A DNA stretch of 64,000 nucleotides from Actinomycetospora corticicola. GTDB taxonomy: Bacteria; Actinomycetota; Actinomycetes; Mycobacteriales; Pseudonocardiaceae. Below the pieces are notes generated by a model, which was not told the DNA's origin, did no database searches, and saw only the letters and a program-made list of their open reading frames with translations. Shown here one piece after another: positions 1 through 64,000 of the stretch. The number at the start of each line of letters is the position of its first letter. The stretch's first letter is position 1. The translations under genes were made by a program, and so were the position numbers. The DNA is taken from positions 4,278,001 to 4,342,000 of the forward strand of contig NZ_JACCBN010000001.1 of NCBI RefSeq assembly GCF_013409505.1. The letters run 5' to 3'.

Positions 1-1984
1 TCATCCCGAGCGCGTGCCCGAGGTCGACCAACGTGCCGACGATCCGCTCGTCGACGGTGTTGGTGACCTCCTCGTCGCGCAGCCGCTCTCCGAAGGAGCC
101 GTCGAGCTTGATGACGTCGACGGGCAGCTTGCGCAGGTAGGACAGGTTCGAGTAGCCGGTGCCGAAGTCGTCGATGGCGATCTTGACGCCGAGCTCGCGC
201 AGGCCGTCGAGAGCCTTCAGCGGGGCGCCCTCGTCGGTGGTCAGCGCGCGCTCGGTGAGCTCGATCTGCAGCAGGCGCGGCGGGAGGCCGGTGTCGGCGA
301 GCACCTGCTCGACCTCGCCGAGCAGGGCCGGCTCGTGCAGCTGGCGCGGCGCGACGTTGACCGAGACGAACGGCGCGGCGTCCCCGAACTCGTCGTACCA
401 GCAGCGGGCGTCGCGGCAGGCCCGCGCGAGGACCCAGTGCCCGAGCGCGACGATGGCGCCGGTCTCCTCGGCGAGCCCGATGAACCGGCCCGGTCCGAGC
501 ACCCCGAGCTGCGGGTGGTGCCAGCGCACGAGGGCCTCGACACCGCGCATGCCGTGGTCGCCCATGGCGACGAGCGGCTGGTAGAGCACGAAGAACTCCT
601 CGCGCTCGATCGCCGCGGGCATCGCCGCCGAGAGCGCGAACCGGGTGATCTCGGCCTCGTCGCGGCTGGGGTCGTGCAGCGCCCAGCGGCCCCGGCCGTC
701 GGCCTTCGCCGAGTACAGCGTGATGTCGGCGGCCCGCATGAGCTCCGAGGAGTCCCCGCCCACCACGGGGCGCTCGACGATGCCGATGCTCGCGGTGACG
801 GCGAGCTCCTGCCCGGCCAGTTCCAACGGGGCGGCGATGGCCGCGAGGATGCGTTCGGCCAGCGAGATGAGCTGCTCGACCCCGCGCGAGTTCTCCACGA
901 GCACCACGAACTCGTCGCCGCCCATGCGGGCGACCAGCTCGCCGTCGGTCGCCTGGTCGGCGAGCCGCTGCGCGACCTCCTTCAGCATGAGGTCGCCGAC
1001 GTCGTGCCCGAGGGAGTCGTTGACCGCCTTGAACCCGTCGAGGTCGAGGAAGCAGAGCCCGACGCGCCGGGCCGAGCCCGGCGCCGTCGTCGTGAAGATG
1101 TGCTCGACGCGGTCGGCGAACAACGCGCGGTTGGGCAGCGTGGTCAACGTGTCGTGGAAGGCCTGGTACTCCAGGTGGGACTGGAGCTCGTGCCGCTCGG
1201 TGACGTCCTCGAGCATCGCGACCTGGTAGGCGGGGCGCCCGCGCTCGTCGCGCACCAGCGAGAGCGTCAGGTTGCAGATGATCTCCTCGCCGTCCTTGCG
1301 GTAGAACCGCTTCTCGATGCAGAAGTTGTCGAGCTCGCCGGCGAGCAGCCGCTCGTAGAGCACCCAGACCGACGGCAGGTCCTCCGGGTGGGCCAGCTCG
1401 CCCACCGTGCGCCGGCGCATCTCCTGCGCGGTGTAGCCGAACATCTGGGTCAGCGCCGGGTTCACCTCGACGATCCGCCCGTGCATGTCACCCAGGCCGA
1501 TCCCGATGGCGGCCTCGTAGAACATCGCCCGGAAGCGGGCCTCGCTCGCGTGCAGGGCCTGCTCGGTCTGGTGGCGCGCGACGATCACGGCACGGCGGAT
1601 CGCCTCCTGCTCGTCGAGCGTGCGGTCGCGCAGTGTCGTGGCGTAGCCGGCCGCCAGCGCGCCGACCAGGGCGAGGGCGTCGTCGCGCCGGTCCTCGCCG
1701 AGCAGCTCGGGCAGCCGCCGGCCCAGCAGCATGAGGGTGCGTTCGACGGTGGACGGGCCGGTGAAGTGCGCCTGGACGAGCCGGCGTCCGGCCTCGTGGC
1801 CGACGGCGGTGCGGACCGGGCGGGACCGCAGCGCCGACACGAGGTCGGCGGTGATCTCGGTGAGGTACTCGACGAGCTCGTCGGAACCCATGGGGACGTA
1901 GCTGGTGCCCTCGACCTCGACCGCCCACTCCTGGGCGAGGACGTCGACGACGGGGGTGTCGGAGCGCGGGCGGATCTCAGTCAC
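1..1984 (-). CDS. c-di-GMP turnover protein, PAS-GGDEF-EAL (C-terminus off the window)
   Basis: Bifunctional-type diguanylate cyclase/phosphodiesterase that makes or breaks cyclic di-GMP. I read about 661 codons before the gene leaves the left edge. Order: an N-terminal helical region (residues 1-130), a PAS domain (about 140-260, with EVNPALTQMFGYT), a GGDEF domain with intact MGGDEF near residue 354, and an EAL domain with EALVRW near 483, ELTE and DDFGTGYS. Both catalytic sites look intact. The RxxD inhibitory site before GGDEF is not visible (TDGE instead). The GTG start at 1984 overlaps the stop of the upstream methyltransferase gene by 8 bp, suggesting translational coupling. The PAS domain implies a sensed input, which is unknown. 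Output direction cannot be decided from sequence. Confidence 0.93.
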   Translation of the reverse strand, partial: MTEIRPRSDTPVVDVLAQEWAVEVEGTSYVPMGSDELVEYLTEITADLVSALRSRPVRTAVGHEAGRRLVQAHFTGPSTVERTLMLLGRRLPELLGEDRRDDALALVGALAAGYATTLRDRTLDEQEAIRRAVIVARHQTEQALHASEARFRAMFYEAAIGIGLGDMHGRIVEVNPALTQMFGYTAQEMRRRTVGELAHPEDLPSVWVLYERLLAGELDNFCIEKRFYRKDGEEIICNLTLSLVRDERGRPAYQVAMLEDVTERHELQSHLEYQAFHDTLTTLPNRALFADRVEHIFTTTAPGSARRVGLCFLDLDGFKAVNDSLGHDVGDLMLKEVAQRLADQATDGELVARMGGDEFVVLVENSRGVEQLISLAERILAAIAAPLELAGQELAVTASIGIVERPVVGGDSSELMRAADITLYSAKADGRGRWALHDPSRDEAEITRFALSAAMPAAIEREEFFVLYQPLVAMGDHGMRGVEALVRWHHPQLGVLGPGRFIGLAEETGAIVALGHWVLARACRDARCWYDEFGDAAPFVSVNVAPRQLHEPALLGEVEQVLADTGLPPRLLQIELTERALTTDEGAPLKALDGLRELGVKIAIDDFGTGYSNLSYLRKLPVDVIKLDGSFGERLRDEEVTNTVDERIVGTLVDLGHALGM

Positions 1985-2801
1985 GGCGACCCACACCCGC
2001 GTAGCCGGGCACCGGGGCACCCTCGGTCGGGGAATCGGGCCGCCAGTCCACCAGGGGCACGAGGCCGGGGTCGACGAGTTCGAAGCCGTCGAAGAACCGC
2101 AGCACCTCGGCGTGAGGCCGCATCGACATCGGCGTCGCGGTGCGGCGGTAGAGCGCGACGTGCCCGTCGGCGTGGCTCCCGGCGTCGTCGGCCGACGCGT
2201 GGCTCAGGACGAGGACACTGCCGGGTGCCAGCCGCTCGCGGTAGCGGGCGAGGGCCTCGGCCGGGCGGCGGTCGTCGCCGACGAAGTGCAGCAGCGCCAC
2301 CACGAGCAGGGCGACCGGGCGGTCGAGGTCGAGGACCTCGCGGGTGACCGGGTCGTCGAGCACCTCGTCGACGTCGCAGAGGTCGGCGTGCACCACCCCG
2401 GTCCCGGGCACGCCCTCGAGCAGCGCGACGGAGTGGGCGACCGCGACGGGGTCGACGTCGACGTACACCACCCGCGCGTCGGGGGCGTCGGCGCGCGCGA
2501 CGTCGTGCACGTTGCCGACGGTGGGGATCCCGGACCCGACGTCCAGGAACTGGTCGAGGCCCTGCCCGACGCACCAGCGCACTGCGCGGCGCAGGAAGGC
2601 GCGGTTGCTCCGCATGATCCGGGGCAGGTCGGGCCAGTCGGCGACGGCCCGCTGCGCCATCTCGCGGTCGACGGCGAAGTTGTGGCTGCCGCCCAGGTAG
2701 TAGTCGTAGACGCGCGCGGCACTGGGGCGGTCGATGTCGACCTCCTGCGGTGCCCACGCCGGTCGCGTCACGTCGTCACCATCCCCCGTCGAGGCGAGCA
2801 T
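1977..2801 (-). CDS. SAM-dependent methyltransferase, DUF574 (Methyltransf_19) family
   Basis: A Rossmann-fold methyltransferase of the actinobacterial DUF574 family, about 274 residues, usual for the family. Visible hallmarks are the family signature ARVYDYYLGGSHNFAVDRE near residue 25, the SAM-binding loop FLDVGSGIPTVGNVHD, the acidic strand end VYVDVDPVAV, and a C-terminal GYAGVGRR. Substrates of this family are generally unknown. ATG at 2801 is used here; GTG at 2771 (VTRPAW) is a possible later start with a G-rich stretch before it. The stop overlaps the start of the GGDEF/EAL gene, so the two probably share a transcript. No link between the two functions is visible. Confidence 0.9.
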   Translation of the reverse strand: MLASTGDGDDVTRPAWAPQEVDIDRPSAARVYDYYLGGSHNFAVDREMAQRAVADWPDLPRIMRSNRAFLRRAVRWCVGQGLDQFLDVGSGIPTVGNVHDVARADAPDARVVYVDVDPVAVAHSVALLEGVPGTGVVHADLCDVDEVLDDPVTREVLDLDRPVALLVVALLHFVGDDRRPAEALARYRERLAPGSVLVLSHASADDAGSHADGHVALYRRTATPMSMRPHAEVLRFFDGFELVDPGLVPLVDWRPDSPTEGAPVPGYAGVGRRD

Positions 2802-2862
2802 ACGGACCACGGCACGCCCGCGGTCGGCCTCGCCCACCCGGACGGTGCTCCCCCGAGCCCGG

Positions 2863-3252
2863 TCACGACGCGTCGACCAGCGGGAGCCAGTCGGCCACGC
2901 GTCCGGCGCGGTGCCCGGAGGCCGACACGGCGCCCGACGCGACGGCCGCGTCGAAGTCGAGCCGCCCGAGCGCGAGGGCACACCACGTCCGCGGGTCGGT
3001 CTCGACCACGTTGGGTGGTGTCCCACGGGTGTGTCGGGGGCCATCGACGCAGTGTACTGCTCCGAATGGAGGTACGCGGACCTCGACGCTGCGACCGGGC
3101 GCGACCTGTTCGAGAACCGCGAGCGACAACCGGACGGCCGCCGCCCGGTCGGGTCGGGGCGGCACGGGCGCGTCCGGCTCGTCCACCCAGTCGACGACGG
3201 TGAGGAGGGCGGCGCGGACCTCGGCGGGGTCGGGAGGGCGGCGGCTCGGCAT
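2863..3252 (-). CDS. sterol carrier family protein
   Basis: A 129-residue protein of the actinobacterial sterol-carrier-like family. Its size and place near purL match, from memory, M. tuberculosis Rv0807. Visible features are the opening PPDPAEVRAALLTVVDW, a central RVPPFGAVHCVDGPRHTRGTPPNVVE, and the C-terminal block TWCALALGRLDFDAAVASG typical of SCP2-like domains. The ligand is unknown. A -10-like TACATT (minus strand, 3266-3261) lies 8 nt before the ATG, so the mRNA is probably leaderless. No signal peptide is seen, so it is probably cytosolic. Confidence 0.8.
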   Translation of the reverse strand: MPSRRPPDPAEVRAALLTVVDWVDEPDAPVPPRPDRAAAVRLSLAVLEQVAPGRSVEVRVPPFGAVHCVDGPRHTRGTPPNVVETDPRTWCALALGRLDFDAAVASGAVSASGHRAGRVADWLPLVDAS

Positions 3253-3279
3253 CGTGTGTGAATGTAGGCGCCGTGGGCG

Positions 3280-3368
3280 GGGAGACGAAGCGCAGCGGAG
3301 CTCGACCGTCGAGGCGGGAGACGAAGCGGAGCTCGACCCCGGGGACGACGCGGGGCCGAGCTCGACCG
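3280..3368. repeat. short degenerate tandem repeats, GAGACGAAGCG/GAGCTCGAC
   Basis: Two units reading GGAGACGAAGCG(CA)GCGGAGCTCGACC and a third diverged unit ending CCGAGCTCGACCGG lie in the spacer between the sterol-carrier gene and the SGNH hydrolase. An open frame runs through them (GTG at 3258), but the resulting peptide repeats ETKRS and looks non-native. I therefore treat this as spacer rather than the N-terminus of the hydrolase. Confidence 0.55.
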
Positions 3369-4040
3369 GTGGTGGTGGTCCGCCGGGTGCTCGGGGTCCT
3401 GCTCCTCGCGGTGCTCGCGGCGTGGGGCCGCGGCCTGGCCGCGGCGCAGACGATGGAGGCGGACCACGCCGCCTACTGGCGCCGTCGCCGGCGCTCCCCC
3501 GGCGAACTCACGCTGGTCGCGCTCGGCGACTCGCTCTCCCAGGGGCTCGGGTCGACCGACCCGTCGTCGTCCTGGGCGGGTCGGCTGGCGGCCGCGTGGG
3601 AGGAGCATTCCGGACGACCGGTGCGGGTGGTCGTCCTCGGGGTGGTCGGCGCGACCGCGGCGGACGTGCTGCGCGACCAGCTGCCGGAGATGCCGCCCGC
3701 GGACCTGGTCGCGCTCGGCATCGGGACCAACGACGCCGCCCAGGGTGTGACCCCCGAGCAGTACCGGGAGACGTTCTCGGCGTTGTGCGCCGCCCTGCCC
3801 GCCGGCTCCCTCGTCGCGGACGTCCCCGACCTGCAGCGGGGCCCGGTGCGCCGGGCCGGGCTCGAGCTCTCCGCCGTGGCCCGTGAGGTGCTCGCCGAGC
3901 ACCCGCACCTGCGCCCGGTCGCGCTCGAGGCCGCGACGCACCGGATGTGGCCGTGGATGTTCGGCCCCGACCTCGCGCACCCGAACACGCTCGGCTACGC
4001 CCGGCACGGCGCGGCGTGGGTGGCGGCGCTGCCGGACTAG
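3369..4040 (+). CDS. secreted or membrane-anchored SGNH/GDSL hydrolase
   Basis: An esterase/lipase-type hydrolase of the SGNH fold. The nucleophile motif is ALGDSLSQGLGS, block III is GIGTNDAAQG, and the C-terminal DLAHPN supplies the catalytic Asp and His, so the active site looks complete. The N-terminus VVVVRRVLGVLLLAVLAAWG is a signal peptide or membrane anchor. I chose GTG 3369 because it begins just before that hydrophobic stretch. GTG 3258 would add a repeat-derived tail over the divergent gene's promoter, and ATG 3453 would remove the anchor. The substrate is unknown. It converges on purL with a hairpin between. Confidence 0.82.
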   Translation: MVVVRRVLGVLLLAVLAAWGRGLAAAQTMEADHAAYWRRRRRSPGELTLVALGDSLSQGLGSTDPSSSWAGRLAAAWEEHSGRPVRVVVLGVVGATAADVLRDQLPEMPPADLVALGIGTNDAAQGVTPEQYRETFSALCAALPAGSLVADVPDLQRGPVRRAGLELSAVAREVLAEHPHLRPVALEAATHRMWPWMFGPDLAHPNTLGYARHGAAWVAALPD

Positions 4041-4068
4041 ACGGCCCCGCCCGTGGCGGCCCCCGCCC

Positions 4069-4127
4069 TGTGGCAGGAAAGCGTCGTTGCCGTCACCGGA
4101 CGACAGCAACGACGCTCCGCTGCCACA
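4069..4127. repeat. family A hairpin repeat, copy 1 (full palindrome)
   Basis: A 26-bp stem (4069-4094 with 4102-4127, a few mismatches) around a 7-nt loop. The core is GGCAGGAAAGCGTCGTTGC. It sits between the convergent SGNH and purL stops, so it could act as a bidirectional terminator, though no T-tract follows. Six further relatives occur in the window. Confidence 0.8.
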
Positions 4128-4137
4128 GGGGGAGGGG

Positions 4138-6447
4138 TCAGGCGTCGAGCACCGACGGCAGCGTCGCGGCGTGCGCGATGACGAGCTCGGCGACGTCGAG
4201 CGGGTCGACCCCGTCGATCGCGAGCACGTCGCCCCCGACCTCGCCGAGCCGGGCCGCGGGCTGCCCCGCCTCGACGCACAGGCGGGCGAGGTCGGCCTCG
4301 GCCCCGGCCGGCACCGAGACCAGCATCCGCGCGGCCGACTCCGAGAACAGCGCGGTCGCGGGGTCGAGCTCCCCGGGCGGCAGCGTCACGGCGGCGCCGA
4401 TCCGGGAGTCGACGGCGCACTCGACCAGGGCCTGGGCGAGCCCGCCGTCGGACAGGTCGTGGGCGCCGGAGAAGAGGCCGCGTGCGGCGCCGTCGGCGAG
4501 GATCCCGGCGAGGCGGGCCTCGGCGGCGAGGTCGCAGCGGGGCGGGCGACCGCCGAGGTGGTCGTGTACGACCCCGGCCCAGGCCGATCCGTCGAGCTCG
4601 TCGGCGGTCTCGCCCAGCAGCCACACCGCGTCGCCCGGGGCACCGAAGCCGTGCGGCACCGTGCGGTGCACGTCGTCGACCAGCCCGAGGACCCCGACGA
4701 CGGGGGTCGGGAGGATCGCCGTCGTCGCGGTCTGGTTGTAGAAGCTGACGTTGCCGCCGGTGACGGGGATGCCGAGCTCGGCGCAGGCCTGCGCGAGGCC
4801 GTCGACGGCCTCGGCGAACTGCCACATCACCGCCGGGTCCTCCGGCGAGCCGAAGTTCAGGCAGTCCGACACCGCGACCGGCCGCGCGCCCGAGGCGGCG
4901 ACGTTGCGGACCGACTCGGCGAGCGCCAGCCGGGCGCCCTCCCGCGGGTCGAGCAGACAGAAGCGGGCGTTGCAGTCGATGGCCAGCGCGATCCCGCGGT
5001 CGCCGGACTCGTCGAGCCGCAGGACGCCGGCGTCGGCGGGGGTGGCGGCGGCGGTGTTCCCGCGGACGTAACGGTCGTACTGCTCGGTGACCCAGGCCCG
5101 CGAGGCGAGCTGCGGGGACGACGCGAGCGTCACGATCTGCTCGGCGAGCTCCGTCGGCGTGCCCGGGCGGGTCAGACCCGCCGTCGTGTCCGCCTGCAGC
5201 GCGTCCTGGGAGGCCGGGCGGGCGTAGGGGCGCTGGTAGACCGGACCGTCGTGGGCGACCGTGCGCGGCGGGACGTCGACGACGACCTCGCCCCCGGCGT
5301 GGATGCGCAGGTTCTCGCCGTCGGTGACCTCACCGATCACGCGGGCGGTGACGTCCCAGCGCTCGCAGACCGCCATGAACGCGTCGACGTTGTCCGGCGT
5401 GACGACCGCGCACATCCGCTCCTGGGACTCCGAGGAGAGGATCTCGGCCGGGGTCATGCCCTCGGCGCGCAGGTGCACCTGGTCGAGGTCGATCTCCATG
5501 CCGCCGTCGCCGGCGCTGGCCAGCTCGCTGGTCGCGCAGGACAGCCCGGCGCCGCCGAGGTCCTGGATCCCGACGACGAGCCCGGCCGAGTAGAGGTCGA
5601 GGCAGCACTCGATGAGGACCTTCTCGGCGAACGGGTCGCCCACCTGGACGCTCGGGAGCTTCTTGCGGCTCGGGGCCTGGGTGGGGTCGGAGGCGCCGAA
5701 GGTCTCGGAGGCGAGGACGGAGACGCCGCCGATGCCGTCGAGCCCGGTCCGCGCGCCGAAGAGCACGATCCTGTTGCCGACGCCGGAGGCGAAGGCCAGA
5801 TGCAGGTCCTCGGTGCGCAGCACCCCGACGCACAGCGCGTTGACCAGGGGGTTGCCCGCGTAGGTGGGGTCGAAGACGACCTCGCCGCCCAGGTTGGGCA
5901 GGCCCAGGCAGTTGCCGTAGAAGCCGACGCCGGAGACGACGCCGGGCAGCACGCGGGCGGTGTCGGGGGCGTCGAGCGGGCCCACCCGCAGGCCGTCCAT
6001 CACGGCGACGGGGCGCGCACCCATGGCCATGATGTCGCGGACGATGCCGCCCACGCCGGTCGCGGCGCCCTGGTGGGGCTCCACGTAGGAGGGGTGGTTG
6101 TGCGACTCGATCTTGAAGGTGACGGCCCAGCCGTCGCCCACGTCCACGACGCCCGCGTTCTCGCCGATGCCCGCGAGCAGGTGGCGGCGCATCTCGTCGG
6201 TGGTGGTCTCGCCGAAGCGGCGCAGGTGCACCTTCGAGGACTTGTAGGAGCAGTGCTCGGACCACATGACCGAGTACATGGCGAGCTCGGCGTCGGTGGG
6301 GCGCCTACCGAGGATCTCCCGGATGCGGGCGTACTCCTCGTCGCGCAGACCGAGCGCGGCGTAGGGCTGCTCGTGCTCCGGGGTCGCGGCGGCGTTCGCA
6401 ACCGTGTCGAGGGGCGGGGAACCGGTGGCCTGGTCCTGCACAGTCAC
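4138..6447 (-). CDS. purL: phosphoribosylformylglycinamidine synthase subunit PurL
   Basis: The ATP-dependent synthetase subunit of FGAM synthase (FGAR + ATP + NH3 to FGAM), step 4 of purine synthesis. At 769 residues it is the small-PurL type that needs separate PurQ and PurS, both encoded 1.5 kb away. Visible motifs are [32 protein letters not shown] (catalytic His and Mg/ATP site), [14 protein letters not shown] and a C-terminal [14 protein letters not shown]. The start is GTG 6447. A -10-like TAGGGT (minus strand, 6460-6455) ends 7 nt before it, so transcription probably begins at the start codon. Confidence 0.98.
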
Positions 6448-6718
6448 GTCGACGACCCTACTGACGCGCGGGCCCCGGCGCGGCGGGCGTGGCGGTGCCC
6501 ACTGGTCCGGTGATCCAAACCGCCCACCTGACTGACAGCGGGCTTGATCATGTTCATTCGGTCACTCGTCGTACGTCACCGACCGCACAACCCGGTAGCG
6601 CTTCGTGTCCGTCGTTCGGGTGGCCGCTCACGGCCCGACTGCGACATCTCGGCGAGTCTGCCGCGTGGCGTGTCGCGCAATGACCGTGACTGTCGGACCC
6701 CCCGTTCATGATGTGCCC
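6448..6718. other. intergenic region between purL and the 6719 gene
   Basis: A divergent spacer, less GC-rich than its surroundings around 6540-6610. It holds the purL -10 box (6455-6460). In-frame alternatives for the downstream gene begin at GTG 6605 and ATG 6680, but neither has a ribosome binding site. Nothing else is recognised. Confidence 0.5.
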
Positions 6719-7282
6719 ATGACCGCAGCTTCCGTGAGTGCTTCCGCACAGCGGGTCGCCGCCGTGCGGGCGCAGTGGGTCGCGCCGACGTCGCCCGACG
6801 TCGCCGCACCGGCCGCGCCCGTGCTCGCCACCGACGTGGCGGACGCCCCGCGCACCGACCCGTTGGCCGCCCTGTCCCTCGTGCTGGACCGTGAGCTCGT
6901 CGCGGTCCGCCGGCACCGGCTCGACGTCGAGGGCCGTGTCCCCGCCGGCGTCGCCCCCTACGTCGACCCGTCGCAGGGGATGCTCGAGTTCGTCTTCGCC
7001 GGCGCGGACGACGCGCCGATCGTCCTCGCCGTCGCGCCCGGGTCCCGCGGCGACACCGTCGTCCCGGTCCTCCCCGCGCCCTTCGACGACGAGGAGGGCA
7101 TGCCGGTCGCCCGGCTCTCCCCGTTCGACGAGATCGTCGGTGACGCCCTCGAGGACGTCGACCGCGTGGTGTCGCACGTGGAGCGACCGGACGAGATGCG
7201 GGGCCTGGTCCTGCACCTCGGCGGACGGATGCTGATGATCTACGCCGACCTCTGGGAACTGCGCGTCACGCTGCTGCCGTGA
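6719..7282 (+). CDS. conserved hypothetical protein
   Basis: Not recognised. It is about 187 residues from ATG 6719, or longer from ATG 6680 or GTG 6605. After an Ala/Pro-rich N-terminus comes a compact acidic domain ([20 protein letters not shown], then [18 protein letters not shown] and [20 protein letters not shown]) that looks soluble, alpha/beta and cytosolic. No signal peptide or membrane helix is seen. The stop lies inside the end of convergent purQ (17-bp tail-to-tail overlap). Codon use matches the neighbours. Its position beside purQ/purS gives no firm clue to function. Confidence 0.65.
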
Positions 7283-7943
7283 GGCGGGTGAGCACCGAGC
7301 TGAAGAGCCCGAGGCCGTCCGCGCTCGGCCCGGTCAGCGGGTCGATGGCGTGCTCGGGGTGGGGCATGAGCCCCACGACGCGACCGTCGGTGGAGCAGAC
7401 GCCGGCGATGTCGCGCAGGGCCCCGTTCGGTGCGGGCTCCGTGTAGCGGAACACCACCTGGCCCTCGCCCTCCAGCCGGTCGAGGGTCTCCGCGTCGGCC
7501 ACGTAGCGGCCCTCACCCGACTTCAACGGCACGGTGATCGCCGAGCCGACCTCGAACGCGGAGGTCCAGGCGGTGTCGGCCTCGACCCGCAGCCGGATCT
7601 CGCGGCAGATGAAGCGCAACCCGGTGTTGCGGACGAGGGCGCCCGGGAGGAGGCCCGCCTCGCAGAGGATCTGGAAGCCGTTGCAGATGCCGAGCACCGG
7701 CAGGCCACGGCGGGCCGCGTCCACCACCGGCCCCATCACGGGCGAGCGGGCCGCGATGGCACCCGCGCGCAGGTAGTCGCCGTAGGAGAACCCGCCGGGC
7801 ACCACCACCGCGTCGACCCCTTGGAGGTCGGTGTCGCGGTGCCACAGGGAGACGGCCTCGGCGCCCGCGTAGCGCACGGCGCGGGAGGCGTCGACGTCGT
7901 CGAGGGTGCCCGGGAAGGTGATGACCCCGATCCGCGCGCTCAC
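7266..7943 (-). CDS. purQ: phosphoribosylformylglycinamidine synthase subunit PurQ
   Basis: The class I glutamine amidotransferase subunit of FGAM synthase; it releases ammonia from glutamine for PurL. Its 225 residues are the usual length. The nucleophile is the Cys of GICNGFQIL, the His/Glu of the triad are in LMPHPEHA, and the oxyanion-region [13 protein letters not shown] is present. Start GTG 7943 overlaps the purS stop by 4 bp (GTGA), so the pair is translationally coupled. Its 3' end overlaps the convergent hypothetical gene. Confidence 0.98.
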
Positions 7944-8185
7944 TGCTGCCGGCCCTCCCGCCGCACGACCCACTCCTCCATCACCGGGTTCGCGAGCAGC
8001 GATTCGGCGATGCGCTCCAGCTCGGCGTCGCCCACCGAGTCGTCGACCTCGAGGACGAAGTGCTTGCCCTGCCGGACGTCGGCGACGCCGGACACACCGA
8101 GACGCCCCATCGCGCGGGCCACCGCCTGGCCCTGCGGATCGAGGATCTCGGCTTTGGGCAGGACGTCGACGATCACTCGTGCCAC
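7940..8185 (-). CDS. purS: phosphoribosylformylglycinamidine synthase subunit PurS
   Basis: An 81-residue structural subunit that bridges PurL and PurQ in the FGAM synthase complex and helps channel ammonia. The sequence opens [20 protein letters not shown] and contains [13 protein letters not shown], both typical of PurS. Start GTG 8185 is preceded by TACGGT (minus strand, 8198-8193) with a 7-nt gap, the leaderless pattern. It is the first gene of the purSQ transcript. Longer readings of this frame run into the divergent MBL gene and are not needed. Confidence 0.95.
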
Positions 8186-8237
8186 GCCGACCACCGTACC
8201 GGGTTGCCCGGCCGTGCCCCGGGGGAAGTCGGGGGTC

Positions 8238-8897
8238 GTGACCGCCACCGAACTCGTCCACCTCGGACACGCCTGCGTCGTCGTCGACACCGGATCCGCA
8301 CGGGTCCTGCTCGACCCCGGGGTCTTCTCCGACGGCTGGCAGACCCTCGAGGGCCTCGACGCGATCCTCGTCACCCATCAGCACTTCGACCACCTCGACG
8401 TCGAGAAGCTGCCGGCCCTGCTCGCGCAGAACCCCGACGCCGAGCTGATCGTGGACGAGGGGACCGCCGGCGTGCTGCGCGAGCGCGGCATCGCCCACAC
8501 CCGTCGCGAGCCCGGCGAGACCTTCACCGTCGCCGGCACGTCGATCGAGGTCGTCGGCGCCGAGCGCGGCGAGCACGCCGTGATCCACGCGGACATCCCC
8601 GTGATCCCGAACAACGGCTACGTGCTGCGGGCCGAGGGCTCCACCGTGATGCACCCGGGCGACGCGTACGTCCCGGCCCCGGCCGGCGTGGACGTGCTGC
8701 TGCTCCCGACCGGCGCGCCGTGGCTGAAGGTCTCCGAGGCCGTCGACTACCTCCGCGCCGTCGCCCCGCCGGTCGCCGTGCCGATCCACGAGGCGGTGCT
8801 CGCGAACCCCGACCTGCACTACGGCCTGTTCGACCAGCTCTCGCCGTCGGGAACGGACGTGCGCGTGCTGGCCCGGGGGGTGGCTGCCGCCATGTGA
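8238..8897 (+). CDS. MBL-fold metallo-hydrolase (UlaG-like)
   Basis: A 219-residue metallo-beta-lactamase-fold hydrolase. The metal site THQHFDHLD is intact, with further ligands in VMHPGDAYV and a C-terminal VPIHEAVL, the pattern of the UlaG/L-ascorbate-6-phosphate lactonase-like branch. The substrate is unknown. GTG 8238 is chosen because [14 protein letters not shown] follows at the usual distance and GGGGGAAG precedes it. The gene diverges from purS with 52 bp between starts. Its TGA stop lies inside the left arm of a strong hairpin. Confidence 0.9.
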
Positions 8898-8933
8898 GCA
8901 GAAAGTGGGGTTATAGGCCCACTTTCTGCTCAC
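8894..8933. terminator. family D hairpin, copy 1
   Basis: Perfect 16-bp stem GTGAGCAGAAAGTGGG / CCCACTTTCTGCTCAC with loop GTTATAGG, between the convergent MBL and alpha/beta hydrolase genes. The left arm contains the MBL stop codon. The CTTTCT/AGAAAG arm could support termination in either direction. An almost identical copy lies at 23525-23570. Confidence 0.85.
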
Positions 8934-8944
8934 GGGAGCGTAGC

Positions 8945-9895
8945 TCACACGGCGCGCAGGGCCCGCACCCGGGCCGCCACCGCCCGCTGGGAGACCGCGG
9001 CCTGCGGGGCGAACACCTCGAAGGCGTGCGGGACGCCGGGGTAGAGCTGCAGCTCCACCCCGACGCCCGCCTGCGCGAGCCGCGCGGCGTAGTCGACGTC
9101 CTCGTTGCGGAAGATGTCGAGCTGCCCGACGTCGATGAAGGCCGGCGGCAGCCCGTCGAGGTCGGTCGCGCGGGAGGGCGCCGCGTAGGCGGGCACGTCC
9201 GGGCCGCCCGCGGCGTCGCCGAGCAGGCAGCCCCACCCGGTGATGTTGTCGTCGGTCGACCACATCGCGAACGGCTCGATCTCGCCGTCCGGCGTCGTGG
9301 TCCGGTCGTCGAGCATCGGGTAGACGAGGATCTGCGCGGCCAGGGCCGGCGCGCCGCGGTCCCGCGCCATGAGCGCGACCCCGGCCGCCATCCCGCCGCC
9401 CGCCGAGTCGCCCATGATCGCGATCCGGGCCGGGTCGACGCCGAGCTCGTCGGCGTGCTGCGCCGCCCAGACCAGCGCCGCGTAGACGTCCTCCACCGAC
9501 GTCGGGTAGGGGTGCTCCGGGGCGAAGCGGAAGTCCACCGACAGCAACGGCACGCCGGAGAGGTGCGTGTAGACGCGGCAGACCGGGTCGTGGGTGTCGA
9601 TCGAGCACAGGAACATGCCGCCGCCGTGGACGTACACCGCCAGCGAGCCGGGCTGGTCGCCCTCGCGGCGGTAGAGCCGCATCCCGATCGGCGTGCCGTC
9701 GGCCGCGGCCGCCTCGAGCTCGGTGACCGTGACGTCGGCCGGGGGCACCCACGCACCGGTGTAGGCGCCGATGAGCTCGTCCACCGCGGCACGGCGGGTC
9801 TGCCAGTCGCCGGCCGGGGGCGGGGTCTGGTTCGCGGCCGCCTCCGCGATCGGGGCCATCGCCGCCGCCACCTCGGGGTCCATCCGGATCGTCAC
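8945..9895 (-). CDS. alpha/beta hydrolase, hormone-sensitive-lipase (GDSAGG) family
   Basis: A 316-residue esterase of the HSL family. The oxyanion-hole motif is YVHGGGMF, the nucleophile elbow [13 protein letters not shown], and catalytic Asp and His lie in [11 protein letters not shown] and PGVPHAFEV. No signal peptide is seen. The family hydrolyses short-chain acyl esters; the substrate here is unknown. GTG 9895 is used ([13 protein letters not shown]). The window carries a second HSL-family member at 61048. Confidence 0.93.
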
Positions 9896-9925
9896 GCCGT
9901 GAAGTGGACCACAGCACCCCGGGAC

Positions 9926-9990
9926 ACGCCGAGGTCCACATCAGGCAGCTTCCGGAGCGCCCAGACCTGCCCCAGGTGAACCTCGCGGCA
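9926..9990. repeat. family C repeat, copy 1 (diverged)
   Basis: CGAGGTCCACATCAGGCAG, about 20 bp of variable sequence, then CCTGCCCCAGGTGAACCTCGCG. It is an imperfect inverted repeat (GGCAG with CTGCC, CGAG with CTCG) between the alpha/beta hydrolase start and the DUF2334 stop. It may end DUF2334 transcription. Confidence 0.6.
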
Positions 9991-9994
9991 GCCC

Positions 9995-10699
9995 CTACGC
10001 CGTGGTCGACCAGAACTCCGGGTCGACCGAGCCGTCCGCGGACCGGCGGGTGCGCCGACGCCCGACGGCGTCGACCGCCGCGACCGGCAGCGCACCGTCG
10101 GCGAGGGCGGCGTCGACCGCCGCGAGCAGCGGCTCCGCCGGACGGGACACGTCGACGGTCAGGTGCACGAGCTCGGCCACGGGTTCCGGACGACGGGTGC
10201 GGGTCAGCCGTGACCGCCACCCGGTCGGCACGGACCGGCCGGGCTCGACGACGAGACCGGCGAGACCCGTCGTCGGGACCCCGGCCGCGCCCAGTCGGTG
10301 GACCCCGGCGTCGTCGAGGAGCAGGTCGAGGCCCGCCTCGGCGAGGGCGAGGCGCGTCCCGGGCGAGACCGTCCAGCCGGGGGCGCCGAAGCCGTCGACC
10401 GGGAGGCCGAGCGCCTCGGCCGACCGGGAGGCCCCGGCGAGGCGGAGCCGGGCCTCGAGGACGGGCAGGCGGCGGTAGGGGCGGGCGTCGTCGTGCACCG
10501 ACCGGAAGCCGTGGAGCAGCACCGTGTCGCCCGCGCGGCGGCGGGCGGCGGCGAAGCCGGCGACCTCGGGGTGCGGGCGCGGCCCGACGAGCAGCGTCAG
10601 CGGGACCCGGCGGGCGTCGAGCGCGTCGCACAGGGCGACGGCGGAGCCGAGCGGGGCACCGGGGGCGAGGCCGGTGACGGAGACCAGGAGGCGCTGCAC
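9995..10699 (-). CDS. DUF2334 / polysaccharide-deacetylase-like protein
   Basis: A 234-residue protein that fits the DUF2334 family (a carbohydrate-deacetylase-like barrel). It opens [13 protein letters not shown], then [42 protein letters not shown] and [17 protein letters not shown], matching the order expected for the fold. The metal-binding residues of active deacetylases are only partly evident, so activity is uncertain. Start GTG 10699 has a weak G-rich upstream stretch. It lies downstream of purC on the same strand with a 55-bp gap. Confidence 0.75.
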
Positions 10700-10754
10700 C
10701 CCACCATCCAGCCGGACCGATGTGCCGAGCAGGTGAACGCCGTGTGCAGACCGC

Positions 10755-11654
10755 TCAAAGAGCCGGGGGCCACTGCTGGCCGGTGATGCGGGTGTAGGCC
10801 TCGATGTAGCGGCCCCGGGTGGCCTCGACGACCTTCTCGGGCAGCGGCGGCGGGGCCTCGCCGGAGTGCCGGTCCCAGCCGGACTCGGGGGCGGTGAGCC
10901 AGTCGCGGACGTACTGCTTGTCGAACGACGACTGGGCGTGCCCGGGCTCGTAGGCGTCGGCGGGCCAGAAGCGCGAGGAATCGGGGGTGAGCACCTCGTC
11001 GCCCAGGACGAGGGCGCCCGAGGCGTCGCGGCCGAACTCCAGCTTGGTGTCGGCGAGGATGATCCCGCGGCTCGCCGCGTAGGCCGACCCGCGGGCGTAG
11101 ACCGCGAGCGTCGCGTCCCGCAGCGCACCGGCCAGCTCGGCCCCGACGAGGTCGGCGACGTAGGAGAACGACACGTTCTCGTCGTGCTCGCCCATCTCGG
11201 CCTTCGTCGCCGGGGTGAAGATCGGGTCCGGGAGCATGGAGGCCTCGGTCAGGCCCTCGGGGAGCTCCACCCCGCACACCGAGCCGGTCGCGCGGTAGTC
11301 GACGGTGCCCGACCCGGCGAGGTAACCCCGCGCCACGCACTCCACCGGCACCATCTCGAGCCGACGCACGAGCAGCGCCCGGCCCCGCACCTCGTCGGGA
11401 ATCCGCTCGTCGCGGGCGGCGAGGAGGTGGTGGGCGACCGGTGGCGACGCCGCGTCGGCACCCCCGAGCAGGCCGAACCAGAACACCGACAGCGCGGTGA
11501 GCACCCGCCCCTTGTCGGGGATGGGCGTCTCCAGCACGTGGTCGAAGGCCGAGATCCGGTCCGACGCGACCAGCAGCAACGTCTCGTCGTCGACCTCGTA
11601 GAGGTCACGGACCTTCCCGGACGCGAGGTGCGGGTAGTCCGCCAGGCTCACCAC
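10755..11654 (-). CDS. purC: SAICAR synthetase PurC
   Basis: Phosphoribosylaminoimidazole-succinocarboxamide synthase: condenses CAIR with aspartate using ATP. It has 299 residues, usual for the actinobacterial form. Motifs are [27 protein letters not shown] (split here by function only), [13 protein letters not shown] and [10 protein letters not shown] with [11 protein letters not shown]. Tandem GTG codons mark the start (11654 or 11651). The -10-like TAGCGT (minus strand, 11668-11663) begins with the TAG stop of purB and ends 8 nt before GTG 11654, so purC probably also has its own leaderless promoter inside the purB end. Confidence 0.97.
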
Positions 11655-11665
11655 GGCGGACGACG

Positions 11666-13084
11666 CTAGAGGATGCTGCCCGGGGCGTACGCCGCCGCCT
11701 CGGGGAACTTCGCGACGAGGGCCTCGACCTGCTCGGCGATCGCCGCCACCTGCGCGCCCGCGGCGCCCACGAAGGCGGACGGGTCGGCCACGGCGGTCTG
11801 CAGGTCGGCCTCGGAGACGCCGAGGCGGGAGTCCGCCGCCAGCCGCGCCAGCAGGTCGTTGCCCTCGATCCCCCGCTCGCGCATGTCGAGCGCGACCGCC
11901 CGGGCGTGCTCGCCGACGATCTCGTGCCCGGTCTCGCGGCCGACGCCCGCGCGCACGGCGGCCATGAGCACCGCCGTCGTCGCGAGGAAGGGCAGGTAGC
12001 GGTCGAGCTCGCGGGCGATGACCGCCGGGTAGGCGCCGAACTCGTCGAGCACCGTCAGGAAGGTCTCGAGCAGGCCGTCGATCGCGAAGAACGCGTCGGG
12101 CAGCGCGACGCGGCGGACGACGGAGTCGGAGACGTCGCCCTCGTTCCACTGGTGCCCGGAGAGCTCGGCGACCATCGAGGCGTTGCCGCGCAGCACGATC
12201 GCGAAGCCGTTGATGCGTTCGCACGAGCGGGTGTTCATCTTGTGCGGCATCGCGCTGGAGCCGACCTGACCCGCCTGGAAGCCCTCGGTGACGAGCTCCT
12301 GCCCGGCCATCAGCCGGATCGTGGTGGCGAACGACGACGGCCCGGCGGCCAGCTGGACGAGCGCGGAGAGCACGTCGTGGTCCAGCGAGCGCGGGTAGAT
12401 CTGCCCGACGCTGGTGAGGACCTCGGAGAACCCGAGGTGGTGGGCCACGCGGCGCTCGAGTTCGGCGAGCTTGCCGGCGTCGCCGTCGAGCAGGCCGAGC
12501 ATGTCCTGGGCGGTGCCGACCGGGCCCTTGACCCCGCGCAGCGGGTAGCGGTCGATCAGCTCGGTGACCCGCCGGTGGGCGACGAGGGTCTCGTCGGCGG
12601 CCGAGGCGAAGCGCTTGCCCAGGGTGGTGGCCTGGGCGGCGACGTTGTGGCTGCGTCCGGCCATGACCAGCTCGGAGTACTCGCCGGCGCGGCGGGCGAG
12701 CCGGGCCAGCACCGCGACGGTCTTGTCGGCCACGAGTCGCAGCGAGTCGCGGATCTGGAGCTGCTCGACGTTCTCGGTGAGGTCGCGGCTGGTCATGCCC
12801 TTGTGCACGTGCTGGTGGCCCGCGAGGTCGTCGAACTCCTCGATGCGGGCCTTCACGTCGTGCCGCGTCGTACGCTCGCGGGCGGCGATCGAGTCCAGGT
12901 CGACCGTGTCGATCACCCGGCGGTAGTCGTCGAGCACGCCCTCGGGCACGTCGATCCCGAGGTCACGCTGGGCGGTGAGCACCGCCAGCCAGAGCTCGCG
13001 CTCGAGGACGACCTTGCGCTCGGGCGACCACAGGTCGCGCAGGGCGGGCGAGGCGTAGCGGGCGGCGAGCACGTTCGGGATCAC
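11666..13084 (-). CDS. purB: adenylosuccinate lyase PurB
   Basis: Cleaves SAICAR and adenylosuccinate, acting twice in AMP synthesis. It has 472 residues. The lyase signature [13 protein letters not shown] is present, with [13 protein letters not shown] and [16 protein letters not shown]. The start is GTG 13084, giving [12 protein letters not shown], which aligns with the usual IPNVLA opening; longer readings run into the divergent gene. A -10-like TATCCT (minus strand, 13098-13093) lies 8 nt upstream. It is followed by purC 11 bp downstream. Confidence 0.97.
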
Positions 13085-13103
13085 GATGATTGAGGATAGA
13101 TAC
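13085..13103. promoter_or_regulatory. 19-bp divergent spacer: purB -10 overlapping ltaE Shine-Dalgarno
   Basis: Between GTG 13084 (purB, minus) and GTG 13104 (ltaE, plus) lie 19 bp. On the minus strand they contain TATCCT, 8 nt from the purB start. On the plus strand the same bases read GAGGA, 7-8 nt before ltaE GTG. The ltaE promoter must therefore lie within the purB coding region. The alternative ltaE start ATG 13086 would leave only 1 bp between genes. Confidence 0.6.
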
Positions 13104-14117
13104 GTGCTCGACCTGCGCTCCGACACCGTGACCAAGCCGTCGCCCGCGATGCGGGAGGCCATGGCGACCGCCGACGTCGGGGACGACGTGCTCGACGGCG
13201 ACCCCACCCTCGCCGCGCTGCAGGACCGGGTCGCCGCGCTGCTCGGCGTCGAGGCCGCCCTGTGGACCCCCACCGGCTGCATGGCCAACACGATCGCGCT
13301 GATGTGGCACCTCGAGCGCGGGGACCGGTTCCTCGCCCCGGTCGGGGCGCACGTGCTCGAGGCCGAGCTCGGCACGTCGGCCTGGCTCGCGGGCGGTCTG
13401 CCCTCGCCGCTGCCGTGGTCGGCAGGCCCCGGCCGCCCCGATCCGCAGGAGGTCATCACGACGGCGGGTCACGCGGGCCCGTACTTCGGCCTGCGGTCCC
13501 GGCTCTTGTGCCTGGAGAACACCCACAACGCGGCGGGCGGGGCGGTGACGCCGGTCGGCGAGCACGTCGCGCTGGTCGAGGCCGCGCGGTCGGCGGGGCT
13601 GCGCATCCACCTCGACGGGGCGCGGCTCTGGCACGCGGCCGTCGCGCTCGACGTGGCGCCGTCGACGCTGGTCGCCGGGGTCGACACGGTCAGCGTGTGC
13701 CTCTCGAAGGGGCTCGGGGCGCCGATGGGGTCGGTGGTCGGCGGCTCCGCCGAGTTCGTGTCGGCGGCCTGGCGGCTGCGCAAGATGCTCGGCGGTGGGA
13801 TCCGGCAGGGCGGGGTGGTCGGGGCGGCGGGCCTCGTCGCGCTGGACCAGCGGGAGGCGCTGGCCGACGACCACGCCCACGCGGCCCGCCTGGCCGACGG
13901 ACTCCGCGAGCAGGGCTGGCCGGTCTCGACGCCGGACACCAACATCGTCCTCGTGACGACGGCCGAGCCCGGACCCGTCGTCGGGAAGCTGGCGGACGCG
14001 GGCGTGGCGGCAGTGCCGTTCGGGCCCGGCGTGCGGTTCGTGACCCACCGGGACGTCTCGCGGGCCGACGTGGAGACGGTGCTCGAACGGACGGCGGCAC
14101 TGCCGGTCCCGGCCTGA
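13104..14117 (+). CDS. ltaE: low-specificity L-threonine aldolase (PLP, GntG family)
   Basis: A fold type I PLP enzyme that splits threonine or allo-threonine to glycine and acetaldehyde. It begins [20 protein letters not shown], the family opening, and carries [34 protein letters not shown] and the PLP lysine in [15 protein letters not shown]. Its 337 residues are the usual length. I chose GTG 13104 because a GAGGA ribosome site precedes it; ATG 13086 would add six residues. It converges on the TetR gene with a family A repeat between. Confidence 0.92.
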
Positions 14118-14130
14118 CGGCCCTCCCTCT

Positions 14131-14178
14131 CCTGGCAGCGACGCGTCGTCGCTGTCGTCCAGTGGCAGGAGAGCCACA
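14131..14178. repeat. family A repeat, copy 2 (diverged)
   Basis: TGGCAGCGACGCGTCGTCGCTG followed by TCGTCCAGTGGCAGGAGAGCCACA, the one-armed form of the family A element, between the convergent ltaE and TetR stops. Confidence 0.7.
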
Positions 14179-14181
14179 TCC

Positions 14182-14730
14182 TCAGCCGGCCCGGAGCCGC
14201 TCCTCGGCGAGCCGGCGGGCACGTCCCGCCGGCTCGGGATCCAGGCCGAGGGCGAGCGCACTCAACGCACCCTCGTGCAGGAGGAGCAGGTCGGCGGTGA
14301 GGTCGGCGGCGTCGGCGACCCCGGTCTCGGCGACGAGGGCGCGGAGCCGGTCGGCCACCGCCCGCTTGTGGCGTAGGGCCGCGGCCCGGCCGGGGCGCTC
14401 GTCGTCGAGCTGGGTCACGGCGGCGACGTCGGCGCAGCCGTTCCGGTTCGACCCCGCCCAGGTCGCGAAGGCATCGAAGAGCGCGAGCACGCGCTCGACC
14501 GGGTCGGTGCGGGCGGCGACGAGCTCCTCCCAGCGCTCCTCGAAGCGGGCCTGGCGGGCGTCGAGGTAGGCGGTGACCAGGCCGTCCTTGCCGCCGAAGT
14601 TGTTGTAGAGCGACCCGATGGCGACCCCGGCCCGGGCGATGACCGCGTCGACGCCCGTCGCCGCGATGCCGTGGGCGTAGAAGAGCTCGTCGGCGGCCGT
14701 GAGCAGACGGTTGCGGGCGTTCGTCGGCAT
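14182..14730 (-). CDS. TetR-family transcriptional regulator
   Basis: A 182-residue repressor-type regulator. The N-terminal helix-turn-helix covers about residues 5-50 (NRLLTAADELFYAHGI, then GVAIGSLYNNFGGKDGLV). The remainder is an all-helical ligand/dimerisation domain. It diverges from an MFS exporter. Two AGCGATCGTT sites in the shared intergenic region, one just 2 nt before this gene's ATG, are probable operators, so autoregulation plus control of the exporter is the expected circuit. The ligand is unknown. Confidence 0.92.
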   Translation of the reverse strand: MPTNARNRLLTAADELFYAHGIAATGVDAVIARAGVAIGSLYNNFGGKDGLVTAYLDARQARFEERWEELVAARTDPVERVLALFDAFATWAGSNRNGCADVAAVTQLDDERPGRAAALRHKRAVADRLRALVAETGVADAADLTADLLLLHEGALSALALGLDPEPAGRARRLAEERLRAG

Positions 14731-14732
14731 GG

Positions 14733-14742
14733 AGCGATCGTT
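14733..14742. promoter_or_regulatory. putative TetR operator 1
   Basis: AGCGATCGTT, a near-palindrome around CGATCG, immediately upstream of the TetR ATG (14730). The same 10-mer recurs at 14780-14789. Binding here would block the repressor's own translation or transcription start. Confidence 0.6.
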
Positions 14743-14779
14743 TCATTTTCTCCCGCGATGGGGAACACTCGCGTACTGA

Positions 14780-14796
14780 AGCGATCGTTCTACTCT
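14780..14796 (+). promoter_or_regulatory. putative TetR operator 2 and MFS -10 box
   Basis: Second AGCGATCGTT (14780-14789) directly abutting TACTCT (14791-14796), a good TANNNT -10 for the MFS gene at 14809. A repressor on this site would occlude RNA polymerase. Confidence 0.6.
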
Positions 14797-14808
14797 GGGA
14801 GCCGCGTC

Positions 14809-15963
14809 ATGACCGTCGACCACGCCGACGCCCGCGTCACCACGCCCGTGCCCTGGTCGATGGTCGGGGCCGGCGCCGCCCTGATCGGGACGTCCTACGG
14901 GTTGGCTCGCTTCGCCTACGGGCTGTTCGCGCCCGACCTGCAGCGCGCGTTCGCCTTCGGCCCGGCGCTGTCGGGCGTCATCAGCGCCGGCAGCTACGTC
15001 GGCTACTGCGTGGCGATCGTGGTGGCCCTCGTGGTCACCGACCGGGTCGGGGCGCGCCGCACGGCCGTCGCCGCCGGGGTGGTCGCCACCGTGGGCACGG
15101 CGACCGTGGCGTTGGCGCCCACCACCGCCGTCCTGGCCGCCGGCATCCTCGTCGCGGGGTCCAGCACCGGGTTGGCGTCACCGCCGCTCGCGGTCGCCGT
15201 CGCCCACCGGATCGCCGGGACGGCCCGCGACCGGGCGCAAACGGTCGTCAACGCCGGGACCGGGCTCGGTGTGCTCGTGTCGGGTCCGGTCGCCCTGGTG
15301 CTCGTCGGGCAGTGGCGTCTCGCCTGGGGACTGTTCGCGGTGATCGCTGCGGCGGTGACGGTGTGGGTGGCGCGGACCGTGCCGGCCGCCAGGAGCGGCG
15401 CGGAAGGGTCCGCCGAGCGGGGCGTGCGCCCCGGCACCGCGCGCCTGGTACTCGCCGCGGGAGGACTCGGCGTCGCGAGCATCGCCGTGTGGACCTTCGG
15501 GCGCGACCTGCTCACCGCCGCCGGGTGGTCCTCGGCGGGCTCGACGACGCTGTGGGTCGTGCTCGGCGCCGCGGGGTTCCTCGGTGCTCTCGGGGGTGAC
15601 CTCGCGACCCGGTTCGGGGCGGCGCGCTCCTGGACGGTGGTCGTCCTCGTGTTCGCCGGGTCGACGCTGCTGATCGCGCTCGCGCCCGGGGCGCCGGGGG
15701 CCGTCCTGGTGGCCGCGGCGGGGTTCGGCGCCGCCTACGTGTGCCTGACCGGTCTCCTGCTGCTCTGGGCCACCCGCCTCTACCCGGACCGCTCCTCCTT
15801 CGGGGTCGGCCTCGCGTTCCTCGTGATCGCGCTGGGCCAGGCCGTGGGCGCGCCCGCCGTGGGGGCGTTGGTCGGCGGGTTCGGGGCGGTGACCGCGTTC
15901 GTCGTGTGCGCCGGGGTGGGGCTCGTGGTCGCCGCGGTGCGGCCGCCGTCCCCCGCTCCGTGA
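14809..15963 (+). CDS. MFS transporter, YbfB/YjiJ-like
   Basis: A 384-residue major facilitator transporter in the cytoplasmic membrane with about 12 hydrophobic helices. The N-terminus has the YbfB-like GTSYGLARFAYGLFAPDL, and loop 2-3 has VVTDRVGARRTAV (the MFS A-like motif). Related to the YbfB/YjiJ group of putative exporters; the substrate is unknown. It is controlled, by position, by the divergent TetR gene. ATG 14809 follows TACTCT by 12 nt, so the 5' leader must be very short. Its TGA stop opens a family A repeat. Confidence 0.9.
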   Translation: MTVDHADARVTTPVPWSMVGAGAALIGTSYGLARFAYGLFAPDLQRAFAFGPALSGVISAGSYVGYCVAIVVALVVTDRVGARRTAVAAGVVATVGTATVALAPTTAVLAAGILVAGSSTGLASPPLAVAVAHRIAGTARDRAQTVVNAGTGLGVLVSGPVALVLVGQWRLAWGLFAVIAAAVTVWVARTVPAARSGAEGSAERGVRPGTARLVLAAGGLGVASIAVWTFGRDLLTAAGWSSAGSTTLWVVLGAAGFLGALGGDLATRFGAARSWTVVVLVFAGSTLLIALAPGAPGAVLVAAAGFGAAYVCLTGLLLLWATRLYPDRSSFGVGLAFLVIALGQAVGAPAVGALVGGFGAVTAFVVCAGVGLVVAAVRPPSPAP

Positions 15964-16006
15964 CAGGAAAGCGTCGTTGCTGTCATCCAGTGGCAGGAAG
16001 GCCACG
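15961..16006. repeat. family A repeat, copy 3
   Basis: TGACAGGAAAGCGTCGTTGC, then TGTCATCCAGTGGCAGGAAGGCCAC. It begins within the MFS stop codon and lies between convergent MFS and K+ channel genes. Confidence 0.75.
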
Positions 16007-16016
16007 TCGTCGGAGG

Positions 16017-16826
16017 TCAGTCCGACGGTGTGGCTCTCCTGGCGTCCAGTGCCGGCAGTGACGCATTGCCGGCACCGGAGATGCCCTCCAACGCGTCCAA
16101 GCGGGCGCGGACGGCCCGGAGCTCGACGAGCAGCAGCTCGGTGTCCGAGGGCTCACCGGGATGGAGGGCGTCGGAGGCGTCCCGGGCGCCGATCTGCTCC
16201 AGGAACCACGTCGCGATCGCCGCGGTCACGGTGCCCAGGATCGCGATCCCGCCGAGCATCAGCCCGGCCGCGACGAGGCGCCCCTCGGTCGTGACGGGGT
16301 AGCGGTCGCCGTAGCCGACCGTGGTGATCGTCGTCAGCACCCACCAGGCGGCCTCGCCGAAGCTGGTGATCGTCGCGTCCGGGGCGTCCCGCTCGGCCTC
16401 GTACGCCGCGAGCGCCGCGACGAACCCGACCAGCGACGTCGACACCGTGAGGTAGGCCGCCACCCGGCCGCGGAAGTCGTCCCGCAGCACGCGCGCCAGC
16501 GAGGTCACGACCCCGACCAGCCGCAGCAGACGCAGGAACCGGAAGAACGGCGCCACGATCACGAGCAGGTCGAACGGGTGGTGGAGCACGAACCGCCACT
16601 TGCGGCGGGCCAGCACCACCCGGCCGACGAAGTCGATCGCGAAGCCGGCCCAGATCACCCACAGCACGTCGTCGAGGACCCGCCAGCCCGGATCCGTGAC
16701 CCGGAAGGCGAGCACCTGGACCGCGTAGACGGCGAGGTAGACGACCCCGGCCGTCGTCAGGGGCAGGTCGGCCCGCCGCTCCCACGCCTGGACCCGGGGC
16801 TCGTCACGGTCGGTCTCCACCGGCAT
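16017..16826 (-). CDS. voltage-gated-type potassium channel
   Basis: A 269-residue six-helix channel subunit. Helices run from about residue 25 to 215; the S4-like segment carries regularly spaced arginines (FFRFLRLLRLVGVVTSLARVLR). The pore helix precedes the selectivity filter TTVGYGD near residue 185. The C-terminal tail is soluble, with a short coil (LLLVELRAVRARLDALEG), and lacks an RCK/TrkA-N domain. It should conduct K+ across the cytoplasmic membrane. A -10-like TACGCT (minus strand, 16838-16833) lies 6 nt before the ATG. Confidence 0.92.
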   Translation of the reverse strand: MPVETDRDEPRVQAWERRADLPLTTAGVVYLAVYAVQVLAFRVTDPGWRVLDDVLWVIWAGFAIDFVGRVVLARRKWRFVLHHPFDLLVIVAPFFRFLRLLRLVGVVTSLARVLRDDFRGRVAAYLTVSTSLVGFVAALAAYEAERDAPDATITSFGEAAWWVLTTITTVGYGDRYPVTTEGRLVAAGLMLGGIAILGTVTAAIATWFLEQIGARDASDALHPGEPSDTELLLVELRAVRARLDALEGISGAGNASLPALDARRATPSD

Positions 16827-16857
16827 CGCCGCAGCGTAGGCCCGGCGACAGGAATGT

Positions 16858-18033
16858 CTACAGCGTCGGGATCCAGCGGCCGAGCCGGTCGAGCGCTTCC
16901 CGGACGTCGTCGGTCGCGCCGGCGAAGGAGAAGCGGATCCAGGTGTGGCCGTCGACGGGGTCGAAGTCGATGCCCGGCGCCACCGCGACGCCGGTCTCGG
17001 CGAGGATGCGCTGCCCGAAGGGGAGGGTGTCGTCGGTGAGGTGGCCGATGTCGGCGTAGACGTAGAACGCGCCGTCGGCGGGGGCGAGCCGGGTGATGCC
17101 GATCTGCGGCAGGCCCTCGAGCAGCAGCTGGCGGTTGATCGCGTAGCGCCCGACGTGCGCGTCGGCCTCGGCGTAGGCCGCGTCGGTGAAGGCGTGCAGC
17201 GCGGCCATCTGCGCGGGGACGGGGGCGCAGACGGTGAAGTTGCCGGAGATGACGTCCACGGCCCGGCGCAGCCGCTCGGGCACGAGCAGCCAGCCGAGGC
17301 GCCACCCGGTCATCGACCAGTACTTCGAGAAGCTGGTGACGACGACGGCCTCGTGGCTGGTGCTCCACGCCGAGGCCGTCGCGGGGCCGGTCTCGTACTC
17401 GATGCCGTGGTAGATCTCGTCGCTGATCAGCTGCGTGCCGTGCTCGTCGCACCAACGGGCCAGGGCCGCGAGCTCGTCGGGCTCGATGACCGAGCCGGTC
17501 GGGTTGGCGGGGCTCGCGACGATCAGCCCCGCGGGCGGCTCGGGCAGCGCCTCGAGCATCGCGACGCTGGGCTGGAAGCGGGTCTCGGGCCCGCACGCGA
17601 GCTCGACGACGTCGCAGCCCAGGCTCGCGAGGATGTTGCGGTAGCAGGGGTAGCCGGGCCGGGCGAGGACGACGGTGTCCCCGGCGTCGAACGCGGCCAT
17701 GAAGCTGAGCAGGAACCCGCCCGAGCCGCCGGTGGTGACGACGACGTCGTCGGCGGTGACCTGCTCGTCGCCGTAGCGGCTGCGGTGGTGCGCGGCGATG
17801 GCCTCGCGCAGCTCGGTGACGCCGAGCGAGCCGGAGTAGCCGAGGACCTGCGTCGCGAGCGCGTCGGTGGCGGCCTGCCGGACGTCGACCGGCGCCGGGG
17901 TCGACGGCTGGCCCGCCGAGAGGTTGACCAGGTCGCCGTGGGTGCGCGCCCTGATCGCGGCCGCCGCCCAGACGTCCATGACGTGGAACGGCGGGACCTG
18001 GGCCCGGGTCGAGGGGCGGCGCATCGTGGTCAC
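16858..18033 (-). CDS. class I/II pyridoxal phosphate aminotransferase
   Basis: A 391-residue fold type I aminotransferase. Motifs are VNLSAGQPSTPAP, TTGGSGGFLLSF (PLP phosphate binding), SPANPTGSVIEPDEL, SDEIYHGIEY and the PLP lysine in SFSKYWSMTGWRLGW; the C-terminus has WIRFSFAG. It resembles aspartate/aromatic-type transaminases; the substrate pair cannot be told. Start GTG 18033. It lies between the K+ channel and the WXG-transglycosylase gene on the same strand, with no evident functional link. Confidence 0.93.
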   Translation of the reverse strand: MTTMRRPSTRAQVPPFHVMDVWAAAAIRARTHGDLVNLSAGQPSTPAPVDVRQAATDALATQVLGYSGSLGVTELREAIAAHHRSRYGDEQVTADDVVVTTGGSGGFLLSFMAAFDAGDTVVLARPGYPCYRNILASLGCDVVELACGPETRFQPSVAMLEALPEPPAGLIVASPANPTGSVIEPDELAALARWCDEHGTQLISDEIYHGIEYETGPATASAWSTSHEAVVVTSFSKYWSMTGWRLGWLLVPERLRRAVDVISGNFTVCAPVPAQMAALHAFTDAAYAEADAHVGRYAINRQLLLEGLPQIGITRLAPADGAFYVYADIGHLTDDTLPFGQRILAETGVAVAPGIDFDPVDGHTWIRFSFAGATDDVREALDRLGRWIPTL

Positions 18034-18039
18034 GCCCCA

Positions 18040-19452
18040 TCAGTACCCGACGTAGGAGTCGCCCCGGGCCACCGCCTCCACGCCGGGCACCTCGCTGACC
18101 GACCCGTACCGCTTGATGGCGTACCGGACCGCGGCGATGATGTTGTCGACCGGATCGGTGATGTCGTCGTGCCCCGGCAGCTTGTTCGCCTCGAAGGTCG
18201 GACCGATCGTCTGCATCAGGCCCTTCGACGGCGTGCCCTTGTCGGCGTTCGAGTCCCAGTCGTTCACCGCGTCCGGGTCGCCGCCGGACTCGTGCTCGAT
18301 GATCGTCGCGATGTCCTCGGCCCTCATCTGGTCGGCGTCGACGCCGTTCTCGGCGAGGATCGCGGTGGCCTGCCGGATCCAGTCCTGCACGCCGCCCTTT
18401 CCTGACGACGGGGCGGTGCCGGTCGCGTCGTCGTCGGCCCTGTCGGCGCCGGCCCGGTCGTCGTCGGTGTCCCCGCCCTTGTCGGCGGCATCGGTCTTGT
18501 CGCCGGCCTCGCCGTCGTCGGCGTCCTCGTCGGGTTCGTCACGCTCGTCCCGCACGGTGTCGTCGCGGTCGTCCCGACCCTGGTCGGAGGCCCCGCCCGA
18601 CTCGCCGTCGTCGGACCCGCCCGCGTCCGCGCCGCCGGTGTCATCGGTCCCGGTGTCGTAGCGCTCCGAGTTCCCGGGGTCGGCGGCGTCCGCCCGCGAG
18701 CCACGGTCCGCGTCGTCGGACCCGGCGCCGCCGTCCGTGGAACCCGTGTCACCGTCATCGCGGCCGCCGTCGGCATCGCCGCCGTCGGAGCCCGAGCCCT
18801 CCGACCCGCCGTCGAGAATGCGGGCGGCCTGCACCGGGTCGTCGGCGCCGATGACCGCGCCCTGCCGATCGGTCCAGCGGGACGTCGCGCCGGAGGACGC
18901 GGACATCACCCCGGCGTCGGGCGAGCGGAGCCGGGAGAAGCCCGTGACGCCGTCAGCGACGGAGCGGAGCCGGCGGGCGCAGTCGGCCACCTCCTGCTCG
19001 GCCCGGTCGAGGGCGACCTGCGCCCGGGCGGTCGGCGTGGCGACGGCGGCGCGGACCTGGCCCGGGCGGGCGCGCGCGAGGTCGAGCGCGTCGGAGACGT
19101 GCCCGGCGACCTCCTCACGCAGCGCGGCGAGGGTCCGGCCCAGGCCCGCGAGCTCACCCTGGATACGGCGCGCCGACTCGCCGGTCCCCGAGCCGGCGCG
19201 GGCGAAGTCGGCGGCGTAGCGCGCGAAGGCGTCGGCACCGGGTCCCTGCCAGGCCCGCCCGACCCCGTCGCCCCGATCAGCCACGGCGCGCAACGACTCG
19301 TCCATCCCGTCCGCGAGGGAGGCGTAGCGCCGCGCCAGGTCGGCCAGGGCCCCGGTGTCGACCCGTTCGACCCGTGCGGCGACCACGCGGAGCTCCTCGG
19401 TGCCGGGGGTGGCGTCGAGCGCCCCGAGCACGTCGTACCCCCAGCCGGCCAC
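18040..19452 (-). CDS. WXG100-like / lytic transglycosylase (SLT) fusion protein
   Basis: Three parts in 470 residues. Residues 1-125 are helical and WXG100-like, with the WxG turn in GRAWQGPGADAFARYAADF. Residues about 210-350 form a long Asp/Gly/Ser-rich disordered linker. Residues about 355-470 are a lysozyme-like transglycosylase domain with catalytic Glu in IIEHESGGDPDAVNDWDSN and TPSKGLMQTIGPTF. Expected to cleave peptidoglycan after export. There is no Sec signal, so the N-terminus suggests an ESX/type VII-like route (inference); I see no canonical YxxxD/E signal. The EspC-like gene ends 6 bp upstream. The catalytic domain closely resembles that of the 62391 protein. Confidence 0.85.
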   Translation of the reverse strand: MAGWGYDVLGALDATPGTEELRVVAARVERVDTGALADLARRYASLADGMDESLRAVADRGDGVGRAWQGPGADAFARYAADFARAGSGTGESARRIQGELAGLGRTLAALREEVAGHVSDALDLARARPGQVRAAVATPTARAQVALDRAEQEVADCARRLRSVADGVTGFSRLRSPDAGVMSASSGATSRWTDRQGAVIGADDPVQAARILDGGSEGSGSDGGDADGGRDDGDTGSTDGGAGSDDADRGSRADAADPGNSERYDTGTDDTGGADAGGSDDGESGGASDQGRDDRDDTVRDERDEPDEDADDGEAGDKTDAADKGGDTDDDRAGADRADDDATGTAPSSGKGGVQDWIRQATAILAENGVDADQMRAEDIATIIEHESGGDPDAVNDWDSNADKGTPSKGLMQTIGPTFEANKLPGHDDITDPVDNIIAAVRYAIKRYGSVSEVPGVEAVARGDSYVGY

Positions 19453-19458
19453 CGCGCC

Positions 19459-19800
19459 CTACCCGAGCGAGGCGAAGCCCCGCGAGCCCGAGGCGAAGGA
19501 GCGGGCCCCGAGCGACGCCGCGGTCCCGGCCTCGGCGGACTGCATGGCGCGCAACGTGGCGTCGAGGGCGCGGTCGGTCTCGTCGAGGCGGGCGCCTCCG
19601 GCGGTCAGCTCACTCTCCAGCGCGGCCCGGCAGTCGGCGAGGGCCCCGGCGAGCAGACCCGCCGACTCCAGCCCGCCCATCCCGGACGCCTGGCCCGCCG
19701 GCCCGAGGAGATCCGCGAGCGCGGGGAGACGACGGGCGTGCGTGGCCACCTCGGCGCGCGCCTGCTCGATGGCGGCGGTGCCGTAGACGACGTCGGGCAT
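19459..19800 (-). CDS. EspC/WXG100-like small type VII-associated protein
   Basis: A 113-residue, almost wholly helical protein of the size and Ala-rich heptad character of ESX-associated EspC-like/DUF2580 proteins (MPDVVYGTAAIEQARAEV, then ADCRAALESELTAGGARLDETDRAL in two helices with a Gly/Ser-rich turn and tail). No signal peptide. It ends 6 bp before the WXG-transglycosylase gene, so the two are cotranscribed and may form a heterodimer (inference). ATG 19800 is preceded by TAATCT (minus strand, 19813-19808) with a 7-nt gap, a strong leaderless promoter candidate. Confidence 0.72.
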   Translation of the reverse strand: MPDVVYGTAAIEQARAEVATHARRLPALADLLGPAGQASGMGGLESAGLLAGALADCRAALESELTAGGARLDETDRALDATLRAMQSAEAGTAASLGARSFASGSRGFASLG

Positions 19801-19950
19801 GCGACGCAGATTAGGTCGGACCCGCACGTCGTGGGGGCCGTTCCGGAGATCCCGGCCCACCGGCGCGATGAAGATCCGGACGTCCGTGGCGACACGCCCG
19901 ACGAGCAGGGCGACACGCCCCAGAGATCCGGACCTCCAGTACCCCACCCC

Positions 19951-20015
19951 GAGGCGCACACCAGGCACCCTGGCCGGCCCCGGAACCTGCCCCACGTGAC
20001 TCTCGCGCCGAGACC
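19951..20015. repeat. family C repeat, copy 2
   Basis: CGAGGCGCACACCAGGCACC, a variable centre, then GGAACCTGCCCCACGTGACT and CTCGCG. Imperfect inverted repeat in the purD-EspC spacer. Confidence 0.7.
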
Positions 20016-20040
20016 ACCGGACGGCCGCCACCCCACGACG

Positions 20041-20086
20041 TGGCGGAACTGCCACTGGACGACAGCAACGACGCTCCGCTGCCACC
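20041..20086. repeat. family A repeat, copy 4 (reverse orientation)
   Basis: TGGCGGAACTGCCACTGGAC followed by GACAGCAACGACGCTCCGCT and GCCAC, directly downstream of the purD stop. Confidence 0.75.
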
Positions 20087-20096
20087 GAGAGCAGGG

Positions 20097-21356
20097 TCAG
20101 GCCGGGGCGACCCGACCCTCCACGGCTGCGAGCCCGATGTCGGTCCGCCAGTGCGCGCCCGGGAGCTTGATCCCCTCGAGCCGACGGTAGGCGTCCGTCC
20201 GGGCCTCCTCCAGCGACTCCCCGGTGCCCACCACCGACAGCACCCGGCCACCCGAGGACACCACGGCCCCGTCCTCGCGGCGGCGCGTCCCGGCGTGCAG
20301 CACCCCGTCGGCGTCGGCGCCGGTGATCACCTCGCCGGTGCGGACCCGGCCCGGATAGCCCTCCGCCGCGACGACCACCGTCACCGCGGAGCCCTCCGCC
20401 CACGTCGGCGCCGGTTCGGACCCGAGCCGCCCGGTCGCCGTCGCGAGCAGCAGCGACGAGAACGAGGAGCGCAGCAGGGCCAGGACCGCCTGCGTCTCGG
20501 GGTCGCCGAACCGGCAGTTGAACTCCACGACCTGCGGGCCCGACGAGGTCAGCGCCAGCCCCGCGTAGAGCAGCCCCGAGAACGGCGTCCCACGGCGCGC
20601 CATCTCCTGCGCGACGGGGCGCACGATCGTCGCCACCACGTCCTGCACCAGTCCGGTGGGCGCCCACGGCAACGGCGCGTAGGCCCCCATCCCACCGGTG
20701 TTGGGCCCGACGTCGCCGTCGCCGAGGCGCTTCGAGTCCTGGGCCGGGACGAGGGGCACCACGTCGGTGCCGTCGACGCAGCAGAACAGCGACACCTCGG
20801 GCCCGTCGAGGTAGGACTCCAGGAGCACCGGGTGGCCCGCCTCGAGCACGGTCATGGCGTGGGCGCGCGCGTCGTCGTAGTCGACGGTGACGAGGACGCC
20901 CTTGCCCGCCGCGAGCCCGTCGTCCTTCACCACCCACGGCGGCTCGAACCGCGCCAGCGCCGCGTCCAGCCGGGCCGGGGTGTCGACCGCCTCGGAGCGG
21001 GCGGTCGGCACGTGCGCCGCCGTCATGACGTCCTTGGCGAACGCCTTCGACCCCTCGATCCGCGCGGCCGCCGCTGACGGACCGAAGCACGGGATGCCCG
21101 CCTCGCGCAGCGCGTCGCCGACCCCCGCGACCAGGGGCGCCTCCGGGCCGACCACCACGAGGTCGGCCCGCCAGCGCCGCGCCAGGTCCACCACGGCCGT
21201 TCCCGACGACGGGTCGGCGAGGCCGGGGTGCTCGGCCACGGCCGCGGTCCCGGCGTTGCCGGGTGCGGCGGCGAGCGCCGTCACGGCGGGGTCGGCCGCG
21301 AGGGCGAGCAGCAGGGCGTGTTCGCGGGCGCCGGACCCGATGACCAGGACTCGCAC
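20097..21356 (-). CDS. purD: phosphoribosylamine-glycine ligase PurD
   Basis: GAR synthetase, step 2 of purine synthesis: PRA + glycine + ATP to GAR. It has 419 residues with an ATP-grasp fold. Motifs are [17 protein letters not shown] at the N-terminus, [38 protein letters not shown]-grasp [10 protein letters not shown] and [18 protein letters not shown]. Start GTG 21356. A -10-like TAGGGT (minus strand, 21370-21365) ends 8 nt before it, so it is probably leaderless. A long hairpin (21396-21454) sits just upstream of this promoter. Confidence 0.98.
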
Positions 21357-21395
21357 GGCTCCGGACCCTACGGGGTGCCCCGGCGCGGCCCCCTC

Positions 21396-21454
21396 GGTGG
21401 CAGGAAAGCGTCGTTGCTGTCATCGGGCGACAGCAACGACGCTTTCCTGTCACC
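21396..21454. repeat. family A hairpin repeat, copy 5 (full palindrome)
   Basis: The best-preserved palindrome of the family: 26-bp arms 21396-21421 and 21429-21454 with one G-T mismatch and a 7-nt loop. Unlike most copies it lies between divergent genes (purD and GDPD), so it cannot serve simply as a terminator for either. Confidence 0.85.
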
Positions 21455-21524
21455 GGGGAGGGGCACGCCGTGTTCACCTCCACCCGGTGGCGGCGCGACC
21501 CGTCGTCGGGACAACATGCCGCGT

Positions 21525-22652
21525 ATGTCCCTCTCCCGACGCGCCGCGTTCACCGTCGCCGGCGGCCTCGCCGCGACCGCGGGCCTCGCCGCGTGCTCCG
21601 ACAGCGCCCCCGCCGCGGCCCCGACGGCGGCGACGGGCACGGGCGCACCGGCCCAGCAGGGCGGGCCGGGTCGGGGCCAGGTGACGATCGTCGGCCACCG
21701 CGGGGCGTCGGGTTACCGCCCCGAACACACCGCCTCGTCGTACTCGCTTGCCGCGCGCATGGGTGCCGACGCCGTCGACGTGGACCTGTGCTCGACGAAG
21801 GACCGGCAGCTCGTCGCCCGGCACGAGCCCGAGATCGGCGGCACGACGGACGTCGCCCGGCACCCGGAGTTCGCGTCCCGCCGTCGGACCGTGGTGATCG
21901 ACGGGACCTCCTACGACGGCTGGTTCACCACCGACTTCACCCTCGCGGAGCTCAAGACCCTCCGCGCCGTCGAGCGCATCCCGGCGACGCGGCCGCACAA
22001 CACGCTCTACGACGGGCGCGACCCGATCCTCACCCTCGACGAGATCCTCGACCTGCTCGCGGGCCTGTCCCGGCAGCTCGGACGGCGGGTCGGCATCCTG
22101 CCCGAGGTCAAGCACTCGACGTGGCACGCGTCGGTCGGGCTGCCGATCGAGCCGGTGTTCGTGGACGTCCTGCGCCGACGGGGACTGGCGGACGACCCGC
22201 AGGTGATCGTGCAGTCGTTCGAGGTCGCGAACCTCAGGGCGCTGAAGACCCAGATCGGCTGCCCGCTGCTGCAGTTGATCGACTCGACCCCGAAGGCACC
22301 CGCCGACTTCGTGGCCGCCCGCGACCCGCGGACCTACGACGACCTCGTCTCCGCCCGTGGCCTGCAGGAGGTCGCGACCTACGCGACGTGGATCGGGCCG
22401 TCGAAGGAACGGGTGATCCCGCCGACCGGGACGCCGACGACCCTCGCCGGCGACGCCCGGGCGGCGGGACTGAAGACGATGCCCTACACGTTCCGCAACG
22501 AGAACGAGTTCCTCCCGCCCCGCCTACAGCGCCCGAATCCGGAGCGCTCCACCTACGGCGACGCCTTCGGCGAGTACGCCCAGTACCGCGCGCTCGGGAT
22601 CGAGGGGCTGTTCAGCGACAACGCCGACACCGCGATCGCCGCTTGGTCCTGA
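21525..22652 (+). CDS. glycerophosphodiester phosphodiesterase, Tat lipoprotein
   Basis: Hydrolyses glycerophosphodiesters to glycerol-3-phosphate and an alcohol. The N-terminus SLSRRAAFTVAGGL is a twin-arginine signal, and LAAC is a lipobox, so it is a Tat-exported, lipid-anchored surface protein. The GDPD barrel begins VGHRGASGYRPEHTASSY (catalytic HRG and E) and continues with DAVDVDLCSTKDRQLVARHE and LPEVKH; a C-terminal GLFSDNADTA fits the family. It has 375 residues from ATG 21525; ATG 21516 would add MPR. Confidence 0.93.
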   Translation: MSLSRRAAFTVAGGLAATAGLAACSDSAPAAAPTAATGTGAPAQQGGPGRGQVTIVGHRGASGYRPEHTASSYSLAARMGADAVDVDLCSTKDRQLVARHEPEIGGTTDVARHPEFASRRRTVVIDGTSYDGWFTTDFTLAELKTLRAVERIPATRPHNTLYDGRDPILTLDEILDLLAGLSRQLGRRVGILPEVKHSTWHASVGLPIEPVFVDVLRRRGLADDPQVIVQSFEVANLRALKTQIGCPLLQLIDSTPKAPADFVAARDPRTYDDLVSARGLQEVATYATWIGPSKERVIPPTGTPTTLAGDARAAGLKTMPYTFRNENEFLPPRLQRPNPERSTYGDAFGEYAQYRALGIEGLFSDNADTAIAAWS

Positions 22653-22658
22653 TCGCCG

Positions 22659-23420
22659 TCAGGCGTTCTCGACGGCGGGCTCGCTCGGCTCCGGCGCGCT
22701 CGCCCGGGCGAGGAACCTGTCGTAGACCAGCGCTGCCACCGCGGCCCCGACCAGCGGGCCGACCAGGTAGGCCCACCAGGCGTCCAGGCTGCCGGACACG
22801 AGCATCGGCCCGAGCGCCCGCGCGGGGTTGACGGCGCCACCGGAGATCGGCCCGCCGATCAGGACCGCCGCGGCCAGGGCGAACCCGACGGCGGGCCCGA
22901 CGGCCGCAGGCGCGACCCGGTCGTCGGTGGCCACCGAGATGATCACGAACATGAGCAGGAAGGTGATCGCGACCTCGACGAGGAGGACCTGCCAGACGCT
23001 CGCGCCTGCTGCGGGGGTCGTGGCGCCCAGGGCGGCGTCGTCCCGGGCCGTCGAGCCGAACACGCCCCACACCACCAGGGACGCCAGCACCGCACCGATC
23101 AGCTGCGCGACGACGTAGGCGGGGACGGTACGCCACGGGAACTTCCGGGTGAGCGCGAGCGCGACGGTCACGGCCGGGTTCAGGTGCGCCCCGCTGACGT
23201 GCCCGAGCGCCGACACGAGCGCGACGAGCACGAGGCCGAAGGCCAGCGCCACGGCGAGCGAGTTCGACGGCTGGCCCGCGATCGTGCGGCCCGTCGCGGC
23301 GGAGACCGCCACCGCGGTCCCGGTGAACACGAGCAGGAACGTCCCGATCAGCTCGGCGGTCGCCGCGCGCCGGGTGTTGCCACCGCTCGTGTCACTGCCG
23401 TAGAGCCCGCTGCCTGCCAT
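22659..23420 (-). CDS. MIP-family aquaporin / glycerol facilitator-type channel
   Basis: A 253-residue six-helix channel in the cytoplasmic membrane. Both NPA boxes are present: SGAHLNPAVTVA near residue 75 and SGGAVNPARALGP near 200, on two half-helices. The N-terminus is short and hydrophilic and the C-terminus acidic. A bulky aromatic and an Arg near the second NPA favour a water-type aquaporin (AqpZ-like), but glycerol transport is not excluded. GGGAGGGTG lies 8-9 nt before ATG 23420. It converges on the GDPD gene with 6 bp between stops. Confidence 0.92.
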   Translation of the reverse strand: MAGSGLYGSDTSGGNTRRAATAELIGTFLLVFTGTAVAVSAATGRTIAGQPSNSLAVALAFGLVLVALVSALGHVSGAHLNPAVTVALALTRKFPWRTVPAYVVAQLIGAVLASLVVWGVFGSTARDDAALGATTPAAGASVWQVLLVEVAITFLLMFVIISVATDDRVAPAAVGPAVGFALAAAVLIGGPISGGAVNPARALGPMLVSGSLDAWWAYLVGPLVGAAVAALVYDRFLARASAPEPSEPAVENA

Positions 23421-23524
23421 GCCCACCCTCCCCCGCGCGGACCACCCTCGAGTCCGAGCGGGCCCGTCATACCCAGCAGTAGGCGAACGACGGCTGGTCC
23501 GATCGGGCGAAGGTGCGCTCCGCG

Positions 23525-23570
23525 CAGGTGAGCAGAAAGAGGGGTTATAGGCCCACTTTCTGCTCACCTG
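23525..23570. terminator. family D hairpin, copy 2
   Basis: 19-bp stem (23525-23543 with 23552-23570, one mismatch) and loop GTTATAGG, nearly identical to 8894-8933. It lies between the zinc-finger gene's stop and the aquaporin start on the same strand, so it is placed to end transcription from purA/UBP. Confidence 0.82.
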
Positions 23571-23582
23571 GCCGCAGGCCAC

Positions 23583-23870
23583 CTACGGCAGCAGGCGCCG
23601 GTCCAGGTAGCACCAGCGCCAGGACTCGCCCGGCTCGAACGACTCCATCACCGCGTGACCGGTGTCGGTGAAGTGCGACGACGCGTGCCGGTACGGGCTC
23701 GAGTCGCAGCAGCCGACGTGCCCGCAGGTCAGGCACATCCGCAGGTGCGCCCACACCTCGTACCCCGCCTCCCGGCAGTCCGGGCAGATCAGCCCCGGGG
23801 CGCCGCGCTCCGCCTGCGCCACCGGAGGGTCGACGTCCTTCGATGCGATGAGGTGTTCACAGGCGCCCAC
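23583..23870 (-). CDS. UBP-type zinc finger protein
   Basis: A 95-residue protein that is essentially one zf-UBP domain: CEHL, then CPDCREAG, HLRMCLTCGHVGCCDSSPYRHASSHF and TGHAVM supply the Cys/His zinc ligands, and the tail WRWCYLDRRLL is typical. Bacterial stand-alone members have no settled function. GTG 23870 is preceded by TAACCT (minus strand, 23882-23877) with a 6-nt gap. It lies 22 bp downstream of purA on the same strand. Confidence 0.88.
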   Translation of the reverse strand: MGACEHLIASKDVDPPVAQAERGAPGLICPDCREAGYEVWAHLRMCLTCGHVGCCDSSPYRHASSHFTDTGHAVMESFEPGESWRWCYLDRRLLP

Positions 23871-23892
23871 CCGTCCAGGTTACGTGAGCTCG

Positions 23893-25967
<2,075 letters not shown>

Positions 25968-26116
25968 CGCACCGTGAACATCCGGAAAACGTGCGGCGTC
26001 AACGGCGGACAGCGGAGGTGACCGTTGCCACACCTGCCGTAGCGGTCGGTACGACGTTCGGACCGACCTGTGATTCGTGAGGTTCAGGAGGCCGGGGACG
26101 CGGGTAGGTTCTGTTC

Positions 26117-26356
26117 ATGCTGGTCGCGGTCCTCATCCCGGTGCTCCTGTTGGTCGCGACCGTGCTCCTCGAGCGCTTCGAATCCCGGGTGCTCGACGTT
26201 CCCACGCGACGCCGGCCGGTCCGCCCGCCGCTGCGCCTCGAGGCGCCCGCCACCACGACGGTCGCTCAGCGTCACCTCGCCGCCGTCCCGGAGCCGCTGG
26301 TCCTCGACGTCGCGCCGGCCGCGGTCACCGACCGTCCGCTGCCGAAGGCGTCGTAG
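26117..26356 (+). CDS. small single-pass membrane protein
   Basis: 79 residues: a membrane helix at residues 2-17 (LVAVLIPVLLLVATVLL) and a basic then Pro/Val-rich cytoplasmic tail. Not recognised. It is supported by codon pattern and by TAGGTT (26105-26110) ending 6 nt before the ATG, the same promoter-to-start spacing as several other genes here. The stop is 1 bp from the convergent FUSC stop. Confidence 0.55.
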   Translation: MLVAVLIPVLLLVATVLLERFESRVLDVPTRRRPVRPPLRLEAPATTTVAQRHLAAVPEPLVLDVAPAAVTDRPLPKAS

Positions 26357-26357
26357 C

Positions 26358-27429
26358 TCACCGACGGCTGGCCGACGCCGCGGACCGGGCGGCGTCGCGG
26401 TCCATCCCCATCGCACACAGCAGGTCCGTGACGATCGAGCGCATCTGGGCCACGACCACGTCCGCGGAGAACCCGCCACCGGCGCGCGGGAGCCGGGCCG
26501 CCACGTCGAGCACCGCCGTCTCGGCCGCGTCCACGCGGTGCCCGCCGGCCAGGTCGACCCGCAGCACGCCGACCGCGTCGGCGAGGGCGCGCAGGGTCGG
26601 GGGCCACCTCGGCGCCGACGGTCTCGCCGTCGGTCGCGGCCGACACCGCCCGGCGGACGAGCACCCGGGCGTTGCGCACGGCGAGGTCGAGGGGCCCGGT
26701 GGCCGCCCGCAACCGCGACAGCTCGCCGCGGTGACGCCGCCGGCCCGGAGCGATCGCGGTGATCTCCAGCCCGGCGTCGACGGCGCTGTCGAACGCGTCG
26801 ACCGCCCGCTGACTGGCCCGGATGCGCTCGAGGACCCGGTTGCCGGTCTCGGGGTCGGCCGCTTCGAGGCTCTCGGCGGCGCCGCGCAGGGCCTCGGACA
26901 GCTCGTCGAGCAGGGTGTCGACCGTCCGGCGCGCGGCCGTCAGCGGGTTCGACGGCAGGACCGCGGCGACCAGGAGCCCCAGCGCCGCCCCGATCAGGGT
27001 GTCCAGCCAGCGCGAGAACGCCGCCGAGGTGCCGGGCGGCTGCAGCGTCGCGACCAAGACCGCCGACACGGCGGCCTGGTTGAGCAGCAGCGCGCCCACG
27101 TCGAAGAGCAGGGCGACGAGCAGCGCCAGGGCCACGACCACGGCGATCTGCCACCAGCCGCTGCCGATCACGAGCACGATCGCGTCGCCCACCCCCACGC
27201 CGACGCTCACCCCGACGGCGAGCTCGACGCTGCGGCGAAGCCGGTTGGTCAGCGAGATGCCGAGCACCAGCACACAGGCGATGGGCGCGAAGAACGGTAC
27301 GGGGTGGCCGACCACGTGGCGGGCGATCGCGAACGCCGCGCCCGCCGCCAGCGCGCACTGGAGCACCGGCCAGGCGGAGTCGCGCAGACGTCGACGCCGG
27401 GTGTCGAGAAAGGTGCCGAGCCGACTCAT
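26358..27429 (-). pseudogene. FUSC-family (aromatic acid exporter-like) membrane protein with a frameshift
   Basis: The first part reads a FUSC protein: about six membrane helices (residues 15-155, including FFAPIACVLVLGISL and WWQIAVVVALALLVALL) and a helical cytoplasmic domain to about residue 275 (ATDGETVGAEVAP). The frame then goes wrong. Reading on one frame over gives TLRALADAVGVLRVDLAGG and continues to a stop at 26358 with family-like RSIVTDLLCAMG. Removing one base from the G5 run at 26599-26603 (plus strand) restores one frame of about 356 residues. It is either a sequencing error in a homopolymer, a real null mutation or a slip site. ATG 27429; GTG 27438 is also possible. Confidence 0.7.
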
Positions 27430-27445
27430 GGGGCACACCTGACTC

Positions 27446-27497
27446 GAGCGAGCGGCACCTTCGCAGCCTCTCTGTGCGCGAAAGTGCCGCTCGTTCG
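27446..27497. terminator. hairpin between DUF3151 gene and FUSC gene
   Basis: Arms GAGCGAGCGGCACCTTCGC and GCGAAAGTGCCGCTCGTTC pair over about 19 bp with two mismatches. Located downstream of the DUF3151 stop and just upstream of the FUSC start, both on the minus strand. Confidence 0.7.
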
Positions 27498-27510
27498 CAT
27501 CGGGACGGGC

Positions 27511-27951
27511 TCAGACCACGCCCAGTGCGGGCGCCGCCGCGGGGTCGCAGTCGTCGAGCAGGTCCCGGCAGCGGGTCGCCTCGTCGAGCTCACCGATGGT
27601 GGCCGACGCCTTGGCCAGTACCGCGACGGCGCGCAGGAAGCCCTGGTTCGGGACGTGCTCCCACGGCACCGGCCCGAAGCCGGCCCAGCCGTTGCGCCGC
27701 AGCTGGTCGAGGCCGCGGTGGTAGCCGGTGCGGGCGTAGGCGTACGCGGCGATCGTCTCGCCGGCGTCGAGGGCCTGCTCGGCCAGCGTCGCCCAGGCCG
27801 CGCTCGACGTCGGGTGGTCCGCCGCCACCGCGGCCGGGGACTCGCCGGCGTCGAGCCGGTCGGTGGCCGCGGGGTCGGCGGGCAGGAGGGTCGGCTGCGG
27901 ACCGAGCAGGTTGTGGCCGTGCCCGGCGGAGGGACCGGTCGGGATCGTCAT
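27511..27951 (-). CDS. DUF3151 domain-containing protein
   Basis: 146 residues of the actinobacterial DUF3151 family, function unknown. Visible segments are HNLLGPQPTLLPADPAA, SSAAWATLAEQALDAGETIAAYAYARTGYHRGLDQLRRNGW (shown here only to locate a TPR-like helical pair at about residues 50-90) and GPVPWEHVPNQGFLRA. It lies downstream of fba on the same strand with a family A repeat between. A weaker -10-like GAGAAT lies 7 nt before ATG 27951. Confidence 0.85.
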   Translation of the reverse strand: MTIPTGPSAGHGHNLLGPQPTLLPADPAATDRLDAGESPAAVAADHPTSSAAWATLAEQALDAGETIAAYAYARTGYHRGLDQLRRNGWAGFGPVPWEHVPNQGFLRAVAVLAKASATIGELDEATRCRDLLDDCDPAAAPALGVV

Positions 27952-28006
27952 GACGACGATTCTCCCCGGTCCCGCCCGACCGGCCCCGACCCGGCGTCAG
28001 GAAGCG

Positions 28007-28050
28007 GCGTTCCTGCCACTGGATGACAGCAACGACGCTTTCCTGCCAGG
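28007..28050. repeat. family A repeat, copy 6 (reverse orientation)
   Basis: TTCCTGCCACTGGATGACAG followed by CAACGACGCTTTCCTGCCAGG, directly downstream of the fba stop. Preceded by a second partial arm, GTCAGGAAGCGGCG. Confidence 0.75.
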
Positions 28051-28061
28051 TGGGGGACGAG

Positions 28062-29096
28062 CTACTTCGCCAGCGACTGCCCCGTCGAGCGGAGGTTCTC
28101 GCACGCCGTGACGACGCGCTCGGCCATGCCCTTCTCGGCCGCCTTGCCCCAGGAGCGCGGGTCGTAGACCTTCTTGTCGCCGACCTCGCCGTCGACCTTC
28201 AGCACGCCGTCGTAGTTCTGGAACATGTGCGCCGCGACGGGGCGGGTGAAGGCGTACTGGGTGTCGGTGTCGACGTTCATCTTCACCACGCCGTAGTCCA
28301 GCGCCTCGTGGATCTCCTCGAGCAGCGAGCCCGAGCCGCCGTGGAAGACGAGGTCGAACGGCTTCGAGTCCTCGGCCAGACCGAGCTTGCGGGCGGCGAC
28401 CTCCTGGCCCTCCTTGAGCACGGAGGGGCGGAGCTTGACGTTGCCCGGCTTGTAGACGCCGTGGACGTTGCCGAAGGTGGCCGCGAGCAGGTAGCGGCCC
28501 TTCTCGCCGGCGCCGAGGGCGTCGACGGTGTGCTCGTAGTCGCCGGCAGCGGTGTAGAGCTTGTCGTTGATGTCGTTCGCGACGCCGTCCTCCTCGCCGC
28601 CGACCACGCCGATCTCGATCTCCAGGATGATGTTGGCCTTCGCGGCCTTCTCCAGGAGCTCCTGGGCGATCTCGAGGTTCTCGTGCAGCTCGACCGCCGA
28701 GCCGTCCCACATGTGCGACTGGAACAGCGGGTTCCGCCCGGCGTCCACCCGCTCCTGCGAGATCGCGATCAGGGGGCGCACGAAGCCGTCCAGCTTGTCC
28801 TTCGGGCAGTGGTCGGTGTGCAGCGCGACGTTGATCGAGTACTTCTCGGCGACGACGTGCGCGAACTCGGCGAGCGCGGAGGCGCCGGTGACCATGTCCT
28901 TCACGGACTGGCCCGAACCGAACTCGGAGCCACCGGTGGAGAACTGGATGATGCCGTCGCTCTCGGCGTCGGCGAACCCCCGCAGCGCGGCGTTGATCGT
29001 CTCCGACGAGGTGCAGTTGATGGCCGGGTAGGCGAAGCGGTTGGCCTTCGCCCGGTCGAGCATCTCGTTGTAGACCTCGGGGGTCGCGATCGGCAT
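28062..29096 (-). CDS. fba: class II fructose-bisphosphate aldolase
   Basis: Zn-dependent glycolytic/gluconeogenic aldolase. Its 344 residues follow the mycobacterial enzyme closely: MPIATPEVYNEMLDRAK, AINCTSSETINAAL, HTDHCPKDKLDGFV (metal ligands), EIEIGVVGGEEDGV, FGNVHGVYKPGNVKL and HGGSGS for phosphate binding. ATG 29096 is the conserved start with AGGGAG upstream; ATG 29114 would add six residues. Cytosolic. The order fba, DedA, TrmH, pyrE, clpB downstream mirrors M. tuberculosis. Confidence 0.98.
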   Translation of the reverse strand: MPIATPEVYNEMLDRAKANRFAYPAINCTSSETINAALRGFADAESDGIIQFSTGGSEFGSGQSVKDMVTGASALAEFAHVVAEKYSINVALHTDHCPKDKLDGFVRPLIAISQERVDAGRNPLFQSHMWDGSAVELHENLEIAQELLEKAAKANIILEIEIGVVGGEEDGVANDINDKLYTAAGDYEHTVDALGAGEKGRYLLAATFGNVHGVYKPGNVKLRPSVLKEGQEVAARKLGLAEDSKPFDLVFHGGSGSLLEEIHEALDYGVVKMNVDTDTQYAFTRPVAAHMFQNYDGVLKVDGEVGDKKVYDPRSWGKAAEKGMAERVVTACENLRSTGQSLAK

Positions 29097-29310
29097 GAGG
29101 TTGGCTCCCTGCATCTCGTGTGGCTGCGCTGCCGTCCCCGGCGGCCGCAGTATGCCCGTCACGGGCGGGTGCCCGCTGCCCTTCGCGACGGGCCGGGGAC
29201 GTGACCGATCTCCCCCGTTCGGCGGTGCCCCCGATGAAGCGGAGGTGTTCTCCCGTTTCACCGTCCGACAGCCCGGAAAGGTGTCGGTGGGCTGGTCTAT
29301 CGTCGGGGAC

Positions 29311-30063
29311 GTGGTCGAGCCGGTCGAGAGCGCGATCGAACGCACGCTGGGCAGTCTGCGGGCGCTCGACGCGATGACCGGGTCGGAGGCCTCGGTCGTC
29401 CACCCGGCCGCGCCGCCGGCCCGCGGCCCGAACGGCGGACCGCCCTACCCCCCGCCGAGCCGGCCCCCGGCCCACCCCGGTGCCGGGCGTCCCGGTCCTG
29501 GACCTGGTCCGGGCGCACCGCCGCCGCCCCCCGGCGTGCTCCCCGCGCCGCCCACGCCGCCGCAGCCCTCGCCCGACGGTCCCCGCACCCTCGAGGACCT
29601 CTACCGCGAGCACCGCATGCGGTTCGTCCGGCTCGCGATCCTGCTGGTGGACGACCCGGCGACCGCGGAGGACGTGGTGCAGGAGGCGTTCACGGGGCTG
29701 CACCGGCACTGGTCCCGCCTGCGCGACGAGAACGCGGCCCTGGGCTACCTGCGCACCGCGGTGGTCAACGGCTCCCGCTCGGTGCTGCGCCGCCGGCGCA
29801 CCGCCCGCGAGTACACCCCGCCGCACACCGCCGACGCCCGCTCGGCGGAGTCGCTCGCGATGCTGTCCGCGGAGCACCAGGCCGTCGTGTCCGCCCTCTC
29901 CCAGCTCCCGCGCCGGCAGCGTGAGGTGCTGGTGCTGCGCTACTACGGCGGGCTGTCCGAGGCGGAGATCGCGGAGGCCACCGGGATCAGCCGCGGCACC
30001 GTCAAGTCGACCGCCAGCCGCGGCCTCGACGCGATCTCGAAGATCGTCGGCGGCGCCCCCTAA
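29311..30063 (+). CDS. SigE-family ECF RNA polymerase sigma factor with Pro-rich N-terminus
   Basis: About 250 residues. Region 2 (about 100-165: LEDLYREHRMRFVRLAILLVDD and AEDVVQEAFTGLHRHW) and region 4 (about 185-245: LPRRQREVLVLRYYGGLSEAEIAEATGISRGTVKSTASRGL, cited as location) are complete. Residues 25-90 are a long Pro/Gly-rich stretch unusual for ECF factors. No SnoaL-like domain is present. GTG 29311 is chosen because TATCGT (29298-29303) lies 7 nt upstream; GTG 29281 and ATG 29374 are alternatives. The Pro-rich membrane protein downstream could be its partner or regulator (inference). Confidence 0.85.
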   Translation: MVEPVESAIERTLGSLRALDAMTGSEASVVHPAAPPARGPNGGPPYPPPSRPPAHPGAGRPGPGPGPGAPPPPPGVLPAPPTPPQPSPDGPRTLEDLYREHRMRFVRLAILLVDDPATAEDVVQEAFTGLHRHWSRLRDENAALGYLRTAVVNGSRSVLRRRRTAREYTPPHTADARSAESLAMLSAEHQAVVSALSQLPRRQREVLVLRYYGGLSEAEIAEATGISRGTVKSTASRGLDAISKIVGGAP

Positions 30064-30193
30064 CCCCCGCACCGGCTCCCGCACGACGACGCCGGGTGGC
30101 CCACCACCCGCCGCACGCATCCGTCCGGCCGACCACGCGGGACCGGAGAGACCCCTGGGGCAGCGGGGGTCACCCTGGTTACGATCGCCCGCG

Positions 30194-30715
30194 ATGGATG
30201 ACGAGCGGCTGCTGTCCGAGGCGTTGCGGGCCCAGGCCGCGGGTGGCGTCTCCACCCCGCGCGCGGTCCCGCCGACGCCCGAACCACCGACCCCGGCGTC
30301 CCCCGCGGCGCCCACCGGCCGCTCCCGCCGCTTCCGGCCCCTGGGTCGCCGCAGGGCCGAGGACACGCCCGCCACCCAGGTCACCCCCGCCGCCACCGGG
30401 AGCGCGGCCGTCCGCACCGACGTGCCCGCGCCGCGGTCCGGCGGGATCGCGGCACCTCCCCCGGGAGCCCGGCCCGCACCGCCCCGGCCCGGCCAGCCGT
30501 ACGGCGGGCCCCGGCAGGGCCCGCCGTCGGGACCGGTCCCCGCCTACCGTCCGTACCCGGCCGCGCCGCCGGTCCCCCCGCGGGCGGTCGCCCCGCCGGA
30601 GGGTCCCGGCACCTGGAACGCGAGCACGGTGGCCTGGTGGGGGCTGGTGTCGCTGCTGGCAGGCGGCACGGTCGGCGCCGCCATCGGCGTGCTGTCGCTG
30701 CTGCTGCCGGCCTGA
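30194..30715 (+). CDS. Pro-rich protein with C-terminal membrane helix, hypothetical
   Basis: 173 residues: a short acidic start MDDERLLSEALRAQAAGG, a disordered Pro/Ala/Arg-rich middle (about 20-135), and a C-terminal membrane helix (WWGLVSLLAGGTVGAAIGVLSLLL, positions about 145-170). It follows the sigma factor on the same strand. The topology (soluble N-terminus, one helix) would allow an anti-sigma role, but no HRxxC zinc motif is seen, so this is speculative. TACGAT (30180-30185) lies 8 nt before ATG 30194. Confidence 0.7.
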   Translation: MDDERLLSEALRAQAAGGVSTPRAVPPTPEPPTPASPAAPTGRSRRFRPLGRRRAEDTPATQVTPAATGSAAVRTDVPAPRSGGIAAPPPGARPAPPRPGQPYGGPRQGPPSGPVPAYRPYPAAPPVPPRAVAPPEGPGTWNASTVAWWGLVSLLAGGTVGAAIGVLSLLLPA

Positions 30716-30801
30716 CGCTGCGTGTCCGCCCGGGACACCGGCGGGCGCTTCCCCGGAGGCACACACCGGACACCCACGTCCGGCCAGTACCGTGACGAAG
30801 C

Positions 30802-31536
30802 GTGACGCTCACCGACGCGACCACGGTCGTCGCCCTGGGCCCGCAGTGGCTGGACCCGCAGTACATCATCTCCAGCCTGGGGCCCTGGGCCCTGCTGGGC
30901 GTGGCCCTCATCCTCTTCGCGGAGTGCGGGCTGCTGATCGGGTTCTTCCTGCCGGGTGACTCGCTGCTGTTCATCACCGGGCTCGCCGCCACCACGGGAC
31001 TGATCGAGACCCCGCTGTGGGGGGTCTGCGTGGTGCTCGTGGTCGCGGCCTTCGCCGGCAACGTCGTGGGGTACGGGATCGGCTACAAGGCCGGACCCGC
31101 GATCTTCGACAAGCCGAACTCGAAGCTGTTCAAGCGGGAGAACGTCGAGCGCACGCAGAAGTTCTTCGACAAGTACGGCAACCGGGCCATCGTGCTCGGC
31201 CGCTTCGTGCCGATCGTGCGGACCTTCATCACGGTCATGGCGGGCGTCGGGCGGATGGACGCCAAGCGGTTCTTCACCTTCTCCGCGATCGGCGCCGTGC
31301 TTTGGGCCGCCGGGGTGACGCTGCTCGGGGCGGCGCTGGGCCAGTTCGAGTTCGTCAAGAACAACATCGAGCTGATGCTCATCCTCGTCGTCGTGATCTC
31401 CCTGGTCCCGATCGCCATCGAGGTGCTGCAGGCGCGCCGTGAGAAGAAGCTGGGCGCCTCGAACCTGGCCGAGCAGACGCTCGACGGCGCGAACGCCGAC
31501 GCCCCGACCCAGCAGATCCGGCGTCCGAACCCCTGA
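30802..31536 (+). CDS. DedA-family membrane protein (VTT domain)
   Basis: A 244-residue polytopic membrane protein of the DedA family, whose members act in lipid carrier translocation and envelope homeostasis. It carries the family's acidic and glycine signatures: LILFAECGLLIGFFLPGDSLL, GNVVGYGIGYKAG, FDKYGNRAIVLGRFVPIVRTF and VMAGVGRMDAKRFF. The C-terminus is a hydrophilic tail. Start GTG 30802 with TACCGT (30788-30793) 8 nt upstream. Syntenic with M. tuberculosis Rv0364 next to fba (recalled). Confidence 0.95.
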   Translation: MTLTDATTVVALGPQWLDPQYIISSLGPWALLGVALILFAECGLLIGFFLPGDSLLFITGLAATTGLIETPLWGVCVVLVVAAFAGNVVGYGIGYKAGPAIFDKPNSKLFKRENVERTQKFFDKYGNRAIVLGRFVPIVRTFITVMAGVGRMDAKRFFTFSAIGAVLWAAGVTLLGAALGQFEFVKNNIELMLILVVVISLVPIAIEVLQARREKKLGASNLAEQTLDGANADAPTQQIRRPNP

Positions 31537-31539
31537 TCC

Positions 31540-32205
31540 CTACGGAGCCGCGTGCTCCCGGATCCAGGCGTGCATCGCGATCCCGGCGGCGACGCCCGCG
31601 TTGATCGAGCGGGTCGAGCCGAACTGGGCGATGGAGACGACGAGGTCCGCACCCGCGGTCGCCTCCGGGGTGAGACCCGGGCCCTCCTGCCCGAACAGCA
31701 GCACGCAGGCGCGCGGCAACGGGGTCGTCTCGAGCGGGGCGGAACCCGGCCCGTTGTCCACCGCGACGACGACGAGGCCCACCGACCGCGCCCACGACAC
31801 GAGGTCGGCGACGTCCGCGTGGTGGCTGACGTGCTGGTACCGGTCGGTGACCATGGCGCCGCGGCGGTTCCAGCGCCGCCGGCCCACGATGTGCACGCCC
31901 GCCGCGAGGAACGCGTTCGCCGTGCGCACGACCGTGCCGATGTTGGCGTCGTGGCGCAGGTTCTCGATGGCGACGTGGAACGGGTGCCGGCGGGTGTCGA
32001 GGTCGGCCACGATCGCCTCCCGGCGCCAGTAGCGGTACCGGTCGACGACGTTGCGGCGGTCCCCCTCTGCGAGCAGCTCCGGGTCGTAGCGCGGATCGTC
32101 GGGCCAGGGGCCGTCCCACGGCCCGACGCCCACCTCCGGGGCGCCCGTCGTCCACTCGGTGGGGCCGGGCCCGGCGGGATCGGAACCGTCGGGAGCCGCG
32201 GTCAC
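31540..32205 (-). CDS. TrmH/SpoU-family RNA 2'-O-methyltransferase
   Basis: 221 residues with the trefoil-knot SPOUT fold. Motif 1 ENLRHDANIGTVVRTANAF, motif 2 VLLFGQEGPGLTPEA and motif 3 SIAQFGSTRSINAGVAAGIA are all present, so it is probably active. The rRNA or tRNA target cannot be told. About 60 residues of acidic/Pro-rich N-terminus precede the domain. Start GTG 32205 overlaps the pyrE stop by 4 bp, so it is coupled to pyrE, as in mycobacteria. Confidence 0.93.
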   Translation of the reverse strand: MTAAPDGSDPAGPGPTEWTTGAPEVGVGPWDGPWPDDPRYDPELLAEGDRRNVVDRYRYWRREAIVADLDTRRHPFHVAIENLRHDANIGTVVRTANAFLAAGVHIVGRRRWNRRGAMVTDRYQHVSHHADVADLVSWARSVGLVVVAVDNGPGSAPLETTPLPRACVLLFGQEGPGLTPEATAGADLVVSIAQFGSTRSINAGVAAGIAMHAWIREHAAP

Positions 32206-32816
32206 CCCAGGCCCAGGTCGGCGAGCCCGAGCAGCGCGCGGTAGGGCACGCCCCGCTCCTCGATGACCGCGGCGGCGCCCGTCGCCCGGTCGACGATCGT
32301 CGCGACCCCCACCACCTCGGCGCCCGCCTCGCGGAGCGCGTCCAGCGCGGTCACCGGGCTGCCCCCGGTGGTGGAGGTGTCCTCGACGACGAGCACGCGC
32401 CGGCCCGCGACGTCGGGGCCCTCCACCCGCCGCTGCATGCCGTGCCCCTTGGCCTCCTTGCGCACCACGAACGCGTCGATCGGGCGGCCGGGAGCATGCA
32501 TGATCGCCGCCCCCACCGGGTCGGCGCCCATGGTCAGCCCGCCCGCGGCGTCGTAGGCCCAGTCGGCGGTCATCTCCCGCAGCAGCCGCCCGATCAGCGG
32601 CGCCGCCTCGTGGTGGAGGCTGATCCGGCGCATGTCGACGTAGTAGTCGGCCTCGCGCCCGGACGACAGGGTCACCCGACCGTGCACGACGGCGAGCTCG
32701 CGGGCGAGCGCGGCCAGCCGGTCGCGGGCCGGGCGGTCCACGTCGGGCCCACCGCCGACGGCGGCGACGGCGCGCTCCGCGGGAGCTCCGGGCAGGGGGG
32801 CGTGCGGGGTCGGCAT
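32202..32816 (-). CDS. pyrE: orotate phosphoribosyltransferase
   Basis: Converts orotate and PRPP to OMP in pyrimidine synthesis. 204 residues; the PRPP loop is VLVVEDTSTTGGSPVTA, and RKEAKGHGMQRRVEG matches the flexible catalytic loop. HGRVTLSSGREADYYVDMRR is the N-terminal substrate region. The first 35 residues are a variable extension, so a slightly later start is possible. Upstream of ATG 32816 a weaker -10-like CAGAAT lies 6 nt away. Coupled to the TrmH gene downstream. Confidence 0.96.
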   Translation of the reverse strand: MPTPHAPLPGAPAERAVAAVGGGPDVDRPARDRLAALARELAVVHGRVTLSSGREADYYVDMRRISLHHEAAPLIGRLLREMTADWAYDAAGGLTMGADPVGAAIMHAPGRPIDAFVVRKEAKGHGMQRRVEGPDVAGRRVLVVEDTSTTGGSPVTALDALREAGAEVVGVATIVDRATGAAAVIEERGVPYRALLGLADLGLG

Positions 32817-32852
32817 GCCCCCATTCTGACGACGGGGTGACGACGGGGCGGG

Positions 32853-33761
32853 TCAGCCCCGGACCGACGCCCGCAGGTCCACCGTCGCGCGCAGCCAGCG
32901 GTGCCGCCGACTCGCCGGGTCGGTCGACGCGGCCGCCATGAGGCGCTGGCGGGCCGTCGTCAGGGGCTCGCGCAGCAGGCCGATCACCACGTCCCGGCGC
33001 CGGATCACGTCGCGGTGCCGGTCGCGCAGCTCGCGCAGGAACTGGTGCTGCAGGCCGATGTTGCGGCGGAACGCCGTGGAGGTCACCGAGCCCGTGGCCA
33101 GCCGGAACGCCGAGAGCGTCCGCGGGAGGCCGTGGAACCCGCCGTGCTCCACGAGGCGGGCCGCGAGCCCGATGTCGAGGGCGTACGGGTTGTCCGGGAA
33201 CCCGCCCGCCGCGTCGTAGGCCGTGCGGCGGAACAGCATGTTCCCGGGCACTCCGAGCGGGCTGCCGCGGTGCCGGACGATCCGTCGGATCACCGTGGTC
33301 GCGTCCTGGCGGCCCAGCAGGTCCCGGCTGCGCAGGGCACGGTCGCGGGACATCACGCGGTCGTCGTCGTCGACCAGGTCGTGCCGGCAGGAGACGAGCG
33401 GGAGCGCCGGGTCGGCGTCGAGCACCGCGACCTGCTCGGCGAGCGCCGTCGGGTAGATCAGGTCGTCCGCGCTGAGCACCTTGACCAGCGGGGCACGGGC
33501 GAGCTCCACCGCCCGGCGGAAGTTCGCGGGCGCGGGGATGGTCGCCGGATTGTGCTCCAGCCGCACCCGCGGGTCGTCGAAGGAGCGCACCACGTCGACC
33601 GAACCGTCGGTGCAGGCGTTGTCGAGGACGACCACCTCGAAGTCGGTGAACGTCTGCGCGAGCACGCTCGCGAGCGTGCGGCCGATGTACCGCTCCTTCT
33701 GGTACAGCGGGATCACCACCGAGACCCGCGGCGTCCCGTCAGGCTCGCGTCCGGTGATCAC
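32853..33761 (-). CDS. family 2 glycosyltransferase
   Basis: 302 residues, GT-A fold. PRVSVVIPLYQKERYIGRTLASVLAQTF opens the nucleotide-binding domain, with VVLDNACTDGSVDVV and the metal-binding LSADDLIYPTAL (DxD-like). VPGNMLFRRTAYDAAGGF and DIGLAARLVEHGG are acceptor-side segments, and the last 80 residues are basic and helical. No membrane helix. The donor and acceptor are unknown; a cell-surface or secondary glycan role is likely for the family. Start GTG 33761. No other glycan genes adjoin it. Confidence 0.9.
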   Translation of the reverse strand: MITGREPDGTPRVSVVIPLYQKERYIGRTLASVLAQTFTDFEVVVLDNACTDGSVDVVRSFDDPRVRLEHNPATIPAPANFRRAVELARAPLVKVLSADDLIYPTALAEQVAVLDADPALPLVSCRHDLVDDDDRVMSRDRALRSRDLLGRQDATTVIRRIVRHRGSPLGVPGNMLFRRTAYDAAGGFPDNPYALDIGLAARLVEHGGFHGLPRTLSAFRLATGSVTSTAFRRNIGLQHQFLRELRDRHRDVIRRRDVVIGLLREPLTTARQRLMAAASTDPASRRHRWLRATVDLRASVRG

Positions 33762-33840
33762 GGGGCCAATCGTGAACGCTGCACGTCAGCCGGTCAACGA
33801 TCCGATGACGGACCGTGACCCGGCCGCCCGCCTTGCTGGT

Positions 33841-34599
33841 TCATCCGCGTCCGGACGCGCTGCGCCGGGCCAGGGCGTGCACGAGCCGTGGTGGAGCGAG
33901 CCGGGACGCGAGCACGATCGCCTTGTACAGCGGATGCGGCACCGAGACGGGCCGGCCGCGGGCGAAGTCGGTCAGCGCCGTGCGGACCACGTCGTCGGCG
34001 TCCATCCACGCGAACGCCGGGCCGGTCCGGGCCTGGCCGAAGCGCTGGTGGAACTCGGTCTTCACGAACCCGGGGCACAGCGCCATCACGTGGACCCCGG
34101 TGCCCGCGAGCACGCCCGCGAGGTTCTGCGACAGCATCGTCACGTAGGCCTTCCCGGCGCCGTAGACCGAGCCGCGGCCTGGGAGGAAGCCGGCCACGCT
34201 GGACACGTTCAGCACCCCGCCGCGGCCGCGGCCGATCATGCCCGGCAGCGCGACGCGGGTCAGCCGCAGCACCGTGGTCACGTTGACCTCGTGGTTCGCG
34301 GCCAGGACGTCGAGGTCGGTGTCGACGAACTCGCCCGCCGTGCCGTACCCGGCGTTGTTCACCAGCAGGTCGACCGGGCGGTCGGCGTCGGTCAGCCGGG
34401 CCTCGACCACCCGCCGGGCCTCCGGGTCGGCGAGGTCGGCGACCAGCACCTCCGCGCCGCCGAGCCGGTCGGCGAGGGCCTGCAGGCGGGCCTCGTCCCG
34501 CGCCACCAGCACGAGGGCGTAGCCCGCGGCGGAGAGCTGGACGGCGAACTCGGTGCCGAGGCCCGAGCTCGCCCCGGTCACCAGGGCGGTGGGGCTCAC
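33841..34599 (-). CDS. short-chain dehydrogenase/reductase
   Basis: A 252-residue classical SDR. The NAD(P) loop is VTGASSGLGTEFA, followed by VNNAGYGTAGEF, catalytic Ser in LNVSSVAGFLPG and YGAGK (Tyr/Lys). An Arg after strand 2 (VARDEARL) suggests NADP preference. The substrate is unknown. Start GTG 34599 overlaps the stop of the upstream membrane-anchored protein by 4 bp, so the pair is coupled. Confidence 0.93.
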   Translation of the reverse strand: MSPTALVTGASSGLGTEFAVQLSAAGYALVLVARDEARLQALADRLGGAEVLVADLADPEARRVVEARLTDADRPVDLLVNNAGYGTAGEFVDTDLDVLAANHEVNVTTVLRLTRVALPGMIGRGRGGVLNVSSVAGFLPGRGSVYGAGKAYVTMLSQNLAGVLAGTGVHVMALCPGFVKTEFHQRFGQARTGPAFAWMDADDVVRTALTDFARGRPVSVPHPLYKAIVLASRLAPPRLVHALARRSASGRG

Positions 34600-35714
34600 C
34601 GGCCCCGGAACTTCCCGCTGCGCCAGGTGCTGCCCTGGGAGGACCGGGGTGCGCCGGCGCGTGGCTCGTCGGGGTCCGGGTCGTCGCTCTCGAGGTCGTA
34701 GGGGATGTCGGCGGGCCGGTCGCGGTGCGTCGGTCGCCCGCCCGCGTCGGTCCCGCCGCGCGTGTACGGGCTCGCGTCGTCGTCGCCCGAGGCGAAGGCC
34801 TCGAACTCGTCGTCGTAGTCGTCCTCGTCGGCGTCCCGCGCCGGGCGGCTCCCCGAGGGGCGCCCCGTCGTCGCGGGGGCCTCGTCGCGGCCCCGTGGAC
34901 GGTCCCGCCCGCGGTCGACCACCGTGGTCGGCGCGTCGTCCTCCCGCTCGACGGTCTCGGTGCGGGACTCGTCGGCGGGGCTGCCCACCGGCGGCACCTC
35001 GCGCTCCGGCTCCCGCTTCCCGACGACGGAGGTGGGGGCGTCGTCGCCGTGCGGCTCCGCGACGCCCGGATCGCCCGGGCCGCCCTCGACCGCGTCCTTG
35101 ATCGCCGCCGAGACCTCGACCAGGGACTCGATGAGCCCCTCGATCCGGTCGGGGTCGGCGTCGGGCTCGATCGAGGCCAGCACCCAGGTGTCCTCGGCCC
35201 AGACCAGCGGCACGTCGGCGCCCACGCGGTCGGCGGCGTCGGTGACCTGCCGGGTCAGCAGGCGACGGCCCTCCAGCGCGTTCGAGACGAAGGCGTAGCG
35301 GCGGCCGACCTGCCCGAGGTTGTCGAGCTCGTCGTCGTCGGGACGGGGCGACTCCGGGAGGCGCAGCTCGAGAGCCACCGGCACCGCGACGGTGCCGCGC
35401 ACGGCGGCGATCGTGGCCACCGTCCGGCCGTCCTGCTCCTGGTCGAAGATGCAGCCCAGGCGCCGGCCGCCGGGGCCGGGCACGGCCCCCGTTGCCACGT
35501 CGTAGGCCTGCCGGGGACCGTCACCGCGCAGCGTGCCGTAGCGCCACGCGTGGGGCGGCGAGGACAGCGCGTCGGTGAACTCCCAGCCCTTCGACGCCGC
35601 CCACTCCCGCCGGTCGTTGCCCCGGCGCTCGGGACGGGCACGGTCGTACCAGAGCAGCAGCGCACCGCCGGCTGCGGCGACCAGCGCCACGACGAACCAG
35701 ATCCAGGCAGGCAC
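34596..35714 (-). CDS. membrane-anchored protein with long disordered tail (Rv0383c-like position)
   Basis: 372 residues. An N-terminal helix (AWIWFVVALVAAAGGALLLW) anchors a domain of about 200 residues (RREWAASKGWEFTDALSS, RYGTLRGDGPRQAYDVATGA, then FDQEQDGRTVATIAAVRG and WVLASIEPDADPDRIEGLIE), likely cytoplasmic if the helix is not cleaved. The last 150 residues are acidic/Arg-rich and disordered and contain two DDAPT(S/T)VV repeats. Function is unknown. Location beside pyrE/clpB matches M. tuberculosis Rv0383c (recalled; not verified). Start GTG 35714 places the helix at the N-terminus. Confidence 0.78.
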   Translation of the reverse strand: MPAWIWFVVALVAAAGGALLLWYDRARPERRGNDRREWAASKGWEFTDALSSPPHAWRYGTLRGDGPRQAYDVATGAVPGPGGRRLGCIFDQEQDGRTVATIAAVRGTVAVPVALELRLPESPRPDDDELDNLGQVGRRYAFVSNALEGRRLLTRQVTDAADRVGADVPLVWAEDTWVLASIEPDADPDRIEGLIESLVEVSAAIKDAVEGGPGDPGVAEPHGDDAPTSVVGKREPEREVPPVGSPADESRTETVEREDDAPTTVVDRGRDRPRGRDEAPATTGRPSGSRPARDADEDDYDDEFEAFASGDDDASPYTRGGTDAGGRPTHRDRPADIPYDLESDDPDPDEPRAGAPRSSQGSTWRSGKFRGR

Positions 35715-35802
35715 CCACCGAGCGTAGGCCCGCACCCCGGTCCGGTGGGGCAGGACACTCGGAGTGACCATGCCTTTTCGTCGGCGCACTACGCTCGGGT
35801 CG

Positions 35803-37452
35803 GTGCAGGCCACCCTCGTCGCCCGCGACGTCTCCGCCGTCCACGGCGCGCGCACCGTCTTCGCGGGCGCCGACCTCACCGTCGCCGCGGGGGACGTCGT
35901 CGGCCTCGTCGGCGCGAACGGGGCGGGCAAGTCCACGTTCATGCGCATCCTCGCCGGGCTCGAGAAGCCGGACACCGGTGGCGTCGAGCTCGCGCCGCCC
36001 ACGGCCACCGTCGGGCACCTCCCGCAGGAACCCGCCCGCCGGCCGGGCGAGACGATCGAGGGGTTCCTCGCCCGCCGCACCGGCGTGGCCGACGCCCAGG
36101 CCGAGCTCGACGCGGCCACCGCCCTGCTCGAGACCGGCGACGACGGCGAGCGCTACTCGGTGGCCCTCGAACGGTGGCTCGACCTCGGCGCCGCCGACCT
36201 CGTCGAGCGCATCCCCGAGGTGGCCGACGACCTCGGCCTGGGGCTCCCCCTGAACGCGGAGATGACCGCGCTCTCCGGCGGTCAGGCCGCCCGGGTCAAC
36301 CTCGCCGCACTCCTGCTCGCCCGCTTCGACGTGTTCCTGCTCGACGAGCCGACCAACGACCTCGACCTCGCCGGGCTGGAGCGCCTCGAACGCTTCGTCC
36401 GCGAGCTGCGCGCCCCCACCGTCGTCGTCAGCCACGACCGGGAGTTCCTCGCGCGCACCGTCACCGGCGTGCTGGAGCTCGACCTCGCCCAGCAGCAGGT
36501 CGCCTTCTACGGCGGCGGGTACGAGGCCTACCTCGCCGAGCGCGCCGTGGCCCGGCGTCATGCCCGCGAGAACTACGAGGAGTACGCGGACAAGCGCTCC
36601 GCGCTCGAGAGCCGCATGCAGACCCAGCGCAATTGGCTGGAGCACGGCGTCCGCAACGCCCGCCGGAAGGGCGCCGGAAAGTCCGACAACGACAAGAACG
36701 CCCGCAAGGTCCGCGCCGAGTCGACGGAGAAGCAGGCCTCCAAGGTCGCCCAGTCGCAACGGCGGATCGAGCGTCTCGAGGTGGTCGAGGAGCCCCGCAA
36801 GGAGTGGGAGCTGCGGATGACCATCGCCACCGCCCCGCGCTCCGGCACGATCGTCGCCTCCCTCCACGACGCCGTGGTGCGCCGCGGCTCGTTCACCCTC
36901 GGACCGGTCACGCTGCAGCTCGACCAGGCCGACCGCGTCGCCGTCACCGGCGCCAACGGGGCCGGCAAGTCCACCCTCCTCGCGCTGCTGCTCGGCAAGG
37001 TCCGTCCCGACGACGGGTCGGCGGAGCTGGGTTCCGGGGTGGTGGTCGGAGAGGTGGACCAGGCGCGCGGCCTCTTCGCCGGGGACCGGACCCTGCTCGA
37101 CGCGTTCTCCCGCGAGCCCGAGGTCGACCGGTGGCCGACCGCGGAGGTCCGCACCCTGCTCGCCAAGTTCGGGCTCGGCAGCGAGCACGTGCACCGCCCG
37201 GCCGACTCGCTCTCCCCCGGTGAGCGCACCCGCGCGGCGCTGGCCCTGCTCCAGGCGCGCGGGGTGAACCTGCTGGTGCTCGACGAGCCCACCAACCACC
37301 TCGACCTGCCCGCGATCGAGCAGCTGGAGTCCGCGTTGGAGTCCTTCCCCGGCACGGTCCTGCTGGTCACCCACGACCGCCGGATGCTCGACACCGTGCG
37401 CACCACGCGGCGCTGGCACGTCGAGGACGGGCAGGTCCGCGAGGTCGGATGA
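35803..37452 (+). CDS. ABC-F family ATPase
   Basis: 549 residues with two ABC domains and no membrane part. Domain 1 has Walker A VGANGAGKSTFM, signature ALSGGQAARVNLA and Walker B FLLDEPTNDLD; domain 2 has VTGANGAGKSTLL, SLSPGERTRAALAL and LVLDEPTNHLD. The basic linker between (ENYEEYADKRSALESRMQ to about residue 320) is the ABC-F interdomain segment that reaches into the ribosome E/P site. The family includes translation factors and antibiotic-resistance proteins; which applies here is open. GTG 35803 is chosen because TACGCT (35790-35795) lies 7 nt upstream; GTG 35764 and ATG 35770 are earlier options. Confidence 0.93.
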   Translation: MQATLVARDVSAVHGARTVFAGADLTVAAGDVVGLVGANGAGKSTFMRILAGLEKPDTGGVELAPPTATVGHLPQEPARRPGETIEGFLARRTGVADAQAELDAATALLETGDDGERYSVALERWLDLGAADLVERIPEVADDLGLGLPLNAEMTALSGGQAARVNLAALLLARFDVFLLDEPTNDLDLAGLERLERFVRELRAPTVVVSHDREFLARTVTGVLELDLAQQQVAFYGGGYEAYLAERAVARRHARENYEEYADKRSALESRMQTQRNWLEHGVRNARRKGAGKSDNDKNARKVRAESTEKQASKVAQSQRRIERLEVVEEPRKEWELRMTIATAPRSGTIVASLHDAVVRRGSFTLGPVTLQLDQADRVAVTGANGAGKSTLLALLLGKVRPDDGSAELGSGVVVGEVDQARGLFAGDRTLLDAFSREPEVDRWPTAEVRTLLAKFGLGSEHVHRPADSLSPGERTRAALALLQARGVNLLVLDEPTNHLDLPAIEQLESALESFPGTVLLVTHDRRMLDTVRTTRRWHVEDGQVREVG

Positions 37453-37497
37453 GCCGGCCCGGCCCGGCCCGTTTCCCGTGGCCCGGCCCGCCCCCCG

Positions 37498-37543
37498 GTG
37501 GCAGGAAAGCGTCGTTGCTGTCATCCAGTGGCAGGATCGCCAC
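37498..37543. repeat. family A repeat, copy 7
   Basis: GTGGCAGGAAAGCGTCGTTG, then CTGTCATCCAGTGGCAGGATCGCCAC, between the convergent ABC-F and clpB stops. Confidence 0.78.
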
Positions 37544-37571
37544 ATCGTCGCACTCGCCGCGCCTGCTCCCC

Positions 37572-37635
37572 CAGCCGCGAGACGCACACCAGGCATCCCC
37601 CGACGCACCGGGACCTGCCTGATGTGAGCCTCGGG
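37572..37635. repeat. family C repeat, copy 3
   Basis: CGAGACGCACACCAGGCATC, a variable centre, then GGGACCTGCCTGATGTGAGCCTCG. Second repeat type in the same 264-bp ABC-F/clpB spacer. Confidence 0.7.
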
Positions 37636-37650
37636 AACGGGCCCCGGAAC

Positions 37651-37701
37651 GAGCGAAGGGCCCCTCCGGTCGATCTACTCGGCCGAAGGGGCCCTTCGCT
37701 C
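37651..37701. terminator. family E hairpin, copy 1 (clpB/ABC-F convergent terminator)
   Basis: Arms GAGCGAAGGGCCCCTCCGG and CCGAAGGGGCCCTTCGCTC form a 19-bp stem with one G-T mismatch, 15 bp beyond the clpB stop. A relative lies at 57161-57213. Confidence 0.82.
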
Positions 37702-37716
37702 AACCGGGGCCGGGAC

Positions 37717-40311
37717 TCAGCCGCGCGCCACCGTCAGGGCGCCCGTCCCGTGCTCGGCGTCCTTGTCCAGGTCGACCCGGACCGTGTCGCCCTCGCGGAC
37801 CTCGCCGCCGAGCAGCTCACGCGCCAGCTGGTCGCCGATCGCGGACTGCACGAGTCGGCGCAGCGGCCGCGCCCCGTAGAGCGGGTCGAAGCCCTGCAGG
37901 GCCAGCCACTCCTTCGCGGCGTCGGACACCTGCAGCGAGAGTCGGCGACCGGCGAGGCGGGACGCGAGCCGGTCGATCTGGATGTCGACGATCGACGTGA
38001 GCTCCTCGGTGGACAGCGCGTGGAAGACCACGACGTCGTCGAGCCGGTTGAGGAACTCCGGCTTGAACGACCGCTTCACGACCTCCATCACCCGGTCGCG
38101 CCGTCCGGCGTCGTCGAGCGAGGAGTCCATGAGCGCGGCCGACCCGAGGTTCGAGGTCAGCACGAGGATCGTGTTGCGGAAGTCGACGGTGCGACCCTGG
38201 CCGTCCGTGAGGCGCCCGTCGTCGAGCACCTGCAGGAGCACGTCGAACACATCGGGGTGGGCCTTCTCCACCTCGTCGAGCAGGACCACCGCGTACGGCC
38301 GACGCCGGACGGCCTCGGTGAGCTGGCCGCCCTGGTCGTAGCCGACGTAGCCGGGGGGCGCCCCGACGAGCCGGGCGACCGAGTGCTTCTCGCCGTACTC
38401 GCTCATGTCGATGCGGATCATGGCCCGCTCGTCGTCGAAGAGGAACGCGGCGAGGGCCTTGGCCAGCTCGGTCTTGCCGACGCCCGTGGGGCCGAGGAAG
38501 AGGAACGACCCGGTGGGCCGGTCGGGGTCGGAGATGCCGGCCCGGGTCCGTCGCACCGCGTCGGACACCGCGCGCACCGCCTCGGTCTGGCCGATCACGC
38601 GGCGACCGAGCTCGTCCTCCATCCGGAGCAGCTTCTGGGTCTCGCCCTCCAGCAGCCGACCGGCGGGGATACCGGTCCAGGCGGAGACGACGTCGGCGAC
38701 GTCGTCGGGGCCGACCTCCTCCTTGAGCATGACCGGGCCCGCCGCCGCGGACGCCTCGTCAGCGGCCGCGAGCTCCTTCTCCAGGGCCGGGATGCGGCCG
38801 TAGCGCAGCTCGGCGACCTTCGCGTAGTCGCCGTCGCGCTCCGCCCGGTCGGACTCCCCGCGGAGGGCCTCGAGCTGCTCCTTGAGATCCCGCGCGGAGT
38901 TGATCGACTCCTTCTCGCCCTGCCAGCGGGCCGTGAGCGCGGCGAGCTCCTCACGCTTCTCGGCGAGCTCCGCGCGCAGCGCGCCCAGCCGCTCGACCGA
39001 CCCGGCGTCGGACTCCTTGGCCAGCGCCATCTCCTCGATCTCGAGGCGCCGCACCGAACGCTCCACCTCGTCGATCTCGACGGGACGCGAGTCGATCTCC
39101 ATCCGGAGGTGCGACGCCGCCTCGTCGACGAGGTCGATCGCCTTGTCGGGGAGGAACCGCGCGGTGATGTAGCGGTCGGACAGCGCGGCCGCCGCGACGA
39201 GGGCGGCGTCGGTGATCCGCACGCCGTGGTGCACCTCGTAGCGCTCCTTGAGCCCGCGCAGGATGCCGACGGTGTCCTCCACCGACGGCTCCCCGACGAG
39301 GACCTGCTGGAAGCGCCGCTCCAACGCCGGGTCGGACTCGATGTGCTTGCGGTACTCGTCGAGCGTCGTGGCGCCGACCATCCGCAGCTCGCCGCGGGCG
39401 AGCATCGGCTTGATCATGTTGCCGGCGTCCATGGCGGACTCGCCCGTGGCCCCGGCGCCGACGATGGTGTGCAGCTCGTCGATGAAGGTGATGACCTGAC
39501 CGGCCGAGTCGGTGATCTCGCCGAGGACGGCCTTGAGCCGCTCCTCGAACTCGCCGCGGTACTTGGCGCCCGCGACCATCGACCCGAGGTCGAGCGAGAC
39601 GACGCGCTTGTCGCGCAGCGACTCCGGGACGTCGCCCGCGACGATGCGCTGCGCCAGGCCCTCGACGATGGCGGTCTTCCCGACGCCGGGCTCGCCGATC
39701 AGCACGGGGTTGTTCTTGGTGCGGCGCGACAGCACCTGCACGACGCGACGGATCTCGGCGTCCCGCCCGACGACGGGGTCGAGCTTCCCGGAGCGGGCGC
39801 GCTCGGTGAGGTCCTGCCCGTACTTCTCCAGGGCCTGGAAGGTGCCCTCGGGATCGGGCGAGGTGATCCGGGCCGAACCGCGGACCTTGCTGAACGCCTC
39901 CTGCAGGGCCTCCGGCGTGGCGCCGTGGCGGGTGAGGACCTGCGCGGTCCGCCCGCCGGCCGCGGCTAGCCCCACGAGCAGGTGCTCGGTGGAGACGTAC
40001 TCGTCCCCGATGTCGGCCGCGAGCTGCTGGGCGTGCGCCAGGACGCGGGCGGAGTCACCGTCGAACTGGGGCGCCGCGACGTTCGAGCCGGTCGCGCTCG
40101 GCATGGAGGTGATCAGGCGCTCGGCCTCGGCGCGCACGGCGTCGGGGTCGGCCGACACGGCGCGCAGCAGCGGCAGCGTGATGCCGTCGGCCTGGTCGAG
40201 CAGGGCGACGAGGAGGTGCGCCGGCGACACCTGGGGGTGTCCGGACGCGGTGGCGGCGCGGACCGCGGCGGACACCGCCTGCTGGGTCCGCGTCGTCGGC
40301 GAGAAGTCCAT
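37717..40311 (-). CDS. clpB: ATP-dependent disaggregase ClpB
   Basis: Hsp100 chaperone that extracts polypeptides from aggregates with DnaK. Its 864 residues carry an N domain (1-150), AAA1 with Walker [17 protein letters not shown] and Walker [16 protein letters not shown], a middle-domain coiled coil (about 400-525), and AAA2 with [17 protein letters not shown] and [16 protein letters not shown]. Both ATPase sites are intact. It starts at ATG 40311 with GAAAGG upstream. A HAIR operator lies 64-84 bp upstream, so HspR represses it. The order clpB then a flavohemoglobin-like gene matches M. tuberculosis. Confidence 0.98.
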
Positions 40312-40374
40312 CGGGCCTGGCCTTTCGGGGTGGGAGGGGTCGTGGTGACTCTCGTGGGGTCCAACCTACGCGAA

Positions 40375-40395
40375 CTTGAGCGTATTCCGCTCAAC
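40375..40395. promoter_or_regulatory. HAIR (HspR) operator upstream of clpB
   Basis: CTTGAGC-N7-GCTCAAC, against the HAIR consensus CTTGAGT-N7-ACTCAAG. The arms pair except for the outermost base, and the spacer is exactly 7 nt. HspR with DnaK as co-repressor would control clpB from here. Confidence 0.85.
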
Positions 40396-40542
40396 TCTGC
40401 GTGCGACTGTCTTTTTCCGGCCCGTCGATGTCGCACACGGTGACGACACGGGGATACTTCGCCGTGTTCCGGCACGCTCTGTCATGATGGCAGCGACTCG
40501 GGCGCGGAACGGGACCTCGCCGGGGGCACGGAGGGAGTCGGC

Positions 40543-42132
40543 ATGTCGGCGGAACCGGCCGAGCCGATCGGACCAGTGGGGCAGGGTCCTGCCCTGCCCG
40601 ACGACGGGTCGGGGCCGCGCGCCCCGCGTCCGTCGGACGCCCCGGCCGCCCGTCCCGTCCGGCCGCTGCGGCTCGTGCCCACCGCGACGCGGCCGGCCGC
40701 GTCCGCCGCGCCGACCACGGTCATCCGCGCCGTCGAAACCGTCGATCCCGACGCGGACCCCGACGCCGACCCCGCCGTCGAGGTGCCGGCGACGACCGTG
40801 CTCGCCGCGCCGTCGGCGACCGCACTCGTCGCGCCCGTCACGGTCCCCCCGCCCACGGCGCCGGGACGGGCCCCCCAACGGGCCGAGCCCGTCGCGGCAC
40901 CGGCGCGGGCCCCCCAGCGCGCCGAGCCCGGCGCACCGGCGCGCGCTCCGGGGAAGGCCGCACCCGCCCCGGCACCGACCACGGCGATCACGACGACCAC
41001 CGACCTCACGGTCGTCCGCGCCGCCGACGCCGTCCGCTCCGGCTGGGCGCAGGTCGCGGCGGCCGAGGCCGAGGTCGCCCACTGGTTCGGCGCCCTGCTC
41101 TTCAGCCTCGCGCCGGCGCTGCGCGGGCACTTCCCGGCGCAGGCCGACCCGGTCGCCCGCCGGCTGCTGCGCGCGACCGTCGACGCCATGTCCGTGGTGG
41201 ACCGACCGGCCGACCTCGCCGCCGCGGTGCCGCCGCTCGCGCGTGAACTGCGTGCGCTCGGGCTCGACGACCGCGCCGACGAGCCGCTCGGCGTCGCCCT
41301 CGTGGGTGCCGTGCGGCGTTTCGCGGGCGAGCAGTGGGACGGCGCCGCCGACGCGGCCTGGGTCCGTGCCTTCTCGCTGGCCGCCCGTCCCGCCCGTGCC
41401 GCCGTCGCGGCCCAGCCCGGCGTGGTGGGCGCGACCGTGGTCTCCCACCGGCGCCTGAGCTGGGACCTGGCCGTGGTCGAGGTCGAACCCGACCGGCCGG
41501 TCCACCACCGGCCCGGGCAGTCGGTGACGGTCGAGGTGCCGCAGCGGCCGTGCCTCTGGCGCCACCTGACGCCCGCCGGCGCCCCGCGCGCCGACGGACG
41601 GCTCGAGTTCCACGTGCGGGCGGTCGAGGGCGGCTGGGTGAGCCGGTCGCTCGTCGCCCACAGTCGCGTCGGGGAGCGGTGGCGCATCGGTCCCGCCGAG
41701 GGCGGGCCCGAGCTCGACCCGGCCGCCGAGCGGGAGCTCCTGCTCGTCGGCGGGGGCACCGGGGCGTCGGTGGCGCTGGCGCTGTGCGAGGAGTTCGTCG
41801 GGCTCGCGGCCGCGGGGGTCGACGTCCGACCCACCACCGTGGTGATCGGCGGCCGGACCCACGAGGACCTGCACACGCTCGACCGCTTCCTCGACCTCGC
41901 GGTGGGCGAGCCGTGGCTCGCCGTGGTCGGGGTCTGCGAGTCCGACCCCCTGGACACCGAGCTGGCGCCGGGCACCGTCGTCGAGGCCGTGAGCCGCTCC
42001 GGCCCGTGGTTGGACCACGACGTCGTCGTGGCGGGCTCGCCCGCGATGACCCGCGCGACCGTCGACGCCCTGCTGGCCGACGGCACCCCGCTGGACCGCA
42101 TCCACCACGACCCCTTCACCGACGGGGCCTGA
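40543..42132 (+). CDS. flavohemoglobin-like oxidoreductase with degenerate globin domain
   Basis: 529 residues. Residues 1-150 are Ala/Pro-rich and disordered, with a doubled RAPQRAEP. Residues about 160-285 align with a globin, but by my alignment to E. coli Hmp the proximal His is Leu (LARELRALGL against IAQKHTSFQI) and Tyr B10 is Gly, so heme binding is doubtful. Residues about 290-400 are the FAD domain (HHRPGQSVTVEVP; RHLT in place of RxYS) and about 405-529 the NAD domain (LLVGGGTGASVALAL). An electron-transfer role remains likely. It is syntenic with Rv0385 beside clpB (recalled). GGAGGGAG precedes ATG 40543. Confidence 0.82.
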   Translation: MSAEPAEPIGPVGQGPALPDDGSGPRAPRPSDAPAARPVRPLRLVPTATRPAASAAPTTVIRAVETVDPDADPDADPAVEVPATTVLAAPSATALVAPVTVPPPTAPGRAPQRAEPVAAPARAPQRAEPGAPARAPGKAAPAPAPTTAITTTTDLTVVRAADAVRSGWAQVAAAEAEVAHWFGALLFSLAPALRGHFPAQADPVARRLLRATVDAMSVVDRPADLAAAVPPLARELRALGLDDRADEPLGVALVGAVRRFAGEQWDGAADAAWVRAFSLAARPARAAVAAQPGVVGATVVSHRRLSWDLAVVEVEPDRPVHHRPGQSVTVEVPQRPCLWRHLTPAGAPRADGRLEFHVRAVEGGWVSRSLVAHSRVGERWRIGPAEGGPELDPAAERELLLVGGGTGASVALALCEEFVGLAAAGVDVRPTTVVIGGRTHEDLHTLDRFLDLAVGEPWLAVVGVCESDPLDTELAPGTVVEAVSRSGPWLDHDVVVAGSPAMTRATVDALLADGTPLDRIHHDPFTDGA

Positions 42133-42154
42133 GCCCGTCATCCGGTCGGCCCGG

Positions 42155-42673
42155 TCAGTCCTGACCCGGCTCGTCGGGTGCCTGCCTGCCCTGGTGACGG
42201 TGGTGCGCGGGCTGCCACACCACGACCGACTGCGTGCGCCGCACGGGCAGCAGGTCACCCGAGCGGCCGGCCTGTTCCGCCAGCGCCTGCAACCGGGACC
42301 GGCTGCGCGCGAGCTCGTCGGTGACCTCGGCCAACCGGTCGGTGAGCTGGTCGACCTCCCGCTCGAGCTCGATGATCCGCTTGATGCCGGCGAGGTTCAC
42401 GCCCTCCTCCTGGGAGAGGCGCTGCACCTCCCGGAGCAGGGCGATGTCCCGCACCGAGTAGCGCCGCCCGCCGCCGCTCGCCCGGCCCGGGCTGACCAGG
42501 CCGATCCGGTCGTAGGAGCGGAGCGTCTGGGCGTGCATGCCCGAGAACTCGGCGGCGATGGAGATGACGAAGACGGGGGTGTCCTCGTCGGCCCACGGCG
42601 GCAGTCCGGGGATCGCCGACTCGGCACGCGGGGCACGACGGGCACTCCCGGATCCCGTGTCCCCGGTGGTCAT
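42155..42673 (-). CDS. hspR: HspR, MerR-type heat-shock repressor
   Basis: 172 residues. The winged helix MerR domain (about 32-100) reads VFVISIAAEFSGMHAQTLRSYDRIGL with RRYSVRDIALLREVQRLSQEEGVNLAGIK, followed by a coiled coil (about 105-140) and a basic tail. It represses clpB and the dnaK operon through HAIR sites, using DnaK as co-repressor in related organisms. It is the last gene of dnaK-grpE-dnaJ-hspR and overlaps the dnaJ stop by 4 bp (ATGA), so it is translationally coupled. An N-terminal extension of about 30 residues is variable. Confidence 0.95.
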   Translation of the reverse strand: MTTGDTGSGSARRAPRAESAIPGLPPWADEDTPVFVISIAAEFSGMHAQTLRSYDRIGLVSPGRASGGGRRYSVRDIALLREVQRLSQEEGVNLAGIKRIIELEREVDQLTDRLAEVTDELARSRSRLQALAEQAGRSGDLLPVRRTQSVVVWQPAHHRHQGRQAPDEPGQD

Positions 42674-43938
42674 GACGCGGCTTCGGAGTCCGCGTGGGCC
42701 CGGTCGGCCCGCTCGGTGAGGTGGGCGCGCGGGTCGTGGTCGGCCGTGGCACGGGCGTACGCGTCCAGCGCGTCGCTCGCCTCGCCCGACAGCCGGGCGG
42801 GGACGGCCAGCTCGAGGGTGACGAGCAGGTCGCCCGTGCGGTCCTTCCGCTTCACGCCGCGTCCGCGCACGCGCAACGTGCGGCCCGCGGAGCTGCCCGG
42901 CGGCACCTTCAGCGAGATGCGCCCCTCGAGGGTCGGCACCGTGACGGTGGCACCGCGCACCAACTCGGGGTAGGTGACCGGCAGCGCGAGCGTCAGGTCG
43001 TCCGGGTTCTTGGTCGAACGGCCGAAGACCGCGTCGGAGCTGACGTGGACGATGACGTAGAGGTCACCGGACGCGCCACCCGCAGGACCGGGCTGGCCCT
43101 TGCCGGCGAGCCTGATGCGCTGGCCGTCCTCGACCCCGGCGGGCACCCGGATGGTCAGAGTGCGGGGCCGGGAGCTGACACCGTCGCCGCCGCACTCCGG
43201 GCAGGGGTCGTCGACCAGGTGCCCGGTGCCGCGGCAGTCGGGGCAGGGCTCGCTGAAGGCGAACGCCCCCTGGCTCCGGGACACGAGCCCGGCACCGCCG
43301 CACCGCACGCACGTGCGGGGCGTCGTCCCCGGCTTCGCCCCGGACCCGTCGCAGGTCCCGCAGGTCATGGGCGAGGTCAGCCGCAACGGCAGGGTCGCCC
43401 CGTTCACCGCCTCGGCGAAGTCGATGCGCACCTCGGTCTCGACGTCGGCACCGCGCCGCTGGCGGGGGACGCCGCCGAAGCCGCCCAGCCCGCCGCCGTT
43501 GCCCAGGCCACCGGTCGGGTCGGCGGTGGTCCCGCCGCCGCCCATCCCGCCCATGCCCCCGAAGATGCCGCCGAGCAGGTCACCGAGACCGCCCGCGCCG
43601 CCGCCGCCACGGCCGCCACCGGAGAACAGGTCCTCGAACCCGGTGCCCTGGCCACCGGCGGACCGGCCGCCCCCGCCGCCGAAGCCCCCGAAGCGCCCGC
43701 CCGCGAACAGGGTGCGCGCCTCGTCGTACTCCTTGCGCTTGGTGGGGTCGGACAGCACGCCGTACGCCTCGCCCGCGGCCTTGAACTTCGCCTCGGCCTT
43801 CGTGTCACCGGGCTTCGCGTCGGGGTGGTTCTCCCGCGCGATCTTGCGGTAGGCCTTCTTGATCTCGTCGGCCGGGGCGTCCTTCGCGACGCCGAGCTCA
43901 CGGTAGAAGTCCTTTTCGAGCCAGTCGCGATTGCTCAA
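42670..43938 (-). CDS. dnaJ: chaperone DnaJ
   Basis: Hsp40 co-chaperone that stimulates DnaK ATPase. 422 residues: J domain (about 8-75) with HPD in ARENHPDAKPGD, a long Gly/Phe-rich region (about 85-155), and four zinc CxxCxGxG repeats (CGTCDGSG, CVRCGGAG, CPDCRGTG, CPECGGDG). The C-terminal substrate-binding sandwich ends with a tail containing HADSEAAS. Third gene of the dnaK operon. Confidence 0.97.
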   Translation of the reverse strand: MSNRDWLEKDFYRELGVAKDAPADEIKKAYRKIARENHPDAKPGDTKAEAKFKAAGEAYGVLSDPTKRKEYDEARTLFAGGRFGGFGGGGGRSAGGQGTGFEDLFSGGGRGGGGAGGLGDLLGGIFGGMGGMGGGGTTADPTGGLGNGGGLGGFGGVPRQRRGADVETEVRIDFAEAVNGATLPLRLTSPMTCGTCDGSGAKPGTTPRTCVRCGGAGLVSRSQGAFAFSEPCPDCRGTGHLVDDPCPECGGDGVSSRPRTLTIRVPAGVEDGQRIRLAGKGQPGPAGGASGDLYVIVHVSSDAVFGRSTKNPDDLTLALPVTYPELVRGATVTVPTLEGRISLKVPPGSSAGRTLRVRGRGVKRKDRTGDLLVTLELAVPARLSGEASDALDAYARATADHDPRAHLTERADRAHADSEAAS

Positions 43939-43998
43939 CGGTCCATCCCTCCTCCCGTGGGCCCGGCGTCGACCGGGACGTCCCTACTCTGCTGCACC

Positions 43999-44664
43999 TC
44001 AGGCGGCGCCGGAACCGCCGGTTCCGCTCTCCGTGGGGACCGCGTCCGGATCGTGGTCGGTGACCTCGACCATGGCGGGCCGCAGCACCTTCTCGCCGAA
44101 GCGGTAACCCCGACGCATGACCGTCGTGACGGTCGGCCCCGCGACGTCGGCCGAGGAGGCACTGGCGACCGCCTCGTGGACCGACGGGTCGAACGCGTCG
44201 CCGACCTCGCCGAAGCCGGCCAGCCCGGCCCGGTTCAGGGTCTCGGACAGCCGGTCGGCGACGACCTTGAACGCACCGGTCAGGTCGCCGTGCTGCCGCG
44301 CGCGCTCGACGTCGTCGAGCACCGTCAGCAGCTCACCGGCCACCTGGGCCTTCGCGCCGGACACGGTGGCCTCCCGGTCCCGCTCGACGCGGCGCCGGTA
44401 GTTCGCGTACTCCGCGGAGAGTCGCTTGAGGTCCTCGGTGCGCTCCTCGAGATCGGTGCGCAGCCGCGTCAGTTCCGGATCGCTCGTCGCGGTGTCGACC
44501 TCGCCCTCGGCCGAGGTGGGCGTGCCGCCCACCGCCGCGTCCGGGACGTCGACGCCCTCGGCCGGCGCCACGGGGTTGCCCCCGGGAGCGTCCGATCCGG
44601 CCCCGAACTCCTCCTGGTGGTCCTCCACCGACACGTCCTCACGGACGTCCGTCGGGTCCTGCAC
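43999..44664 (-). CDS. grpE: nucleotide exchange factor GrpE
   Basis: 221 residues. The first 60 are acidic and disordered; then a long dimerisation helix (about 65-110, LTRLRTDLEERTEDLKRLSAEYANYRRRVERDREA as location), a helical bundle with LLTVLDDVERARQHGD, and the C-terminal beta domain (FDPSVHEAVA, then TVMRRGYRFGEKVLRPAMVEV). It exchanges ADP on DnaK. It lies 74 bp after dnaK and 60 bp before dnaJ. Confidence 0.97.
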   Translation of the reverse strand: MQDPTDVREDVSVEDHQEEFGAGSDAPGGNPVAPAEGVDVPDAAVGGTPTSAEGEVDTATSDPELTRLRTDLEERTEDLKRLSAEYANYRRRVERDREATVSGAKAQVAGELLTVLDDVERARQHGDLTGAFKVVADRLSETLNRAGLAGFGEVGDAFDPSVHEAVASASSADVAGPTVTTVMRRGYRFGEKVLRPAMVEVTDHDPDAVPTESGTGGSGAA

Positions 44665-44738
44665 GATGGCCTCCTCCTGGAGTCCACCGCGCCCGGCCTC
44701 GCGGGCCGGGCGCGGTACCCGTCGTCGGTCTGGTGGGA

Positions 44739-46595
44739 CTACTTCTTGTCGTCGTCGACGATCTCGGCGTCGACGACGTCGTCGTCGGCCGAGCCGTCCG
44801 CGGCACCGGCACCCGCCGCACCGCCGGCCGCGCCCGCGGCGCCGCCCTCGGACTGCGCCTGGGCGTAGATCGCCTGGCCGAGCTCCTGCGAGTCGGTGGC
44901 GAGCTTCTCCACCGCGGACTTGATCGTCTCGGTGTCGTCGCCCTCGAGCGCCTTCTTCAGGTCGTCGAGCGAGCCCTGGACCTTGTCCTTGGTCTCCGCC
45001 GGGACCTTGTCGCCGTTCTCGGAGAGGACCTTCTCGGTCTGGTGGAGGAGCGACTCCGCCTGGTTGCGGGTCTCGGCCGCCTCACGCCGCTTGCGGTCCT
45101 CGTCGGCGTGCGCCTCGGCGTCGGAGACCATGCGGTCGATCTCGTCCTTGGACAGCGCCGACCCACCGGTGATGGTCATGGCCTGCGACTTGCCGGTGCC
45201 CTTGTCGACCGCCGACACGTTGACGATGCCGTTCGCGTCGATGTCGAAGGTGACCTCGATCTGCGGCACGCCCTGCGGGGCCGGGGGCAGCCCGGTCAGC
45301 TCGAACATGCCGAGCTTCTTGTTGTAGGCGGCGATCTCGCGCTCGCCCTGGAAGACCTGGATCTGCACCGACGGCTGGTTGTTCTCGGCCGTGGTGAACA
45401 CCTCCGACTTCTTGGTCGGGATCGTGGTGTTCTTCTCGATCAGCTTGGTCATGACGCCGCCCTTGGTCTCGATGCCGAGGGACAGCGGCGTGACGTCGAG
45501 CAGCAGGACGTCCTTGACGTCACCGCGCAGCACACCGGCCTGCAGGGTCGCGCCGACGGCGACGACCTCGTCCGGGTTCACGCCCTTGTTGGGGTCCTTG
45601 CCGCCGGTGAGCTCCTTGACCAGGTCGGTCACGGCGGGCATGCGGGTGGACCCGCCGACCATGACGACGTGGCTGATCTGCCCGACCGAGATGCCGGCGT
45701 CCTTCACGACCTGGTTGAACGGCTTGCGGCAGCGCTCGAGCAGGTCGGCGGTGATCCGCTGGAACTCCGAGCGCGAGAGCGTCTCGTCGAGGAACAGCGG
45801 GTTCTTGTCGGCGTCGACGGTGATGTAGGGCAGGTTGATGCTGGTCGAGGACGAGCTGGACAGCTCGATCTTCGCCTTCTCGGCGGCCTCGCGGAGCCGC
45901 TGCATCGCCATCTTGTCCTTGGACAGGTCGATGCCCTGCGAGCTCTTGAACTTGTCGACGAGCCAGCCGATGATCTTCTCGTCCCAGTCGTCACCACCGA
46001 GGTTGTTGTCGCCGTTGGTGGCGCGCACCTCGACGACACCGTCGCCGATGTCGAGCAACGAGACGTCGAACGTGCCGCCGCCGAGGTCGAAGACCAGGAT
46101 CGTCTGCTCGTCGGAGCCCTTCTCCAGCCCGTAGGCGAGGGCGGCCGCGGTCGGCTCGTTGACGATGCGGAGCACGTTGAGGCCCGCGATCTGGCCGGCC
46201 TCCTTGGTGGCCTGGCGCTGCGCGTCCTCGAAGTAGGCGGGGACGGTGATCACCGCGTCGGTGACCTCCTCGCCGAGGTAGGACTCGGCGTCGCGCTTGA
46301 GCTTCATCAGCGTGCGGGCGCTGATCTCCTGCGCGGTGTACTTCTTGCCGTCGATCTCCGTGGTCCAGTCGGTGCCCATGTGCCGCTTGACCGACCGGAT
46401 CGTGCGGTCGACGTTCGTCACGGCCTGGTTCTTGGCCGACTGCCCGACGAGGACGTCGCCGTTACGGGCGAAGGCGACCACCGACGGGGTGGTCCGGCTG
46501 CCCTCGGAGTTGGCGATGACCGTGGGCTCGCCACCCTCGAGGACCGCGACCACGGAGTTGGTGGTGCCGAGGTCGATGCCGACCGCTCGCGCCAT
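44739..46595 (-). CDS. dnaK: chaperone DnaK (Hsp70)
   Basis: 618 residues. The ATPase domain opens [22 protein letters not shown] and has [38 protein letters not shown] and [10 protein letters not shown]; the substrate domain follows from about residue 365 ([13 protein letters not shown]), and the lid ends in the acidic DAEIVDDD tail. First gene of the operon, with GGAAGGAG before ATG 46595 and HAIR boxes at 46632-46652 and probably 46686-46706. Also the expected HspR co-repressor. Confidence 0.99.
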
Positions 46596-46631
46596 GTCTG
46601 ATGACTCCTTCCAGGAGCTCGTTCTGCTGTC

Positions 46632-46652
46632 CGTGAGCCCGTCGCGCTCAAG
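46632..46652. promoter_or_regulatory. HAIR (HspR) operator 1 upstream of dnaK
   Basis: CGTGAGC-N7-GCTCAAG, differing from a perfect inverted repeat in one base, with the HAIR 7-nt spacer. It lies 37-57 bp upstream of dnaK ATG. Confidence 0.8.
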
Positions 46653-46685
46653 TCTACCGATCCCGGTCGCGCAGCGCGACCCGGG

Positions 46686-46706
46686 GATGAGTGGAAGGCG
46701 CTCAAC
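46686..46706. promoter_or_regulatory. HAIR-like operator 2 upstream of dnaK
   Basis: GATGAGT-N7-GCTCAAC, a weaker match with the right spacing, 33 bp beyond operator 1. Paired HAIR sites are known ahead of actinobacterial dnaK operons. Confidence 0.55.
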
Positions 46707-46757
46707 TTGCTCTCGTGCGGGACAACGAGCCGGTCACGGGAGTTGTTCCCGGTCGGC

Positions 46758-47855
46758 TCAACTCGTGCCCGCCGGTGCCGTACCCGGTCGGGTCGCGAGC
46801 GGAACCAGACCCTTCTCCGACCAGCTCACCGAGCGGGTGCCGAGCGGCACGCCGGTCTGCTGGGCCTCCATCATCTTCCCGTCGCCCAGGTACAGGGCGA
46901 CGTGGTGGATGGAGTCCGGGTCGGAGCTGTCGTAGGCCCAGAAGAGCAGGTCACCGGGCTGGGCCTGCGCGACGGGGACGTGGGCGCCGGCCCCGTACTG
47001 GTCCCGCGAGACGCGCGGCAGCACGATCCCGGCGGCCTGGAAAGCCCGGAGCATGAGCCCGGAGCAGTCGTAGCTCGACGGCCCGGTCGCCCCCCACACG
47101 TAGGGCTTGCCGGTCTCCCGGGTCGCGAACTCGATCGCCGTGCGGGCGACGCCCGGCGGGAGGGCGGTGGCGACCCCCGCGGTCGGTCCCTCCGCACAGG
47201 GCCGGATCGCGCCCTGGACGCCGGCGAGGTCGCCCACCAGGGACGCCGCGAGCGGTTCCCACTTCGCGTAGGCCTCGGGGAACGCCGAGCGCTGCACGAT
47301 CTGCGCGGCCCGCGTGACCGGCAGGTCCGCCCACCCGGGAACTGCGAGCAGGCGGGTGAGGAAGGTGCGGGTGGCGTACACCGGGTCGCGCACCTGGTCC
47401 GGGCTGCCCCACCCCTGGCTCGGCCGCTGCTGGAACACGCCGAGGGAATCGTGGTCGACGGCCACGTCGATGCCCGCGAGCCCCATCCGCGACTCCTGCA
47501 TGGCCGTCGCCAGTGCGACCACCCAGGCCCGCGGCGGGGCGTCCATGCCCTTCGCGACCCCGATGATCGTCCCCGCGGTGTCCCGCTGGATCTGGTTCAG
47601 GTCCGCCCCGGTGCGCGGGACCCCGACCGCCGCGCGCCCGGCTCCGGCGTCGCACGCCCCGGCCGCGTCCGGGTCGCCGCCGCCGGTGAACTGCCCGACG
47701 ACGAGCAGCCCCATCATCAGCACGACGACGAGCACCCCGGCGAGCACGCCGACCGGGATCAGCAGCCGCAGGAACCGCAGGCGCGACGGCAGGCGCGGCA
47801 GGCGCGGCAGGCGCGGTGGTCCGCCCTGCTCGGGCGGGCGGAGCAGCGTCGTCAT
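46758..47855 (-). CDS. NlpC/P60 (C40) peptidoglycan hydrolase of the T4SS-like operon
   Basis: 365 residues, last gene of the T4SS-like operon. A cytoplasmic N-terminus rich in RLPRLPRL precedes one membrane helix (about 30-53). A lysozyme-like segment (about 95-195: ALATAMQESRMGLAG and HDSLGVFQQRPSQGWG) has a putative catalytic Glu. The NlpC/P60 domain (about 240-345) has Cys in YDCSGLMLRAFQAAG and His in HHVALYLGDG. Such two-domain enzymes open the wall for conjugation machines in Gram-positives (compare TcpG/VirB1 roles). Only 1 bp separates it from the VirB8-like gene upstream. Confidence 0.9.
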   Translation of the reverse strand: MTTLLRPPEQGGPPRLPRLPRLPSRLRFLRLLIPVGVLAGVLVVVLMMGLLVVGQFTGGGDPDAAGACDAGAGRAAVGVPRTGADLNQIQRDTAGTIIGVAKGMDAPPRAWVVALATAMQESRMGLAGIDVAVDHDSLGVFQQRPSQGWGSPDQVRDPVYATRTFLTRLLAVPGWADLPVTRAAQIVQRSAFPEAYAKWEPLAASLVGDLAGVQGAIRPCAEGPTAGVATALPPGVARTAIEFATRETGKPYVWGATGPSSYDCSGLMLRAFQAAGIVLPRVSRDQYGAGAHVPVAQAQPGDLLFWAYDSSDPDSIHHVALYLGDGKMMEAQQTGVPLGTRSVSWSEKGLVPLATRPGTAPAGTS

Positions 47856-47856
47856 C

Positions 47857-48438
47857 TCAGCCGGCCCGGTCGTAGCCGGCCACGCGCCAGTCCCCCGGCG
47901 CGGTCTGGACGAGCAGCAGCTGCAGGGTCACCGCGTCGGTGGGCACCTGGACACGGACGGAGTCGGGACGCACCTCGACGGCCCGCGGCAGGCCGGTGAC
48001 CCGGGTGCCGGGCACGTTGGCCGGGTCGACGTCGGCGAGCGTGGGCAGGTACTCGTCGGTGGTGTACGGCCGGAGCCGGTCGCTCCACTGCGCCGCGGTG
48101 GTCCCCGCCGGGTGGTCCGCCCACGCGGTCGCCCACCGCTGCGCGACGCCGAGCGCGGACTGCGGGGCGGCGGAGAGCGGCAGCGTGGTGGGCGTGAGCT
48201 CGGGCGGCGGGGTCGCGACCGGCGGCGCCACCGTGACCGTCGGCGCCTCGGGCACCGGGCCGAGCGCGGTCCCGGACCCGGCGGGACGCGGTGCCAGCCA
48301 CCCCGAGAGGGCGGTCAGCCCGACGACGACGAGCGCGGCGACGGCGAGCACCAGGACGAGCCGGGCGGGGCTGTGCAGGGGCCATTCCCAGAGCGCGCGG
48401 TAGGCGCCCGAGCGGCCGCGTCGGGTCCGGATCGGCAC
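47857..48438 (-). CDS. VirB8/TcpC-like bitopic membrane protein of the T4SS-like operon
   Basis: 193 residues: a basic cytoplasmic start (RTRRGRSGAYRALWEWP), one membrane helix (about 27-47, LVLVLAVAALVVVGLTAL), a Pro-rich linker, and an extracytoplasmic domain from about residue 90 (ALGVAQRWATAWADHPAGTT, then VQVPTDAVTLQLLLVQTAPG). Size, topology and place fit a VirB8/TcpC-like assembly protein. This is from architecture; I see no decisive motif. It lies 6 bp after the VirB6-like gene. Confidence 0.72.
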   Translation of the reverse strand: MPIRTRRGRSGAYRALWEWPLHSPARLVLVLAVAALVVVGLTALSGWLAPRPAGSGTALGPVPEAPTVTVAPPVATPPPELTPTTLPLSAAPQSALGVAQRWATAWADHPAGTTAAQWSDRLRPYTTDEYLPTLADVDPANVPGTRVTGLPRAVEVRPDSVRVQVPTDAVTLQLLLVQTAPGDWRVAGYDRAG

Positions 48439-48444
48439 GGCGCG

Positions 48445-50268
48445 CTACCTCCCGTCGCCCCGGGGCTCCGGCGTCACGCGACTCTCCAGCACCCGGCCCT
48501 CGACGACGGGTCCGCTCCCGCCGCCGCGGGCCGACGGCCGGTAGATGCGCTGCGCCGGCGCCCCGTCGACCTCGACGACGCGCGGGGCCGCCGCGGGCAG
48601 GGCCGGCCGGACGGCGTCGATCTCGCGGCGCGGTCCCGACGACCGGTCGGGCCGGACCACCTCCGACTCGACGTGCACGGTGCGGGTCCGGGCCGCGCGC
48701 TCGGTGACCGGGTCGGTCTCCTCGGGACGCACCCGCATGCCCTGCGAGTGCCGCTCGGCCCACCAGGAGCCCTCGCGCCCGTCGGACCCCCCGATCCGCC
48801 CGAGCGCACGGCCGAGGGCGCCGCTGCCGCTCGCCGGCAGGAAGCCGCCGACCTGCTCGCGGGTCAGCGAGACCATCGACGTCAGGCGTCGGAACGGCCG
48901 CGACACCGCCCAGAGGATCACCGTGACCACGCCGGTGACCAGGAGCGCGAGCCACGTGTCCACCCCGGACCCGGGCCGGAAGAGCGAGATGACCAGCAGC
49001 GAGTGCAGCCCGGCCAGGGCGCCCACGAGCAGGGTGTTCACCAGCGCCGCGCCGCCCACCCGCAGCATCGCCGGGAGCACCTCCGGGCGCAGCAGCGCCA
49101 CCACCGCCAGGGCGGGCGCGACCATCACCAGCAGCCGGATCATGAGCATCGAGACCAGGATCAGGACCTTGCTCATCAGCTGGAACAGGCCGATGCACGC
49201 GGCCTGCACGAGCGCCAGCACCCCGGCGCCGACGCGGGACCCGGAGCGGCCCTGGAAGTAGGAGTAGCGGTCGCCCACACGGTTCGCGACGTCGGTGAAC
49301 CGGGCCTTCTTCGCGTCCGCCTGGGCCTGCCCGTCCTGCCCGGTCGCGACCTCCACCTTGGAGAAGGTCTGCGCGTCCAGCAGCGGCCGCCCGAGGTCGC
49401 GGGCCTGCGGCACGTCGGCCGACCCGAACTCCCCGCGCAGCCAGTTCGAGTAGACGATCTGGTCGGAGAGCACCGTCGGCAGCGTGTTCTGGTCGCCCAC
49501 GCCGACCTGGCGCAGGAACCCCTGCTGCATGGACGTCACGCCGTCGAGCAGCACCCCGTCCAGCGCGCGCGACCACTGGATCGGCGCCGCGTAGGCCCCG
49601 GCCGCGAGCCCCAGCGCGAGGACCGCGACGAACCCCCGTCGGGCCTGCTGGGACAGCTCGCCGCGCATGGCGAGCACGAGCAGGATCGCCGCGAGCGCCG
49701 CCAGCGCGACCCCCACCCACGTCGTGAAGACGGCCTCGTACATCGCGCGCGTGCCGGTCTGGATGACCTGGTCGAGCGGCGTGAGCAGGCTCGAGCCGCG
49801 GGCGATGAGGTAGTGCGCCCAGTTCACGCCGCCGACCACGAGCTTCGCGACGTTGAAGACCTGGTTGCCCAGCCACGTGTCGGTCGCCGCCGCGGGGTCG
49901 CGCGCCCCGCCCGGACCGCAGCCCAGGTCGTAGGTCCACCACACCTGCCCGGCGTAACCGACCTCGTCGTACACCGAGCCCGGGACGCCGACGCCGATCG
50001 GGGCCGGGTCGAGCGAGCCGACGAGTCCGGTCCCCGGCCGGTCCGGGTCCGGCGGCGCCTTGCAGTCGAACGCCTGCGCCGAGGCGGTCCCGCCGACCAC
50101 GGCGAGCCCGGCGACGAGCGCGCCGACCACGAGCACCGAGCGCAGCCGCCCCCGTGGGGCACGACCCGGCGTCGGGACGGAGCGGTCCTCGCGGCGCGGC
50201 CGACCGCGACGCCACCCGATCACCAGCGCCGCCGCGATGATGCCGAGGACGAGCACGGCACCGCTCAC
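48445..50268 (-). CDS. VirB6/TrbL-like polytopic membrane protein of the T4SS-like operon
   Basis: 607 residues. Two N-terminal hydrophobic segments (the second resembling a signal, VLVVGALVAGLAVVGG) precede an extracytoplasmic region with a Cys pair (FDCKAPPD, YDLGCGPG). Then come at least five membrane helices between about residues 180 and 460, including LILVSMLMIRLLVMVAPALAVVAL, which resembles the VirB6 core. A soluble Arg-rich tail of about 130 residues lies in the cytoplasm. GTG 50268 overlaps the VirB4 stop by 4 bp. It probably forms the inner-membrane part of a translocation channel. Confidence 0.8.
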   Translation of the reverse strand: MSGAVLVLGIIAAALVIGWRRGRPRREDRSVPTPGRAPRGRLRSVLVVGALVAGLAVVGGTASAQAFDCKAPPDPDRPGTGLVGSLDPAPIGVGVPGSVYDEVGYAGQVWWTYDLGCGPGGARDPAAATDTWLGNQVFNVAKLVVGGVNWAHYLIARGSSLLTPLDQVIQTGTRAMYEAVFTTWVGVALAALAAILLVLAMRGELSQQARRGFVAVLALGLAAGAYAAPIQWSRALDGVLLDGVTSMQQGFLRQVGVGDQNTLPTVLSDQIVYSNWLRGEFGSADVPQARDLGRPLLDAQTFSKVEVATGQDGQAQADAKKARFTDVANRVGDRYSYFQGRSGSRVGAGVLALVQAACIGLFQLMSKVLILVSMLMIRLLVMVAPALAVVALLRPEVLPAMLRVGGAALVNTLLVGALAGLHSLLVISLFRPGSGVDTWLALLVTGVVTVILWAVSRPFRRLTSMVSLTREQVGGFLPASGSGALGRALGRIGGSDGREGSWWAERHSQGMRVRPEETDPVTERAARTRTVHVESEVVRPDRSSGPRREIDAVRPALPAAAPRVVEVDGAPAQRIYRPSARGGGSGPVVEGRVLESRVTPEPRGDGR

Positions 50269-53200
50269 CCGTCGCCTCCCCAGCCGGACGAGCGGGCGGC
50301 GGGCACGCCGTCCGCCACCGCGGGCCCCTCCTCCCCCGGCGGGGTCGGGGCCGGGCGCGGCCCGTCGTCGACGGGGAGCCGCGCATGCGGGGCGTCGGCG
50401 GCCGGGGCCGGCGGGAGGTGGGCGCGCTGCGCGTCCGGGTTGGTGTCGAGTGCGGCCCGCAGGTGCCCCAGGTGCTCGCCCTCGAGGTCGACCCGGATCT
50501 TCTCCACGCCGCCGTGCCCGTCGGAGAAGACGAACTGGCGCGGGGTGTCGTCGGGCCGGTCGTCGTGCTGGGCGGCGGTCGGGCGCGGCGAGAGCGTCCC
50601 GAGCATCTCCTCGTACCCGACGTCGGTGGGCACCCGGAGCAGCCGCAGGGCCTCCGCCTGGGCCTCGGCGTCGTCGGTGCGCCCGACGAACACGGCGTCG
50701 ACCAGCGACGCGAAGCCCGGCACGCGGAGCAGGTCGCCGGCGAGCTGGGAGGCGAACAGGGCGCGGACGTTGAACTTGCGGGAGTCGCGGGCGAGCCGGT
50801 CGATGAGGACCTTGCCGGTCGGGATCTGCGACAGGAAGTGGGTCTCGTCGAGCGCGACGCCCTTCCGCAGGTCGCGGTCGGCGGTGTAGACGGTGCGCTG
50901 CGTCAGCCAGGACGCCAGGTTGAGCAGCTCGACCGCCAGGGACTCGCCGTCGGTCCACTCCTCGCGGGGACTGCCGGGGCGCGGCAGCGACATGCCCTGC
51001 ATCGTCAGGACGGTGAGGCGGTAGTCCTCGTCGAGCACGCCCGGGTCCCCGATCGGGCTGTCGTCGGGCCCGCGGGGGTCCTCCGGGTCCTGCGTGCGCT
51101 CCGGGAAGAGCAGGGCGGCCTGCGGCAGCTCGCGGCGCTCCTCGAGGAAGTCCGCCACGACGTCGGCGTGCTCCTCGCCCTCCCGGGCGTGGCGCCGGAG
51201 CGTGGCGATGACCTGGCCCGGGTCGCGGTGCTGCCCGCCGCCGACCTCGCGGACCGCGCGCAGCAGCACGATCCGGGTGTGCGGCATCCGCGCGACGTCG
51301 TAGGGCAGCAGCCCGGTGAGCACGTCGAGCACCAGCCGACGGCGGGTCGCGGCGGCCAGGGAGCGTTCCCGACGCCAGGCCTTCTCCGGATCGTCCTCGT
51401 CGAGGAAGTGCTCGCGGCGCGGCTCAGCGACGACGCGGTAGGGGTTGAGGATGCCGGGATCGGCCCCGAGCAGGTGGATGTGCCGGGAGAACGGGGCGAG
51501 CTCGGGGACGCGGGTGAGCGCCGCCAGCGGGCCCGACGGGTCGAGCACGGTCCACCGCGCCCCGGCGCGCAGGGTCTTGTAGACCATCAGCCCCGTCAGG
51601 AAGGACTTGCCGGAGCCCAGGCCGCCGACGACCGCCGTGAGGCCGGACGCGCGCCGGACCTCCTGGGCCATCCACGGGTCCCACGCCACCGGACGGCGGG
51701 TCGCGGTGCAGGTCTCGCCGAGCAGGACCCCGCGCCGGTCGCCGACGCTCGCCGACGCGGCCGGGACCCCGGCCGCCACCCACGTGACCGATCCGCGGCG
51801 GCGGTAGGCGGTCGAGGCGAGCGGCTCGCCGGGAATGAACTCGCGCGCGTAGGCGTACTGCGCCTCGGGGTGCTCGAGGGCCACCCGCGGGCGGTAGAGG
51901 TCGAGCAGCTGCTGGGCGCGGGTGAGGGCCTCGGCCTCGTCGCGGCCGGCGACCGCGACGCGCCACCAGCCGTACACGCGGGTGTTGAGCTGGGTGAGCC
52001 CGCCCGAGAGCTCGTCCTCGATCTGCAGCACCCGGTCGGCCTGGCGCTCGAGCGACATGGGCGGGTCGAGGTCGTGGTCGTGGGTGTAGTGCCGGATCTG
52101 GCTGCGCACCTTGCCCATCTGGCGCTGCAGCTCGCCCGACACCTCCTCCGGACGACGGACGTAGATGCGCGCCGACCACTCCACGGGGAAGGGGAGCCGG
52201 TCGCTGCGCTGCATCCACGGGTCGTCGGCCTCGGGGATCCGCAGCGAGTCCATGAGGCCGACCGAGAGCACCGCGACGTGCCGCGACACCGGGTACAGGC
52301 CCTGCCGCCCCTCGACCTGGACGGTCGGGGCGTAGGGCTCCTGGTGCATGGACACGCCGTCGGTGAAGGCGGCGAGGTCCTCGGCCTCCCACGCCGTCCC
52401 GGCCTCGGCGTTCACGTGCTGGGGCGCGGGCAGGCCGAGCGCGCACGAGCGGTGCATCAGCCAGGCCATGTCCTCGGCGGTGCACGGGACGCCGTCGAGG
52501 CCCGGCCCGCCGACGAGGGCGTCGACGTGGGCGATCTCGGTCTCGAGGGCCGTGAGCTCGGCGTTCGCGGCGCTCGGCAGCACCCGGTGCAGCACCGGCG
52601 CGGCCGTCTCCAGCCACCGGTCCACCACGGAGCGCCCGGAGACCTCGACGCCGAGGAACACCTCCTTGTCGGCCATCGACAGGCCCATGAGGTGGTGCTG
52701 CTCGCCAGTGACGAACTCCTCCCAGGACAGCTCGCCCGGGACGTCGGGCAGCCGGCCCGGCGAGTTGCGGTCGAACGCCTCCGCCCACCGCGCGACCGGG
52801 AACGGGCGGCTGGTCACCCGCAGGTGCACCCACCGGCCCTGCAGCTCGCCGAGCTGGGCGGCGATGCGGCGGATGAGCGACTCGCGCTGCGGGTCGGAGC
52901 GGAAGCTCCACGGCTGGGGCGCGAGCCGGTACCAGGCGGTGACCGTCGAGCCGGTGCGCGCGATGTTCCCGTCGATCGAGCGCAGCGCGATCGCGGAGCG
53001 GTACCCGGGGGCGGCCGTGGCCCCCGCGAGGGCGCGGCCGCGGCGCGGCTTCGCCTTCGGCCGCGGGCGGCGCAGTCCGGTCGCCGGGGTGTCCGCGGGC
53101 TGCTCGATGCGGTCGGGGTCGAGCGGCCGGTCGTCCGCGACGTCGTCACGGTCCACCGGCACGACCTCGCCCGGCGTCGTCGGGAACGTGCCCCACCCGG

Positions 53201-53288
53201 CGTCGGGGTCGCTCACGGGCTCGGCCTCGCGGGCCTCGGGCCACGGCGCACGCCGACCCCACCCGCCGTCAGGACCTCCCCGGCGCAC
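50265..53288 (-). CDS. VirB4-like conjugation/secretion ATPase
   Basis: 1007 residues. The N-terminal 90 are disordered; about 100-520 match the VirB4-type N domain (SIDGNIARTGSTVTAWYRLAPQPW). The ATPase has Walker A GGLGSGKSF near residue 557, Walker B KGVALDETHFL near 813 and an ALFASQLAGDLL sensor stretch. VirB4 proteins energise T4SS assembly and pilus dynamics. GTG 53288 has GGGAGG about 6 nt upstream and overlaps the PrgI-like gene by 20 bp; GTG 53216 is an alternative. The disordered C-terminus (about 100 residues, Pro/Asp-rich) is unusual. Confidence 0.92.
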   Translation of the reverse strand: MRRGGPDGGWGRRAPWPEAREAEPVSDPDAGWGTFPTTPGEVVPVDRDDVADDRPLDPDRIEQPADTPATGLRRPRPKAKPRRGRALAGATAAPGYRSAIALRSIDGNIARTGSTVTAWYRLAPQPWSFRSDPQRESLIRRIAAQLGELQGRWVHLRVTSRPFPVARWAEAFDRNSPGRLPDVPGELSWEEFVTGEQHHLMGLSMADKEVFLGVEVSGRSVVDRWLETAAPVLHRVLPSAANAELTALETEIAHVDALVGGPGLDGVPCTAEDMAWLMHRSCALGLPAPQHVNAEAGTAWEAEDLAAFTDGVSMHQEPYAPTVQVEGRQGLYPVSRHVAVLSVGLMDSLRIPEADDPWMQRSDRLPFPVEWSARIYVRRPEEVSGELQRQMGKVRSQIRHYTHDHDLDPPMSLERQADRVLQIEDELSGGLTQLNTRVYGWWRVAVAGRDEAEALTRAQQLLDLYRPRVALEHPEAQYAYAREFIPGEPLASTAYRRRGSVTWVAAGVPAASASVGDRRGVLLGETCTATRRPVAWDPWMAQEVRRASGLTAVVGGLGSGKSFLTGLMVYKTLRAGARWTVLDPSGPLAALTRVPELAPFSRHIHLLGADPGILNPYRVVAEPRREHFLDEDDPEKAWRRERSLAAATRRRLVLDVLTGLLPYDVARMPHTRIVLLRAVREVGGGQHRDPGQVIATLRRHAREGEEHADVVADFLEERRELPQAALLFPERTQDPEDPRGPDDSPIGDPGVLDEDYRLTVLTMQGMSLPRPGSPREEWTDGESLAVELLNLASWLTQRTVYTADRDLRKGVALDETHFLSQIPTGKVLIDRLARDSRKFNVRALFASQLAGDLLRVPGFASLVDAVFVGRTDDAEAQAEALRLLRVPTDVGYEEMLGTLSPRPTAAQHDDRPDDTPRQFVFSDGHGGVEKIRVDLEGEHLGHLRAALDTNPDAQRAHLPPAPAADAPHARLPVDDGPRPAPTPPGEEGPAVADGVPAARSSGWGGDG

Positions 53289-53979
53289 CGTCGCCCTCCC
53301 CGTGCTCCCTGCCCGCCGGCCCGTCCGCGCGACCGGTCGCAGTGGGACCGTAGCGACGAGCCCGTCCCGACGCCGGGTCGCGCTGCGGTCGGTCCGCCCG
53401 GCGCGCCGCGACGCGCACGACGCCGTCCGGGCCGACGTCGGACGCGGAGGCGGAGCCGGCGGGCGTGCCGCGGCGGCGCGGGGCCGGTCCGCCGCGCGTG
53501 GTCCAGGACCGCCTCGGCCGACGTCGGGCCCGGTCCCTCGTCGGCGTCGCCGGTGCGGTCGTGTCGGGCACCGCCACCGCGGCGTGGGGGTCGGTGCGGC
53601 CCGGGGGCAGCGCCGCCCGGGGTCGCACGGCCTCGATCGCGACGTGGCCGGCGCTGACCGTGCTGCCCGCGCCGCGCGTGCGACGGCGGGGGCCCCGGAC
53701 CTCGTGCCAGAAGAGGGTCAGCCATTCGAGCAGTGGCCGGTCCTCGTTGATGCGTTTGCTGACGAACCGCACCACGACGACCGTGATCAGCAGCGCCCAC
53801 GCCACCGAGAAGAAGCCGATCTGGATGCCCAGGCGTCGCTGCACGAACATCACGACGATCATGACGATGAGGCCGACGCCGTAGCTCGAGTAGCGCGCGC
53901 GCCAGGGGAAGGTCGCCTTCGGGGGGCCGAGCCAGACGGCGTCGACCCGGTACACGTCGTCGTCGGTGCGGATCTGCAC
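53269..53979 (-). CDS. PrgI/VirB3-like membrane protein of the T4SS-like operon
   Basis: 236 residues. A short N-terminal strand region (MQIRTDDDVYRVDAVWLGPP) is followed by two adjacent membrane helices (about 33-47 and 54-73, GFFSVAWALLITVVVVRFV), the PrgI/VirB3 layout preceding VirB4 in actinobacterial T4SS loci. Residues 95-236 are an Arg/Pro-rich disordered cytoplasmic tail. It starts 3 bp after the pilin-like gene. Assignment rests on topology and gene order. Confidence 0.75.
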   Translation of the reverse strand: MQIRTDDDVYRVDAVWLGPPKATFPWRARYSSYGVGLIVMIVVMFVQRRLGIQIGFFSVAWALLITVVVVRFVSKRINEDRPLLEWLTLFWHEVRGPRRRTRGAGSTVSAGHVAIEAVRPRAALPPGRTDPHAAVAVPDTTAPATPTRDRARRRPRRSWTTRGGPAPRRRGTPAGSASASDVGPDGVVRVAARRADRPQRDPASGRARRYGPTATGRADGPAGREHGEGDGAPGRS

Positions 53980-53982
53980 CCG

Positions 53983-54261
53983 TTACCCCGTGATCAGCTG
54001 GGCCAGGAACTGCCCGACCGCCGGGCCGTTGCCGGAGACCGCGATCCCGAGGGCGACCAGGCCCACGAGCAGGCCCACGCCGCGACGCGCCACGCCCGCG
54101 TTGTCCCCGCGGCCGCCGATCCACAGCATGATCACCGCGATGCCCAGCAGGAGCAGCGGGACGATGTTGTCCCGGATCCAGCCCTGCAGCCCGTTCGTCC
54201 CCAGACCCTGCGCCGTGATCTGGGTGTCGAGGAGGTGCGCGCCCAGGGTCGTGAGGGTCAT
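53983..54261 (-). CDS. small VirB2/pilin-like membrane protein, first gene of the T4SS-like operon
   Basis: 92 residues with two hydrophobic helices (NIVPLLLLGIAVIMLWIGG and GVGLLVGLVALGIAVSG) separated by a short basic loop (RRG), the architecture of VirB2/TrbC pilins. It lacks a recognisable signal peptide. ATG 54261 is used because GGGAGGA lies 7 nt upstream; the earlier frame start (54405) would run through the palindrome and promoter region. Confidence 0.75.
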   Translation of the reverse strand: MTLTTLGAHLLDTQITAQGLGTNGLQGWIRDNIVPLLLLGIAVIMLWIGGRGDNAGVARRGVGLLVGLVALGIAVSGNGPAVGQFLAQLITG

Positions 54262-54677
54262 GCGGTGGTCCTCCCGGACGGTGTCGTGCTGGTTCGGGGT
54301 CGGCCTGACTCGACCGGTCGAGTAAACACGCCGTGCGAGCGGGTCGGTACCCCCGGTGGTGGGCAGCCGCGACCACATTGCGCCAGGGGTGTCGTCCTGC
54401 TCCACGGACGTCGTAGGCCATCGTGGCGTGTCCGCACCGGCATCCGTCGGATGATCGCCTACTCGGGGTTCCGCGCGTGTCGCGGGCCGTGCTGCCGGGT
54501 CCGTCCGGTTACCGGTGAGTAGTGCCTCACCGGTCTCGCTCGGTCGGTGTCGGGGCCAGCCGTTACAGTCCTGCTGATCCGGGCCGACGGCGCGACCACC
54601 ACCGCAGCGCGCTCCCAGGCCCGCCTGAACGTGACGGACCCTGCGGGCGACGCAGCGGTCCGCAGGGAGGTCACACC
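54262..54677. other. divergent intergenic region between the T4SS-like operon and the Fe-S reductase
   Basis: 416 bp holding the promoters of both operons. It includes a perfect 16-bp palindrome (54308-54323) and, at its right end, the strong ribosome site AGGGAGG (54664-54670) of the reductase. An AT-richer patch lies at about 54320-54330 (AGTAAACACG). No gene is supported. Confidence 0.6.
54308..54323. promoter_or_regulatory. 16-bp perfect palindrome, candidate operator of the T4SS-like operon
   Basis: ACTCGACCGGTCGAGT, 47-62 bp upstream of the pilin-like ATG. A perfect dyad of this length in front of a six-gene operon is a good candidate repressor site. No other copy was noticed in the window. 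Confidence 0.5.
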
Positions 54678-57146
54678 GTGCTCGTCCGATTGATCCTGGG
54701 TCTCGCCCTGACCCTGGCCGTGGGGGTGATCGCCGCCCGCCGCGCGTGGTGGCTCTACAGCCTCATCAAGTCCGGGCAGCCCGACGCCAAGCGCTCCGAG
54801 GGTCTCGGTGCCCGGCTGCGCGCCCAGATCGTGGAGGTCGCGGGTCAGCGCAAGCTGCTCCGCTGGTCGATCCCCGGCCTGGCCCACCTCTTCACGATGT
54901 GGGGCTTCGTCATCCTGCTGACGGTCTACATCGAGGCCTACGGCGCGCTGTTCGTGGAGGACTTCCACATCCCGCTGATCGGGCGCTCGCCGATCCTGGG
55001 CTTCGTCCAGGACCTCATCGCCGTCATGGTGCTGCTGTCGATCATCACGTTCGGCATCATGCGCGTGCAGCAGGACCCGGAGCGCAAGCAGCGCTCGTCC
55101 CGCTTCTACGGGTCGCACACGTCCGGCGCCTGGATCGTGCTGTTCCTGATCTTCAACGTGATCTGGACGCTGTTCGCCTTCCGCGGCACCTCGTCGGCGG
55201 CCGGCAACCTGCCCTACGAGTCGGGCGCCTGGGTCTCGATCGCCGTCGGCCAGCTGTTCACCGGCCTCTCCCCGACGACGCTGTTCGTCCTCGAGACGAT
55301 CTTCCTGCTGCTGCACATCGGCGTCGCGCTGGTCTTCCTCGTGCAGGTGCTCTACTCGAAGCACCTCCACATCTTCATCGCGCCGATCAACGTCGCGGCG
55401 AAGCGCCTGCCGAAGGCCCTCGGCCCGCTGCAGCCGATCGAGTACGACGGCAAGCCGATCGACTTCGAGGACCCGCCCGAGGAGGCCTCGTTCGGTCGCG
55501 GCAAGATCGAGGACTTCACGTGGAAGGGCATGCTCGACTTCGAGACGTGCACCGAGTGCGGTCGCTGCCAGTCGCAGTGCCCCGCGTGGAACACCGGCAA
55601 GCCGCTGTCGCCGAAGCTGCTGATCATGGACCTGCGCGACCACATGCTCGCGAAGGCGCCGTACATGATCGGCGGCAAGGACATGCCCGACGGCGGGGGC
55701 ATCGACTGGGACGCGGGCCTCGCGAAGAACGAGCACGGCGGCCACGGCGTCCCCGAGTCGGGCTACGAGCGCCACGTCGGCACGGACGACATCCAGGCCG
55801 CCCGCCCGCTGGTGGGCACCGCCCAGCAGCTCGGCGTCATCGACCCCGAGGTCCTCTGGTCCTGCACCACCTGCGGCGCCTGCGTCGAGCAGTGCCCGGT
55901 GGACATCGAGCACGTCGACCACATCGTCGACATGCGCCGCAACCAGGTGATGATCGAGTCCGAGTTCCCCGGCGAGCTCGGCGTGCTCTTCCGCAACCTG
56001 GAGAACAAGGGCAACCCCTGGGGCCAGAACAACTCCAGCCGCATGGACTGGGCGAAGGACCTCCCCTTCGAGGTGCCCGAGTTCGACGGCGAGCTGTCCC
56101 CGGAGACCGAGTACCTGTTCTTCATCGGCTGTGCGGGTGCGTTCGACGACAACGCGAAGAAGACCGTGCGGGCCACCGCGGAGCTGCTGCACATCGCGGG
56201 CGTGAACTACACGGTGCTCGGCAAGGAGGAGAGCTGCACGGGTGACCCGGCGCGGCGCTCGGGCAACGAGTTCCTCTTCCAGATGATGGCGATGCAGACC
56301 AAGGAGATGCTGGACACGGTCTTCGAGGGCCGCGAACCCGGCACCCGCAAGATCGTCACCACCTGCCCGCACTGCATGAACACGCTCGGGCGCGAGTACC
56401 CGCAGCTCGACGGCCACTACGAGGTCGTCCACCACACCCAGTTGCTCAACCAGCTGGTCCGGGAGAAGAAGCTCATCCCGGTCGCCCCGGAGTCCTCGCC
56501 GGTGCCGCAGGCCAAGCTGGACATCAACCCGGCGACGAACCTGCAGTACAAGGGCCCACAGGCCGACGGCACCGAGCGCGGTCTGGTCAAGGCCGACGGG
56601 CACTCGACGAACGGCCACCCGACCGACCAGGCGGCCCCGGCCTCCGAGGTCGTCTCCACCAACGGGTCGACCAACGGGCACTCGAACGGGCACGGACCGA
56701 AGACCGTGACCTACCACGACCCGTGCTACCTGGGCCGGCACAACGAGGTCTACACCCCGCCGCGTGAGCTGGTGGAGGCCGCGGGCGCGGTGCTCAAGGA
56801 GATGCCGCGCCACGCCGACCGGGCGCTGTGCTGCGGTGCCGGTGGTGCGCGCATGTGGATGGAGGAGAACATCGGCAAGCGCATCAACATGGAGCGCGTC
56901 GACGAGGCCATCTCCGTCGAGCCCGATGTCATCGCCTCCGGCTGCCCGTTCTGCCGCGTCATGCTCACCGACGGCCTCACCGAGCGTCAGAGCGAGGCCA
57001 AGGCGGTCGGCACCGAGGTCATGGACGTCTCGCAGATGCTCCTGGCTGCGGTGAAGCGCGGCGCGCCGGCCGACGGTGACCAGCCGGGCGAGTCCGACCC
57101 GGCCACCACGGCCACCTCGGCGAACGTGCAGAACCCGGCGGAGTAG
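54678..57146 (+). CDS. membrane-bound Fe-S oxidoreductase with CCG domains (Rv0338c-like)
   Basis: 822 residues. The N-terminal part has about six membrane helices (to about residue 235), resembling a NarI-like b-type quinone module. Two 4Fe-4S binding motifs follow, CTECGRCQSQCPAWN near 292 and CTTCGACVEQCPVD near 397. The C-terminal half has two cysteine-rich CCG domains (TTCPHCMNTLG; CYLGRHNEVY and LCCGAGGARMWMEE). This is the actinobacterial heterodisulfide-reductase-like protein, essential in mycobacteria under the name Rv0338c; its electron partner is not settled. An NGH/NGS-rich linker (about 640-675) separates the CCG domains. GTG 54678 has AGGGAGG 7 nt upstream. Confidence 0.95.
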   Translation: MLVRLILGLALTLAVGVIAARRAWWLYSLIKSGQPDAKRSEGLGARLRAQIVEVAGQRKLLRWSIPGLAHLFTMWGFVILLTVYIEAYGALFVEDFHIPLIGRSPILGFVQDLIAVMVLLSIITFGIMRVQQDPERKQRSSRFYGSHTSGAWIVLFLIFNVIWTLFAFRGTSSAAGNLPYESGAWVSIAVGQLFTGLSPTTLFVLETIFLLLHIGVALVFLVQVLYSKHLHIFIAPINVAAKRLPKALGPLQPIEYDGKPIDFEDPPEEASFGRGKIEDFTWKGMLDFETCTECGRCQSQCPAWNTGKPLSPKLLIMDLRDHMLAKAPYMIGGKDMPDGGGIDWDAGLAKNEHGGHGVPESGYERHVGTDDIQAARPLVGTAQQLGVIDPEVLWSCTTCGACVEQCPVDIEHVDHIVDMRRNQVMIESEFPGELGVLFRNLENKGNPWGQNNSSRMDWAKDLPFEVPEFDGELSPETEYLFFIGCAGAFDDNAKKTVRATAELLHIAGVNYTVLGKEESCTGDPARRSGNEFLFQMMAMQTKEMLDTVFEGREPGTRKIVTTCPHCMNTLGREYPQLDGHYEVVHHTQLLNQLVREKKLIPVAPESSPVPQAKLDINPATNLQYKGPQADGTERGLVKADGHSTNGHPTDQAAPASEVVSTNGSTNGHSNGHGPKTVTYHDPCYLGRHNEVYTPPRELVEAAGAVLKEMPRHADRALCCGAGGARMWMEENIGKRINMERVDEAISVEPDVIASGCPFCRVMLTDGLTERQSEAKAVGTEVMDVSQMLLAAVKRGAPADGDQPGESDPATTATSANVQNPAE

Positions 57147-57160
57147 CCCTCCCCGGTTCC

Positions 57161-57213
57161 CGAGCGAAGGGGCCCTCCGGTCGAGTAGGTCGACCGGAGG
57201 GCCCCTTCGTTCG
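57161..57213. terminator. family E hairpin, copy 2 (terminator of the Fe-S reductase)
   Basis: Perfect 20-bp stem (57165-57184 with 57190-57209), loop GTAGG, followed by TTCGTTC. It begins 18 bp after the reductase stop and shares its arms with 37651-37701. Confidence 0.88.
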
Positions 57214-57286
57214 TTCCGGGGTGCGGTCGGGACCGTCGACCTTCCCGACGCCGGGTGTGGTCGCTCGGCGTGTCGGGTTGCGCCGA

Positions 57287-57298
57287 TAGAGTGCGGCG
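57287..57298 (+). promoter_or_regulatory. dcd promoter -10 box, leaderless arrangement
   Basis: TAGAGT (57287-57292) ends 6 nt before GTG 57299, so the transcription start should coincide with the start codon. No clear -35 element. Confidence 0.6.
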
Positions 57299-57874
57299 GT
57301 GCTGCTCTCCGACCGCGACATCCGTGCCGAGATCGCCGCGGGGCGGGTCGCACTCGAGCCGTTCGACGAGACGCTGCTGCAGCCCTCGAGCGTGGACCTG
57401 CGCCTGGACCGGCACTTCCGCACGTTCAACAACCACGCCTACACCCACATCGACCCGGCCCTGCAACAGGACGACCTGACGCGGATGGTCGAGCCGGCCG
57501 ACGACGAGGCGTTCGTGCTCCACCCGGGCGAGTTCGTCCTGGGCTCGACGTACGAGGTCATCTCGCTACCGGACGACGTGGCCGGGCGACTGGAGGGCAA
57601 GTCGAGTCTCGGCCGTCTGGGCCTGTTGACGCACTCGACGGCCGGGTTCATCGACCCCGGTTTCTCCGGGCACGTGACGTTGGAGCTGTCGAACGTCGCG
57701 AACCTGCCGATCCGGTTGTGGCCGGGGATGAAGGTCGGCCAGCTCTGCCTGTTCCGGCTCTCGTCGCCCTCCGAGCACCCGTACGGCTCCGAGATCTACG
57801 GCTCGCGCTACCAGGACCAGCGAGGACCCACGCCGTCCCGGTCCTACGTGAACTTCCGCAAGGGTCTGTCCTAG
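57299..57874 (+). CDS. dcd: dCTP deaminase (possibly bifunctional dUMP-forming)
   Basis: 191 residues, trimeric dUTPase-fold enzyme. [20 protein letters not shown] opens it, with [25 protein letters not shown] (split by function: nucleotide-binding SSLGR, and the catalytic Glu in HVTLELSN) and the C-terminal [13 protein letters not shown] lid. The mycobacterial orthologue is bifunctional, making dUMP directly from dCTP; this sequence is similar enough to expect the same. It provides dUMP for thymidylate synthesis. Confidence 0.97.
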
Positions 57875-57885
57875 GCACGCTCGCG

Positions 57886-58032
57886 CCGAGGGTCACACCA
57901 GGCAGCCTCAACGGGCCCGCAGCCTGCCCCACGTACATCTCGCGGCCGGGCGGGCCCAGCAGCGCGCTCCGAGGGTCACACCAGGCAGCCCCAGCAGCCC
58001 AGGAACCTGCCCCACGTGCATCTCGCGGGGAC
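57886..58032. repeat. family C repeats, copies 4 and 5 in tandem
   Basis: Two consecutive copies (about 57886-57945 and 57966-58032): CGAGGGTCACACCAGGCAGCC, a variable centre, CCTGCCCCACGTRCATCTCGCG. They fill the 164-bp spacer between the convergent dcd and diguanylate cyclase genes, and are the only tandem pair of the family in the window. Confidence 0.82.
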
Positions 58033-58038
58033 CTGGCC

Positions 58039-59799
58039 TCAGCCGACCAGCTGGCCGGAGCGGTGGACGCGGTTCCGGCCGGAGTTCTTCGCCGAGTACA
58101 GCGCCCGGTCGGCCTCGGAGACGAGCCCTTCACCGTCGCCGGCGTGGTCGGGGAGCGTGGCGATGCCGAACGAGGCCGTGACGAGCTGGCGACCGCCGCG
58201 CTTGAAGTCCGTCTCCACCCGTTCGCGCAGCCGCTCGGCGAGGGCGGCGGCGTCCTCCGTGTCGCCCTGGGTGATGAGGATGGCGAACTCCTCCCCGCCG
58301 TAGCGGTAGGCCGTCTCGCCGTCGCGCATCGACGCCCGCAGGGTGCTCGCGACCTCCTGGAGCACCACGTCGCCCTGCTGGTGGCCGTAGCGGTCGTTCA
58401 GTTCCTTGAAGTGGTCGAGGTCCAGCATGATCACCGACATCGGCTGCCCGTGGCGCTTCGCGTTGGCGACGGCGTTGTCCAGGTCGGCCCCGAGCCGGCG
58501 CCGGTTGGCGAGCTGGGTCAGCGGGTCGAACTGGGAGAGCCGCTCGGTCGCGGCGTGCAGGCGGCTGGCCTCGATCGCCGAGCCGGCCAGGGTCGCGAGC
58601 ATCTCGACGGCCGACAGGGCCTGGCCGTCGACCTCGCCGTCGGTGCCGTCGAAGCACTCCAGCACCCCGATGACGCGGGCACCGACCACCAGCGGGACGG
58701 CCACGGCGGCCTCGTCGTCGGTGTCGGGGTCCCCGCGGGAGATCTGCCCGTAGCGCGCCGAACGCCCGACCACCCCGACGCCGAGGCTGCACTGCCGCTC
58801 GAGGGGCGGGATGGCGCCGCGCTCGGAGTCGTAGGCGAGCTCCAGCCCGGAGCCGTCCTCGTCGAGCAGCCAGAGCAGCACCCGGCCCTCGGTGACGGCG
58901 ACGGCGGCCTGGACCGTCGAGTCGACGACGTAGCGGGTGTTCAGGGAACCCGCGATCTCGCGGGTCATGATCAGGATCGTGCGGAGGCGGTCGGTCTGGG
59001 CCTGCAGGCGCTCGGCCTGCGCCATCGTCTCCTCGCGCTGGTGGCGCAGCGCCACGGTCATGTCCGCAAGTCCGTCACGCAGGGCCACCAGCTCCGCGGA
59101 ACCCGCGACCGGTTCCGGCGGGTGCAGGCGGCCCTCCGAGATCCCCCGCACCGAGGCGAGGAGGCCGTCGACGGGAGCGACCACGTGGCGCTCGAGCCGA
59201 CGGCGGCCACGGAGCGCGACGACGAGCGTGCCGAGCCCGACGAGCACCAGCAGGACACCGACCGACCACTGCATCACCGCGGACATCCGCTGGTTGTCCT
59301 CGATCGCGACGAGCGTCGCCGCGCGGGTGTCGTCCTTGCGCCCCTGGTAGTTGTCGAAGATCGCCTTGCCCTGCAGCAGGAAGGCCTCGACCCCGCCGGG
59401 CGGCGGCAGCTGCCGGGCACGGTCGGCCCACTCGGTGCGCCACCGCTGCTGGGCCAGGAGCAGCTGCAGGACGCTCTGCCGCAGCGCCGGCTCCTCGAGC
59501 AGGTTGACCATCTGGGTGTCGGCGGCCGCCAGCTCCGGGCTGGTCTTGGTGGCCTCGTCGGAGAAGAACCGGTCACCGGTGGCCAGGTAGCCCCGCAGCG
59601 CCGAGTCCATGGACAGCATCGCCTGGTGGGAGTCCTCGACGGCGAGGAGACCGGCCTGCAGCCGGTCCTCGGCCGGGGACGTCACCGCGGCGCTGTACAG
59701 CACGCGGAAGACGACCAGCAGCACGATCACGAGCGCGGCGACGGACACCGTGACCCCGAGGCGCTGGACCTCGGTGGTCAACCTCGGTGCTCGTCTCAC
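58039..59799 (-). CDS. membrane diguanylate cyclase: CHASE3-HAMP-GAF-GGDEF
   Basis: 586 residues. Membrane helices at about 15-40 and 195-215 flank an extracytoplasmic four-helix CHASE3-like sensor (SHQAMLSMDSALRGYLATGD). HAMP (about 215-275), a coil, a GAF domain (about 290-430) and a GGDEF domain follow, with YRYGGEEFAIL near residue 498, so c-di-GMP synthesis is expected. The inhibitory RxxD reads RDGE, so feedback control may be weak. I chose GTG 59799 (MRRAPRLTTEVQ) because AGGAGG lies 8 nt upstream; the frame is open to ATG 59892. Confidence 0.93.
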   Translation of the reverse strand: MRRAPRLTTEVQRLGVTVSVAALVIVLLVVFRVLYSAAVTSPAEDRLQAGLLAVEDSHQAMLSMDSALRGYLATGDRFFSDEATKTSPELAAADTQMVNLLEEPALRQSVLQLLLAQQRWRTEWADRARQLPPPGGVEAFLLQGKAIFDNYQGRKDDTRAATLVAIEDNQRMSAVMQWSVGVLLVLVGLGTLVVALRGRRRLERHVVAPVDGLLASVRGISEGRLHPPEPVAGSAELVALRDGLADMTVALRHQREETMAQAERLQAQTDRLRTILIMTREIAGSLNTRYVVDSTVQAAVAVTEGRVLLWLLDEDGSGLELAYDSERGAIPPLERQCSLGVGVVGRSARYGQISRGDPDTDDEAAVAVPLVVGARVIGVLECFDGTDGEVDGQALSAVEMLATLAGSAIEASRLHAATERLSQFDPLTQLANRRRLGADLDNAVANAKRHGQPMSVIMLDLDHFKELNDRYGHQQGDVVLQEVASTLRASMRDGETAYRYGGEEFAILITQGDTEDAAALAERLRERVETDFKRGGRQLVTASFGIATLPDHAGDGEGLVSEADRALYSAKNSGRNRVHRSGQLVG

Positions 59800-60005
59800 C
59801 ACCACACCCTCCTGGCCGATGTCCCCCGGGGCGTCACGCCGCGAGCCGCCGACGAGCGTGCTCCCCTGCTGGACATCCCCCACCGGAGGCATGACGTTAG
59901 CCGTTTCCGGGTAGGGCGCCCAAGCTTTACGGGCGGAGGCCGAGTGGATCCCTGCCGATGGATCAACACGTACGGCTGATCGGCCCAGTCGATCGAGGGA
60001 ACGGG

Positions 60006-60629
60006 TCAGGCGGAGAGGGACGACCGCGAGCCACGGCCGGAGGGCATCCGCACGACGTTGGGGTCGCTCGCGTGCCGCGGGCGGGGCGGCGCGGGAGCGA
60101 GTCGCCGGTGCACGAGCAGGTCGATCTCGGTCGGGTACGGGAGCCCGCCGTCGGGCGAGGTCTGCCAGGCGGCGAGCTCGCCGACGAGCGCGCCGGTCGC
60201 GGCACTGCGCGCGTCGGACGCGGGGACGGGCAGGTGGAGCAGCGGCACCCCGACCGCGACCGCGCACCGGGCGGCCGCGAGCGCGGCCTCCGACCCGCCA
60301 CGCACGACGACGCCGGCCGGGGGCTCGCCGGCGATGAGCGCGTCGAGACGGACGACCAGTCGCGCGGCCTCCTCCGCCCAGCCCCGCGTGGGGCCGTCGA
60401 GCAGGAGCAGGCGTCCGGCCGGCGCATCGAGCTCGTCGAGCTCGGCGTCCACCCCGAGGGGGTCCGGGCCGGTCGCGACGAGTATCGGGGTGACCGGTTC
60501 GTCCTGCGGGACGTTCCCCGGACGGCCCAACGGCGCGAGCGCCCGGGCGTCCTCCACCGACGCCACGACGATCAGCAGTTCGGCCACGTCCGGAGTGAGA
60601 TCCGGGTCAAGGTGATCACCCAGTGTCAT
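60006..60629 (-). CDS. hypothetical protein
   Basis: 207 residues from ATG 60629, chosen for the excellent GGGGAGGTG 4-5 nt upstream. Not recognised. It has an alternating alpha/beta pattern (AELLIVVASVEDARAL, PVTPILVATGPDP, AGRLLLLDGPTRGWAEEAAR, AGVVVRGGSEAALAAARC, GVPLLHLPVP). The last stretch faintly resembles the nucleotide-sugar site of UDP-GlcNAc 2-epimerases, but the protein is too short for that enzyme. The C-terminal 25 residues are basic and disordered. No membrane segment. Confidence 0.72.
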   Translation of the reverse strand: MTLGDHLDPDLTPDVAELLIVVASVEDARALAPLGRPGNVPQDEPVTPILVATGPDPLGVDAELDELDAPAGRLLLLDGPTRGWAEEAARLVVRLDALIAGEPPAGVVVRGGSEAALAAARCAVAVGVPLLHLPVPASDARSAATGALVGELAAWQTSPDGGLPYPTEIDLLVHRRLAPAPPRPRHASDPNVVRMPSGRGSRSSLSA

Positions 60630-60895
60630 GGGCACCTCCCCGCCGTCATCCGCTCTACCCACGAGAACAGCACACACCACTTCGTCTCAGCAGGACAGAC
60701 ACGTGCCGGAGGACTACCGCTTGGGCGCAATCGGATCCACGCACCGTCACCTTTCGGCCGCGACCGGACCGAGACCACAGCGTGATCCGAGTGAGTTACA
60801 GCGGTGTGATTGCAGTACGCGTGGGCCGTTCGGGATCCCGGAGGGTGCCTGATCCCCCGTCGGCCGGACCGGTGTATCGTCGTCGATCGAAGCAG

Positions 60896-60969
60896 GCGAG
60901 TGTAGTTCAGTGGTAGAACATCAGCTTCCCAAGCTGAGAATGCGGGTTCGATTCCCGTCACTCGCTCCA
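60896..60969 (+). tRNA. tRNA-Gly (CCC anticodon)
   Basis: Cloverleaf read by eye: acceptor GCGAGTG / CACTCGC, D arm GTTCAGTGGTAGAAC, anticodon stem TCAGC / GCTGA with loop TTCCCAA (anticodon CCC at 60928-60930), T arm CGGGT-TCGATTC-CCGTC (loop approximate), discriminator T and an encoded CCA. Decodes GGG. TATCGT at 60875-60880 is a plausible -10. No integrated element or repeated 3' end is seen nearby. Confidence 0.95.
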
Positions 60970-61047
60970 AGAACCTCATCGCAGGTCAGCGGCCCGTCGC
61001 CCGGTCATCCGGAGGCGGGCCGTCGTCGTTCGTGCCAGGGTCGGGCC

Positions 61048-61977
61048 GTGAGCGCCCTGGACCCAGAACTCGCCGCCGGGATCGAGAAGCTCGAGGCCGA
61101 CGGGTGGCTGCCGATCACCCGGGACACGCCCGAGGAGGCCCGCCGGAACTACCGGGAGCTCGCCCTGCTCCGACGCGGCTCCGTCGACCTGCCGGTGGCC
61201 GAGGTGCACGACGACGTCGTCACCGACCCCACCACCGACACCGACGTCGTGGTCCGCGTGTACTCCCCGGAGCAGCCCAGCGGCATCACGGTCGTCTGGC
61301 TGCACGGGGGCGGGTGGGTGGTCGGCGACCTCGACACCGGCGACGCCGCGGCCCGGCGGGTGTGCCGTCACCTCGGGGCCCGGGTGGTCTCGGTGGACTA
61401 CCGCCTCGCCCCGGAGCACCCGCATCCGGCCGCCCTCCAGGACGCGCACGCGGCCCTCCGCTGGACGGCCACGACCATCGGGGGACGCCTCGTCGTCGGG
61501 GGCGACTCCGCCGGCGCCGGACTCGCCGCGGGACTCGCGCTGCTGGCGCGGGACTGGGGCCCGCGCCTCGAGGGGCAACTGCTCCTCTATCCCGGCCTGG
61601 ACCCCACGCTGTCCTCCGCCAGCGTGGCGGCCAACGCCGACGGCCCCTTCCTGACGGCGGACGACATGCGCTGGTTCTACGCCCGCTACCTGCCCGACCC
61701 GGCCGCCCACGCGGACCCCTCGGTCAACCTCGCCGAGGCCGCCCGGCTCTCCGAGCTCGCCGGACTCGCACCGGCCGTCGTCGCCGTCGCGGAGTTCGAC
61801 CCGCTGCGGGACGAGGGCGTCGCGCACGCCGGGGCGATGGCGGACGCGGGGGTCCCGGTCCGCCTGCTGCGGGGCGAAGGCCTGGTGCACGGCTTCTTCG
61901 GGCTGGGCTCCGTCTCCGCCGCGGCACAGAGGGAGGGCGACCGCGCGCTGGACGGCCTGGCGGAGCTCCTCGGCTGA
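61048..61977 (+). CDS. alpha/beta hydrolase, hormone-sensitive-lipase family
   Basis: 309 residues. WLHGGGWVVGDL gives the oxyanion hole, VGGDSAGAGLAAGLAL the nucleophile Ser, EFDPLRDEG the Asp and LVHGFFG the His, a complete triad. No signal peptide. GTG 61048 is chosen; an open frame back to 60910 would run through the tRNA. Distantly similar to the 8945 hydrolase. Substrate unknown. Confidence 0.92.
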   Translation: MSALDPELAAGIEKLEADGWLPITRDTPEEARRNYRELALLRRGSVDLPVAEVHDDVVTDPTTDTDVVVRVYSPEQPSGITVVWLHGGGWVVGDLDTGDAAARRVCRHLGARVVSVDYRLAPEHPHPAALQDAHAALRWTATTIGGRLVVGGDSAGAGLAAGLALLARDWGPRLEGQLLLYPGLDPTLSSASVAANADGPFLTADDMRWFYARYLPDPAAHADPSVNLAEAARLSELAGLAPAVVAVAEFDPLRDEGVAHAGAMADAGVPVRLLRGEGLVHGFFGLGSVSAAAQREGDRALDGLAELLG

Positions 61978-62288
61978 GCGCTCTCTGAGGGCGCTGGTCC
62001 GGTTGCCGGGCCCACACCCCCGGACGCGCCCGATCACGGCGAGAAGCCCGTAGCGGTCGCCGGGAGGTCGTCCCGGCGCCGTTCGTCGACCACCGGCCCG
62101 TCCGCCCGTTCGGCGAGGAGATCCCCGGACCGCTCGACCGTGGCCGCCCGGCCGGTCACCGCCCCGGGCACGACCTGATCGTGGTGCTCCCCGGCCGGTC
62201 GCCGCACGTATCCCGGACGCATCCGTCGTCGGGAGGTCGGCGGGCGTCCCACGGGCCACCCCGTCCCCACGCGTGACCGGCACCCCGC
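61978..62288. other. intergenic region between the hydrolase and the transglycosylase leader
   Basis: 311 bp. A 78-codon open frame on the minus strand (62270-62034) lacks a convincing ribosome site and family resemblance, so I leave it unannotated. A small hairpin CACGA-CCTGA-TCGTG lies at about 62169-62183. Nothing else is recognised. Confidence 0.45.
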
Positions 62289-62294
62289 TATGTT
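62289..62294 (+). promoter_or_regulatory. -10 box for the transglycosylase transcript
   Basis: TATGTT fits TANNNT and predicts a transcription start near 62301, just before the structured leader. No convincing -35. Confidence 0.5.
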
Positions 62295-62308
62295 CCGGCG
62301 GTCCAGAT

Positions 62309-62364
62309 CACGACGAGGTCACGGCGCCACGCCGGCGCCACCGCTCCCCAGCGGCCTCGTCGTG
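62309..62364 (+). promoter_or_regulatory. branched structured 5' leader, candidate cis-regulatory RNA
   Basis: A perfect 10-bp outer stem CACGACGAGG / CCTCGTCGTG (62309-62318 with 62355-62364) encloses two perfect hairpins: GGCGCC-acgcc-GGCGCC (62323-62339) and CCGCT-CCCC-AGCGG (62341-62354). Together they form a compact three-way junction with only 4, 1 and 0 unpaired linker bases. It lies between the predicted transcription start and GTG 62391. It does not match the c-di-AMP (ydaO) riboswitch core that often precedes such genes. Confidence 0.6.
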
Positions 62365-62390
62365 CCGGCCCTGCGGCGAAGGGTGAACAC

Positions 62391-63299
62391 GTGGCGCGAC
62401 ACGGGCAACTCGTCCCCGGACAGCGGGCTACCCGCTCCGTCCCCGGCTACACCCCCGCGTTCGCCGCCGCTGCCCCGATGCGCCCGCTCGCCGCCATGCC
62501 CTCGCGCGTGACGGCCTGGACCCCCGCTCCCGCCCCGGCCCGCCCACGGGCGGCGCGCACCCTGTCCGGCGCCACCTCCGGGAAGATCCTGGTCGCGGCC
62601 GTCGCCGCCGGCGCGGTCGTGCCCGCGGTGCAGGCGTTCGACACCACGCACACCGCCGACGCCGACCCGGGCACCGCCCAGCTCTCCGCGGCGCAGATGG
62701 CGCTGGCGACCCAGCAGGGCCCGACCGCGCGGCCTGCGGCGACCGCGACGTCGGCGATCAGCGACGTCACCACCATCGCGATGTCCTCCGCCGACCTCGA
62801 CGCCGCCGCGAAGGCCGCCGACACCGGCGCGGACGACCTGCAGAAGGCCATGGCGGTCGCCCGGGAGAACGGTCCGGTGGAGTTCGGTCGTCCCTACAGC
62901 GCCGGGAACGACGACACGCTCAACGGTCAGATCGCGAAGGCCCTCGGTCTGATGGGCCTGCCGCAGAAGCTGGCGCCGGGCGTCAAGCAGATCATCATGC
63001 GCGAGTCCACCGGGAACCCCCGCGCGATCAACAACTGGGACTCGAACGCCGCCGCGGGCACCCCGTCGAAGGGCCTCATGCAGCTCATCGACACGACGTT
63101 CCGCAACGCGGTGCTGCCCTCGCTGGCCGACAAGGGCATCTACGACCCGGTCGCCAACATCACCGCCGGCGTGCGCACGATGATCGCCAACCACGGCCTC
63201 GACGCCGTCACCGACGGCGGCCTCCGCAACTCCTCGGGCAACTACATCGGCTACGGCGGGGCGAAGCTTCCCGACGACGGGTTGGGTCGCGCGGGCTGA
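62391..63299 (+). CDS. exported transglycosylase SLT-domain protein
   Basis: 302 residues. A basic N-terminal region and a hydrophobic segment (about residues 64-84, SGKILVAAVAAGAVVPAVQAF) act as a signal or anchor with an unusually long n-region. After an Ala/Thr linker comes the lysozyme-like domain (about 185-302) with catalytic Glu in IIMRESTGNPRAINNWDSN and TPSKGLMQLIDTTF. It cleaves peptidoglycan glycan strands outside the membrane. The domain is very like that of the 18040 protein. GTG 62391 follows GAAGGG; a later start nearer the hydrophobic segment (ATG 62479 or 62497) would give a more usual signal peptide. Confidence 0.87.
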   Translation: MARHGQLVPGQRATRSVPGYTPAFAAAAPMRPLAAMPSRVTAWTPAPAPARPRAARTLSGATSGKILVAAVAAGAVVPAVQAFDTTHTADADPGTAQLSAAQMALATQQGPTARPAATATSAISDVTTIAMSSADLDAAAKAADTGADDLQKAMAVARENGPVEFGRPYSAGNDDTLNGQIAKALGLMGLPQKLAPGVKQIIMRESTGNPRAINNWDSNAAAGTPSKGLMQLIDTTFRNAVLPSLADKGIYDPVANITAGVRTMIANHGLDAVTDGGLRNSSGNYIGYGGAKLPDDGLGRAG

Positions 63300-63351
63300 G
63301 GTCCCCGACGCCCCCCGGTGTCACCGCCGCCGGCGGGGGTAGACCGTGTGC

Positions 63352-64000
63352 ATGAGCGAACGAGTGTGGCTGGTGACCGGCGCTTCCCGCGGACTGGGGC
63401 GGGCGCTGGTCGAGGTGTGCCTCGAGGCGGGTGACACCGTCGTGGCGACCGCCCGGAAGGCCTCGTCCTTGGACGACCTCCGCGGTGCGCACGGCGACCG
63501 GCTGGTGGCGATGGACCTCGACGTCACCGACCGGGACGCCACGTTCCGCGTCGCACGCGAGGCCGCCGAGCAGGTCGGGCGGATCGACGTGCTGGTGGCC
63601 AACGCCGGCTACGGCCTCGGCGGTGGCGTCGAGGAGGTCTCGGAGGCCGAGGCGCGCGACCAGATCGAGGTGAACCTGTTCGGCGCGCTGTGGTCGATGC
63701 AGGCCGTGCTGCCCACGATGCGGGCCCAGGGCTCCGGGCACATCCTGCCGATCTCGTCCGTGGGCGGCGTCGGTGCATTCCCGAACACGGGGCTCTACCA
63801 CGCGACGAAGTGGGGTCTGGAGGGCCTGAGCGAGTCCCTGGCGCAGGAGGTGGCCGGCTTCGGCGTCCACGTCACGATCGTCGAGCCCGGCCCGTTCCGC
63901 ACCGACTGGAACGGTGGCTCCATGGTCCGGGCCACTCCGATGCCGGAGTACGACGAGGTGTTGCACGCCCGCCGGGAGGCGATGGACGGGCGCGGCGCGT
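63352..64000 (+). CDS. short-chain dehydrogenase/reductase (C-terminus off the window)
   Basis: At least 216 residues of a classical SDR. The cofactor loop is VTGASRGLGRALVEV with ATARKASSL suggesting NADP use; MDLDVTD, VANAGYGLGGG, Ser in ILPISSVGGVG and YHATK complete the active site, followed by VEPGPFRTDW. ATG 63352. It differs clearly from the 33841 SDR. The 52-bp spacer carries TAGACC near the usual -10 position. Substrate unknown. Confidence 0.92.
   Translation, partial: MSERVWLVTGASRGLGRALVEVCLEAGDTVVATARKASSLDDLRGAHGDRLVAMDLDVTDRDATFRVAREAAEQVGRIDVLVANAGYGLGGGVEEVSEAEARDQIEVNLFGALWSMQAVLPTMRAQGSGHILPISSVGGVGAFPNTGLYHATKWGLEGLSESLAQEVAGFGVHVTIVEPGPFRTDWNGGSMVRATPMPEYDEVLHARREAMDGRGA

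Follow-up and report, generated by a model that had tools for sequence, protein, structure and literature searches.

What does a T4SS-like operon do on a chromosome when no genes for DNA transfer lie beside it? The question is raised by a six-gene locus of Actinomycetospora corticicola, a member of the Pseudonocardiaceae, which are rich in antibiotic producers. The locus lies in a 64,000-nucleotide stretch of contig NZ_JACCBN010000001.1 (positions 4,278,001 to 4,342,000, hereafter the window), and the initial annotation had suggested a domesticated secretion or envelope machine rather than a conjugative element. The operon and its surroundings comprise the following features.

53983..54261, minus strand: pilin-like protein, 92 aa (VirB2-like by position and topology)
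53269..53979, minus strand: PrgI/VirB3-like protein, 236 aa
50265..53288, minus strand: VirB4-type ATPase, 1007 aa (PF12846)
48445..50268, minus strand: VirB6-like polytopic membrane protein, 607 aa (topology and place after VirB4)
47857..48438, minus strand: VirB8-like protein, 193 aa (one segment and an alpha+beta outer domain)
46758..47855, minus strand: membrane-anchored NlpC/P60 peptidoglycan hydrolase, 365 aa (PF00877), in a VirB1-like role
54262..54521, no strand: intergenic region, divergent to the Fe-S reductase gene, putative operon promoter by position
44739..46595, minus strand: dnaK, downstream flank, outside the machine (PF00012, NF001413)
54522..57146, plus strand: Fe-S (CCG/4Fe-4S) reductase, upstream flank, outside the machine (PF02754, 2.3e-31)

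All six ORFs are intact and lie on the minus strand. In operon order, the junctions are a 3-bp gap, a 20-bp overlap, a 4-bp overlap, a 6-bp gap and a 1-bp gap, in agreement with the gene order and tight spacing described earlier (1–6 bp, or overlaps of 4 and 20 bp). Profile matches identify the flanking genes as DnaK and a CCG/4Fe-4S protein. Its promoter is presumed to lie within 54262..54521, where a consensus promoter scan found nothing.

Profile searches of each protein, as proposed in the initial annotation, identified VirB4 and the hydrolase, while the pilin-, PrgI/VirB3-, VirB6- and VirB8-like proteins had no Pfam match of their own at an E value of 0.1. These four components are named from topology (two, two, about eight and one hydrophobic segments, respectively), operon position and weak matches of single relatives, and unrelated DUF families score equally well or better in the scans behind the names. 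VirB4 matched PF12846 at 2e-18, with the ATPase domain at residues 548–889, and NCBIfam TcpF at 1.6e-17, yet far under the TcpF cut-off. Walker A (GGLGSGKS, 555–562) and Walker B (LDE, 813–815) were both intact in the alignment, as had been reported. The VirB4 profile matched the solved VirB4-like structure 4ag5 (5.6e-12), and the window VirB4 is the only PF12846 match in the whole genome. An intein-like insert was observed inside the VirB4 P-loop in two of 60 sampled family genomes. The hydrolase matched PF00877 at 7.9e-25 and has DCSG and HHVALYLG motifs and a hydrophobic anchor; its middle region gave no profile match and is presumably lytic-transglycosylase-like. Of the hallmarks of a monoderm T4SS core (MPF-FA/FATA type), the operon has VirB4 with both Walker motifs and a membrane-anchored peptidoglycan hydrolase (VirB1), and no VirD4/TcpA-type coupling protein was found at its locus.

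Both hydrophobic segments of the PrgI/VirB3-like protein are N-terminal, and its C-terminal tail is variable in a 28-member alignment. TcpE was matched by one of the 28 members (0.008) and DUF6249 by five (best 0.00056); the window protein had no profile match of its own and no PDB match. The VirB6-like protein matched NF046089 at 0.016. Among 23 members, one matched TrbL/VirB6 (0.01) and two matched DUF3021 (best 0.00054), and a PDB search with the window protein gave no match. In the VirB8-like protein, an N-terminal hydrophobic segment precedes the outer alpha+beta domain (AlphaFold model, pLDDT 86). Foldseek neighbours of the model included an IcmL-like T4SS protein, CagV (VirB8) and a Rickettsia VirB8-like protein, together with many plastid PARC6 chains, all at E values of 0.06 or worse. 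The predicted fold is therefore near VirB8/IcmL and other NTF2-type folds, below significance; one of 44 members matched TpcC (0.022).

The pilin-like protein is conserved, with 23 invariant columns among 29 aligned members and a loop, GG[RK]GDNAGV.RR, shared between relatives. Among close species, its dN is below that of the other five genes, and it is 0 against the two nearest species tested. Family profiles and a PDB search yielded no family and no meaningful PDB match, and the protein is called VirB2-like from its position and topology. A small, conserved two-segment protein at the head of the operon would suit a machine that assembles only a short VirB2-like pilus or adhesin and translocates no substrate. 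We regard this as improbable, as the VirB6-like, VirB8-like and hydrolase genes are also retained, which suggests a channel.

Could the operon still belong to an intact or degenerate conjugative or integrative element? Consistent with the initial annotation, which had seen no relaxase, VirD4 or integrase in the window, tblastn with eight plasmid FtsKs, the two VirD4s and the TrwC relaxase of the genome, and an AICE-type integrase found nothing there. An FtsK/SpoIIIE-type gene was likewise absent from the window and from 79 of 80 genome loci, within the sequence examined per locus. The proposed whole-genome search for a relaxase or VirD4 did find such genes, at separate sites that do not form one element with the operon. 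One VirD4-like gene, at 6.10 Mb, is accompanied by a TrwC relaxase. The other, at 0.66 Mb, has best matches in 12 other Actinomycetospora that are just 30–34% identical. AICE-like FtsK sites are found at ~4.24 Mb (integrase by Pfam) and 5.40 Mb. The nearest of these sites is ~77 kb from the operon, and the rest are at least one megabase away. A conjugative plasmid or ICE was rejected, given the absence of the tested relaxase, coupling protein and integrase at the locus, a distribution that is not sporadic and a location that does not shift. An AICE of the FtsK/TraB type was also rejected: the TraB/FtsK translocase and integrase are missing at the locus, and AICE-like sites occur elsewhere instead. 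The closest tRNA in the window (60896) is 6.6 kb from the operon, and operon GC (0.75–0.78 in 2-kb steps) is inside the range of the window.

The distribution of the operon was then examined across the family. VirB4 was present in 60 of 60 sampled Pseudonocardiaceae genomes, covering 46 of 46 genera, and at a single locus in 59 of the 60 with the window VirB4 as query. Of 69 loci with enough sequence for the comparison, 66 keep the order and strand of the six genes. Each of these genes is under purifying selection, with dN/dS of 0–0.28 against the four nearest species; this, together with operon conservation, excludes a chance arrangement. In Actinomycetospora, dnaK downstream and the Fe-S reductase upstream flank the operon at 14 of 14 testable loci, and at 11 of 11 in a second set that overlaps the first. 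Most other genera have the operon at a different, likewise conserved site. No sampled genome of the family lacks VirB4, its loci are conserved and many of these genomes have no VirD4 match; the role of the operon thereby becomes addressable by gene deletion in non-pathogenic, cultivable strains.

In a quick tree with long outgroup branches, the window VirB4 and 80 genome loci (the nearest 80 of 459 relatives, several ending at contig edges) formed one clade (SH-aLRT 99), with nine plasmid copies outside. VirB4 divergence followed DnaK divergence (Mantel Spearman 0.93; none of 2,000 permutations as high), although DnaK neighbours the operon and the comparison is not independent. Because DnaK and the Fe-S gene adjoin the operon, joint transfer of the segment is also compatible with this result; within Pseudonocardia, the correlation of VirB4 with the Fe-S gene was weak (0.41). 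Membership of an element is thus highly improbable: related operons on linear plasmids (VirB4 34.9–42.7% identical in the best 30 records) and the relaxase, VirD4s and AICE-like sites elsewhere in the host speak for it, but it is strongly contradicted by the family-wide VirB4, kept order, purifying selection, conserved flanks and lack of element genes at 79 of 80 loci within the sequence examined.

Nine such linear-plasmid or megaplasmid loci from actinobacteria (L010–L013 and L131–L135) were compared with the operon. By tblastn, L010–L013 have PrgI-like, VirB4 and VirB6-like genes in the order of the operon in all four, the hydrolase in three and a VirB8-like gene in two. The annotated layout of L131–L135 is similar, with some parts identified by tblastn. 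Unlike the chromosomal operon, all nine have an FtsK/SpoIIIE-type gene nearby (eight annotated, the ninth by tblastn), and all nine are plasmid-borne with ParA-type genes. The small first gene of the operon was matched in only a few of them. The Rhodococcus loci L134 and L135 end with an M23-type hydrolase, and transposases break the layout of L013 after VirB6.

Neither sporadic presence with odd composition nor a joint relaxase/VirD4/integrase element was found; VirB4 is universal in the sample, order is kept, GC is ordinary and divergence follows that of DnaK. The earlier proposal of a domesticated rather than conjugative operon therefore stands. It is likely that the operon is a vertically inherited, domesticated monoderm-type T4SS core (VirB1/2/3/4/6/8-like), resident in Pseudonocardiaceae chromosomes and working without VirD4 or relaxase. 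It is probably a captured DNA-transfer-type machine, and may serve in secretion or in the envelope. The operon may have arisen within the lineage whose conjugation operons are found today on actinobacterial linear plasmids, and have lost its FtsK/SpoIIIE partner on the way, although the tree does not prove this direction. In the assembled machine, the NlpC/P60 protein would make a local opening in the wall, a trans-envelope channel would be built from the VirB8- and VirB6-like proteins, and the VirB3-like protein would hold VirB4. VirB4 would then power assembly of the pilin-like subunit and substrate passage without a coupling protein. Against this reading, a host FtsK-family ATPase could act as the coupling ATPase, and VirD4-like proteins may serve the operon in trans, as VirD4-like genes occur in the host and 22 other sampled genomes.

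The substrate is the least certain part of this explanation, and no DNA-processing gene, effector or regulator that would fix it was found. Within the domesticated T4SS reading, we tentatively suggest DNA, passed between neighbouring cells or hyphae or taken up, by analogy to archaeal Ced/Ted. According to the available text of PMC9905601, Ced/Ted are T4SS derivatives that were domesticated and are encoded on the chromosome; they include counterparts of VirB4, VirB6 and VirB2 and apparently lack a relaxase, and Ced is reported to import DNA. The likeness is one of architecture only, namely a chromosomal VirB4, a VirB6-like protein and a small two-helix protein without a relaxase; Ced/Ted are archaeal, and that text mentions no VirB8-like or wall-hydrolase part.

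Next in rank is a cmd-like role in development or in the envelope, in which the operon would export a protein or cell-wall signal, or help hyphae to form septa and partition their chromosomes; we consider this rather unlikely. The Streptomyces cmd operon is the nearest published precedent found, but of a different build. In S. coelicolor, the six genes cmdABCDEF (SCO4126–4131) are clustered and co-transcribed on the chromosome; they include one for a VirB4-like ATPase, are proposed to encode a membrane complex and do not replace plasmid transfer genes. Its mutants are defective in sporulation and chromosome segregation, and its deletion did not significantly change linear-plasmid transfer (PMC2782261). 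The window operon shares the six-gene chromosomal organization with a VirB4-like ATPase, and its wall hydrolase and the absence of VirD4 and relaxase at the locus also fit. However, cmd has an SCO6880-family protein and a short ATPase in place of one long VirB4, as well as a TraG-like protein, and no NlpC was found in it. The P-loop of CmdB is near the N-terminus (PMC2782261), whereas the ATPase domain of the window VirB4 begins at residue 548 of 1007. BLASTP of cmd-type parts from two genomes against the window proteins gave a best E value of 0.074, and the analogy is purely functional. The SCO6880-family protein (the CmdC relative) had no match in the host genome and matches in 14 of 40 class genomes.

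A further alternative is that mobile elements with relaxase and VirD4 but no VirB4 transfer through the operon as a resident public channel. The host has one PF12846 VirB4 and two VirD4-like genes, one beside the TrwC relaxase. A VirD4 match was found in 23 of 60 family genomes, and in 22 of these the window VirB4 as query detects its orthologue and nothing else, although this search used the window VirB4 alone and other VirB4 types may escape it. According to the available text of PMC3158045, actinobacteria have many relaxases and few T4SS or T4CP. The operon would offer a possible apparatus for actinobacterial elements with relaxases but without a T4SS. PF02534 (VirD4) has no match in the remaining 37 genomes, among them 13 of the 16 that are listed as a single contig, yet all 37 hold VirB4, so such transfer is hardly the selected function; we judge this alternative distinctly unlikely. 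A broader form of the preferred domesticated T4SS reading is also unlikely, though somewhat less so: a general VirD4-independent T4SS of Pseudonocardiaceae for chromosomal DNA exchange or uptake, the bacterial counterpart of Ced, that is also a channel shared by relaxase-plus-VirD4 elements without VirB4.

Other monoderm systems share parts of this architecture. T4SS of Patescibacteria, in the available texts of PMC12102498 and PMC12857230, are monoderm, widespread in the group and called co-opted, mostly without a relaxase and with the T4CP gene mostly away from virB4; they differ from the window operon in their epibiont hosts, in a pilin number that reaches six at the locus studied and in another VirB4 lineage. 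The conjugative T4SS of Firmicutes (Tn916, pCF10 and pIP501), as described in the available text of PMC12857230, belong to conjugative elements that also have a relaxase and a coupling protein, but resemble the operon in the VirB1/3/4/6/8 set with a wall hydrolase and in the TcpF match.

The operon comprises six minus-strand genes from 54261 to 46758 of the window, in the order proposed by the initial annotation. The 1–6-bp gaps and the 4- and 20-bp overlaps described there were recovered as successive junctions of 3, −20, −4, 6 and 1 bp.

54261-46758, minus strand, in gene order: small two-segment membrane protein (pilin-like), PrgI/VirB3-like protein, VirB4 ATPase, VirB6-like protein, VirB8-like protein, NlpC/P60 wall hydrolase

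Of the proposed per-protein HMM assignments, those of VirB4 (PF12846, 2e-18) and the NlpC/P60 hydrolase (PF00877, 7.9e-25) held, and as judged from these family profiles both identities are sure. VirB4 keeps Walker A and Walker B, as first described, and its profile matched a solved VirB4-like ATPase in the PDB (5.6e-12). The remaining four proteins, each searched itself against family profiles, gave no significant match, and the PDB profile search returned nothing significant for the VirB2-, VirB3-, VirB6- and VirB8-like parts. These four putative names reflect topology (two hydrophobic segments each in the pilin-like and PrgI-like proteins, about eight in the VirB6-like and one in the VirB8-like protein), position and weak matches of single relatives, with homology that is not significant. 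TcpE was matched by 1 of 28 PrgI-like relatives (0.008), TrbL by 1 of 23 VirB6-like relatives (0.01) and TpcC by 1 of 44 VirB8-like relatives (0.022); in the same scans, DUF6249 (5/28, best 0.00056), DUF3021 (2/23, best 0.00054) and DUF2275 (1/44, 0.0087), respectively, scored better. The predicted model of the VirB8-like protein was confident (pLDDT 86), and its closest folds included T4SS VirB8/IcmL-type proteins as well as many plastid PARC6 chains, all at E 0.06 or worse. A promoter and terminator scan found nothing.

The distribution of the operon was that of a family trait. An initial survey found VirB4 in 11 of 12 other Actinomycetospora members at 82–94% identity, with dnaK and the Fe-S reductase flanking the six genes in all 11; the one member without a match is a draft in 640 contigs with 83% completeness. 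In an even draw from the host family, host included, VirB4 was present in 60/60 genomes and 46/46 genera, at a single locus in 59 genomes and with an additional remote match in G088. From 459 relatives found in a named-genome scan, the best 80 formed the locus set, of which 11 were too short for the gene-order test. Among judgeable loci, the six genes were ordered on one strand in 14/14 Actinomycetospora, 17/18 Pseudonocardia-like and 35/37 other loci. NlpC was not detectable in loci L071 and L104, nor was the pilin-like gene in the order test of L101, where a weak match was seen at E 0.01. Among eight genomes sampled from other families of the order, three carried VirB4 relatives, at 53% (G018), 40% (G020) and 29% (G016) identity; that of G020 has two TGA stops and lies on a 3.1-kb contig.

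The placement between dnaK and the Fe-S reductase was confirmed and proved specific to part of the family: it recurs in 14/14 testable Actinomycetospora loci, but neither flank is near the operon in genera other than Actinomycetospora and the Pseudonocardia-like group (0/36 each). Pseudonocardia-like loci have the Fe-S gene upstream in 16/17 and dnaK within reach downstream in 10/14. Loci of other genera instead carry a Zn-ribbon gene (29/43) and an RNase H/His-phosphatase gene (29/43), usually upstream, and an RNB gene (17/43), counts that include loci cut short. The flanks therefore define two conserved sites, probably separated by a single relocation. Chromosome-sized contigs carry the operon in L065 (6.7 Mb), L070 (7.1 Mb), L075 (7.3 Mb), L093 (11.6 Mb) and the window itself (6.17 Mb); for loci on small contigs, we infer a chromosomal place from the flanks. 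The spacing between NlpC and dnaK is 1.1–1.6 kb rather than about 0.2 kb in 4/14 Actinomycetospora loci, and in one such gap (L078:15030-15933) an SDR-like ORF was seen by eye. Upstream of dnaK, at 46631-46710 of the window, lie sequences resembling the HspR/HAIR operator; with these, dnaK would be transcribed from a promoter of its own, separate from the operon.

A quick maximum-likelihood tree built from 93 VirB4 rows grouped the window with all 80 loci in one clade (SH-aLRT 99) and left the nine plasmid rows outside; the rows closest to the window were all Actinomycetospora. Leaving 23 unlabelled rows uncounted, the tool gave 20 changes of genus label for 21 groups, which by its reckoning is the minimum; the deeper order is unsure because the outgroup branches are long. 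VirB4 distances correlated with those of DnaK (22 loci, Spearman 0.93) and the Fe-S reductase (33 loci, 0.56), with 0/2000 permutations as high in either case, and with those of the Fe-S reductase within Pseudonocardia (0.41, 11/1000 permutations as high); since both yardsticks flank the operon, these correlations are also compatible with joint transfer of the segment. Against the four nearest species, dN/dS was 0.05–0.15 for NlpC, VirB8, VirB6 and VirB4, 0.17–0.28 for PrgI and 0–0.07 for the pilin-like gene, compared to 0.07–0.09 for DnaK. At the largest distance among the eight species compared, the ratios climb as high as 0.57 (VirB8-like), but dS stays near 0.5 there, which makes them less trustworthy. 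Distribution, synteny and selection strongly contradict an ordinary mobile element. The alternative of sporadic presence with odd composition, raised in the initial annotation, is contradicted by VirB4 in every family genome drawn and by an operon GC content that does not deviate. We read the operon as a domesticated, vertically inherited monoderm T4SS core of Pseudonocardiaceae.

Related operons occur on plasmids. A tblastn search of VirB4 against 72,556 plasmid records matched 288, all below 60% identity, of which nine (L010–L013 and L131–L135) were examined. By tblastn, PrgI, VirB4 and VirB6 stand in window order in 4/4 of L010–L013, with the hydrolase in 3/4 and the VirB8-like gene in 2/4; the L013 operon is broken by transposases. 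For L131–L135, order was read mainly from annotated gene sizes, with some parts by tblastn. These actinobacterial plasmid operons resemble the window operon in gene order and, unlike it, have an FtsK/SpoIIIE-type gene near, annotated in 8/9 records; in the ninth, L012, tblastn placed an FtsK-like domain some 6 kb beyond the operon. The window and the 80 loci were searched by tblastn with eight plasmid FtsK/SpoIIIE proteins, the host VirD4s, the host TrwC relaxase, and both an integrase and an FtsK of AICE type. Within each locus's span none was found except in L112, where an AICE-type FtsK lies about 5–6 kb upstream of the operon; with these queries, the window showed no relaxase, VirD4 or integrase, in line with what was first noted. 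The plasmid operons thus come with a motor gene that these searches, L112 apart, did not find beside the chromosomal ones; in gene content, the chromosomal form resembles the plasmid machine without its DNA motor.

The whole-genome search for a relaxase or VirD4 did find such genes in the host, two VirD4-like and one TrwC, away from the operon.

L039:8879-18173 (about 6.10 Mb), VirD4-like gene; nearby, a weak DUF2637 match and a 1457-aa protein carrying TrwC relaxase and AAA domains
L038:9162-10808 (about 0.66 Mb), second VirD4-like gene, 548 aa
L040:8085-11316 (about 4.24 Mb) and L041:6432-9432 (about 5.40 Mb), a pair of AICE-like clusters of similar gene layout

The 6.10-Mb site, possibly a mobilizable element, has no VirB4, the host's only PF12846 match being that of the window. 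The 0.66-Mb gene was ruled out as a relocated operon partner, as its best matches in 12 other Actinomycetospora are just 30–34% identical and four of the 12 have none; a transposase-like ORF was seen by eye about 4.5 kb away. By Pfam, L040 encodes an FtsK domain and an integrase, and L041 an FtsK match only. Mobile elements could possibly use the operon in trans. VirD4 (PF02534) was found in 23/60 family genomes and not in 37/60, and of the 16 genomes recorded as a single contig, 13 belong to the latter; the operon survives in VirD4-free genomes, which argues against such service as its main function. The host also has FtsK-family proteins, among them, in our reading, FtsK proper and ESX ATPases, so that a host FtsK is a possible partner.

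A further conserved gene, c5, lies directly 3' of NlpC in loci within L057–L122 (for example, L060:14638-15066), in 36/36 testable loci of other Pseudonocardiaceae, 10/16 Pseudonocardia-like and 0/14 Actinomycetospora loci. Its core of 130–160 aa carries the motif LPRSLAESMPLPWQQ...WPxYRVVPSR and matched nothing among Pfam families, PDB or folds; this size and lack of matches rule it out as VirD4. A profile search of the host and 20 relatives, run without a positive control, and local tblastn of the window and Actinomycetospora loci found no c5.

The nearest published precedent found, cmdABCDEF of Streptomyces coelicolor, is described as six co-transcribed chromosomal genes with a VirB4-like ATPase, one product of which, CmdC, resembles SCO6880 (PMC2782261). 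The SCO6880 family, used with gene layout to recognize cmd-type genes, matched in 14/40 genomes of the class and is absent from the host. Five cmd-type genes were taken from L148 (G058); they encode a small membrane protein (105 aa), proteins of 290 and 442 aa, an SCO6880-family member (509 aa) and an ATPase (465 aa). The contig of L148 ends within the sixth gene, which was instead taken from L146 (G037) and has a weak TraG-D_C match. BLASTP of these against the six window and seven plasmid proteins gave nothing better than E 0.074. Both systems are six-gene, chromosomal and equipped with a VirB4-like ATPase, but the SCO6880-family protein and 465-aa ATPase belong to the cmd type. Orthology with cmd is thus ruled out and, on this comparison, the two are separate chromosomal T4SS-like machines. 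Among the titles and abstract openings listed by literature searches, with most subscription journals outside their coverage, none described the window-type operon.

Ptl and Brucella VirB export proteins. Both are cited as coupling-protein-free T4SSs (PMC12102498), and the archaeal Ced and Ted systems are described as chromosomal and domesticated without an apparent relaxase, Ced importing DNA (PMC9905601). We infer a working scheme in which the NlpC/P60 hydrolase would open the wall, the VirB8- and VirB6-like proteins would form a channel, and VirB4, held by the VirB3-like protein, would drive small-subunit assembly and transport. As a first guess by analogy, DNA exchange or uptake is put first, because sister operons reside on plasmids and the putative channel parts correspond, by architecture, to those of Ced with components for crossing the wall added. 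A developmental role comes close behind; cmd deletion is reported to cause sporulation and segregation defects, with linear-plasmid transfer not significantly different in that account (PMC2782261).

In two of the 60 family genomes (G095 and G086), the Walker A loop of VirB4 is interrupted by an insert of about 360 aa that keeps the reading frame.

L151:7627-11718 (G095), VirB4 with insert
L152:7593-11750 (G086), VirB4 with insert

No intein-splicing domain match was seen in the insert; it appears intein-like because it matches LAGLIDADG_3 and, below the cut-off, Hom_end, and because its C-terminal end has HN just before Ser.
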